The notes below the pieces were generated by a model. It had not been told where the DNA came from, searched no databases, and worked only from the letters and a program-made list of their open reading frames with translations. Below, piece after piece: positions 1 through 64,000 of a DNA stretch of 64,000 bases; position 1 is the first letter of the stretch, and each line of letters begins with the position of its first letter. This DNA is from an uncultured Chitinophagaceae bacterium (GTDB lineage Bacteria > Bacteroidota > Bacteroidia > Chitinophagales > Chitinophagaceae): positions 1 through 64,000 of the forward strand of contig CALJNC010000036.1 in assembly GCA_937981995.1 (NCBI GenBank), given 5' to 3'. The position numbers were made by a program, and so were the translations under genes.

Positions 1-963
1 GCATTGGGTACTCATATTCTATTAGCTCGTGTACCGGTAACGACATTTTTTCAGATGTTATTTAACTCAGGAACCAAGCTATTAAAGAAAACGAGCAACA
101 GTTATGAGCTAAGAATTAAAGGGGTGGCAAATTTCCTCTCTATTTTAAATCTTAAAAAAATAATGCTGGACATCCCTGATGGAAGTGATGTAAAAATTAA
201 TGTAAGCAACTCAAGAATATTAGATCTTACAGTCTTAGAATATTTATACGACTTTAAAAAAGAACATGCTCGCTCCGGGGGTAAAGTACGCATCACGGGT
301 ATGGAACATCATATAGCTTCTGCAAAACATAAGTTTGCCATGAAGAGCTTAATTGCTGAAGCACCGGTAAAACTATCACCACGTCAGCAGCGAATTAAAA
401 AGTTAGCTACTAAAAATAATTGGGTTTATCGTCAAGAAGTGGAATGGGATACGTCCTCATTACAAGATTTTGACTTCTTTGAGTCTAGACCGTTGGAGTA
501 TAAGGAAAATGCAATTTCTGGCACTTTCCCTGATTGTCATAATGAACATTGGGAGATCAGTGATATAACCTTTGACGAGGGTGCTATGAGTGCGAAGGAA
601 GTCTTCCATACTACAGCAGAGGTTATTCATTTAGATAAGGAAATTCCAAAATTTGTGTTGGAACAAGAAGGATTCATGGATAAAATATTCGAACGCGTCA
701 TGGCTTTCCGTGGTCAGAAAGATATTAACTTCCCGAGCTCACCAGAGTTCTCTAGACGCTTTTTAGTTCGCGGAGAAAGCCAAACAGAATTAAATGATTT
801 CTTTAATGAAGAACTCATGAATTTTTTACTTTCTAAAGAAGTATATCATATTGAAAGTAACGGAAACAGTTTACTTATCTTCCGTTCGCTTCGTGTGGCC
901 CGTACAGAAGACATTGAACAAATGATTAGATTCTCTGAAGACTTTGTGAAGTTGATTGGGTAA
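1..963 (+). CDS. SulP-family anion transporter, C-terminal part (STAS-like region plus extra C-terminal domain); 5' end outside window
   Basis: Frame open to the window edge; STAS-like segment 'LKKIMLDIPDGSDVKINVSNSRILDLTVLEYLYDFKKEHARSGGKVRITG', then a ~190 aa extension. Confidence 0.7.
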   Translation, partial: ALGTHILLARVPVTTFFQMLFNSGTKLLKKTSNSYELRIKGVANFLSILNLKKIMLDIPDGSDVKINVSNSRILDLTVLEYLYDFKKEHARSGGKVRITGMEHHIASAKHKFAMKSLIAEAPVKLSPRQQRIKKLATKNNWVYRQEVEWDTSSLQDFDFFESRPLEYKENAISGTFPDCHNEHWEISDITFDEGAMSAKEVFHTTAEVIHLDKEIPKFVLEQEGFMDKIFERVMAFRGQKDINFPSSPEFSRRFLVRGESQTELNDFFNEELMNFLLSKEVYHIESNGNSLLIFRSLRVARTEDIEQMIRFSEDFVKLIG

Positions 964-1738
964 ATTGCAAATAGATCATTCTAGTTTGAAACTAAACCAC
1001 ATATACAAAAGCTCCTGTGCAAAAGGATTAAAGAAACTCCCAGATGAATCTGTAGATTTAATATTTACTGATCCGCCTTATTATCAATACCGTGCGCAAA
1101 ACGTAAAGGGATTAAAAAACCATAAGGATGTTGTTACAGAATTTGAGTTCGATGGTTTTAATTCTGAAGAAGAGTATTTACAATTTTTAGAAGATGTACT
1201 CACTGAATGCTATCGTGTGTGCAAAGAAGGTGGCAGTGGTTACCTCTGGTGTGGTGATGATTTTGTTTCTTATATCAATCGGATTGTAGAGAAGGTAGGC
1301 TTCAAGTTTCGCAAAGTGATTCATTGGCACAAAACCAATCCTTTTCCGGCTATTCATACCCGTAAAATGTATGCCAACAGTATGGAAATGATGGTACACT
1401 TTTCAAAAGGCTCTCCCAAAACCTGGAATCACAAACCGGTGAATGAAATGCATAATTTTATTCAAACACCAATTTGTATGGGTAAAGAACGCAAAAAGCA
1501 TAAAACCCAGAAGCCGCTCAAAGTTTGTATCCCTTATATTGAAATTAGTAGCAATGAAGGCGATATTGTCTTGGACCCATTCATGGGCAGCGGCACTACG
1601 GCTATAGCTTGTTTAAAAACGAATCGTAAGTATATAGGGTATGAAATCAACCCGGAGTATCATGCCATTATTAAAGAGCGAATTTATGAGTTAGACAACC
1701 CTGCACCGCCTAAGAAACGAGCTAAGCCTAAAGTTTAA
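956..1738 (+). CDS. DNA methyltransferase, beta-class N6-adenine/N4-cytosine type
   Basis: Motif IV 'DLIFTDPPYYQ' near the N-terminus and motif I 'VLDPFMGSGTTAIACLKTNRKYIGYEI' near the C-terminus; likely TTG start overlapping the upstream gene by 8 nt. Confidence 0.9.
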   Translation: MGKLQIDHSSLKLNHIYKSSCAKGLKKLPDESVDLIFTDPPYYQYRAQNVKGLKNHKDVVTEFEFDGFNSEEEYLQFLEDVLTECYRVCKEGGSGYLWCGDDFVSYINRIVEKVGFKFRKVIHWHKTNPFPAIHTRKMYANSMEMMVHFSKGSPKTWNHKPVNEMHNFIQTPICMGKERKKHKTQKPLKVCIPYIEISSNEGDIVLDPFMGSGTTAIACLKTNRKYIGYEINPEYHAIIKERIYELDNPAPPKKRAKPKV

Positions 1739-2321
1739 ACTCTTGTATCCTAATATTAAAATCTTGAAGCATGCTAAACGGCACTGAAACGCTAACGGTA
1801 TTCCAACTATCCTTACCCATTCTATTAAATGCTTGTGTGAGTATACAACTATAAACTTTATCGTTTAAGCGCAAGCCTACTTTCAAACTATTTGCTTCTT
1901 GTGACAATAACCTTTCAATCGCTTCTTTTTCTACTAAAGGAAAAAGATGTTTTAAGCAAAAAGCACACAATGCCTTTTTATCAATCCAAAGCATCCGTTT
2001 TGGAAAAAAATAGGCTAAACGCTCGGCATTGCTTTTATGAATCCAACCTTTGGTATGAGGATATTTACTATAAACTTCTAGCAGTAAATCATTGTAGTCA
2101 TGCTCTCTAAATTTTTCAGAAACTAAATTTGTTCTTCCATCTTCAAACGAAATACTTACGTCAATATCTTGCCGTTGCAGCGTCATATGCTCCTCCGTGC
2201 TTTGATTATAGCGTTCAATATGAGTAACTGAAAAAGGTGCTCTTTTGTAAAAAACATCCGCACCTAAAGCAGAAACCCCTTCCTGCTTTAAGCTTTTACC
2301 AAAGTGATGCTCCTCATTCAT
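1728..2321 (-). CDS. Hypothetical protein, possible PD-(D/E)XK nuclease-fold
   Basis: Segment 'QDIDVSISFEDGRTNLVSEKFREHDYNDLLLEVYSKYPHTKGW' resembles phage/host nuclease-like proteins with DxD...EK.R..DYgDlLlE; convergent with the methyltransferase, 11-nt 3' overlap. Confidence 0.5.
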   Translation of the reverse strand: MNEEHHFGKSLKQEGVSALGADVFYKRAPFSVTHIERYNQSTEEHMTLQRQDIDVSISFEDGRTNLVSEKFREHDYNDLLLEVYSKYPHTKGWIHKSNAERLAYFFPKRMLWIDKKALCAFCLKHLFPLVEKEAIERLLSQEANSLKVGLRLNDKVYSCILTQAFNRMGKDSWNTVSVSVPFSMLQDFNIRIQEFKL

Positions 2322-2327
2322 AGCATT

Positions 2328-3530
2328 TTATAACTCAATCTGATTTGCCAATAAATTATCAAACTCATCACGTTTTCTTATAAGCTGCCCTTTCCCTTTG
2401 GAAACTAAAACCTCAGCCGGTAGCAAACGTGAATTAAATCGACTTGCCATTTCAAAAGCATAAGCTCCGGCATTTCTAAAAACTAAATAATCACCTTCAT
2501 CAATTTCTGCAATTACTCGGTCCCAAGCGAAGGTGTCTGTCTCGCATAAATTACCCACTACGGTATAAATACGCTTCGTGCCTTTAGGTCTAGAAATATT
2601 TTCTATTTTATGATATGAGTCATAAAACATAGGACGAATCAAATGATTAAAACCAGAATTTACCCCGGCAAATACAGTAGCCGGCGTTTGCTTAATCACA
2701 TTCGTTTGCACAATAAAATGACCGCACTCACTTACTATAAATTTCCCCGGTTCAAACCAAATTTCTATTTCCTTACCTTTTTCTTTTTGCCATTCATCCA
2801 CCCTTACTTTCAAAGAATCTGCAAGCTCTACGACATCAGTTTCTAATTCATCATCACGGTAAGGCACTTTAAACCCACTTCCTAAATCCAAGTATTCAAT
2901 ATTTGGAAAGTGCTCTGCAGCTTCAAGCATAACCTCCAAGCCGCGCATAAATACACCTACGTCTTTAATCTCGCTACCCGTATGCATATGCAATCCTTCT
3001 ACTTTAATATTCGTAGTTTTTACTACACGTTCAATGTGGCGCATTTGGTGAATCGATATGCCAAATTTTGAATCAATATGTCCCGTTGATATTTTATAAT
3101 TCCCACCCGCCATTATGTGTGGGTTCAAACGAATCATAACCGGGTATGTATCGCCAAATTCATTACCAAACTGTTCGAGAATAGAAATATTGTCTATATT
3201 AATATGCACTCCCAATTCTTTCGCAGCTCTAATTTCATTAAAGGCAACACAATTTGGCGTAAATAAAATATGGCTTGGTTCAAAGCCTGCTTTTAAGCCT
3301 AGTTTTACTTCATTGATACTCACAGTATCTAATCCTATGCCGCTTTGGGCTACAATTTTTAAAATATTGATATTAGATAATGACTTACAAGCATAAAAAA
3401 AGCGTGCGTTCATTTTTTTAAAAGCTCCTTGCAATTTAGATACCTTTTCCTCTATTTTTTCTTTCTCATAAACATAAAGCGGTGTTCCAAATTCATTTGC
3501 TAATTCGCACAGCGTATTATCCTGTATCAT
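2328..3530 (-). CDS. lysA: Diaminopimelate decarboxylase
   Basis: Fold-type III PLP decarboxylase: 'YACKSLSN', 'HMHTGSEI', 'LDLGSGFKVPY', 'WFEPGKFIV', 'CETDTFAWDR'. Start placed at the internal ATG (3530), directly behind a TATCTTTG box. Confidence 0.92.
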   Translation of the reverse strand: MIQDNTLCELANEFGTPLYVYEKEKIEEKVSKLQGAFKKMNARFFYACKSLSNINILKIVAQSGIGLDTVSINEVKLGLKAGFEPSHILFTPNCVAFNEIRAAKELGVHINIDNISILEQFGNEFGDTYPVMIRLNPHIMAGGNYKISTGHIDSKFGISIHQMRHIERVVKTTNIKVEGLHMHTGSEIKDVGVFMRGLEVMLEAAEHFPNIEYLDLGSGFKVPYRDDELETDVVELADSLKVRVDEWQKEKGKEIEIWFEPGKFIVSECGHFIVQTNVIKQTPATVFAGVNSGFNHLIRPMFYDSYHKIENISRPKGTKRIYTVVGNLCETDTFAWDRVIAEIDEGDYLVFRNAGAYAFEMASRFNSRLLPAEVLVSKGKGQLIRKRDEFDNLLANQIEL

Positions 3531-3592
3531 GTACCAAAGATATGCATTGCTCACAATCGCAATCATATTTTAAACGCTATCTTTAATCCTAA

Positions 3593-3961
3593 ATGAAAAA
3601 TTTTTTACTCGTTTTTTTAGGTGGAGGATTAGGCAGTGGATTGCGCTACCTACTTTCTATCGTTTTTGAAGCAAAAAAAACGGGCTTCCCTACTGGAACA
3701 TTTCTAGCTAATATTTTAGGTAGCTTGCTTATAGGAATTTTACTAGCACTATTTATAAAAAATCAAGATTGGGAGCACCAATATAAGCTACTTGCGGTAG
3801 TTGGTTTTTGTGGAGGCTTTACTACCATGTCATCTTTTAGTATGGAGAATATTCAATTTTTACGAGATGGAAATTATAGCATGTTTGCGCTTTATTTGAT
3901 TCTTACCATTGCCGTTTCTCTATTATGTACCTTTCTAGGTTTTCAAATAATAAAATCCTAG
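3593..3961 (+). CDS. crcB: Fluoride channel CrcB/FluC
   Basis: 122 aa, four hydrophobic segments, 'GGGLGSGLRYLLS', 'GTFLANILGSLLIG', 'GFCGGFTTMSSFSME'. Confidence 0.95.
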   Translation: MKNFLLVFLGGGLGSGLRYLLSIVFEAKKTGFPTGTFLANILGSLLIGILLALFIKNQDWEHQYKLLAVVGFCGGFTTMSSFSMENIQFLRDGNYSMFALYLILTIAVSLLCTFLGFQIIKS

Positions 3962-3964
3962 ATG

Positions 3965-4075
3965 AAAAAAACCGTCCCAAGAGTGAGACGGTTTTATCTT
4001 GTGTAATTAAACACAACCCCTATTTATGAAAAAACTATACACTAATAAGACGCTGCTTTGAGTATATTATTACAT
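3965..4075. repeat. Copy A of a tandem ~115-bp intergenic element (terminator hairpin, short palindrome, conserved tail)
   Basis: ACCGTC...GACGGT stem followed by TTGTGTAATTAAACACAA and CCCTATTTATGAAAAAACTATACACTAATAAGACG. Confidence 0.75.
3968..3997. terminator. Rho-independent terminator, bidirectional
   Basis: A-run, ACCGTC/GACGGT stem, T-run, 3' of crcB. Confidence 0.75.
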
Positions 4076-4115
4076 AGCATATGTCACTTTATATTTTCTT
4101 TATGATATGCAGTAT

Positions 4116-4150
4116 AAAAAACCGCCACGCAGAAGCGCGGCGGTTTTTTA
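4116..4150. terminator. Rho-independent terminator, bidirectional
   Basis: AAAAAACCGCC...GGCGGTTTTTT. Confidence 0.75.
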
Positions 4151-4229
4151 TCGTGTAATTAAACACAATCCCTATTTCTGAAAAAACTATATACTTATTA
4201 GACGTCGTTCTATTGCTTTTATTACTACA
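4116..4229. repeat. Copy B of the tandem intergenic element
   Basis: ACCGCC...GGCGGT stem followed by GTGTAATTAAACACAA and CCCTATTTCTGAAAAAACTATATACTTATTAGACG; 152 bp offset from copy A. Confidence 0.75.
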
Positions 4230-4348
4230 CCCTTTCAGATTTATATTATATTTAACAGCTTGCTAATCAGCTACCTATAAAATAAGGGTTTCGTTAAATT
4301 AAAAAGAAATCTACGGCATTACATTAGATTTCAAATATCTTTGTTACA

Positions 4349-5428
4349 ATGAAATATTTAGTACTCGGAGTGATGCTTTTAGGCTTCATGGCCTCTTGTC
4401 AAAGTAAAAAAGGATTTGAAATAAACGGCACCGTAAAAAACCAAAAGGATGGGAAAATATTTTTAGTAAATCTACACACTGAAAAACAAGATACCTTAGA
4501 TATAAAAGATGGGAAGTTTACTGCTACGGGAGTGACTGAAGAGCCAACACCTTTCCTTATATACTCAGCCGATGTACTACCAGCTCAAACAATATTTTTT
4601 GCAGAGAATGGTACTACAAAAATCGAGTTTACGGCTAATGAACCTTCAACTGTAAAAATAAAAGGTTGCGCAACGCAAGATGAATACGTAGAGTTTACCG
4701 AAATGACAAAACCATTATTAGATCAATTTGACTCAGTACAAACCTTAGCCATGGCAGGCAAATTAGAACAAGCCGAAGTGCAAAAAGTTGCTATGGAAAT
4801 TCAAAAAAAATACGAAGAGGCGAATCTTACATTTGTAAAAAATAATCCAAGTAGTTATGTATCTTCTTTACTTACGTATGAGTATTTTAGGCAAAAACCT
4901 CAACTTGCATCAAAAGATAAAAAAGCGCTTTTAGACAAATTAGACCCAAAAATTCAAGAAAGCCATTTTGGAAAAAAAATGGTTGAATTAATAGGTGCCA
5001 ATGAATCAACCGCGGCCGGTAAGGAAGCCCCAAACTTTACTTTACCAGACCCAAATGATAAAAATGTGAGCCTTGCTTCATATAAAGGCAAATACGTATT
5101 AATAGATTTTTGGGCAAGCTGGTGCGGACCTTGTCGTGCTGAGAATCCTAATGTAGTAGCAGCCTACAAAAAATATAAAAACAAAAACTTTACCATCCTA
5201 GGTGTATCCTTAGATGAAAATAAAAAGCAATGGTTAGCCGCTATTAAAAAGGATAATCTTACTTGGAAACACGTTTCAGACTTAAGTGGTTGGAATAGCA
5301 GTGTGGTAAGCTTATATAATATCAAATCTATTCCTTCAAATGTATTGCTTGATCCGCAGGGTAATATAATTGCAAAAGATTTACGCGGATTAGATCTTGA
5401 AAATCAATTAAGCAATTTACTTAAATAA
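4349..5428 (+). CDS. Lipoprotein thiol:disulfide oxidoreductase (DUF4369-like N-terminus + TlpA/ResA thioredoxin domain)
   Basis: Lipobox-like 'LLGFMASC'; 'DFWASWCGPCRAENPNVVAAY' (CGPC). Confidence 0.88.
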   Translation: MKYLVLGVMLLGFMASCQSKKGFEINGTVKNQKDGKIFLVNLHTEKQDTLDIKDGKFTATGVTEEPTPFLIYSADVLPAQTIFFAENGTTKIEFTANEPSTVKIKGCATQDEYVEFTEMTKPLLDQFDSVQTLAMAGKLEQAEVQKVAMEIQKKYEEANLTFVKNNPSSYVSSLLTYEYFRQKPQLASKDKKALLDKLDPKIQESHFGKKMVELIGANESTAAGKEAPNFTLPDPNDKNVSLASYKGKYVLIDFWASWCGPCRAENPNVVAAYKKYKNKNFTILGVSLDENKKQWLAAIKKDNLTWKHVSDLSGWNSSVVSLYNIKSIPSNVLLDPQGNIIAKDLRGLDLENQLSNLLK

Positions 5429-5429
5429 T

Positions 5430-6536
5430 ATGAAAAAAACAGTTACGTTCCTACTACTTCTACTAAGCACACAAGCATGGTCACAATCCATTACTATTAA
5501 AATTGATAAGGACATTAGTGAAGCTCAAAAAAAGTCTACTAACTTGAATTATGAAAATTACTTAATTCAAAATTTGATTACTTATAAAATTGACACGCTT
5601 ACGGTTGCCAATGGAAAAATTTCTATCCCAAATAATACAAATACACTAACACCCTTTGCCATAGCTAGAGTGCAGCCGCGTCAGGCTATGATATTTTTTG
5701 TGGAGCCAAAAAACAACTTTAAACTTACTCTCTCTGAGCCATCGCTGACTATTAAGCAAGCCGCTGGTAGTAAAGCACAGGATGATTATTTACAATTTAT
5801 GGAAGTGCAAAGCAAACTTCAAAAACAATCTCAGACAGCACAGGCGGCCATGGCAAAAACAAAAAATCAGGATAGCATACGTGACCGCGTTAAATATCTT
5901 CAACTTCAGATGAATGCCGAATATGTAAGTTTTGTAAACGAGCAAAAAGATAACAATTTGGGCTCCTATATGGTATTTGATATCGCTAATAAAAATCAAA
6001 GCATTGCCGCTAAGGACTTACAAGGTGTATTTAACCAACTAAGTGAGCAAGGCAAAAAAACACATTTTGGAAAACAAGTTGGCAATCGTATTACTAGACT
6101 TACCGCTATGGACGTAGGTAGTATTTCACCTGACTTTACGCTAAGCGACGCTAAAGGGAAGAAACATACTTTAAGCAGCTTAAAAGGCAAGTATGTATTG
6201 TTAGATTTTTGGGCAAGTTGGTGCGGTCCATGTGTAAAGGAAATACCACATTTAAAAACTGCATACAAGAAATACCACGAGAAAGGTTTTGAAATAATGA
6301 GCGTTTCTATTGATCGTAAAAAAGCACAATGGTTAAAGGCAGTAGAGAAATATAAGATGCCATGGATTAGCGTAATAGACCACGCCGATAATGCTAAAAA
6401 AATTACGCAAACCTTATATTACGTACCGTCCATACCTCGTACAGTTTTACTTGATAAAACGGGTAAGGTAATTGGAAAAGATTTTAGAGGTGCTGCTTTA
6501 GAGCAACAGCTTTCTAAAATATTTGATGGCAAGTAA
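5430..6536 (+). CDS. Thiol:disulfide oxidoreductase (DUF4369-like + TlpA), tandem paralogue
   Basis: Signal peptide; 'DFWASWCGPCVKEIPHLKTAY'; same architecture as the preceding gene. Confidence 0.88.
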   Translation: MKKTVTFLLLLLSTQAWSQSITIKIDKDISEAQKKSTNLNYENYLIQNLITYKIDTLTVANGKISIPNNTNTLTPFAIARVQPRQAMIFFVEPKNNFKLTLSEPSLTIKQAAGSKAQDDYLQFMEVQSKLQKQSQTAQAAMAKTKNQDSIRDRVKYLQLQMNAEYVSFVNEQKDNNLGSYMVFDIANKNQSIAAKDLQGVFNQLSEQGKKTHFGKQVGNRITRLTAMDVGSISPDFTLSDAKGKKHTLSSLKGKYVLLDFWASWCGPCVKEIPHLKTAYKKYHEKGFEIMSVSIDRKKAQWLKAVEKYKMPWISVIDHADNAKKITQTLYYVPSIPRTVLLDKTGKVIGKDFRGAALEQQLSKIFDGK

Positions 6537-8123
6537 TTATTTAAAGGTGATAAGCATCTGCTTGTCTTTACCACTTCGCTTCACCTTGATCATTAAACGA
6601 TCGCCTTTTTTATACTTGGCTAGCTCACGCACATAATCGTTTACATCTCGTATATCATACTCCGCCATTCGTATAAGCACATCACCTGGCTTTACATTTG
6701 AAAGTTGTGCAGCACTTGATTTTTTTACGTTTCCTATTAGTAAGCCCCTTCCGTTGAAAGCATAATCTGGTATGATACCCATTGTAACTTTAAAGTTCAA
6801 TTTTTTAGTATCTGGTAGTGGTTTTGTTTTTGTAAAACTAAATGAAGGCATCTGATCCATTTGTGCTAATATCTGACCAATACTAGCCACAACTTTAGCA
6901 ATGCCTGCTCTATTAAAACTAGCATTTTTTCTTTTTGTAAAAATGTTGATTGCCGGAATTCCAACATCATAAAATGCTCTATGATTAACATTGCCTACCT
7001 CGCCCGATTTAATTTTTTGTACCAAAAAATTTCTTGTAAAAACATCCAACACTTTTTCCCATTCCGGTGAAGTACCTACACCACTTATAAAAAGTTCATT
7101 TTTTTTATTCAATGCACCTATATCATCTATGTGTATTACCGCAGACGTATTTTTTTTAGTAAGACGTAATTTTTTTATAAGATCTTTGGCTCCTTTGAGT
7201 TCATCGCTGGTTCCGGATAATCCTACTACGATATAATTATACTTTTTAGGTCGTATTTTATTAATCGCTTCAGCAACTTCTAACAAAGCAGCTAATCCAC
7301 TTATATTATTACTTACACCTTGCACTTCATCTACTCGCGCAGCAATTACAATATTTTGCGCTGTTTGATTTTGCCAAAACCCAATTGCATTATGCCCTTC
7401 GGCACGTCGCTTAATTTTAGAAAAACTATAATCTACATGAATCCACTCTTTACCTTTTCCTCCCTGTATAATGTGTTTTTTATATGCAGCATGATTTAGT
7501 ATAAATACTGGTTTTGCCAAAGGCGATTTTTTTTCTAAAAAACTACTTGTAAAATCACTGCTTTTACCATCATCATTAATAAACATTACAGCCTCCGCTC
7601 CTTTTGCAAAAGCGTCTTTAGCTGCACGATACATTTTTTCTAAGCCATTGCTGTGCTTATTATTTAGCTCAACACCTACATCAGTAAATTTTATAAACCA
7701 TAAGTTCTCAGCTTCTTCCATACCGGGTAAGGCTTGCGCATAAAATGCGCCGCTGCCACTAAATGGCGGAATAATTACGTCATGACCTACATCTAAATCC
7801 TTATTGAATATTTTGATGTAAGAATCATCACTTAGGTTATTACGTTTATTAATATCAAACCGATGAACAAAACGCCCAAGGTAAGGTTTAAAAAGTAAGG
7901 CATTAAACTCTTGTCCAAGGTAATTGGTTACTTGTGCCTCAGCGGCACTGCCTGAATATATTGGTGTTTTTGTATACTTGCGCAGGTTTTGAACGTATTG
8001 ATCCAACTTACTAGTTTCGTTTTTTGCACCAAAAATATTCTTAACCTTATCAATATTCAACTGAGCACTTGACGGATAAAATCCAACCAAAATAATAACG
8101 AGAAACAGTAAGCTTTTCTTCAA
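6537..8123 (-). CDS. M28-family peptidase homologue with C-terminal PDZ domain (active site appears degenerate)
   Basis: M28-like 'NIVIAARVDEVQGVSNNISGLAALLEVAEAI', 'VIHIDDIGAL', 'NHRAFYDVGIPAINIFT'; PDZ 'VTMGIIPDYAFNGRGLLIGNVKKSSAAQLSNVKPGDVLIRMAEYDI'. Confidence 0.8.
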   Translation of the reverse strand: MKKSLLFLVIILVGFYPSSAQLNIDKVKNIFGAKNETSKLDQYVQNLRKYTKTPIYSGSAAEAQVTNYLGQEFNALLFKPYLGRFVHRFDINKRNNLSDDSYIKIFNKDLDVGHDVIIPPFSGSGAFYAQALPGMEEAENLWFIKFTDVGVELNNKHSNGLEKMYRAAKDAFAKGAEAVMFINDDGKSSDFTSSFLEKKSPLAKPVFILNHAAYKKHIIQGGKGKEWIHVDYSFSKIKRRAEGHNAIGFWQNQTAQNIVIAARVDEVQGVSNNISGLAALLEVAEAINKIRPKKYNYIVVGLSGTSDELKGAKDLIKKLRLTKKNTSAVIHIDDIGALNKKNELFISGVGTSPEWEKVLDVFTRNFLVQKIKSGEVGNVNHRAFYDVGIPAINIFTKRKNASFNRAGIAKVVASIGQILAQMDQMPSFSFTKTKPLPDTKKLNFKVTMGIIPDYAFNGRGLLIGNVKKSSAAQLSNVKPGDVLIRMAEYDIRDVNDYVRELAKYKKGDRLMIKVKRSGKDKQMLITFK

Positions 8124-8281
8124 GACAAATAATTTATTAAGCTAACAAATATATTAATTACATTCTTTCTTATTGGTTATTTCGCTGTTAGAAATGACAT
8201 AAATTGAAGCGTACACAATAATTCTAAAAAAACCTTTGAATGAACTACTTACTACTCAATACTTAAAACTAAATTTGCCAA

Positions 8282-9376
8282 ATGAAACAAACTCCTTTTA
8301 ACGATATACACGTAGCACTTGGCGCTAAAATGGCTGAATTTGCAGGATACAATATGCCTATTTCTTATACAGGTATAAAAGATGAACATGAAGCGGTACG
8401 CAAAGGCATTGGCATGTTTGACGTAAGTCATATGGGAGAGTTTATACTTAAAGGTGAAAATGCGTTGGACTTAATTCAAAGAGTAACATCTAATGATGCT
8501 GCAAAATTGACAAAAGGCAAAGCGCAATACTCTTGTTTCCCTAATGGCGAAGGTGGCATTGTAGATGACTTACTGGTGTATTGCGTTGAGGAGAATAAAG
8601 TATATATGCTAGTAGTAAATGCAAGCAATATTGAAAAAGATTGGAACTGGGTACAAAAGCATAATACCCAAGATGTAGAAATGCACAATACTTCCGACAA
8701 AACAGCTTTACTCGCCGTACAAGGACCGAAAGCAGTACAAGCCATTCAAAAATTGACCGATCTTGACATTGTAAATTTAGATTATTACACATTTGTAAAA
8801 GGAACTTTTTGCGGAGTAGACAATGTACTAATCTCAGCAACCGGATATACTGGTAGCGGTGGCGTAGAAATTTATTTTGAAAACGAAGGAGCTGACCATG
8901 AAAAAATATGGAATGCTATTATGGAAGCTGGAGAAGAATTTGGCATCAAACCAGCAGGCCTGGCAGCTCGTGATACACTGCGTTTGGAAATGGGTTTTGC
9001 ATTATATGGCAATGATATTGACGATTCAACCAACCCTATAGAAGCAGGATTGAGTTGGATAACAAAATTTACAAAAGACTTTACTGATCGGGCACTTCTT
9101 GAAAAAGTAAAAGAAGAAAAACCAAGCCGAAGATTGGTTGGTTTTGAAATGATAGATCGAGGCATTCCACGTCAGCATTATAAAATAACTGATGCCGATG
9201 GAAACGAAATAGGTGAAGTGACTAGCGGAACGCAAAGCCCAAGCTTAAACAAAGCAATAGGTATGGGCTATATAAAACGTGAACATGCCAAGAGCGGAAC
9301 AGAAGTATTTATATCCGTAAGAGATAAAAACTTGAAAGCGGTTACGGTAAAAGTGCCTTTTTATAAAGAGGATTAA
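8282..9376 (+). CDS. gcvT: Glycine cleavage system aminomethyltransferase (T protein)
   Basis: '[11 protein letters not shown]', '[13 protein letters not shown]', '[20 protein letters not shown]', '[10 protein letters not shown]'. Confidence 0.96.
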
Positions 9377-9505
9377 TTTATTTAATTGAAAGTCGACAGA
9401 AAATAGCTTATGGCTCGCACTTTATTGCGAGCTATTTTTTTGTGCTGATAGGTTTAAAGGTAACAGCGGCAGAAAAAATTAAGCACACAAGTGAAACTTT
9501 TCACT

Positions 9506-10822
9506 TTACACCCTACGAATATCCGCACCCAAAGCATTCAAACGCTCATCAATACGTTCGTAGCCACGATCAATTTGCTGGATATTTTGGATTTTACTTT
9601 TACCCTCTGCGCTCATGGCAGCTATCAATAGCGCTAATCCTGCACGTATATCAGGGCTAACCATTGAGTTACGTCGTAATGGAAACTCTTTATTTAAACC
9701 TACTACAACCGCACGATGTGGATCACACAAAACAATTTGTGCACCCATATCAATCAACTTATCAGTAAAGAATAATCTGCTCTCAAACATTTTTTGATGA
9801 AAGAGTACCGTTCCTTTTGCTTGGGTAGCAACTACCAAAGCAATACTTACTAAATCAGGTGTAAAGCCTGGCCAAGGATGATCATAAATGGTAAGTATAG
9901 AACCATCAATGAATTTTTTAATTTTATAATTTTTTTGCGCTGGAATATGAATGTCATTCCCGTCCACTTTCATTTTAATGCCTAGCTTTTGAAACATATC
10001 AGGAATGATTCCTAGATGTTTTACATCTGCATTTTTAATAGTCAATTCGCTACCCGTCATGGCGGCCATTCCTATAAAAGAGCCTACCTCAATCATATCG
10101 GCTAGTACCGTATGCTCAGTAGAATGTAATGTTTTTACATCTACACCTTCAATCGTCAAAAGATTAGAACCTACTCCGCTAATATTTGCGCCCATGCGGT
10201 TTAGTAATCTACAAAGTTGTTGCAAATAAGGCTCACAAGCGGCATTGTAAATTCTCGTTTTACCTTCGGCACAAATAGCGCTCATTACAATATTAGCAGT
10301 ACCCGTTACAGAGGGTTCCTCCATTAAAATATAAGAGCCTTTTAAACCTTTGGTTTCTAAAGTAAAAACATGCTCCGTTTTATCATAATCGGTTTGCACA
10401 TTTAATTTTTCAAAACCATTAATGTGTGTATCTAATCTTCGTCTACCAATTTTATCTCCACCTGGTTGAGGGATATAAGCTTTTTTATAACGTGCTAATA
10501 AAGGACCCGCTAGCATAACCGAACCTCTTAACTTGCCTGATTTTTTCTTAAACTCATCGCTTATTAAGTAATCCAAGTTTATGTCTGTAGCTTCAAAAGA
10601 ATAAGCATTTGTACTTAAACGTTCTACAACTACGCCCATATCTTTTAATAATTGAATGAGCATACGCACATCCAAAATATCAGGAATATTGTTTATGGTA
10701 ATTTTTTCTGGCGTAAGAACAACAGCTGCAATCACTTGCAATGCCTCATTCTTAGCTCCCTGTGGTGTAATTTCTCCGCTGAGTTTTTTACCCCCAACTA
10801 TTTCAAAAGTATCTGAAGCCAT
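9506..10822 (-). CDS. murA: UDP-N-acetylglucosamine 1-carboxyvinyltransferase
   Basis: 'GAKNEALQVIAA', 'PGGDKIGRRRLDTHINGF', 'SVTGTANIVMSAICAEG', 'PWPGFTPDL'; catalytic Cys position is Asp. Confidence 0.95.
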   Translation of the reverse strand: MASDTFEIVGGKKLSGEITPQGAKNEALQVIAAVVLTPEKITINNIPDILDVRMLIQLLKDMGVVVERLSTNAYSFEATDINLDYLISDEFKKKSGKLRGSVMLAGPLLARYKKAYIPQPGGDKIGRRRLDTHINGFEKLNVQTDYDKTEHVFTLETKGLKGSYILMEEPSVTGTANIVMSAICAEGKTRIYNAACEPYLQQLCRLLNRMGANISGVGSNLLTIEGVDVKTLHSTEHTVLADMIEVGSFIGMAAMTGSELTIKNADVKHLGIIPDMFQKLGIKMKVDGNDIHIPAQKNYKIKKFIDGSILTIYDHPWPGFTPDLVSIALVVATQAKGTVLFHQKMFESRLFFTDKLIDMGAQIVLCDPHRAVVVGLNKEFPLRRNSMVSPDIRAGLALLIAAMSAEGKSKIQNIQQIDRGYERIDERLNALGADIRRV

Positions 10823-10825
10823 GGC

Positions 10826-11515
10826 TTATCTACGGTAGTTTTTTCTGTTACGATTATTGTTGTTATTGGATCGGCGATGCTTGTTATGGTTATTGCCTTT
10901 CTTTTTCTTTTTAAAGTTTACCTTATTATTATTTTCAGAAAAACTTTTATGATTAATAATTGGACCATCACCACCATCTACAAAATCAGAAAATCGACCT
11001 GGCTCAAAATTTAATTTCCCGCCGCTCATTTGCTTTAGCTCCTCTTTAATATTGTCATCATGCATTTTTTCGCCATGCCAATTATTATACGCTATTCGCA
11101 TAAAAAGTGCAAGCGTATGTATGTAGCCTACTTTCTTTTCTTCATCTGTTTCAGCAATTGCTTTTTGCAATAGCAATTCGAATTTTTTTCCTAAATGCTT
11201 AAAGTCTAATTTTTGTTTTGGATAAGGTAGCACTTCGGGCTTAGCCTGCTTCGTCTCAGCTGTAGGTATTTCATAAGGGCTTTCTACCTCTAGCTTATAT
11301 TCACTCATCATAATCATATGGTCCCATAGCTTGTGTTTTGGATCTTCCATACTTTTAGTACTTGGGTTTAAAATCCCCATTACATCTACTACAGCCTCTG
11401 CAGCTAATTGTCTTTTTTCTTGATCTTCAATCGTCAAAAGATGGTCTATCATCTTCTGCACGCCACGCCCATATTCCTTGATGGACATCTTCTCTCTACT
11501 CGTATTGTATTGCAT
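10826..11515 (-). CDS. DUF4290 family protein with Asn/Lys/Arg-rich C-terminal tail
   Basis: 'EYGRGVQKMIDHLLTIEDQEKRQLAAEAVVDVMGILNPS', 'HKLWDHMIMMSEY'; adjacent to murA; tail 'KKKKKGNNHNKHRRSNNNNNRNRKNYRR'. Confidence 0.8.
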   Translation of the reverse strand: MQYNTSREKMSIKEYGRGVQKMIDHLLTIEDQEKRQLAAEAVVDVMGILNPSTKSMEDPKHKLWDHMIMMSEYKLEVESPYEIPTAETKQAKPEVLPYPKQKLDFKHLGKKFELLLQKAIAETDEEKKVGYIHTLALFMRIAYNNWHGEKMHDDNIKEELKQMSGGKLNFEPGRFSDFVDGGDGPIINHKSFSENNNKVNFKKKKKGNNHNKHRRSNNNNNRNRKNYRR

Positions 11516-11651
11516 AAAATTTATTGAAAACTGGACCCACAACCGCAGGTCTGCTTAGGCTGTAAATATATTCAATCTTTTTCGATGTGCAAAGCGAGAT
11601 CTCTAGATAAAAAAGTATGCTATTGCCTTTTAATTAGAATTTAAGAATAAA

Positions 11652-12305
11652 CTAAAACCGATAACCTAAGCGTACACCATAATTAAATAGCCCACCAAAA
11701 TCATCAAGATAATGACGATAAAACACATCACTCGCTAACACTACCCTATCTTTCCAAAAATAACAACCAAAACCTATAGATAGTAAGTACCCATAATAAC
11801 TTTCTGAAACATCATATCCAGTACTAGAAGTTATATGATTTGTACCAGGTACGAGATACAATGTTTCCATATATGTATTAATTCCTTTAGCATACGAAAA
11901 TCCCAATTCTCCCTTTAAGAAGTTCAAAATGCCATTTAACTTGAAATCTCTTTTTAAGCTAGCATCAAAATATCGATATTTCGATCTGTAAACGATTTCA
12001 CCAATGAAGGAAGTATCCCAAAGTGCCGCTTCTTGTAAAAAAGGTAAGCCTTTATCACTACTATTAATATTTTTAGCTGTGACAGAATAAGATAGACTTG
12101 CCGAATAATTAGAAAGTACCTTCAAAGAATATTTTAATCCTATAGGTCCATCCAATGGAGTTTTATCATAATTATAAGTATTGGGAATGTAATACCCCCC
12201 AGCAATAAGCGAAACTTCATTTTTCTTCTGTGCAAATGAGAGCAATGAGCCACAAAGAAATAAAACTATAATAAAAACAATTCTCATTTTAATGGATGTA
12301 AACAA
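11652..12305 (-). CDS. Outer-membrane beta-barrel-like protein
   Basis: Signal peptide, alternating aromatic strands, terminal 'YGVRLGYRF'. Confidence 0.55.
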   Translation of the reverse strand: MFTSIKMRIVFIIVLFLCGSLLSFAQKKNEVSLIAGGYYIPNTYNYDKTPLDGPIGLKYSLKVLSNYSASLSYSVTAKNINSSDKGLPFLQEAALWDTSFIGEIVYRSKYRYFDASLKRDFKLNGILNFLKGELGFSYAKGINTYMETLYLVPGTNHITSSTGYDVSESYYGYLLSIGFGCYFWKDRVVLASDVFYRHYLDDFGGLFNYGVRLGYRF

Positions 12306-12326
12306 ACTAAATATACAGAGTTATTC

Positions 12327-14633
12327 CTATTTCCGTATAACTAATTTATGTTTTGTCATTGATTTATGATTGCTCAATTGTAAAATATATACACCCGATG
12401 ATAAGTGACTAATGTCAACTATTTCTTTCAAATTTGTTATTTCTCCATTAACAACAGTCTTTCCCGTTAAGTCAAGTATTTGATAATCAGATTGAACATT
12501 ACTATCCGATAGTATTATATTTATTTGACTCGAAGCTGGATTTGGATAAATCCGTTCTAAAATTGGAGCTTGTCCATCGTTTGATTGAAACTTATTCATG
12601 GGTGAAATATTATCCGTTGGGGTCCAATTTTGATGACTAAAGTGCACTATTTTATTAGCTACATACTCTTCTCCATTGTCGTTAGTATATGTGGCTGAAA
12701 CAGTTTGAGATTCAAAATTATCAAAATGAGTTACAGAAATAGAATTACCGTTTACTTCTGCAGTCCAACTCTCGGGGATAGACCAAACTACATCATTGGC
12801 ATTACTCGCTTCAATATCATTAAAGCTGATGGTATAATTTTGAGGAATACTATTAGCACTTAGAGCATCGATTACCGTATTGCCTTGAACAGAAATTTGC
12901 AAGCAAGAAGGAATAGTTATATTGTTAAACCCAACAGCCAACAGCGACTTTACTGTTTCTTTATGTTCAACCGAACAATAGCCATAAGCAGGATGATTTA
13001 TCACTGCCTGCACTGTTTGATTAGCAGCATCTGGCAGAAAAGCATTCGACCACAAATACCAATTAAAGGTTATATATGCAATTTTTTCAGCTTTAGCTAT
13101 TCCAATACCATTAACTGTTATTCCATTTTGCGTGCCTCCATTAGCAAGCAAGTAAAACCATCTGCGCCACACCCCGCCATCTGCATATCTATCAGTATTA
13201 GTCCAATTAGCATCCCAATATGATTTAGTGGAAGGTATAGGAGCAACCCAATTTCCGTTAACCTTTTTAGGGTTAATGTCTAGAGTGGGGTCATCAAAAT
13301 GTCGTAAAAAAAGACCAGTATGACTTCCTAAGGACCAGTCATTTGTATTCAAAATATGTCGTTCAATTAACTCACCAAATATATCACTATAAGCCTCGTT
13401 TAATATTCTGGACTGATGAAATCCGTTAACACCTAAATTAGAACTTGCTTTAATCATTGCATGTGTGTATTCATGCCCAATAACCTCTAGATTAACCATC
13501 GACCAACCTATTCCAGAATTTGTGGAACTAGGAGGAGAGACAGAATTATTATCATCCGTGATTTCGATTTGATCATAATTATTTATTAAGCGATTATAAA
13601 ATGCTCCTATACCAGTTTGTCCAGTTTCTTGCGGGGTAACTCCGCACTTAATTCTTATAGGTTTACCATTATAATCGGAGCCCCATCTACCATGCTTATT
13701 TAAATAGTAATCATAAGCTCCTGCCGCTGCCCAATGAGCTGAAGCTGATGATTTACGACCATTTTCAACCCAATCGTTATCGCCATCTTTTATAATGTCA
13801 TCATTCGAGTTACAAGAAGTAATATTTCTTCCCGCATCGATTAATTTATATTGTGTACAAAAAGTACAAGTTTGAGTTATGATATTTGAATGATTGCCAT
13901 CATAACATGTTTCAACAGTACCTGTACTAGAAAAAGCACTTTGGAGAGCATTCTCCGCAATAAATATTGTTCCTAACTGGGCATCAACAAAAATCCCTTC
14001 AGTACGGTAAAATGGCTCAATTGAAATAATATTTATTTGATAACAAACTTCAAAGTTGTCTGGTACCATTGCAAAATCTTCACCCCTTTTTTTTGCAATA
14101 ATTAACTCTGGAGTGGGATAATAAGATGCATCGGGGTTTCCCATGATTAGCTTATGATTTTCTTCAATTGTTGCATCTTCCCAAATATATTTTGTTGCTC
14201 CAATATGATTCTTAGCTGCATCAATAGCATTTTCTGGAGTAATTAAACCTGATACGTCAATATTCAAGCCTTTCAAGACAAATCCATTTACCGTTTGCAC
14301 AATTCCTTTATTCCCTTGTACGTTATACATTGAGCCTTCGATAGGAATACCTTTATAGTAAGCTTCATATTTGGCTTGAAAGCGACCATCTTCAGCCACA
14401 ATGTAGTTTGTACGTTGCATTGTATAATCATTTGACAAACCAAAACGAGATTTGTGAACAGTAAACAAGTCTTCTTCCGTTATTTTTTCAATTCCATCAA
14501 AATAGTACATGCCGTCTCTGAAGTATTCATCAAAAGAATTGGATTGTCCAAAGGCGGCAAAGCCTATAAAAAGTAAGAAAATTGTTGAGTAAAATTGTTT
14601 TAAGTTATTCATATTTAGACAGTTTGAATTCAA
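12327..14633 (-). CDS. M4 (thermolysin-like) metallopeptidase with T9SS C-terminal sorting domain
   Basis: Zinc motif 'VIGHEYTHA', third ligand region 'NEAYSDIFGELIE', FTP-like propeptide, C-terminal 'RIYPNPASSQINI...GVYILQLSNHKSMTKHKLVIRK'. Confidence 0.93.
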   Translation of the reverse strand: MNSNCLNMNNLKQFYSTIFLLFIGFAAFGQSNSFDEYFRDGMYYFDGIEKITEEDLFTVHKSRFGLSNDYTMQRTNYIVAEDGRFQAKYEAYYKGIPIEGSMYNVQGNKGIVQTVNGFVLKGLNIDVSGLITPENAIDAAKNHIGATKYIWEDATIEENHKLIMGNPDASYYPTPELIIAKKRGEDFAMVPDNFEVCYQINIISIEPFYRTEGIFVDAQLGTIFIAENALQSAFSSTGTVETCYDGNHSNIITQTCTFCTQYKLIDAGRNITSCNSNDDIIKDGDNDWVENGRKSSASAHWAAAGAYDYYLNKHGRWGSDYNGKPIRIKCGVTPQETGQTGIGAFYNRLINNYDQIEITDDNNSVSPPSSTNSGIGWSMVNLEVIGHEYTHAMIKASSNLGVNGFHQSRILNEAYSDIFGELIERHILNTNDWSLGSHTGLFLRHFDDPTLDINPKKVNGNWVAPIPSTKSYWDANWTNTDRYADGGVWRRWFYLLANGGTQNGITVNGIGIAKAEKIAYITFNWYLWSNAFLPDAANQTVQAVINHPAYGYCSVEHKETVKSLLAVGFNNITIPSCLQISVQGNTVIDALSANSIPQNYTISFNDIEASNANDVVWSIPESWTAEVNGNSISVTHFDNFESQTVSATYTNDNGEEYVANKIVHFSHQNWTPTDNISPMNKFQSNDGQAPILERIYPNPASSQINIILSDSNVQSDYQILDLTGKTVVNGEITNLKEIVDISHLSSGVYILQLSNHKSMTKHKLVIRK

Positions 14634-14687
14634 ATTACCTATATTATACCTGTATTGAGTCGAATAAATTATATACCATACCGCATA

Positions 14688-14704
14688 TAAGATAATTTAT
14701 CTTA
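14688..14704. promoter_or_regulatory. 17-bp palindrome, candidate operator between the M4 and XRE genes
   Basis: TAAGATAA-T-TTATCTTA, perfect inverted repeat, 11 bp upstream of the XRE ATG. Confidence 0.55.
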
Positions 14705-14710
14705 AATTTG
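14703..14710 (+). promoter_or_regulatory. Bacteroidota-type -7 box TAAATTTG
   Basis: TAnnTTTG match, 4 nt before the XRE ATG, overlapping the palindrome. Confidence 0.5.
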
Positions 14711-14714
14711 AACC

Positions 14715-15059
14715 ATGTCAGTTGAGATAGGAAAGAAAATAGCTCTAAAACGTTTTGAAAAAGGAATGATTCAAGATGCCTTAGCGAGTGAAGCTAAAAT
14801 TGCTCAAAGCAGACTTTCTGACATCGAAAATGGTAGGTCACCTAAATGGAATGAACTTGAGCAAATTGCAACTGCATTGGATATCCCCATTTCTGAATTA
14901 TTGCCTGCCAACGTTTTAAATATATCAAATAATACTTTTTCTTCTAATGAAGAAAGTGAACAGCACAATAATGTAGGTAACATTACAATCAATATCCCTC
15001 CTAATTATTTCAAAGAAATTATTACTAACGCTATTAAAGAAAGTAAGGAAAAAAATTAG
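14715..15059 (+). CDS. XRE-family HTH transcriptional regulator
   Basis: 'GKKIALKRFEKGMIQDALASEAKIAQSRLSDIENGRSPKWNELEQIATALDIPISELL'. Confidence 0.9.
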   Translation: MSVEIGKKIALKRFEKGMIQDALASEAKIAQSRLSDIENGRSPKWNELEQIATALDIPISELLPANVLNISNNTFSSNEESEQHNNVGNITINIPPNYFKEIITNAIKESKEKN

Positions 15060-15798
15060 CAAGCTCCGTGGTGAACTTGTTTTGATTTACCTGCGAAAAA
15101 ATATTTAAGGGTCGCAAAAGCATAACCACGCCTCTAGGATTTACAAGTACCCCTACTATAGATAAGCTTAGAACTAAGGAAATAATTTTTGGTTTGTTGA
15201 CATTATTTTTAAATGAATCAACCCATGCAGCAAAAAAGAAAATTCCAATAAGTACTATGCCTAAACCGTAGGCCTCATGCATATTCGTCCACAATACTTG
15301 CAATGGAATTAATGCCCATATTAATTTACTTGAAGGGTTTTTAAAATGATGAAAAAGAATATATAGATATACTACGAACAAGAAATGCGTGGTCATCTCC
15401 GGCCTGCCTATAATACGATATTCTATTAAAGCTAAGCTTATAAAAAGGGTAATCGTATTGGTAACTAGATTCGTTAAGTCAAAAAGTTTACATATTTTTT
15501 TTAGAAAAAAAACAATCCCAATCGAAGCTAAAACTTGTAATAAGAAAACACATTCAGGACCACATAATTTTGATAGCCAAGCTGCTATTACTTCAAAACC
15601 CCATTTAATATTTATCCATTCAGCACCTGCTACTGAATTACTGAACATATCAGTTTTAGGCACTTGACCATTCTCTACTATCCATTCACCCGTGCGTATT
15701 TGCCACCAGATATCTGGTTCGCGTGTTGCCTTTATTGAGAACGCAATTGCAATTAAATACGGAAAGAATCTAACAAGAAAATTCTGAACATTCTTCAC
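15034..15798 (-). pseudogene. C-terminally truncated multi-TM membrane protein ('PDIWWQIRTGEWIVENGQVPKTDMFS' family)
   Basis: N-terminal part matches a longer polytopic family as I recall it; ORF ends abruptly '...NKFTTELANFFPYFL' inside the 3' end of the XRE gene. Confidence 0.5.
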
Positions 15799-15813
15799 AT
15801 AGCTAAGGTAATA

Positions 15814-15830
15814 ATTACGAATTACGAATT
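15814..15830. repeat. Heptanucleotide repeat (ATTACGA)2+
   Basis: attacgaattacgaatt. Confidence 0.7.
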
Positions 15831-15854
15831 GTTCAATTACGACAGAGAATTCAT

Positions 15855-15882
15855 CCTATTCCCTATTCCCTATTCCCTATTC
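15855..15882. repeat. Heptanucleotide tandem repeat (CCTATTC)4
   Basis: cctattc x4, perfect. Confidence 0.9.
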
Positions 15883-15892
15883 CTAAGAAAAA

Positions 15893-17803
15893 CTAACTCA
15901 CATGTGCCTCATCTCCAAATACACTCTTTCTAAACTTAAGTGAAGGCGATTCTACAAACGCACCCAAACCTAACGAATCCCATTTTTTGTCAATCGCATC
16001 AATCGTTTCGGGATTGCTTACTATGATATTAGGCCAATCTCGTTGAAAATTATCATGCTCCTTGGTTTTGCGCGTACCATCAATAATCATCATGGCACGT
16101 TGCTTACCATTATCTAATATTTCTTCTTCTACAAAGCTATCTCGCTTAGGATCAAAATTGTTGCACACTTGCCATAAGGTAGAAGATATATCCTGCACAT
16201 CTACATAATCATCAACTATTAGTACCATTTTCACTCCTCGTAGTCCCTGCACATTAAATAAACCATCGGTCATTTTCTTTACTTGATTTGCTCTGTTTTT
16301 CTTAACAGCTAATAGCAAACACGGAATATCCATTTCAATTAAATCAGTATTCACATCTAGTATATCACCCTTACCAATTTTGAAGCTTGCTTTAATTTCT
16401 TTAGCGTTTAAATTATATTGTTCCTCTTCAAATTGTATCTCTTCCTCGTGCTTCTGTGTGCCATCAATACACATTTTACCGCCAAAGCCCATTTTGCTGC
16501 ATGAGTGATCAAGCACATCCATAGGGCCACTACTAAAGTAAATATCCTGTGCTGGATTTATATTTTTAAATACATATTGCGCCAAGGATTTATAATCTGT
16601 CAAATCTTGATTATCAACTACGGCTAGTATTTTATTAAACATCATTTGCCCGGCTCCCCACATCGCATTCATTACTTTTTGGGCTTGTCCGCCAAAAGAT
16701 TTTTCAATACTTGCCAATACTAAGTTATGAAAAACACCTTCTACCGGCATATTCATATCCTGTATTTCCGGTACCATGGTCATCTTAATAGGTGCTAAGA
16801 AAATTCGCTCGGTTGCTTTACCTATCCAAGCATCTTCTTGCGGTGGAATACCAACAATCGTACTTGGATAAACCGCTTCTTGTTTATGCGTAATACATGT
16901 AACATGAAAAATTGGATATAAATCTTTTAAAGAATAAAACCCAGTATGATCTCCAAAAGGCCCTTCAATTTTTAAGTCCTCACTTGGATCAACATAACCT
17001 TCAATAACAAAGTCAGCATCAGAAGGCACTTCTATTTCGGGTTGAGTAATACACTTTACTAGTTCTACTTTTTTCTTACGTAAAAAACCTGCCAACATAT
17101 ACTCATCTACATTCTCAGGAAGTGGCGCAGTAGCCGCATAGGTATAAGCAGGATCGCCACCTATTACACATGCCACCGGCATGCGTTTTCCTAGTTTTTT
17201 ATATTCATTAAAATGTGCTGCACTTACTTTATGCTTGTGCCAGTGCATTCCTGTACTCGTTTTGTCGTACTGCTGCATGCGGTACATTCCCACATTGCGT
17301 ATGCCGGTATTTGGCTCTTTGGTATGAATTACAGGCAAGGTTATATAACGACCTCCATCCTTGGGCCAGCAAAACATAATAGGCAATTTATCTAAATCAG
17401 GGTTCTCGTTTATTATCTCTTGACAAGCTCCTTTACCACTTTTAACCTTGGGCATCCAAGAGGCAAACTGAGCCATTTTAGGCAGCATCGCTAGTTTAGA
17501 TAATATACCCTCCTTTGGAGCCGTCATCATTTTAAAGAGGTCTTCAATTTCATCTTTTATTTGATCCAAGGATGAAACTTTTAATGCCAAACACATTCTT
17601 TTTTCACTCCCCATACTATTTATAAGTATTGGAAAATCGGTACCTGTATTTTCAAAAAGTAAGGCCTTATTATTACTTGATTTTGAAATGCGATCTACCA
17701 CTTCTGTGATCTCCAAATTGGGGTCAACAAATTCTTTAATGCGAATTAATTCTCCCTCTTTTTCTAATAAATCAATGAACTCCTGTAGGTGCTTAAATGC
17801 CAT
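15893..17803 (-). CDS. UbiD-family decarboxylase
   Basis: 'GDPAYTYAATAPLPE', 'EGPFGDHTGFYS', 'YPSTIVGIPPQEDAWIGKATERIFLAPIKM', 'DILDVNTDLIEMDIPCLL'. Confidence 0.93.
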   Translation of the reverse strand: MAFKHLQEFIDLLEKEGELIRIKEFVDPNLEITEVVDRISKSSNNKALLFENTGTDFPILINSMGSEKRMCLALKVSSLDQIKDEIEDLFKMMTAPKEGILSKLAMLPKMAQFASWMPKVKSGKGACQEIINENPDLDKLPIMFCWPKDGGRYITLPVIHTKEPNTGIRNVGMYRMQQYDKTSTGMHWHKHKVSAAHFNEYKKLGKRMPVACVIGGDPAYTYAATAPLPENVDEYMLAGFLRKKKVELVKCITQPEIEVPSDADFVIEGYVDPSEDLKIEGPFGDHTGFYSLKDLYPIFHVTCITHKQEAVYPSTIVGIPPQEDAWIGKATERIFLAPIKMTMVPEIQDMNMPVEGVFHNLVLASIEKSFGGQAQKVMNAMWGAGQMMFNKILAVVDNQDLTDYKSLAQYVFKNINPAQDIYFSSGPMDVLDHSCSKMGFGGKMCIDGTQKHEEEIQFEEEQYNLNAKEIKASFKIGKGDILDVNTDLIEMDIPCLLLAVKKNRANQVKKMTDGLFNVQGLRGVKMVLIVDDYVDVQDISSTLWQVCNNFDPKRDSFVEEEILDNGKQRAMMIIDGTRKTKEHDNFQRDWPNIIVSNPETIDAIDKKWDSLGLGAFVESPSLKFRKSVFGDEAHVS

Positions 17804-17926
17804 ACTGCAAAGTTACTGCTCAAACGTTTCAAGTATAGAAAACACAAGGAATTTCATAGCATAATTTTGGGTTTATTTATCATTCAAATTTTAACAATAA
17901 AATCAACTAGCTTGCGTTAATAATAT

Positions 17927-18145
17927 ATGCTTAAACAAATCGCTCTTTCTAACTGGGTAGTGATTTTGATCTTTCTATTTACGATAAGTATCGTTTTATT
18001 TCTTTTTTATATAGATGAAGGCTACTATAGTTTTAGTTGGATGCAAGATCCAGGAGCATGGATTGTTTTCTTTATTTATTGCAATTTATTCTTTTGGCCT
18101 TTGATTAGTTTGGCTTTTTTAATTAATTATTTTTTTAAAAAATGA
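17927..18145 (+). CDS. Small two-TM membrane protein (72 aa), tandem paralogue 1
   Basis: 'IDEGYYSFSWMQDPGAWIVFFIYCNLFFWPLISL'; 4-nt ATGA overlap with the next ORF. Confidence 0.7.
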   Translation: MLKQIALSNWVVILIFLFTISIVLFLFYIDEGYYSFSWMQDPGAWIVFFIYCNLFFWPLISLAFLINYFFKK

Positions 18146-18360
18146 AGACTCTTATTAAACAATTACCCATTTGGTATCTGACAATAATCGGGCTAGGAAT
18201 TTTAGCTTTTTTACTTTACCTAGCCTACCACGATGAAGGCTATAACAATTGGAGCTGGATGCAAGATGCAGGCAGTTGGGTTTTCCTTTTTATTGCTTGG
18301 AATGTTTTGTTTTGGTTTTTTGTGGGGATCACCTATACATTGAAAAACGTATTAAAGTAA
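18142..18360 (+). CDS. Small two-TM membrane protein (72 aa), tandem paralogue 2
   Basis: 'HDEGYNNWSWMQDAGSWVFLFIAWNVLFWFFVGI', same length and motif as the preceding ORF. Confidence 0.7.
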   Translation: MKTLIKQLPIWYLTIIGLGILAFLLYLAYHDEGYNNWSWMQDAGSWVFLFIAWNVLFWFFVGITYTLKNVLK

Positions 18361-18370
18361 AAAATAAAAC

Positions 18371-18390
18371 GTCCCGTCAAAAGACGGGAC
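18371..18390. terminator. Hairpin terminator between convergent genes
   Basis: GTCCCGTC-aaaa-GACGGGAC. Confidence 0.65.
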
Positions 18391-18418
18391 GCTGATCAAA
18401 CCAGTAGTAAATGAAAGA

Positions 18419-21307
18419 CTACTGTAGTAAATAGTTAATGCTCATACTAAACGCACGACCAGGATTAAACGATTGAAACACATGTGGAGCAGCATTATAC
18501 GATTCATAAAATTGTTGTCTTCTTTGATTTAGGATATTACGAATTGTTAAACTAGCTTTCCACTTACGGTCCTTTCCAATGAATTGCGAAGCCTTAAAAT
18601 TTAAACTATGAAAAGGTTGATCAAATACATCGGGTCTTGCACCTACACCTACAACAGCTATACGTTTACCCTGTACATTATAAGAAGCTTGCATTTGTAA
18701 ACCGAGCGAATCATTGTTGTAATTTAATCCTGTATTAATTACAAAAGGAGATTGTCCAAACATAGGGCGATAAAAATCCAATTTTTGTCCTGTACGCAAA
18801 TGTGCAGTACGAGATTGATACTCGGTTAAATCATCACTTGTTCTATATACTCTATCGGCTCCAGCCTCCACAACCACTTCTCGCATGTCTATAAAAGATT
18901 GAACCACGGTAACATTCGTATTAAATGAAAACTTCTTGAGTTTATTAGAAAGAAAACCTAGATTTTTTCTTACCTCAATTTCTCCGCCTACTAAGTGAGC
19001 CGTACCAGCATTACGAGGAGTAACATCATTCGGCTCCAATAAGAAACTACCAATCTCAATTGGATTTGTAAAATGCTTATAGAAAGCACTGGCTGAGAAT
19101 ATTTCGTTTCTACCAAAATAATTTTCATAGCGTAAGTCAATATTATTAATATTAGTATTAACTAAGTTTATATTACCAATAAAACGAACGTTAGATAAAG
19201 GATCTAAAATGCTTACAAAAGATTTTTCTTTGAAAGAAGGTCTGGCCAAAGTACGAGAGTAAGAGAAGCGAAGGTTTACTTTTTCATGAGATTGATACAC
19301 CAAGTTTAGGGCTGGTAATATATTAAGAGCATCCATTACCTTTTCGTCTACCTTATTTTCATCAATTTCTTCACCTTCAAAACGTCCATAGCCCGAAATC
19401 CACATATCTGTTTTTTCGGCACGAACACCGTATATGGCTTTTAATTTTTCGGTTAAAGGATATTCGTTCATTACATATGCGGCTGCTACATTTTGAGTAG
19501 CATTATATACATTGGGGTTACGATCTAAACTTTCTTCCGTTTGAACATAAGTACCTTGCCTGTTTGTAGGTGTCCATAAATTTTTATCATCTAGCATTTC
19601 ATCTCCATTACCTGTCCATTGCTCGCCCATTGTATTATCAAAAATGAAACGTAGCAATTGATAATCTCTATGCTTAATTGTATTTGCTAAACCTACAGAC
19701 AAGGTTGTGAATTTATCCTCAGCTAACTGATACTTGCGCTTGGCATCTACTTTGGCTACTCCATTCAACTCATACAAACTTCTGTAAAAACGCTCAGGAA
19801 TTGCTCCATCTCCATTGTCAATCTGATAGTTACCATCCTCATATAGGTAAGTTGTATTGCGCACATCTGGCTCAACAATGCGCGAATAAGTAGGTGAAAG
19901 CTTCCAATCAACAGTCCACTTATTATCTAAATAATGCTTGCCTGATAATAATAAATTACTTACAGATCGTTGTGAGTAATCCAATACAAATTGCTTCAAC
20001 GGCACACCTGTATTAATTGCATATGGAAAGCGCGTAGTATAAATTGCCGATCGAGTTAATGCATTTTGAGTATGCAAAAGGTTCGCTACATATTTACTTT
20101 TTTTGCGTTTAATTGCTCCACCTAATAAAGCACTCCAACTTATTTCTTGCTCAGAACGCTGACCGAGAGTTGTTCTATCCTGTAAGAGTTCAGTTACACC
20201 TTTATCTCCATCTTTAATAACACGCCCAATTTGAAAGTCATCATAATGACGGAATTGATAGCGATAATTCAATGCGGTATTGAAACCAATCTTACTTTTT
20301 CCTTTGGTAAATTGATTTCCTTTAGAGAAAGCTAAAGCACCATTCAAAGGAGAAGTAAAATTTGTTGGTGCCAATTGGGGATTAAACTTTCTAGTAAGAT
20401 CCGTAAGCGTTGCATCGGAAGAGCCTTTAGTAGGCAAATTTGTAATATTAGAAATAGGAAGTTTTCGATAGATGTTTCCAAATCCTAGATAATCCATTGG
20501 ACCTCCGGCATAGCATAAGCTTTTGGAATTTAAGTTCATTCCGGCCGTATAGCCAAGGCTTGCTTTGAAACCGATTGTCTTTTTACGTACAAATGATTTC
20601 GTTTGTACATCAACCATTCCTCCTGTAAAGTCACCGGGTAGATTAGGCGAAAAAGTTTTGTGAATGGTTATATTGTCCAATAAATTCGTAGGAAAAATAT
20701 CCATCTGAACCGTATTTCTATCAGGATCTAAGCCGGGAATATCAACACCGTTCAACTGACTTTTCGTATAACGATCCCCTAATCCTCTTACATAAACGTA
20801 TTTCCCTCCTTCTACTGAAACACCTGTAACGCGCGATACCGCAACAGCCGCATCATTATCACCTGTTTTTTTGAACGTCTCGGCTGAAGCACCATCTGTA
20901 ACCGTAGATGCCTTTCTTTTTTGTGTAAGCATCCCGGCTTCGCTATTCTTTACTTTTTCGCCTCGAATCACAACCATTTTGGTTTTCTTAGCTCTTTTTT
21001 TAAGCTGAATATTTAGCGTAGTTATTTTACCCGATACTACATTTACCGACTCGAAAATTTGCGGTTCAAAACTTACAAAAGAAACTTTTAACCTATGTTT
21101 TCCTGCAGGAAGTCGCAGGTTATAATCTCCTTGTACATTCGTTCGTGTTCCGGTTGTTGTTTCTGGAATACTTATTGAAGCTCCAATAATCGTTTCTCCT
21201 GATGCTGCATCAACGATTTTTCCTTTTACCGTTCCTTTCTGAGCACTTGCCTGAAAAACGACAAATAACAAAAGAAAGCTTGTAATAATTTTAATAGTCT
21301 GTTTCAT
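18419..21307 (-). CDS. TonB-dependent outer-membrane receptor with N-terminal carboxypeptidase-regulatory-like domain
   Basis: 'GTVKGKIVDAASGETIIGASISIPETTTGTRTNVQGDYNLRLPAG', plug 'VSVEGGKYVYVRGLGDRYTKSQLNGVDIPGLDPDRNTVQMDIFPTNLLDNI', terminal 'FSMSINYLLQ'. Confidence 0.92.
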   Translation of the reverse strand: MKQTIKIITSFLLLFVVFQASAQKGTVKGKIVDAASGETIIGASISIPETTTGTRTNVQGDYNLRLPAGKHRLKVSFVSFEPQIFESVNVVSGKITTLNIQLKKRAKKTKMVVIRGEKVKNSEAGMLTQKRKASTVTDGASAETFKKTGDNDAAVAVSRVTGVSVEGGKYVYVRGLGDRYTKSQLNGVDIPGLDPDRNTVQMDIFPTNLLDNITIHKTFSPNLPGDFTGGMVDVQTKSFVRKKTIGFKASLGYTAGMNLNSKSLCYAGGPMDYLGFGNIYRKLPISNITNLPTKGSSDATLTDLTRKFNPQLAPTNFTSPLNGALAFSKGNQFTKGKSKIGFNTALNYRYQFRHYDDFQIGRVIKDGDKGVTELLQDRTTLGQRSEQEISWSALLGGAIKRKKSKYVANLLHTQNALTRSAIYTTRFPYAINTGVPLKQFVLDYSQRSVSNLLLSGKHYLDNKWTVDWKLSPTYSRIVEPDVRNTTYLYEDGNYQIDNGDGAIPERFYRSLYELNGVAKVDAKRKYQLAEDKFTTLSVGLANTIKHRDYQLLRFIFDNTMGEQWTGNGDEMLDDKNLWTPTNRQGTYVQTEESLDRNPNVYNATQNVAAAYVMNEYPLTEKLKAIYGVRAEKTDMWISGYGRFEGEEIDENKVDEKVMDALNILPALNLVYQSHEKVNLRFSYSRTLARPSFKEKSFVSILDPLSNVRFIGNINLVNTNINNIDLRYENYFGRNEIFSASAFYKHFTNPIEIGSFLLEPNDVTPRNAGTAHLVGGEIEVRKNLGFLSNKLKKFSFNTNVTVVQSFIDMREVVVEAGADRVYRTSDDLTEYQSRTAHLRTGQKLDFYRPMFGQSPFVINTGLNYNNDSLGLQMQASYNVQGKRIAVVGVGARPDVFDQPFHSLNFKASQFIGKDRKWKASLTIRNILNQRRQQFYESYNAAPHVFQSFNPGRAFSMSINYLLQ

Positions 21308-21380
21308 TTTTTTACTAGTTTGATAATTAATAGAAACGAAGCTTGCGTTAATAGAACACAAGCTTCGCTCCTAAACATTT

Positions 21381-22733
21381 TTATAATTTACCTTTGATAG
21401 AAGCCCATGTCCAACTATTGAATTTAGTTTTATCAGCTCCCTTAGACGCACTTCCTACAACTGTGTTAGAACTGCTCAAAATAGTATTATCCAAATCTGA
21501 TTGTTCTGTTGTTCCGATACACGTACCACCGCTTCCATTATAAGCATTAACCATTTCAGTAAGTGCAGCTGATGAAGAAACGATTTCGCTATTGAAAATA
21601 GTTAAGTCAGGAGAAGTTTGTGTCATGTACAAATAAGAATCACTCTTAGCGGTACAAGCTGTAGTATCAGAGAAACTAGCGCGAACTTTTACGTACTTTG
21701 TCCAACCACCTTGCCAAGAGCATAGTGTAATATTACCTTGCGCTTTTGACTTTAAATCGCCACCACTACCTTGCGTGCCTTCGTTGATAAACGTACCATG
21801 GGTAATAGTAAACTTGCCGCTTGTATAAGTTGATCCTTCAGGACCATCAATTTCCAACGCTTCATCTGTTCCAATCCCATCACCTGTAATTACCATTACA
21901 TTGTCAACCGTTCCAGAGTAGTTTTGATCAATATCAATACCATCATCTCCTTGATAAACAACGATTGCATTTTCCATATCTACCGATCCTCCAAAAAATT
22001 CAATTCCATCATCAAGGTTAGCAACAACCTCAATATTCTCGAGTATAGTACCATTGCCTACACCGCCTAATGTCAAACCATTGATTTCGTTACCATCACC
22101 AATCGTAATTCCACCATGACGGATGGAAACATATTTCATAGTTCCAGAGTTGTCCGCATCGTTTGAACCTCCGTATACTCCGTAAGTTTCATTAGAAGGG
22201 ATTCCGTCGATTTGTCCCTGCGTATCTCCATCAGCAGTAGAAACTTTGGCATTACCTAAAATGATAATCCCGCCCCAAAGTGAGTTATCAATTTCTGTAA
22301 GATTGGTCCCTGCTAATTCGCCAATTTTAATATTATCGCTAGCAGCTGTAAAAATAATTGGCTCGCTAGCTGTTCCTTGAGCATCTATTTTTCCTCCACG
22401 CTCTATAATTAATACAGAAGCCGAAGTACCCGACCCTTTGGCTCCTTTTACTAAAGTACCTGGCTCAATGGTTAGCGTAGCACCCGAACGCACAACCACT
22501 CTACCATTTAATATATAACACTTATCTGCTGTCCAACTTGTATTGCTCGTTATAAACCCTGAAACTTGTACCTCATTTTCTCCACTTACAGGATCCGTAA
22601 CACAAATTCCATCAACACATGATGTACCCGTAGGGCACCCATCTTTACATTCTTTTTTACATGAGTTAAAGGCCGTAAGTACTACAAGTCCTAGAACGAT
22701 TAGTAGGTTTTTGCTTCTTAATAAACTTTTCAT
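21381..22733 (-). CDS. Lipoprotein with Cys-rich N-terminus and right-handed beta-helix-like body, paired with the TonB receptor
   Basis: 'LVVLTAFNSCKKECKDGCPTGTSCVDGICV', 'NGRVVVRSGATLTIEPGTLVKG', 'GGIIILGNAKV', 'VVYQGDDGIDIDQNYSGTVDNVMVITGDGIGTDEALEI'. Confidence 0.75.
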   Translation of the reverse strand: MKSLLRSKNLLIVLGLVVLTAFNSCKKECKDGCPTGTSCVDGICVTDPVSGENEVQVSGFITSNTSWTADKCYILNGRVVVRSGATLTIEPGTLVKGAKGSGTSASVLIIERGGKIDAQGTASEPIIFTAASDNIKIGELAGTNLTEIDNSLWGGIIILGNAKVSTADGDTQGQIDGIPSNETYGVYGGSNDADNSGTMKYVSIRHGGITIGDGNEINGLTLGGVGNGTILENIEVVANLDDGIEFFGGSVDMENAIVVYQGDDGIDIDQNYSGTVDNVMVITGDGIGTDEALEIDGPEGSTYTSGKFTITHGTFINEGTQGSGGDLKSKAQGNITLCSWQGGWTKYVKVRASFSDTTACTAKSDSYLYMTQTSPDLTIFNSEIVSSSAALTEMVNAYNGSGGTCIGTTEQSDLDNTILSSSNTVVGSASKGADKTKFNSWTWASIKGKL

Positions 22734-22874
22734 TTCGTATTTGTTTTTTCGTTTTATTTCAAACGCAAAATAAAATGAACCCGAAACGCCTACGAAACTT
22801 ATACGATTATGGAAATGTTACGTTTCTAAAATTTGGTAATATAAAAAAAATGTTTTGGTAACAATTGGGTAATA

Positions 22875-23222
22875 TTAGGAAAGGCTTTGTTGTTCAAAAT
22901 ATTTCACAACCAACTTTTTTAACCAAAGCTCTTGTTGTAACATATCATAATCTGGTAGCTCTTTCGTTAATACGTAATGAGGCCACCCTTCTTCATCGTT
23001 TTTCTCCCAGATATAATAATCTTCTTGCGAAAGCAATACGCAAGTAGCTACATGCATTAAATCTTGCTTTTGTTCTTTGGTGAACTTTTTTTCTTCGATA
23101 AAGCCTACTTCATTCATTCCTATTAAAAAAAGTATGGCTTGCAAGTCTGGTTTTTTACCAAACTGCAGCGTAAGCCTATTTAAAAGCTCTTTCCATTCTT
23201 CTACAAAATCTATTTTTTCCAC
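22875..23222 (-). CDS. Conserved hypothetical protein (115 aa)
   Basis: Intact ORF with typical composition, 'DLMHVATCVLLSQEDYYIWEKNDEEGWPHY'. Confidence 0.65.
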   Translation of the reverse strand: MEKIDFVEEWKELLNRLTLQFGKKPDLQAILFLIGMNEVGFIEEKKFTKEQKQDLMHVATCVLLSQEDYYIWEKNDEEGWPHYVLTKELPDYDMLQQELWLKKLVVKYFEQQSLS

Positions 23223-23265
23223 CCTTTATTTAAAAATTAAGAATTCAAAACTAAGCACAATAAAA

Positions 23266-24042
23266 CTATTCATTGATTACTTTAAGCATCTCTTCATGAA
23301 TTTTTCCGTTCGTTGCAAGCGTTTGTTTATCATAAACAGAATATGGGTCTCCATTAAAGTTAGTTACCTTACCGCCTGCTTCTTCTATAATTAAATAGCC
23401 GGCTGCAATATCCCAAGGGTTTAAATTATACTCCCAAAAACCATCAAAGCGACCTGCTGCAACCCAGCATAAGTCAATTGCTGCACTGCCTAATCGCCTT
23501 ACGGGTAAACCCATTCTTATAAATCGTTCAAATACTTTAATAGGGTCTTTGCCTACTTCAACCCATCGGTAGGGAAATCCTGTAACCAAACAAGCCGTTT
23601 TTACACTCTTATTATCTGATATCTTTAAAGGCTTATTGTTTAAAAATGCACCTTTGCCTTTTTCAGCGAAAAATAATTCATTCATAAAAGGATTAAAAAC
23701 TGCTCCCATTAAAAGCTTACCATCCAACTCCACCCCAATACTTACACAGCAAATAGGTATCCCGTGGGCAAAATTCACCGTTCCATCAATCGGATCAATA
23801 ATCCATTTATAATTAGAGTCTGTACTTATTTCTCCTACTTCTTCGCTTAAAATAAAATGATCGGGATATTCATCTTGAATCACATCAATAATAGCGGTTT
23901 CACTTTTTTTATCTACTTCAGTTACTAAGTCATTTAACCTCTCCTTGCTTTTTATTTCAAAGGTTCCGTCAAAGTATTTTTTAAGCTGATCAGCACCTGC
24001 ATGTAAAGCACGCAACAAGGTATTTTTTAATTCTTCGTTCAT
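23266..24042 (-). CDS. Inositol monophosphatase family protein
   Basis: 'ILSEEVGE', 'WIIDPIDGTVNFAHGIP', 'NPWDIAAGYLIIEEAGGKV'. Confidence 0.93.
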   Translation of the reverse strand: MNEELKNTLLRALHAGADQLKKYFDGTFEIKSKERLNDLVTEVDKKSETAIIDVIQDEYPDHFILSEEVGEISTDSNYKWIIDPIDGTVNFAHGIPICCVSIGVELDGKLLMGAVFNPFMNELFFAEKGKGAFLNNKPLKISDNKSVKTACLVTGFPYRWVEVGKDPIKVFERFIRMGLPVRRLGSAAIDLCWVAAGRFDGFWEYNLNPWDIAAGYLIIEEAGGKVTNFNGDPYSVYDKQTLATNGKIHEEMLKVINE

Positions 24043-24161
24043 GAATCAATTTTTCTCAAAAAGTAATAAAATAAACTCTCGTTATAAATCATAGGAGACC
24101 TATGATTTTCCTTTGTATTCAATTACATTTGAAGTACTCAAAGTTAATTCATTTTATCTCT

Positions 24162-26093
24162 GTGAAACAGATAAGTATCATAATTGTAAACTACAACGTA
24201 AAGCACTTCTTGGAGCATTGTCTTCGGTCGGTTTTTCGTGCGTTGCCACAAATTGATGCGGAGGTTTTTGTTGTTGATAATCAATCTACTGATGGCAGTG
24301 TAGAAATGGTTCGTGAGAAATTTCCACAGGTTCAACTTATTGCCAATACAAATAATGTAGGTTTTGCTAGGGCAAACAATCAAGCGGTGCGCTTAGCCAA
24401 GGGCGAGTATATTTTATACTTAAACCCTGATACGATTGTAGCCGAGGACTGCTTTGAAAAGTGCCTAGCGCATATGGATGCGAATCCTGATGTGGGTGCG
24501 CTTGGAACAAAACTAATTGATGGTAAAGGTATTTTTCTTCCTGAGTCTAAGCGTGGATTTCCGTCCGCTTGGGTTGCTTTTTGTAAAATATCGGGGCTGA
24601 GCTCTTTATTTAAAAAATCACAACGTTTTAATCAATACCACCAAGGCTTTTTAGATGAGAATGAAATTAATGAAGTAGATGTACTGGTGGGCTGCTTTAT
24701 GTTTTGCAGAAAAAAAATAATAGACCAAGTAGGAAGTTTTGACGAAACCTATTTCATGTATGGCGAGGACATTGACCTTAGCTATCAAATAAAAAAAGGT
24801 GGTTTTAAAAATGTATACTTTCCAGATACAACCGTAATTCATTATAAAGGAGAAAGTACAAAAAAAGGCAGCTTGAATTATGTGCGCATGTTTTATAAGG
24901 CCATGATTATTTTTGCGAAGAAAAACTTTGCGGGTGGCCAAAAAGGTCTTTATGTTTTTCTTATTACGCTCGCTATATATTTTAGAGCGATTGTTGCTTT
25001 TTTCAGAAGACTCTTTTCAATTTTCTCACTCCCTATTTTAGATAGTCTTATTTTATTAGGATCGCTTGCAGGTATGCTTTCTTTATGGAAAACATATGTA
25101 AAGCCTGATACTACTTATTCTACTACGCTATTGAGCGTTTTCTTTTTAACCTATTTGATTAGTTGGATTGGTTCTGTTTTTTTTAGTGGCGGCTATGATA
25201 AACCTTATAAGGCACAACGCGTTTTGCGTGGTATGCTCATAGGCAGCATTATTATACTTACTATTTATGCTTTATTGCCTGAAGGTTTCCGTTTCTCAAG
25301 GGGGATAACGGTTTTGGGAGCGCTGATAGGTACATTGGCTATCCTTTTTTCTCGCACTGTGTTACAGCGTTTAGGTGTAAAAAGCGTGGAAGGCGAAGAT
25401 CAAATGAATAAGCAAACCATTATCGTTGGTCATACCGATGAGGAGAAAGAAATTAAAGGACTCATTGAAAAAGCGGGCATTCATAAAAATTTCATAGGTA
25501 CAGTAAGCCCAACAAAAGAAAAATATAACTATCAGATTACAAGTTTTGACAATCTGAAACCAATTACAGATTTATATAGAGCGGGTGAAATTATTTTTTC
25601 GCAGCACCACTTAAGCTTCAAAGAAATTATTTCGCAAATTGAAACAATGGGCGAAAGCTATGATTATAAAATACATAGTTTTGGCACCGATAGTATAATA
25701 GGAAGTAACTCAAAAAATACGGCTGGCGATTTATATACTACTGAAGCTATTTATAATATTACCACTCCTGCTGCCAAACGAAATAAGCGTGTGGTAGACA
25801 TTTTATTCTCCTTGTTTTTCTTACTCTTTTTGCCTCTTCTAATTTGGTTTGTAAAAGATAAAAAATCTTACTTTAAATATTGCTTGCTAACATTAGAAGG
25901 CGACAGAACGTTTGTAGGTTATGATGACCCGCAGTTCCCTGAGCTTCGTGCACACATTTTCCCGGTATATACGCCTATTCCTAACTTTTTTATCCCTACC
26001 GAAAATATTGAGCATCTAAATTGGATGTACGCTAAGGATTATAACCCTTGGTGGGATGTAAAAATAATATGGGAAAACTGGAGACGGCTTTAA
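24162..26093 (+). CDS. GT2 glycosyltransferase fused to a degenerate sugar-phosphate transferase-like C-terminal region
   Basis: 'ISIIIVNYNVKHFLEHCLRSV', 'VFVVDNQSTDGSVEMV', 'YFMYGEDIDLSYQI'; C-term 'RNKRVVDILFSLFFLLFLPLLIWFVK...DYNPWWDVKIIWENWRRL'; GTG start at 24162 proposed. Confidence 0.85.
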   Translation: MKQISIIIVNYNVKHFLEHCLRSVFRALPQIDAEVFVVDNQSTDGSVEMVREKFPQVQLIANTNNVGFARANNQAVRLAKGEYILYLNPDTIVAEDCFEKCLAHMDANPDVGALGTKLIDGKGIFLPESKRGFPSAWVAFCKISGLSSLFKKSQRFNQYHQGFLDENEINEVDVLVGCFMFCRKKIIDQVGSFDETYFMYGEDIDLSYQIKKGGFKNVYFPDTTVIHYKGESTKKGSLNYVRMFYKAMIIFAKKNFAGGQKGLYVFLITLAIYFRAIVAFFRRLFSIFSLPILDSLILLGSLAGMLSLWKTYVKPDTTYSTTLLSVFFLTYLISWIGSVFFSGGYDKPYKAQRVLRGMLIGSIIILTIYALLPEGFRFSRGITVLGALIGTLAILFSRTVLQRLGVKSVEGEDQMNKQTIIVGHTDEEKEIKGLIEKAGIHKNFIGTVSPTKEKYNYQITSFDNLKPITDLYRAGEIIFSQHHLSFKEIISQIETMGESYDYKIHSFGTDSIIGSNSKNTAGDLYTTEAIYNITTPAAKRNKRVVDILFSLFFLLFLPLLIWFVKDKKSYFKYCLLTLEGDRTFVGYDDPQFPELRAHIFPVYTPIPNFFIPTENIEHLNWMYAKDYNPWWDVKIIWENWRRL

Positions 26094-26159
26094 TTATCTT
26101 ATTAGGCTTACACCCCCCTTTAAAATCTTGTTTCATTTTCTTAAAAAAAGAAAAAGTTC

Positions 26160-29100
26160 TTAACGGATTATGGTTACATCTCCCTTTATAATTTGTGATT
26201 CATTATCACCATAACATTTTAATCGAATGACATAATAGTAGGTGCCTATGTCTAAATATTGTCCTTTAAATGTTCCATCCCAACGAACAGATGCATCCGA
26301 TGCATTAAATACTTTAAGGCCCCATCTATTAAAAATTTGAAAACTAAAGTCCTCGAAAAATTTATCCTTACCTACTAGTCCGAAATAATCATTACGACCA
26401 TCATTATTAGGCGAAAACGCATTAGGCATTAATACACCACCACAACAATTAGTAGAAAACAAATTTGTATAAGTAGTGTCTTTGCAGGATGCAAGATCCC
26501 AACCTGCCAGTTGAATCGCTTCATTCTTATTTTTAAATTGAAAAGTCACTATTGAATCATTTGAAAAGTAAAAACCATTTCCATCGGGTAGCTTCCATTC
26601 ATAATTAGAAGCCCCTGTACCTTTCAGCACAATTCTATCGCCAATACATATTGCACTATCAGTATACAAAATGTTTAATAATGGAGGATCTATAATACTC
26701 AAATTAAGCGTATCATATCCAAAACACCCATCGAAATTTGCTACACGTACTATGTATTGCCCAGCAACGCTTATTACTTTTAGTTCATTGGTATCTCCGT
26801 CATTCCATAAGTAACTATTAAAACCGCCAGGCGTTAGAGTGATTCGCTCCCCATTACAAATTTCTTGATCAGGACCTAAGTAAGGGAATATTATTTGCTG
26901 AGGAACAAAGGTTGTTTTTGTAATAGAGTCGCATCCATTGATTGAAGTTACACTATCCCAATATACTCCTCCAACTGCTTGCCAATTACCACCTGCAAAA
27001 ATACTATCCCCTAAACATCGATAGATTGTCGTATCAATATAATAGGTCGGATGTACGGTAAGATTAAGTGTTCTTATGCTATCACAATTTACAGCATTTA
27101 CAAACGTATCAATGAAAACACCCGTTTGGTTATAACCCAAAAAGCTAGTATCAGCACAAATCACAGCGCTAATCGTTGTATCACTTGGCTGGTTAACTTG
27201 TAAAATTAATGTGCGCGTGCTGTCACAACCGTTTGCATTTACCAAGGTATCTATGTACGTTCCACTTGCCCCATAACCGAAGACAGTAGATGGGAAACAT
27301 ATAGTAGAATCGTATAACGAAAAGGTATGCACGTTTACAATTAAATTTAAAGTACGTACACTATCACAACCATTAGCATTTACTAAAGTATCAATATAGG
27401 TGCCTGATGCGGTATATCCTAAATATGAATCAAACTGACAAATGGATTGATTGATAGTAGAAAAAGTAATGGGATTTACTAAAAGATTTAATGTACGTAT
27501 ACTATCACAGCCATTAGAATTGACTAAGGTATCAATATAAATACCTGTAGTACTATAACCTAAAAAAGAGGCGGGCTGACAGATCGTTTGATTTATGGTT
27601 GAAAACGTTATAGGATTTACAGTAAGGTTTAAAGTGCGAATACTATCGCAACCAGATGCATTTACTAAAGTATCAATATAAGTTCCGGTGCTAGTATAAC
27701 CTACATAGTTTGCCGGTTGGCAAATTGTAAGTGTGATGGTAGTATCTGTATGCGGGTTTACGATTAAGTTTAACGTGCGCACACTATCACAACCATTTAT
27801 ATTTAAAAAGGTATCAATATAAGTTCCGGTAGCGCTATATCCTTGAAATGAATCAAATTGACAAATTGCTTGATTAATCGTTTGAAAGCTTTTGGGATGA
27901 ATCGTTAAGTTCAATGTGCGCACACTATCACAACCAGTAACTGCTGTAAACGTATCAATATATGTTCCGCTTACAGAATATCCTTGATACATCAAAGGCT
28001 CGCAAAGCACTTGTACAACAGTATCATGAGGCAAGGCTAGCACGGTCAAATTAAGGGTCCTTATGCTATCGCAACCTTGAAATGAAATAAATGTATCAAT
28101 ATAAGTTCCTGACTGATTGTATCCTTGATAGCTATCGAAAGCACAAATAGTTTGAGCAATCGTTTGAGTAACCACCGGAGACACTGTTAAGTTCAATGTG
28201 CGTACACTATCACAACCATTGGAATTGACCAAGGTATCAATATAAATACCTGTAGTACTATAACCCAAATAACTACCTGGGGCACAAATTGATTGTAGAA
28301 TTGTTTGGGAAGTATTTTGAAAGACACTTAGGTTTAAAACTCTAAAACTATCACAGCCAGCACTTGATACAAATGTATCAATATAAGTACCCGTCATGCT
28401 ATAACCTAAATAAGAACTGGGTGCACAAATCGATTGATTAATTGTATCTCTTTTGATCGGATGCACAACTAAATTTAAAATACGAATGCTGTCACAACCT
28501 GTGCTTAAAATAAAGGTATCAGTATACGTACCACTTTGGCTATAGCCTAAAAAAGTAGCAGGTTCACAAATAGTTTGATTTAAGGTATTTACATAAGTCG
28601 GATTGACGGTTAAGTTCAATGTACGCAAGCTGTCGCATCCATTTGCATTGACCAAAGTATCTATATAAGTACCTGTAGCAGTATAACCTAAATAATTCCC
28701 TGGGGCACAAATAGTTTGTGCTATTGTTTGCGAGGTACTTTGAAAAACATTTAAGTTTAAAACTCTAAAACTATCGCAACCGGCACTTGATACAAACGTA
28801 TCTATATAAGTACCCGTGATACTATAACCTAAATAAGAACTGGGCGCACAAATCGATTGATTAATTGTATCTCTTTTGATAGGGTTTACTACTAAATTTA
28901 AAACCCGAAAACTATCACAACCCGTACTCATCAACAAAGTATCTGTATACGTTCCGCTTTGATTATAGCCCAAATAGCTTGCCGGCTCGCAAATGGTCTG
29001 GTTCAAGGTAGTAGTTGCTGAAGGATTTACTATTAGATTTAAAGTGCGTATGCTATCACAACCATTTTGGTTTACCAGGGTATCAATATAGGTGCCGGTA

Positions 29101-30581
29101 GCGGAGTAACCCATATAGTTTCCCGGAGCACAAATCGTTTTATTTTCAACAGAAAAAACTATTGGATGCACTATTAAATTTAGAATGCGAATACTGTCAC
29201 AACCATATTGGTTCACAAAAGTATCTACATAAATTCCGCTTTGACTATACCCTAAAAAAGCGGCTGGCTCACATATTGTATTTGCAATAGTGGTGGTATC
29301 AATGGGAGCTACATAAATCGCAAATGTTTTGGTGAGCGAGTCTGTACTTAATACACCTATTGGCCTACAAATAGAATCTATAATTAAAACATTTAAAAAG
29401 TGCCATCCAGTATCAGTGACATTAGATGTCCAATTAAAACAACTCGTAACAGAATCAGAATACAGATTAGTATGCACCAAAGAAACGGGTGAAGAAAAAT
29501 TACTTACATTAGATTGTAAAGATAAAACCGAGGTAGTATCATTTGTTTGGGTAGTAAAACAAAAAGAAAAACTTGAACCAGCACAAGCGGTCACAGTATC
29601 ATTTTGCGCACTAGAATTAATTAATGAATTGGTATCAACCGTTACCAACGGACTGCTAATATTACAGGTAAGTACAATGGTTTGAATATCGCGCACGATA
29701 TAACCCAGCAACTGTCCGTTACGATATTGACTTACTTTAATAGCAATTGCTCCTTTACCTAACTGGCTTGGTATCATTGAAAGTAGTCCTGTTGCAGGGT
29801 TAACAGAAAACGTATTATTACATGGTATAGGATTGGTAGTAAAATTTAAAGGCGGAACAAGCACGGGGTAAGTACAAAGTATCGGCGGTGCTGAAGAACA
29901 AAAGAAAGTACTCGCATGTTCCCTTGGCATAATGGATTCATAAACCAATGAATCACCATCAGCATCTGTTGCTCCATTGTCATAATTAAACGGTGTATTA
30001 ATACAACAATAGGGCACAGGCAATCTATTAAAGATTGGCGAATCGTCTTGATTACTAATTGTATTATTAAAAGAGGTTTCTACATATAGGTTTACATTAT
30101 TATTACTTATCAAAAAATTCATGGGGTTTCTTGTTGCAATATTTACATAAAACCGCCAGCTATTACATGTCTCTGATAGTGTAACGTTCCTTTCATAAAT
30201 ATATTCCTCATAGCTTGGCAAACCATTTGGAGTCGTACAATTACTTACAATATCAGGACAATCACCTCCTACTAATACCGGACCAGAAACTTGTTGAAGT
30301 GTTCTAGAATTAGGACTGGTTACATTGCACGTATTCATATAACAAAGCCTAACAGAATTAGGTGCATTTGATCCACTACAATCCCTATAAAACTTGAAAA
30401 TAAATTTATATGTATTCCCACTTACGTGCTCATAGAGTAATTCGCCACCGGCAGCATGTGAGGCATACCCTTTCTTGCAAAGCATGCCTAAACAAATTAT
30501 AAGCAAAGCCAAAAAAAACATCCTGCTCCTTTCAATAAATTGAAAAGAAAAAATAGTGCTATGTCTGAAACTTAATGGCAT
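26160..30581 (-). CDS. Large secreted repeat protein with CHU_C / gliding-motility-associated C-terminal (T9SS) domain
   Basis: 16 regular 47-aa repeats '..TICxPxxYLGYsxTGtYIDTlvnxxGCDSiRtLNLxVnP'; C-term 'LMPNAFSPNNDGRNDYFGLVG...FQIFNRWGLKVFN...WDGTFKGQYLDIGTYYYVI'. Confidence 0.92.
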   Translation of the reverse strand: MPLSFRHSTIFSFQFIERSRMFFLALLIICLGMLCKKGYASHAAGGELLYEHVSGNTYKFIFKFYRDCSGSNAPNSVRLCYMNTCNVTSPNSRTLQQVSGPVLVGGDCPDIVSNCTTPNGLPSYEEYIYERNVTLSETCNSWRFYVNIATRNPMNFLISNNNVNLYVETSFNNTISNQDDSPIFNRLPVPYCCINTPFNYDNGATDADGDSLVYESIMPREHASTFFCSSAPPILCTYPVLVPPLNFTTNPIPCNNTFSVNPATGLLSMIPSQLGKGAIAIKVSQYRNGQLLGYIVRDIQTIVLTCNISSPLVTVDTNSLINSSAQNDTVTACAGSSFSFCFTTQTNDTTSVLSLQSNVSNFSSPVSLVHTNLYSDSVTSCFNWTSNVTDTGWHFLNVLIIDSICRPIGVLSTDSLTKTFAIYVAPIDTTTIANTICEPAAFLGYSQSGIYVDTFVNQYGCDSIRILNLIVHPIVFSVENKTICAPGNYMGYSATGTYIDTLVNQNGCDSIRTLNLIVNPSATTTLNQTICEPASYLGYNQSGTYTDTLLMSTGCDSFRVLNLVVNPIKRDTINQSICAPSSYLGYSITGTYIDTFVSSAGCDSFRVLNLNVFQSTSQTIAQTICAPGNYLGYTATGTYIDTLVNANGCDSLRTLNLTVNPTYVNTLNQTICEPATFLGYSQSGTYTDTFILSTGCDSIRILNLVVHPIKRDTINQSICAPSSYLGYSMTGTYIDTFVSSAGCDSFRVLNLSVFQNTSQTILQSICAPGSYLGYSTTGIYIDTLVNSNGCDSVRTLNLTVSPVVTQTIAQTICAFDSYQGYNQSGTYIDTFISFQGCDSIRTLNLTVLALPHDTVVQVLCEPLMYQGYSVSGTYIDTFTAVTGCDSVRTLNLTIHPKSFQTINQAICQFDSFQGYSATGTYIDTFLNINGCDSVRTLNLIVNPHTDTTITLTICQPANYVGYTSTGTYIDTLVNASGCDSIRTLNLTVNPITFSTINQTICQPASFLGYSTTGIYIDTLVNSNGCDSIRTLNLLVNPITFSTINQSICQFDSYLGYTASGTYIDTLVNANGCDSVRTLNLIVNVHTFSLYDSTICFPSTVFGYGASGTYIDTLVNANGCDSTRTLILQVNQPSDTTISAVICADTSFLGYNQTGVFIDTFVNAVNCDSIRTLNLTVHPTYYIDTTIYRCLGDSIFAGGNWQAVGGVYWDSVTSINGCDSITKTTFVPQQIIFPYLGPDQEICNGERITLTPGGFNSYLWNDGDTNELKVISVAGQYIVRVANFDGCFGYDTLNLSIIDPPLLNILYTDSAICIGDRIVLKGTGASNYEWKLPDGNGFYFSNDSIVTFQFKNKNEAIQLAGWDLASCKDTTYTNLFSTNCCGGVLMPNAFSPNNDGRNDYFGLVGKDKFFEDFSFQIFNRWGLKVFNASDASVRWDGTFKGQYLDIGTYYYVIRLKCYGDNESQIIKGDVTIIR
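27050..29310 (-). repeat. 141-bp tandem coding repeats (about 16 units)
   Basis: Equivalent GCDS codons spaced 141 bp apart (e.g. 27501 and 27642). Confidence 0.9.
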
Positions 30582-30662
30582 TGAAAACCCTGAATTCTGT
30601 AATACTTTATTGATTTTTGATTGAAAAATAGTTTCAGCTTACCTTAGAAACTAAATCGTTAT

Positions 30663-31037
30663 TTAATCATTTAAATTATCCTCGTCTTTTTTCTTAATTC
30701 GTTCCAATACCTTTTCAATTTTAGAAACGTACTCTAAGGTATCGTCATCGTAAAAAGCCAGTGTAGGAAGTTTTCGTACATTATTCTTTATTTTTTTACC
30801 TAAATCATTCCTTACCTCCCAACCATTCTTTTCAATTGTAGCAAGCATTGCATCTTTATCATCAATTTGAAACATACTTAGGTAAACCTTAGCCTCAGCT
30901 AAATCAGGAGTTACTTTTACTCGTGAGATAGAAATCATACCCTTACCCATAATATTCCAACCCTTTTTTCTAAAAATTGCGTTAAGTTCCTCCTCTAGCA
31001 TTCTACCTACCTGCTTTTGTCTTTTACTTTCTTCCAT
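30663..31037 (-). CDS. rbfA: Ribosome-binding factor A
   Basis: 'KRQKQVGRMLEEELNAIFRKKG', 'ISISRVKVTPDLAEAKVYLSMF', 'LPTLAFYDDDTLEY'. Confidence 0.92.
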   Translation of the reverse strand: MEESKRQKQVGRMLEEELNAIFRKKGWNIMGKGMISISRVKVTPDLAEAKVYLSMFQIDDKDAMLATIEKNGWEVRNDLGKKIKNNVRKLPTLAFYDDDTLEYVSKIEKVLERIKKKDEDNLND

Positions 31038-31073
31038 TCCCGAAATTTAATGCTGTAAATTTACATCCTTATA

Positions 31074-32909
31074 ATGAGAGACATCTTCCTCATATTCAAA
31101 AGCTTCATTAAAGGGAAATGGTCATACGTTTTTACGTTTATCATTACCAATCTATTGCAGGTCATTTTTTCCTTGGTTTCATTGGGGATGTTGATCCCGT
31201 TTTTAAATATCTTATTTGGTGAAGAAAAACTCATTACAACAAAACCTGCATTGGAACTAAGTGCCGATGGTATGTTGGATTACTTAGGCTATTTTTTGAG
31301 TCAGGTAATCATCAATAACGATGGGAAGAAAGAGTATGCAGTACTATTTATCATCGTTATATTAATGAGTTCAATTATTTTAAAAAACTTATTTATATAT
31401 ATCTCGCGCTACATTCTTTCGCCCTTGCGCAATCGTATCACACAAGATATTCGAGAGGATTTATATAAAAAATCATTGGCAATTCCTATTGGCTTTTTTA
31501 GCGAGGAACGAAAAGGGGACATCATTTCAAGAATGAGTAATGATGTATTAGAAGTAGAAGCATCCATTATCGCCGTAATGGAATTACTATTTGCTATTCC
31601 CATTCAAGTAATTTTCTATTTGGTTATTATGCTCACCATGAGTTTGAAATTGTTTTTGTTCCTTGCCATCTTATTGCCCATTGCTGGTTTAATCATAGGT
31701 AGGATTAGTAAGGAACTTAAAAAAGAAAGTAAAGCAAGTCAAGGTTACATTGGCAATCTTATTTCTATGCTCGACGAAAGTTTGGGTGGTCTTAGAATCA
31801 TTAAAGCCTTTGGTGCAGAAAAAAATAGAACAGAGCATTTTGAAAATCAAAACAATGAGCTTGTAAAAACACAAAATAGTATAGCTATGAAACGTGAAGC
31901 AGCATCTCCTACTTCAGAAGTTTTGGGTGTGGCTGTGCTGTGCGTTATACTATGGTTTGGATGCAGCATGGTTTTTGGTGGCGAAATTTCTAAAGGAACT
32001 TTCATATTGTTTATTCTAATTTTTACGCAATTATTAGATCCGCTTAAAAAACTATCACAATATTTTTATAATGTAGCACGCGGCAACGCCAGTATTGAGC
32101 GTATTAATAAAATACGTTCTGCTGTAAATCCAATTGTAGATGCTCACAATGCACAACCCTTACCAGCCTTTCAAAATAGTATTGAATTTAAAAATGTAAG
32201 TTTCTCCTACGATGGCACACCCATTTTAAAAGATATAAATCTTACAATTAAAAAAGGTCAAAGCTTAGCACTAGTAGGTGCTTCTGGCGCGGGCAAAAGC
32301 ACCTTGGCTGATTTAATCCCTCGTTTTCACGAAGTAAATAACGGCGAGGTATTAATTGATAATGTAAACATTAAAGACTACAAAATTGATGACTTACGAG
32401 CCCTCATGGGTATAGTATCGCAAGAGCCTATTCTTTTTAATGATACCATTGAAAATAATATTGCTTTGGGCACCAAAAATATTGATGCACAAAAAGTTGT
32501 AACAAGTTGTTCCGTTGCCAATGCCCTTTTTGTAAATGTAAAAGAAGATGGCTTACAAACCAATATTGGTGACCGTGGCATGAAATTAAGTGGAGGCGAA
32601 AAACAAAGACTTACCATTGCCAGAGCAATTTATAAAAATCCGCCTATCCTAATTTTAGATGAAGCTACTTCATCATTAGATACCGTAAGCGAAAAAATAG
32701 TGCAAGATGCAATTCAAAAATTAATGCAAAACAGAACCTCCATTGTAATTGCGCATAGATTGAGTACCATTCAAAATGCTGATGAAATTATTGTACTAGA
32801 TAAAGGTAAAATTATTGAGCGAGGAAAGCATGATGAATTGTTAGAACAGAATGGTCAATATGCCAAACTAGTAAAAATGCAGTATATCTCGAAAAGCAAC
32901 GAAAAATAG
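31074..32909 (+). CDS. ABC exporter, permease-ATPase half transporter (MsbA-like)
   Basis: TM domain; Walker A 'LVGASGAGKSTLADLIPRF', signature 'LSGGEKQRLTIARAI', Walker B 'PILILDEATSSLD'. Confidence 0.95.
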   Translation: MRDIFLIFKSFIKGKWSYVFTFIITNLLQVIFSLVSLGMLIPFLNILFGEEKLITTKPALELSADGMLDYLGYFLSQVIINNDGKKEYAVLFIIVILMSSIILKNLFIYISRYILSPLRNRITQDIREDLYKKSLAIPIGFFSEERKGDIISRMSNDVLEVEASIIAVMELLFAIPIQVIFYLVIMLTMSLKLFLFLAILLPIAGLIIGRISKELKKESKASQGYIGNLISMLDESLGGLRIIKAFGAEKNRTEHFENQNNELVKTQNSIAMKREAASPTSEVLGVAVLCVILWFGCSMVFGGEISKGTFILFILIFTQLLDPLKKLSQYFYNVARGNASIERINKIRSAVNPIVDAHNAQPLPAFQNSIEFKNVSFSYDGTPILKDINLTIKKGQSLALVGASGAGKSTLADLIPRFHEVNNGEVLIDNVNIKDYKIDDLRALMGIVSQEPILFNDTIENNIALGTKNIDAQKVVTSCSVANALFVNVKEDGLQTNIGDRGMKLSGGEKQRLTIARAIYKNPPILILDEATSSLDTVSEKIVQDAIQKLMQNRTSIVIAHRLSTIQNADEIIVLDKGKIIERGKHDELLEQNGQYAKLVKMQYISKSNEK

Positions 32910-32947
32910 TTGTCTAAGTCGGAGAATACATTATTTTTGATAATAGT

Positions 32948-33160
32948 ATGAAAAACGTTTTATTACTACTTGCCGCTTTTCTTTTTATAGGTATGACTAC
33001 TAGCTCATGTAAAAAATCATGGACTTGCGAGTGCTCTACAGAAGATGGATCGGATAGCACGAGCTATACCATTGAAGATATTCGTAGAAATGACGCCAGA
33101 AGCAAATGCGATGAATATGCTGATATTTGGGGCCAATGTCAAGTACTTGAAATAAAGTAA
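32948..33160 (+). CDS. Small Cys-containing lipoprotein (70 aa)
   Basis: Lipobox-like 'IGMTTSSCKKSWTCECS'; TTG-N19-TATTTTTG promoter upstream. Confidence 0.65.
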   Translation: MKNVLLLLAAFLFIGMTTSSCKKSWTCECSTEDGSDSTSYTIEDIRRNDARSKCDEYADIWGQCQVLEIK

Positions 33161-33163
33161 GCC

Positions 33164-35242
33164 ATGTTTACGGTGCGCAACATTCCGTTTCTGCGCATAC
33201 TCATTCCTTTTCTGATAGGTATCATCCTATATAAATTTATTGCTTCTCCTACCCCTCTTCTGTTTGTTAGCATCTCCCTAATTGGACTATTAGTTGCAAT
33301 CATGTTTAGATTCCTTTCTTATAATGTAAAAAAGAATTTCTATCTACTTAATGCCGTATCAATTCATTTAGTTTTAACAGGTCTTGGCTACTTATGCGTT
33401 TTTATTCATAAAGTTGAAAACAAACCGCACTGGTACAAAAACAAAATAAACGCCCATACTAATCTACACGCAGAAATATGTACTCCCTTAAAAGAAACAG
33501 AAAGAACATACAAAGCCAATGCTAACATTTTAGCGATTTATGAAGGCAAGCAAAAAGTAAAAACGACAGGAGAAACAATTCTTTATTTTAAAAAAGGCGA
33601 CAGCATTCCAAATCTTCAGGAGGGCGATCAAATATTGCTGGTAAATAAATTAAATCCTGTTATTGCAAAAGGGAACCCGGGTGAATTTAATTATTCAAAT
33701 TTCTGCAAGAATAAAGGTGTGTATGATCAAGCATTTTTAACTCCTAATGAATGGTCCAAAATTATAAACCTTCCAACTACTTCGTTTAATCCATTTAAAA
33801 AATGGCATCAACAAATCAAAAAAATTCTAGCACAATACATCCCTAATAAAACATCGCTGGGCATAGCACAAGCCTTACTTACAGGCTACCGCGATGATAT
33901 AGACCAAGAGGTATATAGCGAGTATACCAAAACAGGACTAGTACACCTGCTAGCAATCTCTGGTTTACATATGGGTATTTTTTATTTGGGCGCGCAGTAT
34001 TTTCTCGGTCTTCTCCCTTTATTTAAAAAAAGAAAAAAACTTTTAATCCCTACCGCCCTAATTATAATGTGGTGCTTTGCACTTATTACAACCTTCCCAC
34101 CTTCGGTACAGCGTGCTAGTGTCATGTTTACATTTTTAGGTATTGGTCAGCTCATTTACCGAAAAATTCCTAGCATTAATTTCTTACTAGCTTCTGCTTT
34201 TTTTCTTTTACTTCTTCAACCTCACTTGCTTTGGGAGGTAGGTTTTCAATTATCCTATGCCGCTGTTTTGGGCATCTTATTATTTTATAAGCATATTCGT
34301 AGTCGTTGGCATCCAAAAAACTTTCTTACCAAAAAGGTATGGGACATAATGTGCGTTTCCCTCACCGCTCAAATTTTTACCTTTCCAATAGCGCTTTACT
34401 ATTTTCATCAAATACCCACTTTATTTCTTTTTACTAATGTTATAGCTATCCCTGCCGTTACACTTATTATCTACGGTGAAGTGTTACTTATTTTACTATC
34501 ATTTTTACCGCCTGTGGCTGAGCTTATCGGCTGTGCTATATCCAATATTATAAAAGGGCTTAACAGCTTTATTCATTACACATCAAATATTTCTTTTGTA
34601 AGCATACAAAATGTACATATAAGCTTAAGCCAATGCTTACTGCTATTAGTGCTACCTGCAATACTTGCTGCTTGGCTTCTTGGTAAGAAAAAAATATTTG
34701 TTCCTATTGCTTTGTCAGTTCTACTTATCCTATTTGGTACTAGCATAGGTAAAAAGTATACTCAACTTAGTCAGTCCCAATTGATAGTATACAATAGCAA
34801 TCATTCTTATATCGAATTGATTAAAGGCGACAAGTATATTAGCCCCGATGGTGCTCCTGTGCAGGATAGCTCCAAATTTGAAAAGTACATTCGACAACCA
34901 AGCCATTTGTTATTCGGAGTTAAACAAAATATCCCGTCTAATGAAAACTGGAATACAAGCGAACGATATGATTTGGGTAGCTTAGGAGGTAAAACCATTT
35001 TACGAATCAAAAAAGCCTATAAACTCAAGATTAGTGAACCCTTAGGAGTTGATTACCTCATTCTTTCTGACAAATGGATTAAGAACCCAATGGATATTGT
35101 AAATCAAGTGCAGCCCAAAGAAATAATTATTGACGGTAATATCCCTATGTGGAAAATAGACGAGCTAAAAAGCCAACTTAGCGAAGTAGATTTGCCAACT
35201 CATTACATTACCGCAGAAGGCGCAAAAATTATCCCGTTATGA
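33164..35242 (+). CDS. ComEC/Rec2-family competence protein
   Basis: 'ALLTGYRDDIDQEVYSEYTKTGLVHLLAISGLHMGIFY', 'FPPSVQRASVMFTFLGIGQL'. Confidence 0.93.
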   Translation: MFTVRNIPFLRILIPFLIGIILYKFIASPTPLLFVSISLIGLLVAIMFRFLSYNVKKNFYLLNAVSIHLVLTGLGYLCVFIHKVENKPHWYKNKINAHTNLHAEICTPLKETERTYKANANILAIYEGKQKVKTTGETILYFKKGDSIPNLQEGDQILLVNKLNPVIAKGNPGEFNYSNFCKNKGVYDQAFLTPNEWSKIINLPTTSFNPFKKWHQQIKKILAQYIPNKTSLGIAQALLTGYRDDIDQEVYSEYTKTGLVHLLAISGLHMGIFYLGAQYFLGLLPLFKKRKKLLIPTALIIMWCFALITTFPPSVQRASVMFTFLGIGQLIYRKIPSINFLLASAFFLLLLQPHLLWEVGFQLSYAAVLGILLFYKHIRSRWHPKNFLTKKVWDIMCVSLTAQIFTFPIALYYFHQIPTLFLFTNVIAIPAVTLIIYGEVLLILLSFLPPVAELIGCAISNIIKGLNSFIHYTSNISFVSIQNVHISLSQCLLLLVLPAILAAWLLGKKKIFVPIALSVLLILFGTSIGKKYTQLSQSQLIVYNSNHSYIELIKGDKYISPDGAPVQDSSKFEKYIRQPSHLLFGVKQNIPSNENWNTSERYDLGSLGGKTILRIKKAYKLKISEPLGVDYLILSDKWIKNPMDIVNQVQPKEIIIDGNIPMWKIDELKSQLSEVDLPTHYITAEGAKIIPL

Positions 35243-36723
35243 ACAAAAAAATACAATCCGCTTTAATATCAGTTTTTTATAAAGATGGCATTGATATACT
35301 TGCCAAAACCTTACAAGAGTTTGGTGTAACAATATACTCTACAGGCGGCACCCAAAAATTCTTAGAAGAAGCGGGCATTAAATGTGTAGCGGTAGAAAGT
35401 GTAACATCGTATCCCTCCATACTAGGTGGTCGTGTAAAAACATTACACCCAAAAGTATTTGGTGGAATTTTAGGACGCAGAGATAATGATACGGACTTAG
35501 TAGAAATGAAGGAACATGAAATTCCTGAGTTAGACTTGGTAGTCGTTGATCTATACCCGTTTGAAGAAACGCTTGCTACTACAAATGAAGAAGCAAAAAT
35601 TATTGAAAAAATAGACATTGGTGGACCTAGCATGTTACGTGCCGCCGCCAAAAATTTTAAAGATGTATGTGTAGTTGGTTCCAAAGATGATTATGCAGGC
35701 TTAGGCAAAATACTTCAAGCTCAAAATGGTGAAACAAGCTTAGAACAAAGAAAAGAGTATGCTGCTAAAACCTTTAAAATTGTAACGCAATATGACATTG
35801 CCATTGATGATTACTTCAATGCTGAAACAAGAACATTACGCTATGGCGAAAACCCACACCAAACTGCGCAATTCGTAGGTAATCTATCGGAGCAATTTGA
35901 GCAATTAAACGGGAAGGAACTCTCCTATAATAACTTGGTAGATGTAGATGGTGCGGTAGGTTTATTAAATGAATTTATAGATACTAAAGAACCATTTTTC
36001 TCAGTATTTAAACATACCAATGTGTGCGGAGCTGCCATTCGTTCAACTCCTTATGATGCATGGAAAGCAGCCCTTGCCGGAGACCCCGAAAGCGCTTTTG
36101 GTGGTGTAATAATTTCTAATAAAGAAATCAATAAAGAAATTGCAGAAGATATGAATGCTATTTTCTTTGAAGTTTTAATTGCTCCTAGTTTTAGTAAAGA
36201 AGCAATAGAAATTCTTTCAAAAAAGAAAAATAGAATATTGCTTAAACAGAAAAAAACAATTCAAAGTCAATTATCAAAATCAATATTGGGTGGTAAATTA
36301 ATTCAGGATACCGATGAAGGCAACTATACGAAGTGGGAAGAAGTTGGAGCACGAGAAAGTAGCGATACTGAAAAAGCTGATTTAAAGTTTGCCAATCTTT
36401 TATGCAAACATTTAAAATCAAATGCAATAGCACTAGTGAAAAATCAACAACTCATAGGGAAAGGTTGCGGTCAAACATCCCGTATTGATGCCTTACGACA
36501 TTCTATATCTAAAGCACAGCAATTTGAGTTTGATCTTAAGGGAGCAGTACTAGCTAGTGATGCCTTCTTCCCTTTTGATGATTGTATAAAAATTGCCAAA
36601 GAAGAAGGAATTACAGCAGCCATTCAACCTGGTGGCAGCATTAGAGACAAAGATTCTGTTGAATTTGCTAAAAATAATGATATAGTTATGGTAATGACAG
36701 GAATGAGGCATTTCAAGCACTAA
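35239..36723 (+). CDS. purH: Bifunctional AICAR transformylase / IMP cyclohydrolase
   Basis: 'YSTGGTQKFLEEAGI', 'GGRVKTLHPKVFGGIL', 'RYGENPHQTAQF', 'FKHTNVCGAA', ATGA overlap with comEC. Confidence 0.96.
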   Translation: MNKKIQSALISVFYKDGIDILAKTLQEFGVTIYSTGGTQKFLEEAGIKCVAVESVTSYPSILGGRVKTLHPKVFGGILGRRDNDTDLVEMKEHEIPELDLVVVDLYPFEETLATTNEEAKIIEKIDIGGPSMLRAAAKNFKDVCVVGSKDDYAGLGKILQAQNGETSLEQRKEYAAKTFKIVTQYDIAIDDYFNAETRTLRYGENPHQTAQFVGNLSEQFEQLNGKELSYNNLVDVDGAVGLLNEFIDTKEPFFSVFKHTNVCGAAIRSTPYDAWKAALAGDPESAFGGVIISNKEINKEIAEDMNAIFFEVLIAPSFSKEAIEILSKKKNRILLKQKKTIQSQLSKSILGGKLIQDTDEGNYTKWEEVGARESSDTEKADLKFANLLCKHLKSNAIALVKNQQLIGKGCGQTSRIDALRHSISKAQQFEFDLKGAVLASDAFFPFDDCIKIAKEEGITAAIQPGGSIRDKDSVEFAKNNDIVMVMTGMRHFKH

Positions 36724-36818
36724 AACAGACTTTTTAAACTTTACCAAAACAATAACTAAGGTTTTATTAAACTATACGTCTATTTTGTAGTTTTACTAAC
36801 ACAGATACTATTTATATT

Positions 36819-37469
36819 ATGAAAAAATTATTACTTATCCTTTCAGCAGTTATACTTACTGTAAGTCTTAATGCACAAGACCTACCTACTACTACTATTA
36901 AACAACTTAATGGTCGTCCTATAAAGTTCAATAAAATATTTAAAGAAGGTCGTGTAACCTTAGTAAGCTTTTGGGCTACTTGGTGTGTACCATGTAAGGC
37001 TGAGATTAAAAATATTAAAGCCAATATGCCAGATTGGAAAAAACAAGCTGACTTTGATTTTATAACTATATCTATTGATGATAGCCGTGCAGCAGCAATG
37101 GTTAAGGCTTATACTAAATCTCAAGGTTGGGATTGGCCAGTATACTTAGATCAAAATAGTGATTTAAAACGCTCTTTGAATTTTCAGAATGTTCCATTTA
37201 CTATGATTGTAGACGCAAATGGTAAGGTTGTATACCAGCATACTGGTTATGAGCAAGGTGGTGAGCATGAAGTATTTGCAGAAGTAAAAAAATACGCAAA
37301 AATAGATAGTAAAGAGGTTAAGGAAAGTGCCGTAGAAAAAGCAATTAAATCTGCTGGTGGTACCATCAAACAAACTGCGGAAGAATCAGCTGCGGAAGCG
37401 GTTGAAGGAGCTGTAGAAGCAGCTGAGCCTGCAGAAAGTGCACCGGTTAAAAAAACAACTGATAAATAA
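36819..37469 (+). CDS. TlpA-like thioredoxin-family protein with Ala/Glu-rich C-terminal tail
   Basis: 'VSFWATWCVPCKAEIKNIKAN'; tail 'EESAAEAVEGAVEAAEPAESAPVKKTTDK'. Confidence 0.88.
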   Translation: MKKLLLILSAVILTVSLNAQDLPTTTIKQLNGRPIKFNKIFKEGRVTLVSFWATWCVPCKAEIKNIKANMPDWKKQADFDFITISIDDSRAAAMVKAYTKSQGWDWPVYLDQNSDLKRSLNFQNVPFTMIVDANGKVVYQHTGYEQGGEHEVFAEVKKYAKIDSKEVKESAVEKAIKSAGGTIKQTAEESAAEAVEGAVEAAEPAESAPVKKTTDK

Positions 37470-37484
37470 AAAATCATACGAACT

Positions 37485-37514
37485 AAAAAACCACCGCAAA
37501 TGCGGTGGTTTTTT
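37485..37514. terminator. Rho-independent terminator
   Basis: AAAAAACCACCGCA-AA-TGCGGTGGTTTTTTT. Confidence 0.85.
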
Positions 37515-37643
37515 TATGCCTCCTTGTGCCGTTTAATCATAAAATGAACCAAATAGTTAGTCATTCTTACCAAATTCTAATTCAAAACTAAAGACACCTA
37601 CTTTCTGTGTAATTTGGAAGAACCAAAGCAAAGGTAATCAATC

Positions 37644-37994
37644 ATGTATACGAACTCTTTTAAAAATGTAATAGACGCTCTCCTAAGACCAGATGTAATT
37701 GTTCTTAATAAAGAAGATAATAAAAGAAAACTGAAAGTGCCGTTATATAAAAAATTGAGTATTGAGTTAAAAAATGATTCAGGCAAAAATTTTCAATGGC
37801 TACCTACTAAAAAAAGTATACAGCAGTTTTCGGAGATTAAAATAGACCAGTCACCTAAAAAAGGAACTAGTATAATAAACTTAGTTCCTAGCAAACCTGG
37901 AAAAGGCGAAATAGAACTTTATTGCCTAGATAAGTTTAACCCACAAAGAGTTATAGATAGGTTTCAGATTAGTTATTATATCACTGAGAATTAA
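37644..37994 (+). CDS. Hypothetical protein (116 aa), possible chagasin/I42-like fold
   Basis: 'SIELKNDSGKNFQWLPTKK...KKGTSIINLVPSKPGKGEIELYCLDKFNPQRVIDRFQISYYI' loosely follows the I42 strand/loop layout. Confidence 0.55.
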   Translation: MYTNSFKNVIDALLRPDVIVLNKEDNKRKLKVPLYKKLSIELKNDSGKNFQWLPTKKSIQQFSEIKIDQSPKKGTSIINLVPSKPGKGEIELYCLDKFNPQRVIDRFQISYYITEN

Positions 37995-37997
37995 AGC

Positions 37998-38300
37998 TTA
38001 GGCAAATTCACTCCAAGCTAATATTCCACCAGCCAAATTTACTGTTTTAGCAAACCCCATTTGCTCCAAAATCATACAAGCCTGCATGGATCTCATGCCA
38101 CTGCGGCAGTGTATAATAACCTCCTTGTCTCTCCAATCTTCAATTTCGTCAATCTCACCATTGGTTATCTTTCCTAGTGGAATTAGTTTAGCACCCATAT
38201 TTACTGCGTCGTATTCACTTTGCTCTCTTACGTCAAGGATAAATAATTCTTCGCCACTATCTTTTCTTGTCTTTAATTCTGCTGCTGTTATTGTTTGCAT
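37998..38300 (-). CDS. Rhodanese-like domain protein
   Basis: 'LFILDVREQSEYDAVNM', active-site loop 'IIHCRSGMRS'. Confidence 0.93.
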   Translation of the reverse strand: MQTITAAELKTRKDSGEELFILDVREQSEYDAVNMGAKLIPLGKITNGEIDEIEDWRDKEVIIHCRSGMRSMQACMILEQMGFAKTVNLAGGILAWSEFA

Positions 38301-40096
38301 ATCGTATGTGTTACACTTGTATTTTTTGTAAGAAGCTTTACCATGTAATTTCCATTTGGTAAATGCTTAATATCAATTTTATTCATTTCTAATGTGCCAT
38401 TTTCAACTAGCTGTCCGTTCATAGAGAATAATTGATATGTTTCCCACTTCGTTTCACTTTGTACATAAAGTTCTTCTGAGCTAGGATTAGGGTATAAAAT
38501 AGTCTTTACTTTAGGCTCAACATCTTTGGTTGCTATTGGATTAAAACTTGCTCCTACCATAGGTCGCATCATTACCGTACCAGTGGTTGAAGAATTAAAC
38601 CAAAAACCATTTACATTATAACTCAACTTCTGCAAGTTATTATCTGTATTGACATCTAAACCATAATAGATACTATCACTTGAAAAATTAGCCGGTTGCG
38701 TCAGGCCTATATAATACGTCCCCGGACCTAGACCTACTGGAGTGGCAAATGCATAAGAAGAAAACTCACTACGCACGGTAGGATATTGCACTTTATATAA
38801 ATCTTGCTGGTGTATAACAACATCTCCTGCTGTAGTATTTCCTAAACTATCATAAAGTACAATACTAAAAAACTTATCAACCGCACTTGGAACTTGCGCA
38901 GCAAAATAAATGCTTAAGCCATGCACTGTGTCTGCTTGGCGCAGCTCAAACTTAATAGCAGTTTTAGCTGGTTGATTTAAGGCAGCGCTTAAAAAATAAG
39001 CTTTTTCTGCTGTACCATCATCGTAGGCAAAATAGTTATCAAACACAACATCTGTAACTATAGTATCATTTCCTTTATAGTCCTGCGCACTTATAGGATC
39101 AATGGTATACGTATTACGAACAGTAAAAGGCCCTGCTCCTAATAAACTTAAACCATAAGAAGGATTATTTAACGTGGCAATACTTTTAGCAAATGCATTA
39201 AAAGGAGCAAGTGCATTGGTACTAAGATTGGTTGCGCCTATTATTTCTTGTGCGCTATGGCGTACGGTAAATGTATTAGCCACGTCATAATTATTGGAAA
39301 CTAGAATTTCTTGCTGAGTTGATAGATCTGAACTTATAAAATGCTTGTACGGCATGGCAGTGTATGTAGCCAAAATTGATGTTGGAAGTTGGGTAAAAGC
39401 TACATCGTTTATTGTAGTATCATTTATTGTTCTGTTTACATCCATCTCCACATAATCAATATTCCAAACGTCATCATTTAAATTGAGTGAGGTAAAATTG
39501 ATAAAACGAAATTGAAAATTTGCATGGAAATATTGAACATCTTCAACAATTATAAAAACCTGCTTAAAATCTTGGGTAGTGGAGCCATTTGCTTGCCATA
39601 CTTTTACCCAATTATTAGCGCTATTTTTAAAAAAAAGATACAGGCTATCATTTACTTCGGGTGCAAAACCATTGCCTTGTGGCTGTACCCAAAAACTTAA
39701 TTTAATACTATCCCCAGGGTTTCTAAAACTCAAATCAATAGGTGTACAAGTCAAGCTATCGCCAAAGCCGGTAGCACTAAAATTATTTGGATTATACGGT
39801 CGTCCTTCTTGATTTAAGCCATCAAATGTTGCTACTCCTTGGGTAAGTACATTAATACCCATTGTATTATTTATAAAAACTTGTTGGTCTTCCCACAAAG
39901 CAGGATTGGGCAAACTAGCTCGGTAAGAAAAATCATCAAGGAAAGGCAAAGTTGCTCGTTTCTTATTTTTGGGATAGCTATTTACACTTGATAAATAAGC
40001 ATTATCCTGAATAGGAACAACGGTCTCCTGTGCATGTAACGATAATGAAAATGCAAGAAAAAAGAATAGTATGTAACGAGTTTTAATCAAACTCAT
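38288..40096 (-). CDS. Secreted protein with T9SS C-terminal sorting domain
   Basis: Signal peptide; C-term 'TILYPNPSSEELYVQSETKWETYQLFSMNGQLVENGTLEMNKIDIKHLPNGNYMVKLLTKN'. Confidence 0.85.
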   Translation of the reverse strand: MSLIKTRYILFFFLAFSLSLHAQETVVPIQDNAYLSSVNSYPKNKKRATLPFLDDFSYRASLPNPALWEDQQVFINNTMGINVLTQGVATFDGLNQEGRPYNPNNFSATGFGDSLTCTPIDLSFRNPGDSIKLSFWVQPQGNGFAPEVNDSLYLFFKNSANNWVKVWQANGSTTQDFKQVFIIVEDVQYFHANFQFRFINFTSLNLNDDVWNIDYVEMDVNRTINDTTINDVAFTQLPTSILATYTAMPYKHFISSDLSTQQEILVSNNYDVANTFTVRHSAQEIIGATNLSTNALAPFNAFAKSIATLNNPSYGLSLLGAGPFTVRNTYTIDPISAQDYKGNDTIVTDVVFDNYFAYDDGTAEKAYFLSAALNQPAKTAIKFELRQADTVHGLSIYFAAQVPSAVDKFFSIVLYDSLGNTTAGDVVIHQQDLYKVQYPTVRSEFSSYAFATPVGLGPGTYYIGLTQPANFSSDSIYYGLDVNTDNNLQKLSYNVNGFWFNSSTTGTVMMRPMVGASFNPIATKDVEPKVKTILYPNPSSEELYVQSETKWETYQLFSMNGQLVENGTLEMNKIDIKHLPNGNYMVKLLTKNTSVTHTICKQ

Positions 40097-41219
40097 TTTT
40101 ATAATCTGTTGCTTCTATTTCCTTTACCTCTTTTTTAGGCTTAGGTGCTGCTTTCTTTTTAACTACCTTCTTCTTTTTCTTCTTTGTAGACTTTTTCTTT
40201 TTGGCAGCCATTCCATCTAAACCTTTACCATTTTTGGTAACTTTTCTTCGAGATTTCCTTCTTGCCGGTGCGTCAGAACCAATTTCCTCTTCAGGCTTTC
40301 CTTCATAGCCATAATCAGCTATATCAACTTCTTTTACCCTCGTTTTCTTAGCTTTTTCTATAGTCGTATTAGCATTCTCTAATCGTTGTTCTATTATAGT
40401 AACCGTGCTATCATCTAGGTCTTGATACTTTAATGACCCCGGTGCATTTTTACGTAAAATTTGTGGGGTAGGACTTTGCATCAAATGCAAATCAAGCATG
40501 TCTCCACCTCGTATTGCATTAGGGAAATCAAGATCGTTTAGCGCCTCAGGATACTGCTTGTATACAATGGCCGTCATAGTATCATCTATTTCTCCATCAA
40601 AAACTAATAGTTCAAATAAACCAGCCGAAGCCAAAATTTCTTTAGCATCGCGCCATGATTTACCTACTAAATTTGGCACATCTACTTCATAATCAGCTAA
40701 ACCTTCTCCTACCACTAGATCAATTCTACTACCATATGGTACGGGTGCACCAGCAGCAACTGTTTTACCATTATATCGTTGCTCAAGTATCGCTCCTGCT
40801 GCAATATCGGGTCTGTAAATTGTATCTCCAATTACAAAACGATAGCTCTTTAAAATTAAAACAGCGTTTCTAAAACTTTTACTTACTAAATCAGGCATTT
40901 CCAATTTGGGTGGTTCTGCTCTATTTACTAATATAAATATGGTACGCCCTATTTTAACCATGCTGCCCTCTTCAGGCTCCTGACGTAAAACTTGAAGTGG
41001 ATTTATATATGACTTATACGTACTATCTATTTCTACTTTAAATTTCTTAGCCTTTAATTCATCCACTACTGCGCTTAAAGATTTACCTGTAATCTTAGGT
41101 ACAGCAATTTCCCTACCATGATTGGTTAGGTAGTTTAATGAATTAAAAAATGCATAACCTAAACCTGCCACTAGCAATAATGCGATTATTAAATTGAGTA
41201 TCAGTGAACGTCTTAACAT
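40083..41219 (-). CDS. PASTA-domain protein with Lys-rich C-terminal tail
   Basis: N-terminal TM then PASTA-type segments 'VPKITGKSLSAVVDELKAKKFKVEID', 'MPDLVSKSFRNAVLILKSYRF', 'VPNLVGKSWRDAKEILASAGL'; tail 'KKKKSTKKKKKKVVKKKAAPKPKKE'. Confidence 0.9.
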   Translation of the reverse strand: MLRRSLILNLIIALLLVAGLGYAFFNSLNYLTNHGREIAVPKITGKSLSAVVDELKAKKFKVEIDSTYKSYINPLQVLRQEPEEGSMVKIGRTIFILVNRAEPPKLEMPDLVSKSFRNAVLILKSYRFVIGDTIYRPDIAAGAILEQRYNGKTVAAGAPVPYGSRIDLVVGEGLADYEVDVPNLVGKSWRDAKEILASAGLFELLVFDGEIDDTMTAIVYKQYPEALNDLDFPNAIRGGDMLDLHLMQSPTPQILRKNAPGSLKYQDLDDSTVTIIEQRLENANTTIEKAKKTRVKEVDIADYGYEGKPEEEIGSDAPARRKSRRKVTKNGKGLDGMAAKKKKSTKKKKKKVVKKKAAPKPKKEVKEIEATDYKNEFD

Positions 41220-41243
41220 AGAATAAATTGCAATTTAGTGCAT

Positions 41244-42245
41244 CTACAATGATTGCGTTATCAAATTATCATAGAATTCTCTTAATGTCTTGCCCGATGC
41301 CCTAACTTGTTGAGGTACAATACTTGCATCGCTCATTCCCGGCATGGTATTTACTTCTAAAAAGTAAATCTTATCCTCGGTTTCATTATATATATAGTCA
41401 AATCGTACGATTCCCTTACAATAAAGGTCTTGGTATAACATTTTTGAAATTTTGCCTATCCGATTGGCTAAATCTGTTGGAATTTTGGCAGGAGTTACCT
41501 CTTCTGTGATACCAGGAGTATACTTTGCCTCATAATCAAAAAACTCCTTAGTGCATATAATTTCTGTGATAGGCAAGGTTTCTATTTTACCGTCTTGCTC
41601 ATAAACACCCTGCGTAAGTTCACCACCAGCAATAAACTCCTCAACCATAACTTGAGGAGCTACATCAAAAGCCTTAAGCACGGCTGGCAATAATTCCTCT
41701 TTTTCATTTATTTTAAATGTAGCTAAGCTGCTGCCACCTTCTGCCGGTTTTACAAATGCAGGTAAAGTAATTTTTTCTAAAATAGCATCAGAGGTATAAT
41801 CTCTATCTTTAAAAAGATGCTTTGATTTTGCCACAGCTACATCGCTAAAATCAACTACCCTATTACAAAATATTTTATTAAACGATAAAGCGGATACTAC
41901 TGCATTGCAAGAAGTATATTTAATATCTAGCATATCAAAATAGCCCTGTAACTTACCATCTTCACCCGGGGTGCCGTGTATGCCTATAAAAACTAAATCA
42001 AAATTTATTTTGTTTTCTTCTATTGTAATAGAAAAATCATTCTTGTCTATCTCAGCTCCACTTTTCTCTTCAGCCCATTTCTCCTTAGAAAGTATAATCT
42101 TAAATACATTATACTTATCAGGATCTATATTATCACAAATGGTTTGAGCACTTTGTATTGATATATCATATTCACCAGAAAACCCTCCTGCTACAACTGC
42201 TATGTTTTTTTTATTATTCACTTCCTTCAAAAAATGTAACCGCAA
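41244..42245 (-). CDS. ddl: D-alanine--D-alanine ligase
   Basis: 'GIHGTPGEDGKLQGYFDMLDIKYTSCN', 'PAFVKPAEGGSSLATFKI', 'FLEVNTMPGMSDASIVPQQ'. Confidence 0.95.
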   Translation of the reverse strand: MRLHFLKEVNNKKNIAVVAGGFSGEYDISIQSAQTICDNIDPDKYNVFKIILSKEKWAEEKSGAEIDKNDFSITIEENKINFDLVFIGIHGTPGEDGKLQGYFDMLDIKYTSCNAVVSALSFNKIFCNRVVDFSDVAVAKSKHLFKDRDYTSDAILEKITLPAFVKPAEGGSSLATFKINEKEELLPAVLKAFDVAPQVMVEEFIAGGELTQGVYEQDGKIETLPITEIICTKEFFDYEAKYTPGITEEVTPAKIPTDLANRIGKISKMLYQDLYCKGIVRFDYIYNETEDKIYFLEVNTMPGMSDASIVPQQVRASGKTLREFYDNLITQSL

Positions 42246-42364
42246 ATCTAAGCGATTTATAACCTTTTATGAATAGGTAACTACTAAGATTTATCATAAA
42301 ATTAGCAAGAAACAGACCATGTATAGCCACGATACCCTAGCACTTAATTACATTTGTAGAGATA

Positions 42365-42877
42365 GTGAGTGAGATTGTAAACAAGGTTGCTGGTAGTAGT
42401 TTAATTACTATAAATTTAGAGGAGTATTTTCCTAAGGAAATAATGGCTTTTGACCTGAAACAGTTTTTATTTATGGAGTTAATCCTGAAGGAAAAAGACT
42501 ATCGCACAGCTTTAAAAGAATTTGACTTACTACCCTTTAAGGACAAAGAAGTAGCGCTCCACTGCTCCACAGATGCTATCATACCCCACTGGGCTTATAT
42601 GCTAGCAGCTACACATCTTGCACCACATACTTCTCAGGTATACTTTAGCTCACCAGATGATCTTAAAAAAGAATTACTTATAAAAAATATCCGATCTATA
42701 AAAGCAGAGGACTTTACTGATAAACGCATGGTGATAAAAGGCTGTGGCGAAGAAGATATGGACGCTAGCGCCTATGTAGAAATTACTAAAAAATTACTCC
42801 CCGTAGCCAAGAGCATCATGTATGGTGAACCTTGTAGCACGGTACCTATTTATAAACAAGCCCGTCAACCTAAATAA
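42365..42877 (+). CDS. DUF2480 family protein
   Basis: 'INLEEYFP', 'VALHCSTDAIIPHWAYMLAATHL', 'GCGEEDMDASAYVEITKKLLPVAKSIMYGEPCSTVPIYK'; GTG start. Confidence 0.75.
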   Translation: MSEIVNKVAGSSLITINLEEYFPKEIMAFDLKQFLFMELILKEKDYRTALKEFDLLPFKDKEVALHCSTDAIIPHWAYMLAATHLAPHTSQVYFSSPDDLKKELLIKNIRSIKAEDFTDKRMVIKGCGEEDMDASAYVEITKKLLPVAKSIMYGEPCSTVPIYKQARQPK

Positions 42878-42904
42878 AAACTCTTAAAATTCAATTTATC
42901 TATT

Positions 42905-43813
42905 ATGAACAAACGCATTCTACTTGCACTTACTTTACTACTAACGAGCAACTTTTTAATGGCTCAAACACGTTACATTAGCCCTGATGCTAATAGAGCT
43001 GGATCAAACGCGAATCACCGCGCTTTATATTTAACAGCTCCGGATGTGCCAAGAACCTTTACCATGTTTGGTGAAAAAGTACCCTTAAAAGTATGGGATG
43101 TGCGTGAACGTTTTGATAGAGAACTTTTATTCAATAGCTATATGCAAGGCTCTACTATTTATATTCTAAAGCATGCCGGACGCTATATGAAAATTATTGA
43201 GCAAAAACTAAGAGATAATGGTGTACCCGATGACTTTAAATATTTATGCGTGGCAGAAAGTGCATTACGCAATCAAAGATCAAGAGTAGGCGCGGCAGGA
43301 TTTTGGCAGTTTATGCCTAAAACGGCGCCTAGCTATGGTCTGTACTTAGACGGAGAAGTTGACGAACGTTACAACCCTTATAAATCAACTGATGCTGCTT
43401 GTAAATATTTAAAACAAGCCTACCGAAAATTTGGTAACTGGACAGCGGCAGCAGCAAGTTACAACTGTGGTATGGGAGGTTATAATGGCCGTGCAAAACG
43501 TCAAGGCACTTATAATTTTTATGACCTTTTTCTACCGAACGAGACCATGCGATACGTTTTTAGAATCGCAGCCTTTAAATATATTTTTGAGAATCAAAAA
43601 GCATTGGGTTACAACCTTACACCAGAAGATATTTACAGACCGATCCCAACTCGATCCGTTAGTATTTCAAGAGGTTTAGGTGATTTATCAACCTATGCAC
43701 GCTCGCAAGGAACAAATTATAAAACCTTGAAGTTTTTAAACCCATGGTTGAGAAATAAGACGTTCGTGAATAGTAAAAAGAGAACGTATCAGCTTTTATT
43801 ACCTAGGAGGTAA
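42905..43813 (+). CDS. Lytic transglycosylase (MltD-like SLT domain)
   Basis: 'FKYLCVAESALRNQRSRVGAAGFWQFMPKTAPSYGL', 'AAAASYNCGMGG'. Confidence 0.92.
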   Translation: MNKRILLALTLLLTSNFLMAQTRYISPDANRAGSNANHRALYLTAPDVPRTFTMFGEKVPLKVWDVRERFDRELLFNSYMQGSTIYILKHAGRYMKIIEQKLRDNGVPDDFKYLCVAESALRNQRSRVGAAGFWQFMPKTAPSYGLYLDGEVDERYNPYKSTDAACKYLKQAYRKFGNWTAAAASYNCGMGGYNGRAKRQGTYNFYDLFLPNETMRYVFRIAAFKYIFENQKALGYNLTPEDIYRPIPTRSVSISRGLGDLSTYARSQGTNYKTLKFLNPWLRNKTFVNSKKRTYQLLLPRR

Positions 43814-43848
43814 TATTTTAAACCTCAATAAAAAAAATAATAATGCTT

Positions 43849-44493
43849 CTAACCTTCTATTAAGAAAGTATACACTTCTTTGGGACCATGAACTCCTACA
43901 ACTAAAGTCTTTTCAATATCAGCTGTACGGCTGGGACCTGCAGTTAAACTAAGCATAGATGGTAGCTTGCCATTATACTTTTCCATGATTGCATCTTTAG
44001 CCTCCTGCCAATCCTTCGTTAATTGCGAAGTATAAGCTACCGTAATATGTATAGGAGTATAAATAGGCAATTGCCTGCCATAAGCTTGTGCGCTACTATA
44101 AACTGCGCTCCCCGTTCTTGCTACTAAGCGTTCGCAGGAACTAATAGCTGCATTACTTTCATCAATGTTATAGTCAGGGTTTACAAAACTCATATTCTTC
44201 TCACCAAAAAGCGAAATTAAATGAGCGTCTTTGACAGCAACTTTTGTCCAATTTAAATTATCTGCCAGCATTAAAAATTTAGCTAGCATGTCTTCATTGT
44301 TTTCACAATAAATAAATCGTCCACCTAAATTGGTTAATTCAATTGCATACTGCTCAGCCAATGAAGCTTTATCTTTTGCAAAGATGTCTCCTTTAAAATT
44401 TTCCATTTCAGGAAAAGGTTTTGGCAATTGATTTTCACCTAGCACAGAACGTAGTTTTGATAAAATTCGTTCTCTGCTAGGTGAACTTGCCAT
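43849..44493 (-). CDS. LUD-domain protein (LutC-like)
   Basis: 'SSCERLVARTGSAVYSSAQAYGRQLPIYTPIHITVAYTSQL', 'SLTAGPSRTADIEKTLVVGVHGPKEVYTFLIE'. Confidence 0.9.
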   Translation of the reverse strand: MASSPSRERILSKLRSVLGENQLPKPFPEMENFKGDIFAKDKASLAEQYAIELTNLGGRFIYCENNEDMLAKFLMLADNLNWTKVAVKDAHLISLFGEKNMSFVNPDYNIDESNAAISSCERLVARTGSAVYSSAQAYGRQLPIYTPIHITVAYTSQLTKDWQEAKDAIMEKYNGKLPSMLSLTAGPSRTADIEKTLVVGVHGPKEVYTFLIEG

Positions 44494-44497
44494 TTAA

Positions 44498-46564
44498 TTA
44501 ATGGTTTACTGAGTTTGGGCTATCTGATGCAGGGCTTTGAGGAGTAGAAGGAGTTCCATTCGCATCAATCGAAGGAGTACTTCCATTTGCCGTTAAATCA
44601 GGTAAAACTTTTGCTTCTTCAAAAGGTCTTTCTCCCAATAATTCAACCATATCATCTTTATACAAAACCTCTTTTTCTAATAGTTGCTCGGCGATGGTAG
44701 TCACTTCATTAATACGTTCACGTAATAATTTTTTTACACGTATATAGGCATTATCAATTAGCTTTCTAACCTCTTCATCAATCATCTCACCCGTTTTCTC
44801 ACTATATGGTTTTTGGAAACCATTTTCATTTTGTGGGTCATAAAATGACACATTACCAATCACTTCTGTCATACCATAGATACTTACCATTGAGTATGCC
44901 ATACGAGTAATTTGTTGCAAATCACTTAAAGCTCCTGTTGATATTTTACCAAATACTATTTCCTCAACGGCACGTCCACCTAATGTCATACACATTTGAT
45001 CTTCAAGCTCTTCTTTGAGGGTTAGGTATTTTTCTTTAGGTAAATATTGCGCATAACCAAGTGCCGCTTCACCGCGCGGAACTATTGTTACTTTAACCAA
45101 TGGGTGTGCATGCTCAAGGTACCAACCTGATACTGCATGTCCTGCCTCGTGGTAAGCAATTACTTTTTTCTCATCAGGAGAAATAATTTTATTCTTCTTT
45201 TCTAAACCACCTATTACACGATCAATAGCATCATTAAAATCTTGCAAGTTGATAGAATCTTTTCCATTACGAGCCGCAATTAAAGCAGCCTCATTACAAA
45301 TATTGGCAATATCAGCACCAGCAAAACCAGGAGTTTGCGATGCAAGTTTAGCTACATCTAAATTTGGATCTGTTTTTAATCCATTAAGATGAACTGAAAA
45401 TATTTTTTCTCTTCCTTTTAAATCCGGAATCCCAATAGAAATTTGTCTATCAAAACGTCCTGGACGAAGTAATGCTGCATCTAATACATCCGGTCTGTTA
45501 GTAGCCGCTACCACAATAATACCGCTATCGCCACTAAAACCATCCATCTCAACTAATAGCTGATTTAACGTATTCTCACGTTCATCATTACTCATCATTT
45601 GATTTTTACCACGGGCGCGCCCAATAGCATCAATCTCATCAATAAATATTATACAAGGTGATTTTTCTCTTGCTTGCTTAAACAAATCACGCACACGACT
45701 TGCGCCCACACCTACAAACATTTCTACAAAGTCACTACCACTCATACTATAAAATGGTACTTGTGCTTCACCGGCCATAGCTTTGGCAAGTAACGTTTTA
45801 CCAGTTCCGGGAGGACCTACTAGTAAACAACCTTTAGGTATCTTGCCTCCCAGCGCAGTATATTTTTTAGGATGCTTAAGGAAATCTACGATCTCCATTA
45901 CTTCCGTTTTTGCCTCATCAAGTCCTGCCACATCATTAAAGGTTACGTTTACTTTTGTTCCTTTATCAAATAGCTTGGCCTTTGATTTTCCAATACTAAA
46001 TAAACCTCCACCGGCTCCACCACCGCCGGCTCCACCGCTCATGCGTTTCATAAGAAAAATCCAAATGGCTATAATGATTGCAATAGGTAATAAGTTTATC
46101 AAAAAACCCCATTCCGATCCTGCATTATTATCATAGGTTCTTTCTATCTCATGTAACTCAGGGTGATTTTGTAATACTTCATTATATTCTTCTTTAAACT
46201 GCTCAACACTACCTATTGAAAAAGAAAAATGAGGTCCTTTCGTTGCCTTTTTAAATTTTTGCTTTGTTTGTCGGGCATATTGTTTTTGACCAATACTATC
46301 CAATGTTACTTCCACGTCCGATTTGTTCACCACGTGTAACTTGGTTACATAATCTTTCTCTAAATAGTCCGTTCTAAATTTCTGAAAAGAAATAATTTCC
46401 TCCCCTCCTCCAAAAGCACCACCACCTTTAAAAAACCACAAAGCCATAATACCAACTACCGCTAGCATATAGATGTAGGACATATTAAACTTTGGCCCTT
46501 TGGGGTTTCCGCCTGAATTATTAGAGAGCGGATTTTGACTATTCTTTTTCTGTTTGTTTTCCAT
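44498..46564 (-). CDS. ftsH: ATP-dependent zinc metalloprotease FtsH
   Basis: '[21 protein letters not shown]', '[28 protein letters not shown]', 'AYHEAGHAV'. Confidence 0.98.
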
Positions 46565-46601
46565 CTTTCTGTTCTAAAGAATCATACAAAGGTACGGTTA
46601 C

Positions 46602-46988
46602 TTAGTGTGTTAACTTGTTAGCATCGTGCCAAAGTTCTTCCAATTGATACAACTCGCGTACAGGAGGCATCATACAATGTATTACTACATCTACATAATC
46701 AAGCACAATCCATTGTTGCCCTTTTTTACCGTCTACTCTGGCTGGTTTTTCGCTACAATTTTCATGTACCTTTTTTTCAATAAAATCGGCTATTGTTTTT
46801 AATTGTACAATATTGCTCGCATCGCATAAAATAAAAAAGTCTGCAATCGATTCTGTAACCTGTGTTAGGTCAAGAGAAACAATATTTTCTCCTTTTTTAT
46901 CTTGCATTGCAGCTATAATATTTTGTATTAGAGGGCTATCAGTTGTGAGACTTGAAGAATTTTTTGTAGAGGGTGATGCTGTTTTCAA
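46602..46988 (-). CDS. rsfS: Ribosome silencing factor RsfS
   Basis: 'AAMQDKKGENIVSLDLTQVTESIADFFILCDASNIVQLKTIADFIEKKV', 'WIVLDYVDVVIHCM'. Confidence 0.93.
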   Translation of the reverse strand: MKTASPSTKNSSSLTTDSPLIQNIIAAMQDKKGENIVSLDLTQVTESIADFFILCDASNIVQLKTIADFIEKKVHENCSEKPARVDGKKGQQWIVLDYVDVVIHCMMPPVRELYQLEELWHDANKLTH

Positions 46989-47042
46989 ATAGAATAGTTT
47001 TACGTTTGATGTTCATACAAATTTAGGAGTAAAAAATTAAAA

Positions 47043-47780
47043 ATGACCTTAAAACCCGCCATAGGTTCCAATGTAATTGAGTTTGAGCAAGTAGATAGCA
47101 CAAATGATTATGCTATGCAACTTGCCAATGAGGGGAATGCTGAACATGGCACAACCATCATTGCACAATTTCAAACCAAAGGAAAAGGACAACAAGGAAG
47201 AATATGGCAGGCAAATAAAGAAAAAAATTTACTGCTAAGCGTTATTTTGGATACATCACAAAAAGATATTCAATCTCAGTTTATACTCAATGCTGCCTTT
47301 TGCTCAGCGCTAGCTCACCTACTTATGGAAGATTACGAGATAGGCGATGTAAGTATTAAATGGCCCAACGATTTATATGTGCGCAAGAAAAAAGTTGCAG
47401 GTATATTAATAGAAAATGTAATACGCGGACAGCAATGGCAATACTCAATTGTAGGTATTGGATTAAATGTAAATCAAATCAACTTCCCTCCAGAAATGAT
47501 GGCAAGCTCTATTAAAAATGAAATGGGCAACGAAATAGACATTTCGAACGTACGTAAAAAACTATTTATTCAAATAAACAAAGCATACAAGCAGTATGTA
47601 TCTAATGAGCTAGATCTGATAGCTGAATACAATAGTTTATTGCATGGCTACAACTCTAAAATAAGTTTTATAAAAGAAGGAAAAACGTATACTGGCCAAT
47701 TACATGGCGCTCAACAAAATGGATTGCTATGCATTGATGACGAGCAATACCGCCATGGAGAAATAAAATTATTACTATAA
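47043..47780 (+). CDS. birA: Biotin--[acetyl-CoA-carboxylase] ligase
   Basis: 'VDSTNDYAMQLA', 'TTIIAQFQTKGKGQQGRIWQANKEKNLLLSVIL', 'SIKWPNDLYVRKKKVAGILIE'. Confidence 0.95.
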   Translation: MTLKPAIGSNVIEFEQVDSTNDYAMQLANEGNAEHGTTIIAQFQTKGKGQQGRIWQANKEKNLLLSVILDTSQKDIQSQFILNAAFCSALAHLLMEDYEIGDVSIKWPNDLYVRKKKVAGILIENVIRGQQWQYSIVGIGLNVNQINFPPEMMASSIKNEMGNEIDISNVRKKLFIQINKAYKQYVSNELDLIAEYNSLLHGYNSKISFIKEGKTYTGQLHGAQQNGLLCIDDEQYRHGEIKLLL

Positions 47781-47817
47781 ATAAACTATCTTACACACTT
47801 ATAAATATTACAATATC

Positions 47818-48450
47818 ATGATCGAACAACTATTTTCTTTGATTCAGCAGGAGTCACAACAAGAAATTATTAATAACCCGGCAATACCAAATGAGCAAAA
47901 TGGCTTAGCGGTAGGACTAGCTACAGAATCAATTTTTGGCGGTTTACAAAACGTATTAGCTAATGGCGGCTTGGAGCAGGTAATGGGATTGTTTGGTAAT
48001 AACCAACAAGGACTTAACCAGCAAAATCCTTTGGTAGGTGGTATTATCCAAAACCTGATAGGACAATTTATGACTCGCTTAGGATTATCTCAGCAAAGCG
48101 CAACTGGTATAGCTAGTGCTTTAATTCCATTAGTTTTGGGTAAGTTAGTTGGTAATACAACAAGTACTGAAAATAATGGTTTTGATATAAATGGTTTACT
48201 TGGATCCTTACTAGGCGGCAAATCAAATCATGGAAATGCGGTACAAATACCAGGTAGAGATAATGGGATTGATTTTGGCGGACTTTTATCTAAGGTAACG
48301 CAAGGTGGCGGATTAGATATTGATGGTGACGGCGATGTAGACTTACAAGATATTATAGCAGCTACAAGTGGAGCCGCTACTAATGTGCAACGCAACCGTC
48401 AAGGCGGTGCCAATGTAATGGATTTAATTGGAGGATTACTAGGAAGATAA
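47818..48450 (+). CDS. DUF937-like Gly/Gln/Asn-rich protein with an EF-hand/dockerin-like calcium loop
   Basis: 'GGLQNVLANGGLEQVMGLFG', 'GIASALIPLVLGKLVG', 'GGLDIDGDGDVDLQDIIAATSG'. Confidence 0.6.
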   Translation: MIEQLFSLIQQESQQEIINNPAIPNEQNGLAVGLATESIFGGLQNVLANGGLEQVMGLFGNNQQGLNQQNPLVGGIIQNLIGQFMTRLGLSQQSATGIASALIPLVLGKLVGNTTSTENNGFDINGLLGSLLGGKSNHGNAVQIPGRDNGIDFGGLLSKVTQGGGLDIDGDGDVDLQDIIAATSGAATNVQRNRQGGANVMDLIGGLLGR

Positions 48451-48492
48451 TTAAAGCAAGTTGAAACTCTTTATATAAGAGCTTAAATTTAG

Positions 48493-49323
48493 ATGACCCA
48501 TTTCAAACGCATAGCTTGTATACTTATTGCAACTCTGTTTGGAGTGGTTTTTTCATGCTCCGCACAAATAAATTCCAATACCTCTAAACGAAAGAAATAC
48601 GTATATAAAAAACGAACAGCAGAGGAAAAGGCTCGATATTTTACAAAGAAAATGGTGGATAGTCTTACAGTTTCTGAGGGGCAGGAAGATTCATTATTTC
48701 AAATGAATATTGTAGTAAGTCAAAAATTTGATTCCTTAAAACGAATTGTAAATAGCTTAAGTAAAAAAGAACGCTCGGCAGGCTACAGAAGTATTTATGC
48801 TTACCGCGATAGTTGCATGCGTGCGATATTACCACGAAAAGAATTCTTAAAATTCTTGGACTTGGAACGAGAAAAATATGAACGCAAAAAAAGCAAACAA
48901 GAAAATAAAAAACGAGTAGTAAAAAAGAATCCAATTGAAATAATACCCATAGATAAACCTTCGGAAATCAGAGTGGGATCTCCCTACAGCACATGCCAAT
49001 ACAAGTTTAAAGGTACTTCTATTCAACTACCAAAAAGTAATTGGCAAAACAAATACGCCTGGTCGCTTGATAAAAAATTCTTGGTATTGATTCAATATAA
49101 TTTTATTAAAAACGACCCTGGTTTTTTATTATATATAATTGATACCAAAATGGATACCGTAAAAATTACAAAACGAATTAAAGGATTCGTAAAGACTATC
49201 TCGGTTGAAAATAAAGTTATACGATATAATAAGTTTCTTTTTGACGCTGAGAAATCATCTACCGGTACGCTTTGCTGTTACCTTGATGAAGAGTACCCTA
49301 TCATCCAACTAACCGAAGATTAA
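48493..49323 (+). CDS. Hypothetical exported protein (276 aa)
   Basis: N-terminal signal/lipobox-like 'IATLFGVVFSCSAQ', intact ORF ending at a terminator. Confidence 0.6.
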   Translation: MTHFKRIACILIATLFGVVFSCSAQINSNTSKRKKYVYKKRTAEEKARYFTKKMVDSLTVSEGQEDSLFQMNIVVSQKFDSLKRIVNSLSKKERSAGYRSIYAYRDSCMRAILPRKEFLKFLDLEREKYERKKSKQENKKRVVKKNPIEIIPIDKPSEIRVGSPYSTCQYKFKGTSIQLPKSNWQNKYAWSLDKKFLVLIQYNFIKNDPGFLLYIIDTKMDTVKITKRIKGFVKTISVENKVIRYNKFLFDAEKSSTGTLCCYLDEEYPIIQLTED

Positions 49324-49350
49324 AAAAGGAAGAGCAAGCTCTTCCTTTTT
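49323..49350. terminator. Bidirectional rho-independent terminator
   Basis: AAAAAGGAAGAGC-AA-GCTCTTCCTTTTT. Confidence 0.85.
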
Positions 49351-49373
49351 AATTTATATAGTTTAAGTAAAAA

Positions 49374-50234
49374 CTATTTATTCTCGTTTAAATAATGCTT
49401 TAAGGCTGCTACCATTGATGGCATGTTAGGTTGTGGAGCTTCAATTTGTAAGCTCAACCCTGCGTCTAAAGCGGCTGCTTTTGTTTTGGGACCAAATGTT
49501 GCAACGGCCGTACCGTTTTGCTTGTACTTTGGATTATTTTCAAATAGCGACTTTACACCACTTGGGCTAAAGAATACTAATACGTCATGATCCTTTTTAA
49601 TAATGTCCTCACAGTTGTTACATACCGTGCGGTATAGTACTGCTTCTCGCCATTCTATCTCATGCTCATCTAATGTGCTGGTAACTTTCTTATGTATTAA
49701 ATCATTTACCGGTACAATAAACTTCTCTTTTACTCTGTGTTTTAAGATTGATTCTAATAATCCGTCTACACCACCTGAACCAAAGAAAATTTTACGCTTA
49801 CGATAAACAATAAATTTTTGCAGGTATAAAGCAACTGCTTCTGAAATACAGAAGTACTTCATATCACCATTTACTTTTACTCTTAACTCCTCGCATAATC
49901 TAAAGAAATGATCAATTGCATTACGACTTGTAAAAATAATAGCCGTTTGATTTTGAACATCTACTTTTTGCTTGCGAAACTCTTTTGAGGTAACACCTTC
50001 AACTACAATAAATGGATAGAAATCAATTTCTACACCAAACTTACGCTCTAAATCAAAATAGGGAGATTTTGGAGAACTTGGTTGAGGCTGAGAGATTAAT
50101 ATGCTTTTAATCTTTTTCTTAGCAGCTGCCGACTTTTTTGTCTTTGCTTTTGCCTTTGACTTTGCTGCCGCTGGCTTCTTTTTAGCTGTTGAAGATTTTT
50201 TTGCCACTTTCTTTTTAACTGCTACTTTGCTCAT
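49374..50234 (-). CDS. hemD: Uroporphyrinogen-III synthase with Lys/Ala-rich N-terminal extension
   Basis: HemD-like 'KSILISQPQPSSPKSPYFDLERKFGVEIDFYPFI', 'IIFTSRNAIDHFF', 'VLVFFSPSGVKSLFEN', 'ATFGPKTKAAALDAGL'. Confidence 0.88.
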   Translation of the reverse strand: MSKVAVKKKVAKKSSTAKKKPAAAKSKAKAKTKKSAAAKKKIKSILISQPQPSSPKSPYFDLERKFGVEIDFYPFIVVEGVTSKEFRKQKVDVQNQTAIIFTSRNAIDHFFRLCEELRVKVNGDMKYFCISEAVALYLQKFIVYRKRKIFFGSGGVDGLLESILKHRVKEKFIVPVNDLIHKKVTSTLDEHEIEWREAVLYRTVCNNCEDIIKKDHDVLVFFSPSGVKSLFENNPKYKQNGTAVATFGPKTKAAALDAGLSLQIEAPQPNMPSMVAALKHYLNENK

Positions 50235-50265
50235 AAAACCCTTTCTTCAAAAAAATAAAACGAAC

Positions 50266-51111
50266 TTATGCTCCAATAGTGTTATGCACATATCGTACAC
50301 AAACGGCCAAGGGTATAATTTCGAAGGCACAAAGATAGATAATAAAGTGTAAAAAACTAACACCTGACATATTTCTAACATAAGCCATATTTATTAAAGC
50401 CTTGTAAATCAATGAGATAACTACAATTATCCCACCTATAAAAAGTAAAATAATGGAAATTTTAGCTGGTAACAACAGCATAGCCCCACCTACAGGGAGC
50501 AGAATGAATCCTAAAAGTTGATTGACTACTGATATATGCTTAAAAAAAGTAGTAGCAGTGCCCGAAAGTTTAAAAATTAATGCAACTGCATGTATAGATA
50601 CTCTTTTTAAAATGAATAGTCCTATCACCGCACCTACACCCCAAATCCAAAACATCAATTCCGACTGCTGCAAGCCGGTAAAGAATTTAATAAACTGTCC
50701 CAATAAAAAACCACAACTAATATAATAAAGGATGGTAAACATCACGCGGGCCAATTGATTACGCCAGAGGCTGTCTTTACTCGTCATACGGCCTAGGGTA
50801 CTCTTGCTTAAAACGTTTACTAAATCATCTAAATGCCTAGCATAAAAAAAACGTAGCAAGCCAAAAAATAAAAATGATGCCAAGCCAATAAAAAAAAGAG
50901 GCGTGCCCCCAGATGTTGATCGCACATCGCCTAAATCTTTTAATTGATTGATAGGCGTTCCAGCCATTTGTTCATTCTCACTTGTATCTCTTTGATCAAC
51001 GGTAAGAGAGTCCGCCAATAATGAATCCTGCGCAAACGAATAAAAGCTCAAACCAAGTAAAACCAATAATATGTAAATAGCACGCACGAAACCAAAGGTA
51101 ACACTCAACAC
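50266..51111 (-). CDS. DUF4271-type multi-TM membrane protein
   Basis: Polytopic; adjacent to hemD; 'FLHFIIYLCAFEIIPLAV'. Confidence 0.7.
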   Translation of the reverse strand: MLSVTFGFVRAIYILLVLLGLSFYSFAQDSLLADSLTVDQRDTSENEQMAGTPINQLKDLGDVRSTSGGTPLFFIGLASFLFFGLLRFFYARHLDDLVNVLSKSTLGRMTSKDSLWRNQLARVMFTILYYISCGFLLGQFIKFFTGLQQSELMFWIWGVGAVIGLFILKRVSIHAVALIFKLSGTATTFFKHISVVNQLLGFILLPVGGAMLLLPAKISIILLFIGGIIVVISLIYKALINMAYVRNMSGVSFLHFIIYLCAFEIIPLAVCVRYVHNTIGA

Positions 51112-51238
51112 CTCTTCAACGTATGGAATACCTAAAATTGAACCTATAATTTTTCTCTTTTTTATCCTCTTATAAATTCACACACTATGTGATTAAAATT
51201 AAACGTAAAAGAAAGCGTTCCGTTTTACATTTGGCTTT

Positions 51239-53776
51239 ATGCCTAAAAGTATACCACTAGAAGCTGGGGATTCGCCTCAAAATCATGTGAAGGAGATGTA
51301 CAAAAATTGGTTTCTGGATTACGCTAGTTATGTAATACTAGAGCGTGCCATACCTGATATTGCCGATGGATTAAAACCAGTACAACGCAGAATATTGCAT
51401 GCGCTAAAAGAAATGGACGATGGCCGTTTTAATAAAGTAGCTAATGTAATAGGAAGCAGTATGCAGTATCACCCACATGGTGATGCGAGTATAGGCGATG
51501 CTATTATTAACCTTGGGCAAAAAAACCTTCTTATAGAAACGCAGGGTAACTGGGGCGATGTACGTACAGGAGATAGTGCAGCAGCTCCACGTTATATTGA
51601 GGCTCGCTTATCAAAGTTTGCCTTGGAAGTAGCTTTTAATCCTAAAACTACTGAGTGGCAGCTGAGTTATGACGGACGTAAAAACGAACCCGTTCATTTA
51701 CCCATGAAATTTCCGTTATTACTTGCACAAGGTGCAGAGGGTATTGCTGTTGGTTTATCCACTAAAATATTACCACACAATTTTATTGAACTTATAAAAG
51801 CTTCCATTAAACATTTAGAAGGAAAACGATTTAAACTACTACCAGATTTTCCTACCGGTGGAATGATGGATGCCGAAAATTATAATGATGGTAAGCGCGG
51901 CGGTAAAGTAAGAGTACGATCCCATATAGAAAAAAAGGATAATAAAACCTTACTCATTAAGGACGTTCCTTATGGTTGTACTACACACTCCATTATTGAA
52001 AGTATTATTAAGGCCAGTGATAATAATAAACTCAAAGTAAAAAAAGTAATAGATAATACAGCTGCTGAAGTAGAGATTGAAATACAGGTAGCTAGCGGTA
52101 TGACAGCCGATCAAACAATTGATGCATTGTATGCTTTTACTCAATGTGAAATATCTATTTCTCCTAATATTTGTGTGATTATTGATAATAAACCACACTT
52201 TATTACAGCTACTGAAATGCTCAAACACAATACGGAGAACACAAAGGAACTCCTGAAAAGAGAGCTTGAAATTAAATTAAAGGAGCTAGAAAATAAATGG
52301 CATTATACTTCGCTTGAAAAAATATTTTTTGAAGAAAAAATATACAAGGAGCTAGAAAAGAAACATAAGGATTGGGAAACGGTTCTTGTTGCAATAGAAA
52401 AAGCATTTTTACCATTTAAGAAAAAACTAAAGCGTGCAGTAACCCGTGAAGATGTAATAAAGCTAACTGAAAAGCCTGTAAGAAGAATTTATAAGTTAGA
52501 CATAGACGAGCTGATAAACCAAATAAAAAATTTAGAAGCTGAAATAAAACAAAACAAAAAAGATTTAAAAAACCTTACGGATTATGCCATTGCCTACTAC
52601 CAAAATTTACTTGAAAAATACGGTAAAGGTCGTGAACGCAAAACAGAAATAAAACCGTTTGACAAAATTACAATTAAACAAATTGCAATAGCCAATACTA
52701 AACTTTATGTAAATCGTAAGGATGGTTTTATTGGTAGCGGGCTCAAGAAAGATGAATTACTTTTTGACTGCTCCGATATGGATGACATAATTGCCATTAC
52801 CCAAGAGGGAATTATGAAAGTGGTTAAAGTGGGAGACAAAACCTTTATAGGCAAAAATATTTTGCACGTAGCGGTATGGAAAAAAGGCGATGAACGTACA
52901 ACGTATAATATGCTTTACGTAGACGGCAAAAGCGGCAAGTCCTATGCTAAACGTTTTAATGTAAAAAGCATAACGCGCAATAAAGAATATCATCTAACCA
53001 AAGGAAACCCAAAAAGCAAGGTGCACTACTTAACAATTAACCCAGGTGGCGAGAGTGAATTAGTACAAGTAAACCTTAGCTCAGCAGCCCGAGCGCGCAA
53101 TAAGAAATTTGAATACGATTTTGCTGATATTTCCATTAAAGGCAGAGGCAGCATGGGCAACCAAGTAACTAAATATGGCGTGCGCAGTGTAAAGCTCCTT
53201 AGCAAAGGCACTTCTTCGCTGGCCGGTCAAAAGCTATGGTACAATGACAAAGTAGGCCGATTAAGCAAAGAAGCTCCTACAAATAGCAAAGGAGTTGAAA
53301 CAGGTATTTTCGTTGGCGATTTTCATGAAGGTGATTTAATTATATCATTCTATCAAAACGGATCATACAAATTGCACGACAAGGAATTGAGCACTCGATT
53401 TGATAATGACAACTTGATTCGGATTGAAAAGTTTAATCCCAATGCAATTATAAGTGCCGTTTACTTTGATGCTAAAAAGAAGCAATTTTTTGCAAAACGA
53501 TTCAAGATAGAAACGCAAACTCTGAATAGTGAATTCATTTTCATTAAAGAAGGCGATAAAAATTATTTAGAGTGGATATGCTCTAAAAGCACTCCTGTAA
53601 TTATATTAAAAACAGGAAAGAAGAAATACCTGCCTAGCGAAGAGACAGTTGACCTTGCAGAATTTGTAGATGTAAAAGGATGGAAATCTGTAGGAAATAA
53701 ACTTTGTGAAAAGGATTTGCTGGAAATTTCTTTACTGGAGGCAGAGGGCGACAAGACTACTGGAGAATTATTTTAG
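51239..53776 (+). CDS. parC: DNA topoisomerase IV (gyrase-like) subunit A
   Basis: 'DYASYVILERAIPDIADGLKPVQRRILHALKEMDDGRFNKVANVIGSSMQYHPHGDASIGDAI', catalytic Tyr 'APRYIEARLSK'. Confidence 0.93.
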   Translation: MPKSIPLEAGDSPQNHVKEMYKNWFLDYASYVILERAIPDIADGLKPVQRRILHALKEMDDGRFNKVANVIGSSMQYHPHGDASIGDAIINLGQKNLLIETQGNWGDVRTGDSAAAPRYIEARLSKFALEVAFNPKTTEWQLSYDGRKNEPVHLPMKFPLLLAQGAEGIAVGLSTKILPHNFIELIKASIKHLEGKRFKLLPDFPTGGMMDAENYNDGKRGGKVRVRSHIEKKDNKTLLIKDVPYGCTTHSIIESIIKASDNNKLKVKKVIDNTAAEVEIEIQVASGMTADQTIDALYAFTQCEISISPNICVIIDNKPHFITATEMLKHNTENTKELLKRELEIKLKELENKWHYTSLEKIFFEEKIYKELEKKHKDWETVLVAIEKAFLPFKKKLKRAVTREDVIKLTEKPVRRIYKLDIDELINQIKNLEAEIKQNKKDLKNLTDYAIAYYQNLLEKYGKGRERKTEIKPFDKITIKQIAIANTKLYVNRKDGFIGSGLKKDELLFDCSDMDDIIAITQEGIMKVVKVGDKTFIGKNILHVAVWKKGDERTTYNMLYVDGKSGKSYAKRFNVKSITRNKEYHLTKGNPKSKVHYLTINPGGESELVQVNLSSAARARNKKFEYDFADISIKGRGSMGNQVTKYGVRSVKLLSKGTSSLAGQKLWYNDKVGRLSKEAPTNSKGVETGIFVGDFHEGDLIISFYQNGSYKLHDKELSTRFDNDNLIRIEKFNPNAIISAVYFDAKKKQFFAKRFKIETQTLNSEFIFIKEGDKNYLEWICSKSTPVIILKTGKKKYLPSEETVDLAEFVDVKGWKSVGNKLCEKDLLEISLLEAEGDKTTGELF

Positions 53777-53911
53777 AGTTTTATATATTTAATAAGTATG
53801 AATAAGTGGCTGTTTATAGGTAGAGAAGTTCTACTATATATTTTATGGTTATTAACTGTGAAATAACAGTTCAAGTTAATGTTCGTTTCTTCTAATTAGA
53901 CAATCAATCTT

Positions 53912-54505
53912 CTACTCCCATTTCCCACAACAAAATAAGTAATCCAGCATACTTAGATTAGGTTCAAAACCATTTCGATCACTAAAAGGTTGTACGTAGG
54001 GAACTTGAGTAGTTTCTTTTCTATTCTTAGGAAGAAATGCAGAGCGTAAATCTGTTTCGGGATTGGGAGTATAGTTTTCAGTGAATTTAATTTGTTTTTT
54101 TATTTTAAGAAGTTTTAAAATTAATTCCAAAGAAGAAACATTTACGTCCAGCAAATATTCAAAACGTTTTTCATAAAAAGGCTTTAAGTCATCTTCAAAA
54201 TATTCAAAATATACTGACCTTCTGTAACAGGACGCAAGAGTTTTCCAGTGCAGGGCTTGCCAGTCTTCGTCATTACAAACCTTGATATCTTTAATAAAAG
54301 CCCGTTGGTTGCGCCCTTTATCAAGGGGTACGCTTAAGCATATTATACCATTGGGACCGCTTACATAGGCTCTGTTTCTGTAGCTTGTTCTTACAAAATA
54401 CTCATGCTGCTCAAGTAGCACATTCTCGGCCTTATGAAACGCATTAAACCATTCCCAACAAGGAAAAAATTCACATTCCATTATCACTGCAGCACTATTT
54501 GTCAT
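53912..54505 (-). CDS. WbqC-like family protein
   Basis: 'CEFFPCWEWFNAFHKAENVLLEQHEYFVRTSYRNRAYVSGPNGIICLSVPLDKG', 'QALHWKTLASCYRRSVYFEYF'. Confidence 0.85.
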   Translation of the reverse strand: MTNSAAVIMECEFFPCWEWFNAFHKAENVLLEQHEYFVRTSYRNRAYVSGPNGIICLSVPLDKGRNQRAFIKDIKVCNDEDWQALHWKTLASCYRRSVYFEYFEDDLKPFYEKRFEYLLDVNVSSLELILKLLKIKKQIKFTENYTPNPETDLRSAFLPKNRKETTQVPYVQPFSDRNGFEPNLSMLDYLFCCGKWE

Positions 54506-54519
54506 TTACCTTTACGTTT

Positions 54520-55554
54520 GTGAGGATAAAGTTACTCTTATTTCTTTTTACGATAAGCTTCTCAGCGCAAGCGCAAAATTATTTTATTATGCGTGCAAGT
54601 AAGGATAGCCTGGATGGTTTTATGCCGTTTTATGATACAGACGAAACTTCCATACCCGTAATGATAAGTATTGACCCCGAGCTTGCAACTGAAAATCACA
54701 TTATAGAATATGCTTTTCAAAACAAAAGCCTTTCAAGCTCCATGCTTGATATTTATAATAAAATTATATCTATACCTACTTCTACTTTTGATTATAAAGT
54801 TCCTATAAATGATACATTGATCAGGAGTGGGAATTATAAGCTAGTATTAAGATTAAAAGAAAAGGGAAGTCAGAAATTATTGCAAGAAAAAGATTTTCAT
54901 TTTCAAACCCTACGTGCACCCAACACTTATTATAGCCCTATAAGAAAAAAGGGTCCTTTAATTTCTAAACGTATAAAGGAATCCTCAAGTAATATTGACC
55001 TAAGTACAACCTTTGTAAACCGGTATGACTTAAGGCGCATTCAACAAAATATTAATGCATTAGTTCCTATTGCCGAAATACCTGAGCAGGGTGCTATGAA
55101 TGGAATTATAAACAGTACAAATCTTGATGAGCTGAGACGTTTTTTCTATAACTTCTGGTACAGCCGTAACCCTGAGAACCCCGAGGCCGAATGGAAACGC
55201 TATGCTGAAAAATTAAATTATTGCTCTCGGAAATTTTCTTACGGTTCCTTCAAAGGATATGAAACAGATATGGGTAGAATTTATTTAAGATACGGACCGC
55301 CCAATAGAACAATTAAAGCATCTAATGAAAGAGGTACCAAACCGTATGAAGTTTGGTTTTACTCCGAGCTTGATAAGCACACCAACTTGAATATCCTTTT
55401 TTCACAAATTGGCACTTTGGCCAATGAACGGAATATACTCCACTCAAGTGATCCTAGTTTTTACTTTAACCCTAATTGGGCTAGTCAATTATTTACTGAC
55501 CCAAGCGAACGATTCAATACAAACTCACACCGCGTCTATGATTTTTTCGAATAA
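54520..55554 (+). CDS. GWxTD-domain-like exported protein
   Basis: 'LDELRRFFYNFWYSRNPENPEAEWKRYAEKLNYCSRKFSYGSFKGYETDMGRIYLRYGPPN'; GTG start at 54520 gives signal peptide 'MRIKLLLFLFTISFSAQA'. Confidence 0.8.
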   Translation: MRIKLLLFLFTISFSAQAQNYFIMRASKDSLDGFMPFYDTDETSIPVMISIDPELATENHIIEYAFQNKSLSSSMLDIYNKIISIPTSTFDYKVPINDTLIRSGNYKLVLRLKEKGSQKLLQEKDFHFQTLRAPNTYYSPIRKKGPLISKRIKESSSNIDLSTTFVNRYDLRRIQQNINALVPIAEIPEQGAMNGIINSTNLDELRRFFYNFWYSRNPENPEAEWKRYAEKLNYCSRKFSYGSFKGYETDMGRIYLRYGPPNRTIKASNERGTKPYEVWFYSELDKHTNLNILFSQIGTLANERNILHSSDPSFYFNPNWASQLFTDPSERFNTNSHRVYDFFE

Positions 55555-55990
55555 ACTACTCATCCTTTTATCTTTTACCAGCCTACTAATTTTTAGTAGC
55601 TGCAATGGTATTAAAGATATTGAATACAAAGGTGTAAAAGAAACTAAACTACAATCACTAGGCTTAAGCAAAGGAACAGTGCGTGTAGTACTGCAATATC
55701 ACAATCCTAATAAATTTGGGATTGACCTCAAGGAAACACAGCTTGAGGTTTATGCCAATGATCAATATATAGGCATAGCAGAAAATCCTGAAAATAATAA
55801 GGTGCCTAGGCAGGCAGATTTTGATTTTCCTATCTTGGTACATTTTAATCCTTTAAAAGCTTTTGGGCTTGTAGGATTACTAAAATCAAATAAAATTAAA
55901 CTAAGAGTAAAAGGAACTACAAAAGCAGGGAAAGGCGGTGTTTTTATACGCATACCAATAGATGTAACGGAGAACGTAAGTATGCAGTAG
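55538..55990 (+). CDS. LEA14/WHy-type lipoprotein
   Basis: ATG at 55538; lipobox 'LLIFSSCNGIKDIEYKGV', 'LQYHNPNKFGIDLKETQLEVYAND'. Confidence 0.78.
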   Translation: MIFSNKLLILLSFTSLLIFSSCNGIKDIEYKGVKETKLQSLGLSKGTVRVVLQYHNPNKFGIDLKETQLEVYANDQYIGIAENPENNKVPRQADFDFPILVHFNPLKAFGLVGLLKSNKIKLRVKGTTKAGKGGVFIRIPIDVTENVSMQ

Positions 55991-56029
55991 CTTAATAAGT
56001 AAGCTAATTAAAAGCAAACATTAGAAACA

Positions 56030-56055
56030 AAAAAAGGCCACCTTAAAGGTGGCCT
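56030..56055. terminator. Rho-independent terminator between convergent genes
   Basis: AAAAAAAGGCCACC-TTAAA-GGTGGCCTTC. Confidence 0.75.
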
Positions 56056-56078
56056 TCATTTTATAGTACTACTAAGTA

Positions 56079-59000
56079 TTAAAACTTATTAACTTTGCTC
56101 TCAAATTCTTGTTTAGAATATGTATCATAAATTTTGATTATGTACACACCTGTTGCAAGATTTGATAATTCATTTATTACGAAGATATTTTTACCGTCAT
56201 CTACCAATTCACGTTTCTTATAAACGGTGCTACCATTTGCACTCATTAAAGTAATGTCAATTGAAGATTCACCTTGTGATAAATAATCAACCACTAACTT
56301 ATCATTAAACGGTACAGGGTAAATTGCTATTTCTAATTTGCTTAATTGAGGTACAACAGTAACTACATTAGAGTAAACATATTGTCCATCATTATCAACC
56401 GCTTTAATACGATAGTATATAATTGGTTGCTTCATTAAATCAGAAACGTCATCACTTATTCTGTAGTTGGTTTCTCCTTGAGTATTACCCATAGCTTGCT
56501 TCTGTGCAATTTCTACAAATTCCTCTCCGTCCACTCTTCTTTCGATTGTAAAATGAGAAACATTTACCTCTTCAAGTGTTGTCCAACTTACAGTGGCTTG
56601 GTTAATTTCTAAATTTGCCTGAGCAACTAAAGATGAAATTGGTGTTGCAAATTGTACAATTAAACCAGCATCAAGCGTAGGATTGTACGTTCCACCAGGA
56701 ATATTATAAACTATTGTTGTACCTGAAGTAGGCAATCCATTTGGCCCATTCACTATTACATCAATATCACTATCCTCACTATCATTTCCTACATTTTGTG
56801 TAGTAAAGGCCGTTTTAGGTGGCAAGTTTGAGAATGAAGTTTTATAAGGTCCTGAAGGTAAATTCGGGAAAGTATAAAAACCATTTTGATTCGTAACAGC
56901 CGTTTGTAGTACATTGTCATTTTCATCAAGCAATGTTACAATCACACCAGGCACACCCACCTCCGTTGCATCTTGGATACCATCATTGTTTGCATCCATC
57001 CATACGTAGTTACCTAAACCTGCAATTAATGGAGTATGAACCCCTGCATCAATAGTAGGATTATATTCTCCAGATACCAAAGTAATTGGAGCAGTTAAAC
57101 CTGTAAGCACATCTGCATCGCTATCTGTTGAATCATTGTCTCCTGCATCTTGGCTCGTAAACATTGAGCCAGAAGGAATACCACTAAATCCTACTACGTA
57201 CGTTCCAGGGTCTAAGTTTACGAATGAGTATCCACCAGTAGCATCAGTTATTGCTGTAGAAATTGGCGTTACACCATCAGCAGCATATAAAGTAACTGTT
57301 ACACCCGGTATACCCGGCTCATTAGGATCTTGAATTCCATCATTGTTTAGATCATTCCAAACGTAGTTTCCAAGTCCAGCTTGATCAGTGAAAATACCCG
57401 CATCTAAATCAGGATAATTTTGACCAGCAGCTAAAGTAACCGGAGCAGTTATACCACTATTTGGATCAGCATCACTATCTAAGTCGTCAGTTCCCGCATT
57501 TTGACCTGTAAATTCAAAGCCATTTGGTAAGTTACCAAACTGTACTGAATAATCTCCCGGTGTTAAACCTGTAAATTGATACATACCATTAGCATCTGTG
57601 GTAGTAGTTGCAATTGGAAGACCATTTGCATCTAGTAAGGTTACCATTACACCCGGTACACCAATCTCAGTTGAGTCTTGAACACCATCTCTATTTTCAT
57701 CATTCCACACATAGTTACCTAAGCTAGCCAATCCTGGCGCTGGGTAAATACCTGCATCTATTGTTAAGTTTTCTTCTCCTTCTGATAAGGAAATCACTGG
57801 TGTTAATCCTCCAGTAGAAGCATCTGCATCAGCATCAAGAGCATCATCGCTACCTTGGTTTGCTGCGCTAAATGTATAACCCGAAGGTATATTACTAAAG
57901 CCAACAACATAATCTCCTGCTGGTAAACCAGTGAAAGAGTAATTACCTAAAGCATCAGTAGTCGTTGTTCCAAGTACTGTTGTTCCATCAGCTGCATATA
58001 AAGTTACCGTCACACCTGGCACACCACCCTCACCTGGGTCTTGAATACCATCTTGATTTGCATCGTTCCAAACTTTATCTCCAAGAGAAGCCGTACCAGA
58101 ACCTGTATTTGCATTTGTTATACCAGCATCTACAGTAAGATTTGTTTCACCATTTGCCAAAGGAATGATTGCAGTAAGACCAGTACCTGGGCTTACATCA
58201 CTATCTAAAGTAGAATCAGTTCCAGCACCCGGCGTTACGAATACATAATCAGCAGGTAAGTTTTCAAAACCAACTTGATAATTGCCAGCTGGTAAATTAT
58301 TAAAGATATAATTACCGTGTGCATCTGTTACTGTTGTAGCTAATACATTACCCATATCATCATACAATTTCACTGTTACACCAGCTACACCCGGCTCACC
58401 CGGATTTTGAATTCCATCATTATTGTAATCATACCATACTTGATTACCCAATGCTCCTGTAGGAAGCGTTGCGTTATGAATACCGGCATCCCATGACATA
58501 TCATTTTGACCAGCTGTTAATGTAATTACTGGCGTTTGTCCTGTTGCAGGATTTACGTCAGAATCAGCTGCGTCATCTGTTCCAGTGTCCGTTGGAGAAA
58601 ATGTAAATCCAGCAGGTAAATCTTCAAAACCAACTATATAATCTCCAGGAGTTAATCCATTAAATATATATTGTCCTAAGGCATCAGTTACTGTGCTATC
58701 TAATTTTGTAGTGCCATCAGCTGCATATAAGTATACAGTTACACCTGGTACTGGAGCTTCGCTAGCATCTTGTATACCATCATTGTTTACATCATTCCAA
58801 ACATAGTTCCCAAGAGAAGCTAAGCCAGGAGCTTGTTGAGTTAAACCGGCATCAATTGTTGGATTATTTTCACCAGGACCTAAAACTACAGGGCCAGATA
58901 TTCCAGAGAAAGGATCTACATTACTATCCATAGTAGAATCTGATCCAAAACCTTGTGGGCTAAATTCGAATCCAATTGGAGGAGTAACTCCTATACTATA

Positions 59001-61937
59001 TGTACCAGGATCTAAATCATCAAACTGATAATTACCATTCGCGTCAGTAACTGTAGTAGCAACTACATTTCCTGCACTATCATAAAGTGTAACAGTTACA
59101 CCTACAAAACCTGGTTCGTTAGGATCTTGAATTCCGTCTCCGTCTAAATCATTCCATACTCTATCTCCTAAACTAGCCGTTGTAGGCGTAGGGAAATAGA
59201 TACCAGCATCTGCTGTCATATTTGAATCTAAAGCGGCAAGTGTATAAGTACCTGTTTGACCTGTAAGAGGATCTACATCAGAATCTGCGGCATCATCAGC
59301 ACCAGCATCTTGACCAGTAAATACATAGTTAGGAGGTAAAGTAAATCCTACACTATAATCACCTGGATCTAATTCATCAAATAAGTAGTAACCATACGCA
59401 TCAGTAATTGTAGTACCTACAGCATTACCAGCTGCATCATATAAAGTAACCGTTACGCCTGCAACACCTACTTCATTCGCATCTTGAATACCATCTTGAT
59501 TTATATCGTTCCACACATAGTTTCCTATTTGTGCTAGACAAGCAAAGTCTCTTGCTCTCAAATTATATTCTGTTGTTTTATCATAACAACTACCCGGAGC
59601 TATAACTCTTACTGAGTAAATACCCGTATCGGCAGTTGAAACAGGGAAGCTGATTCCAGCATCTGTGCTAATAATGTTGTTTGAAGGATCTCTCCACTCA
59701 TATGTTCTTCCGCTTATGTTAGAATCTACCCACATAGCGATTTCGCTCAAATTACAGCTTGGTAAATTTTGACCAATAAATAATCTTGGTTGTGCAGGCT
59801 CTCTAACTGCTAGGTTTTGTAGAGAACTATTTCCACAAGCATCGATTGCTCTTATAGTAACCAAATCATAAGTTGTTGGCCCCATTAAAGTAAATATATT
59901 GCTTGCTTGAGCAGGCTGTGGATTATTAACTGGTGCTGTAGAAAGGATTTCGTATGTATACGGAGCAATTCCTCCAGCCGCAATGGCTATAACATCAGCA
60001 TCTCCACTTGCACAGTTTAATGCAATTGATCTTTTTAAAGAAGGTTGCACATAGGGCTCAATCGTAACCGTATCATATAAAACTTCGTTTGTACAATTTT
60101 GACTAAAGAAACTCATTACATAAGTACCTAAAGGCAAATCAGTTTCTGTATACGTACCAGTATGATCACCATTATCAAATTCATTTAAAATTAATGTACC
60201 TGGCGTATTAATATTCCAAAGAGACAACTTCGCATCAAACCATGAAGGTAAGTCACTCGTAAAGTTAAATGTAATATTTCCTTTGTTTACACATAAGGGT
60301 GTAACCTCGCCAAAGAACTCATTGGGTTGGTGACCGGTTGGATGTGCTACAATAGTTACCGTATCTTTTCTTCCACAAGAGTCTGTAATTATGTAATTAT
60401 AAGTTGCTCCCGGTGTTCTGTCATAAAAACTCGTGCTTGAACAAGTATTGAATTCACCTTGATTCGCATTTCCTAAAGAACTTGAAGTATTTGTTTTGGT
60501 ATCCAAAAGTGTCGCAAATGTTGCGTCATATTCTTCAATAGTTACAGGAGGAACTGCTCTACAAGGAATTCCAACTCTCATTCGCAGACCGTTTACTCCA
60601 CAATCAGTATAAGTTTGTCCATTTCCTTTCCACTCATGACCAACTGTTACAACTCTTGTTTCAGTTTCACCACAAGCATCAGTAGCTGTGATTGTATACG
60701 TACCGTCAGGTAAATTTTCATATACATTACCATTCAATGTTCCCGCATTAGGAGAAATAGAATAAGTTAATGGCCCAACATAAGTAGAAGTTGTAGAACC
60801 TAGAGTAACATCAGTTGTATTACAATTTCCGTTATAATCTTCCGAACTAAAAAGATTTAAAAGCACTCTTCTTGCTGGAGCAGCTTTTACAACCCCACAA
60901 GCATCTTTTACTACAGCTGTTGCGTTATTATCAATAGGAGCAAAATCTAATGGTAAAGAAGTTCCCCAAACTGTATCACCAGCTGCGCGCACTACACCAT
61001 ACATTAAAGGTGTAAAAGGATTTCCTACAATATTTACCGAAGTTAATTCATGACTATCAGTTGCATTACAATTATTCTTTTGAAACGCACTAGTTGTTAC
61101 ACTAAAGTCAGTATTATTTGTAATTATGTAAGGGGCTGTTTTTACATTCCCGCAAGCATCTTCAGCAAATACTAAAACGTTTCCAATATTAGCGTCAGGC
61201 GTTGCAAAGCTCAAAGGCAAACTTGTTGTATAAATAGTATCTCCAGGTCCACGAACAACACCATAAGTAACTCCAGTCATTGAAGCAGGCCATGCTAACG
61301 TATCAAGTGTATATTGACCACAAGTAACTTTAGATCCTTCTACATCACTAACGCTCCAATCAAAATTAGCAATGGTAGCTTGTCTTGTTTGAATGTTACC
61401 ACAACTATCGGAAGCGCGTACAGAGTATGTACCTGCTGGCAGTCCTGTAAAAATACCTGTAGTATTTGTAGTATTTACTCCTGCAGGACCTGATAATATT
61501 TCGTAAGTAAAAGGCGCTCTACCATCGGTTGACACTGCGTTTAATTCACCATTTGTACCATTAGCACAATTTGTTACTGCCGTTGGTGTAAGATTTAATG
61601 AAGGCTGCGCATATGTACCAACTATGGTAAAATTGTAATCTGTAAAGCAATTACCATCTCCATTGTCAATTACACGCACCGTGTAGCTTCCCGGAGGCAT
61701 ACCAGTAAAACTATTCGAAGCAGACGGTCCTATATAGGTAAAATCTGCTGGGAAAGCAGTCATATCATAAGTAAATGGACCAATACCTGTAGCACTGTCT
61801 ATTATAACAGAGCCCGTAGAAACACAACGTGATTCTAAAGTGGTAATTACAGCGCTATCGCCGCAGAGAGCATAAGCTTGTTGCGTGGCAAACAAACCTA
61901 TAGTAACCAATAAGGTTAGTAGTAGTGACTTTTTCAT
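56079..61937 (-). CDS. Giant secreted adhesin-like protein: N-terminal SprB/Ig-like repeats, 8 SdrD_B-type repeats, T9SS C-terminal domain
   Basis: 8x 'LGNYVWNDxNxDGIQDxxExGVPGVTVTLYxxxG'; C-term 'LEIAIYPVPFNDKLVVDYLSQGESSIDITLMSANGSTVYKK...ATGVYIIKIYD'. Confidence 0.93.
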   Translation of the reverse strand: MKKSLLLTLLVTIGLFATQQAYALCGDSAVITTLESRCVSTGSVIIDSATGIGPFTYDMTAFPADFTYIGPSASNSFTGMPPGSYTVRVIDNGDGNCFTDYNFTIVGTYAQPSLNLTPTAVTNCANGTNGELNAVSTDGRAPFTYEILSGPAGVNTTNTTGIFTGLPAGTYSVRASDSCGNIQTRQATIANFDWSVSDVEGSKVTCGQYTLDTLAWPASMTGVTYGVVRGPGDTIYTTSLPLSFATPDANIGNVLVFAEDACGNVKTAPYIITNNTDFSVTTSAFQKNNCNATDSHELTSVNIVGNPFTPLMYGVVRAAGDTVWGTSLPLDFAPIDNNATAVVKDACGVVKAAPARRVLLNLFSSEDYNGNCNTTDVTLGSTTSTYVGPLTYSISPNAGTLNGNVYENLPDGTYTITATDACGETETRVVTVGHEWKGNGQTYTDCGVNGLRMRVGIPCRAVPPVTIEEYDATFATLLDTKTNTSSSLGNANQGEFNTCSSTSFYDRTPGATYNYIITDSCGRKDTVTIVAHPTGHQPNEFFGEVTPLCVNKGNITFNFTSDLPSWFDAKLSLWNINTPGTLILNEFDNGDHTGTYTETDLPLGTYVMSFFSQNCTNEVLYDTVTIEPYVQPSLKRSIALNCASGDADVIAIAAGGIAPYTYEILSTAPVNNPQPAQASNIFTLMGPTTYDLVTIRAIDACGNSSLQNLAVREPAQPRLFIGQNLPSCNLSEIAMWVDSNISGRTYEWRDPSNNIISTDAGISFPVSTADTGIYSVRVIAPGSCYDKTTEYNLRARDFACLAQIGNYVWNDINQDGIQDANEVGVAGVTVTLYDAAGNAVGTTITDAYGYYLFDELDPGDYSVGFTLPPNYVFTGQDAGADDAADSDVDPLTGQTGTYTLAALDSNMTADAGIYFPTPTTASLGDRVWNDLDGDGIQDPNEPGFVGVTVTLYDSAGNVVATTVTDANGNYQFDDLDPGTYSIGVTPPIGFEFSPQGFGSDSTMDSNVDPFSGISGPVVLGPGENNPTIDAGLTQQAPGLASLGNYVWNDVNNDGIQDASEAPVPGVTVYLYAADGTTKLDSTVTDALGQYIFNGLTPGDYIVGFEDLPAGFTFSPTDTGTDDAADSDVNPATGQTPVITLTAGQNDMSWDAGIHNATLPTGALGNQVWYDYNNDGIQNPGEPGVAGVTVKLYDDMGNVLATTVTDAHGNYIFNNLPAGNYQVGFENLPADYVFVTPGAGTDSTLDSDVSPGTGLTAIIPLANGETNLTVDAGITNANTGSGTASLGDKVWNDANQDGIQDPGEGGVPGVTVTLYAADGTTVLGTTTTDALGNYSFTGLPAGDYVVGFSNIPSGYTFSAANQGSDDALDADADASTGGLTPVISLSEGEENLTIDAGIYPAPGLASLGNYVWNDENRDGVQDSTEIGVPGVMVTLLDANGLPIATTTTDANGMYQFTGLTPGDYSVQFGNLPNGFEFTGQNAGTDDLDSDADPNSGITAPVTLAAGQNYPDLDAGIFTDQAGLGNYVWNDLNNDGIQDPNEPGIPGVTVTLYAADGVTPISTAITDATGGYSFVNLDPGTYVVGFSGIPSGSMFTSQDAGDNDSTDSDADVLTGLTAPITLVSGEYNPTIDAGVHTPLIAGLGNYVWMDANNDGIQDATEVGVPGVIVTLLDENDNVLQTAVTNQNGFYTFPNLPSGPYKTSFSNLPPKTAFTTQNVGNDSEDSDIDVIVNGPNGLPTSGTTIVYNIPGGTYNPTLDAGLIVQFATPISSLVAQANLEINQATVSWTTLEEVNVSHFTIERRVDGEEFVEIAQKQAMGNTQGETNYRISDDVSDLMKQPIIYYRIKAVDNDGQYVYSNVVTVVPQLSKLEIAIYPVPFNDKLVVDYLSQGESSIDITLMSANGSTVYKKRELVDDGKNIFVINELSNLATGVYIIKIYDTYSKQEFESKVNKF
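56650..59545 (-). repeat. 8 tandem SdrD_B-type coding repeats (~119 aa each)
   Basis: Recurrent NYVWND.N.DGIQD cores. Confidence 0.88.
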
Positions 61938-62149
61938 GTTTATAATCTTTAATAGGAGAACTCAAATAATTAGTAGGTTATTGAATTTTTCCGATTGCAA
62001 TAATAGTAAAAAGTGAAATGAGAGTAATCAATCCATAATGGGACTTACTATAGTTTAACAAAGTAAATGTGTAGTTAATCTGTTGAAATGGTGTAAGTTA
62101 CAATTTGTTAACCTAACTATTTATAACTTCAACACCAATAAAATTAGCT

Positions 62150-63232
62150 CTATGATAATGTAAGTTCTGGTCCTTGACCAAAAAGTTTCATCATTTTAAA
62201 ATGAGACTTTACTGCGCTCCACATACTAGGCGCATCGTTGTACGGTACATTATATTCCTCGCAATGTTGCTTTACAATTTCGCTTAAGGCAGGGTAATGT
62301 GTATGACTTACACGTGGAAATAAATGATGCTCAATTTGAAAATTTAACCCGCCTACAAACCAATTAACTATTGGATTACGACGAGCAAAATTTGCCGTAG
62401 TTAAGACCTGAGTAATCGCCCATTCCTCATCAATTTTAGCGTCTTCATAGCCTTCATAAAAATGAGTATTTTCTACTACATGCGCTAACTGAAAAGTTAC
62501 ACCTAACGTAAAGCCCATTACAGCATGCATGGTCATAAACCCTGCTATCCATGGACCAAAACCAAATATTGAAATAGGTAACACCATCCAAACCGCAACG
62601 TAATAAATTTTAGTAACCCAAAAAATTACTTTCTCGCGGCTATCCATTTTCCATGCCTTCGTTGTGTAAATTTTACGTTTAAAATACTTTTGAAAATCCA
62701 TGAAAAAAATCCAAAACAAAGAAGAAATCATATACAAAAATGGCAAGTACAAATGTTGTACTCGGTGTGCGGGATACCATTTTTGGCTTTCGCAATGGCG
62801 TATTGTGGGCAATTTAGCTATGTCATCATCTACTCCATCTACATTGGTGTAAGTATGATGTATAATATTGTGCTTTTGTTTCCAGAAGTAAGCAATACCT
62901 CCTAATACATTAAGTGATAAACCTATTACGTCATTCAATTTATTATTATTGGTGTAGCTTCCATGGCAGGCATCATGCATTACATTAAAACCTATGCTTG
63001 CCGAAGTAAGACCCATTATAGCACAAAGGCCTAATTTCAATCCATTAGAAAAATCACCAAATAGTACTAAAACAAAACAGCTTATCAATATTGCAAAAAG
63101 AACAACCGCCTTATGATATATAGCCCAGGTTCCTGTTTTCTTTTTACCCGTTTCTTCAAAGTAAGCGTCTACCTTAGTTTTGAGCGTTGGGTAAAAATCT
63201 CCTTTCTTATTATTGAATGTTATTTTTGCCAT
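62150..63232 (-). CDS. Membrane fatty acid desaturase
   Basis: Histidine boxes 'HDACHGSY', 'HNIIHHTYTN', 'QIEHHLFPRVSH'. Confidence 0.95.
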   Translation of the reverse strand: MAKITFNNKKGDFYPTLKTKVDAYFEETGKKKTGTWAIYHKAVVLFAILISCFVLVLFGDFSNGLKLGLCAIMGLTSASIGFNVMHDACHGSYTNNNKLNDVIGLSLNVLGGIAYFWKQKHNIIHHTYTNVDGVDDDIAKLPTIRHCESQKWYPAHRVQHLYLPFLYMISSLFWIFFMDFQKYFKRKIYTTKAWKMDSREKVIFWVTKIYYVAVWMVLPISIFGFGPWIAGFMTMHAVMGFTLGVTFQLAHVVENTHFYEGYEDAKIDEEWAITQVLTTANFARRNPIVNWFVGGLNFQIEHHLFPRVSHTHYPALSEIVKQHCEEYNVPYNDAPSMWSAVKSHFKMMKLFGQGPELTLS

Positions 63233-63325
63233 AATAGTCAGCAAAGATACGTTCAAACTCTCATGTGCAATGCTAAATCCTGTTTAACATAAAAAGCTTT
63301 TATATAAACAATAAAAAGACTATTC

Positions 63326-64000
63326 TTATTTATTGAGTACCACCTTATAATCTGGGTCTTCGAGCACGTTTACATCAATTACCTCTTCGGCATCTTTTAA
63401 TAAATCTCTACAGTCTTTGCTCAAGTGTTTTAAGTGAACTTTTTTACCTGCATTCAGGTAGCGTTCTGTGATTTTATTTACGGCTTCGATAGCACTCATA
63501 TCCGTAATTCTACTTTCACCAAAATCTATGATTACCTCATCTGGATCACCTTGCACATCAAATTTTTCATTAAAAACACCGACTGATCCAAAGAAAAGCG
63601 GCCCGTAAATTTCATAGTGTTTCACACCTTTATCATCTACATACTTTCTAGCACGAATTCTTTTGGCATTATCCCAAGCAAATACAAGTGCCGAAATAAT
63701 TACACCTATCAAAACGGCCAAAGCCAAATTATGCAAGAAAACCGTAACCAAGGTCACCACAATCATTACAAAAATATCACTCTTCGGCATTTTATTAAAT
63801 ACCTTAAAACTAGCCCACTCAAAGGTACCAATGGCTACCATAAACATAAGGCCAACCAATGAGGCCATAGGTAATGCTTCAATAATAGAACTACCAAACA
63901 TGATAAAGACCAACAGCATAACCGATGCAATAATCCCGGAAAGTCTCGCCCTTGCGCCATTACTGGTATTAATTAAACTTTGCCCTATCATAGCGCAACC
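63326..64000 (-). CDS. SulP-family anion transporter with C-terminal STAS domain (5' end outside window)
   Basis: 'ARARLSGIIASVMLLVFIMFGSSIIEALPMASLVGLMFMVAIGTFEW', STAS 'DEVIIDFGESRITDMSAIEAVNKI'. Confidence 0.9.
   Translation of the reverse strand, partial: GCAMIGQSLINTSNGARARLSGIIASVMLLVFIMFGSSIIEALPMASLVGLMFMVAIGTFEWASFKVFNKMPKSDIFVMIVVTLVTVFLHNLALAVLIGVIISALVFAWDNAKRIRARKYVDDKGVKHYEIYGPLFFGSVGVFNEKFDVQGDPDEVIIDFGESRITDMSAIEAVNKITERYLNAGKKVHLKHLSKDCRDLLKDAEEVIDVNVLEDPDYKVVLNK

Follow-up and report, generated by a model that had tools for sequence, protein, structure and literature searches.

GibS and FopS of Bacteroides thetaiotaomicron are paralogous sRNAs that each carry a single-stranded 5' seed and a terminator and pair with start regions (PMC7366714, PMC11697453). 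FopS pairs with the starts of susC transporter genes, and its promoters are of the housekeeping-type sigmaABfr class (PMC7366714, PMC11697453). In Flavobacterium psychrophilum, ECF promoters are recognisable by a CGT box at -10 and drive type IX secretion genes (PMC9723704). No study of Chitinophagaceae sRNAs turned up in the literature library searched. Here we describe two elements from an uncultured sludge bacterium of this family that, as predicted from their sequence, very probably constitute a pair of minus-strand sRNAs.

The window analysed is a stretch of 64,000 nucleotides from the 2.73-Mb genome of this bacterium (G000, the own genome). It contains two 112-nt copies at 3962-4073 and 4114-4225, which align without gaps at 73% identity and are offset by 152 bp, confirming by alignment the two neighbouring copies at this distance that had been noticed earlier. 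The preliminary description gave the element as about 115 bp; the duplication itself held, and its extent had to be revised, because the real unit is longer once the promoter is counted (to about 4104 for copy 1 and 4256 for copy 2). The pair is flanked by crcB (3593-3961, plus strand; PF02537) and two DUF4369-thioredoxin genes. It is far above chance, as the units recur in two other species with E-values of 1e-15 to 1e-21 per genome. The total stands at six units from three congeneric species, with two per genome (own, G089 and G167).

BLAST of 197 family genomes, a covariance model run on 396 family genomes and a scan for the exact pattern in 84,980 species gave answers that agree, and the unit was absent from the other 393 family genomes searched. 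The covariance-model search for homologues that had been suggested as a check added two further species, all within one genus. Its four weak matches outside the genus were poor: one was a start-like stretch and none had the full layout. The exact pattern matched outside the genus only three times (in Chryseobacterium, in another Bacteroidetes MAG and in Cytobacillus), at what are ordinary gene starts judging by their context. No match was found in the viral contigs or plasmids searched. An Rfam scan of the window returned nothing at the gathering threshold, its low-threshold hits being terminator look-alikes. The features of the locus are as follows.

3965..4042, minus strand: sRNA 1, predicted transcript of ~78 nt; unit conserved in three species, start at ~4042 deduced from the promoter position, 3' end in the U-run 3965-3971
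4088..4104, minus strand: sRNA 1 upstream box CATAAAGAAAATATAAA, lying 13 nt ahead of the -35; perhaps bound by an activator or of UP type
4069..4074, minus strand: sRNA 1 putative -35, TGTAAT, from the six-copy alignment
4047..4052, minus strand: sRNA 1 putative -10, CGTCTT, 16 nt from the -35; in F. psychrophilum SM6 a CGT box here is the hallmark of ECF promoters (PMC9723704)
4018..4042, minus strand: sRNA 1 putative 5' seed GUGUAUAGUUUUUUCAUAAAUAGGG, reverse complement of CCCUAUUUAUGAAAAAACUAUAC, nearly invariant in six copies
3999..4016, minus strand: sRNA 1 small hairpin TTGTGT-TTAATT-ACACAA, from the fold; replaced in G167 by GAGC-tetraloop-GCTC hairpins
3965..3998, minus strand: sRNA 1 intrinsic terminator, stem plus U7, from fold and covariation
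4116..4194, minus strand: sRNA 2, predicted transcript of ~79 nt; conserved unit, start estimated at ~4194
4240..4256, minus strand: sRNA 2 upstream box GTTAAATATAATATAAA, from the six-copy alignment
4221..4226, minus strand: sRNA 2 putative -35, AGTAAT (weaker), from the six-copy alignment
4199..4204, minus strand: sRNA 2 putative -10, CGTCTA, from the six-copy alignment
4170..4194, minus strand: sRNA 2 putative 5' seed, with CAG replacing CAU; no start preference
4151..4168, minus strand: sRNA 2 small hairpin TTGTGT-TTAATT-ACACGA with one U.G pair, from the fold
4114..4150, minus strand: sRNA 2 intrinsic terminator, GC-rich stem plus U6, from the fold
4349-5428 and 5430-6536, plus strand: DUF4369-thioredoxin genes, beyond the sRNA pair

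Upstream of the units, alignment in the same sense gave GTTAAAGAAAATATAAA-N13-TGTAAY-N16-CGTCTA. The boxes are conserved at constant distances while the spacers drift, a pattern that is promoter-like. TGTAAY-N16-CGTCT is present in four of the six copies and AGTAAT takes the place of the -35 in a fifth (sRNA 2); the -10 reads CGTCTT in copy 1 and CGTTTT in G167b, the copy with the most degenerate promoter. The upstream box GTTAAAGAAAATATAAA keeps its distance in all six copies except for a 1-nt gap in G167b; elsewhere in the genome, none of the eight best-looking sites examined is accompanied by this promoter. The housekeeping TAnnTTTG box (sigmaABfr type) was not found in any of the six. We predict that the sRNA promoters are of the ECF-sigma type, which we regard as probable. 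TGTAAT-N16-CGTCTGTTTAT also stands directly before orthologous DM13 lipoprotein genes in the own genome and G089, where the flanks have diverged (own C27:8740, L100:1500-1965; G089 C127, L110), and judging by this sequence these genes are likely members of a shared ECF regulon. An ECF sigma gene that is orthologous in all three species (own C11:93401, G089 C30, G167 C110; L167, L168, L169) has TGTAAC-N16-CGATATA just upstream of its start codon, a putative promoter that is probably autoregulatory. Since the -35 and the spacing of this promoter agree with those of the sRNAs and the -10 does so only in part, we do not name a particular ECF factor.

With the transcript start taken ~7 nt after the -10, the predicted 5' end is GURUAUAGUUUUUUCAUAAAUAGGG. 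Reverse-complementing the conserved 5' block, UAUAGUUUUUUCAUAAAUAGGG, gives a Bacteroidota translation start, CCCUAUUUAUGAAAAAACUAUA, and matches to the block in other genomes lie mostly antisense to apparent gene starts of signal-peptide proteins. Pairing was ranked on 346 gene starts from ~460 kb of the own genome and on ~340 kb of G089, with dinucleotide shuffles as control seeds. For the copy 1 seed, the difference between starts and gene interiors was -0.56 (shuffled seeds +0.25 +/- 0.33; 0/60 as extreme), and that between signal-peptide-like genes and others was -1.61 (shuffled +0.53 +/- 0.48; 0/60; Mann-Whitney p 3e-6). The G089 seed gave the same direction more weakly, with 4/60 and 2/60 shuffles as extreme. 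The copy 2 seed showed no preference for starts in the own-genome sample; because CAG replaces CAU in it, the whole AUG is no longer paired. From these comparisons we lean towards the prediction that the seed acts by anti-start pairing. In both the own genome and G089, one copy has the consensus seed and its twin a single change (CAG for CAT; AACTAGGG for AAATAGGG; window 4170-4194 and L058:3138-3165), which would fit twins that are drifting apart in their targets.

The strongest rival to anti-start pairing accepts the sRNA pair and takes the 5' block to be a promoter or initial transcribed region, or a protein-binding tag, whose likeness to a start codon is accidental. Any UUUUUUCAU block has a complement resembling a Bacteroidota start, many genomes that lack the sRNA contain start-like matches, and GibS and FopS bind RbpB via their 5' portion (PMC11697453). 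Against it, the preference for starts and signal-peptide genes is lost when the seed is shuffled at the dinucleotide level, and 22 nt of the block are nearly invariant across the six copies while the flanking spacers drift. We therefore consider an accidental likeness unlikely, and the block is treated below as a putative seed.

The best of the 346 sampled starts belongs to a 724-aa protein (C12:23921) with a Por_Secre_tail domain (PF18962), at -23.7 kcal/mol; it contains a 17-nt perfect complement to the seed, and 1/150 shuffled seeds did as well. A tandem paralogue of this type IX protein gene ranks fourth. The 17-nt complement is kept in G089 beside the orthologous Cu-ATPase, where the target gene is interrupted by an insertion sequence. 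There, on G089 C111 (L059:1-345), a transposase-like frame directly adjoins the opening codons of the C12:23921 ortholog, of which only the start region is left, and the contig ends. The orthologous start in G167 keeps ATTTATGAAAAAGCTA (-18.6), which is the ATTTATGAAAAA part only plus a G.U-containing extension. By a rough count, about one in five family genomes without the sRNA has BLAST matches equal to the best own target, and U-rich seeds pair readily with A-rich starts. No single target is as firm as the seed's general relation to start regions. The ECF sigma gene C11:93401 ranked second or third in the own genome and is not claimed as a target, because the CCCTA part is lost in G089 and G167.

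On the minus strand, each unit runs from the nearly invariant block through a small hairpin to an intrinsic terminator, and folding of this strand compared with shuffles gave z-scores of -4.2 and -7.3 for the two copies. The preliminary description had proposed this sRNA layout; it is supported here and recurs in G089 and G167, and was incomplete in missing the promoter and the relation to start codons. Both terminator stems reported there are present (ACCGTC/GACGGT in one copy, ACCGCC/GGCGGT in the other). The hairpin TTGTGT-TTAATT-ACACAA ascribed to each copy was found in copy 1; copy 2 reads TCGTGTAATTAAACACAA, its plus strand having TCGTGT where copy 1 has TTGTGT. Read as minus strand, this change leaves a U.G wobble; read as plus strand, it leaves a C.A mismatch. 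The copy 2 terminator likewise carries a change that makes G.U on the minus strand and A.C on the plus. Because both changes pair only as minus-strand RNA, the minus strand is favoured as the transcript. The small hairpins of G167 are unrelated in sequence and yet keep the structure, as GAGC-UUCG-GCUC and GAGC-GAAA-GCUC. Read in the minus-strand sense, UUCG and GAAA both belong to the stable tetraloops of RNA.

In the six-copy alignment, 96.8% of cells pair and 7 of 17 pairs vary on both sides; covariation was 0.439 against 0.183 in shuffled alignments, and none of 500 shuffles equalled it. A stable hairpin and U-run on the predicted transcribed strand are thus kept by compensatory change. Paired stem changes had been read as selection on RNA structure. 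Since the covariation lies almost entirely within the terminator and the sequences, all related, number only six, it argues for selection on the terminator and the strand, and not for a complex fold. The 5' block folds back on itself partly in some predicted structures, and a long U.G helix from RNAalifold, pairing the block with GGGG, was discarded because it shows no covariation.

Could the unit instead be read on the plus strand, as a terminator and a hairpin with a short leader ORF that begins CCCTATTT-ATG-AAA-AAA-CTA-TAC? The block does read as a good start, and G167a stays open over a long stretch. However, copy 2 has CTG, the wobbles and tetraloops suit the minus strand only, and the terminator lies upstream and leaves no room for a promoter. 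Frames and stop positions also differ among the six copies, and so the ORF reading fails; we give it very little credence.

The surroundings of the units bear on two further alternatives to a minus-strand sRNA pair. As in the window, the G089 pair adjoins crcB, and the copy 1 terminator, which is bidirectional and begins 4 bp past the stop of crcB, may serve convergent transcription from crcB as well. The units might accordingly be tandem-duplicated terminators of crcB and its neighbours with no RNA of their own, the outcome that had been named as refuting the sRNA pair. The two G167 copies are away from crcB, one lying between tatD-like and flavin-reductase genes and the other between thioredoxin genes and a YkuD gene, so the units are not crcB terminators; moreover, a terminator has no need of a conserved promoter and 5' block. 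We rate this reading as highly improbable. A mobile or repeat element (MITE- or REP-like) or a transcription-factor palindrome, which the different places of the G167 copies might suggest, is just as improbable, because there are only two copies per genome, one copy adjoins a DUF4369-thioredoxin gene in all three species (crcB being no constant neighbour) and an unrelated hairpin replaces the palindrome in G167.

On balance we favour, as likely, a two-copy trans-acting sRNA that is driven by an ECF factor and blocks the starts of exported proteins. The two genes would encode one trans-acting RNA of ~78 nt from the minus strand, each driven by an ECF-sigma-type promoter that has a constant box upstream of it, and each gene would have an intrinsic terminator to stop its transcript. 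Through its single-stranded 5' end the RNA would pair with start regions of the form CCCUAUUUAUGAAAAAA; covering the start codon would block translation and lower the mRNAs, and exported proteins (with signal peptides, type IX-secreted) would be reduced when the ECF factor is active. GibS and FopS demonstrate that such a mechanism operates in Bacteroidota (PMC7366714, PMC11697453). The unit, its strand, the terminator and hairpin, the promoter-like spacing, the recurrence across three species and the antisense match to starts are based on sequence; transcription itself, the sigma factor, the transcription start, repression and the individual targets we infer.

If this is true, the pair would represent a family of sRNAs that is new and lies outside Bacteroides and Flavobacterium, apparently controlled by an ECF sigma factor, and would connect the silencing of exported proteins in Bacteroidota with stress on the envelope or on secretion. 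Its seed suits the peculiar start regions of this phylum, which have no Shine-Dalgarno sequence and ATGAAAAAA signal peptides. A more tentative proposal, which we think possible rather than probable, is that the system is a Bacteroidota counterpart of sigmaE with RybB and MicA. Here an ECF factor would drive a twin sRNA with a generic anti-start seed (anti-AUGAAAAAA, with CCCUAUUU upstream), and exported and type IX cargo would be silenced collectively, with neither Hfq nor Shine-Dalgarno sequences involved. The simple design of seed and target is testable in a cultivable relative.

RybB and MicA are Hfq-dependent. If the inferred parts hold, these sigmaE-dependent sRNAs of E. coli and Salmonella (PMC1804206) and the pair described here would be alike in having an ECF-type promoter and a 5' seed directed against the starts of exported proteins; they have no sequence relation to the present sRNAs, whose targets are putative. 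Rfp18 of F. psychrophilum (PMC9723704), which we liken by description, is also a Bacteroidota sRNA linked to secreted proteins, in its case proteases. Unlike the start blocking proposed here, it pairs via its third stem-loop and supports the levels of its targets (PMC9723704). The ECF promoters of F. psychrophilum SM6 and the SigP regulon of Porphyromonas gingivalis offer a CGT at -10 and a link to type IX secretion for comparison; we claim no match to a PorX site. With GibS and FopS, the present sRNAs share paralogous copies (here two per genome, in three species), a conserved 5' seed, a terminator hairpin and complementarity of the seed to translation starts, which is here computed and weaker in G089. 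The GibS consensus begins GUGUUUUUCAUAGUA, and UUUUUCAU is common to GibS and the GUGUAUAGUUUUUUCAUAAAUAGGG seed. In contrast, the small hairpin between seed and terminator is extra relative to GibS and FopS, and the predicted promoter elements are ECF-type where FopS has the housekeeping TAnnTTTG. The GibS Rfam model scores 25.3 bits here against a cut-off of 115, so there is no Rfam-level homology. Given a score this far below the cut-off and the housekeeping promoter of FopS, we propose that the pair works like GibS and FopS and is not a member of their family.
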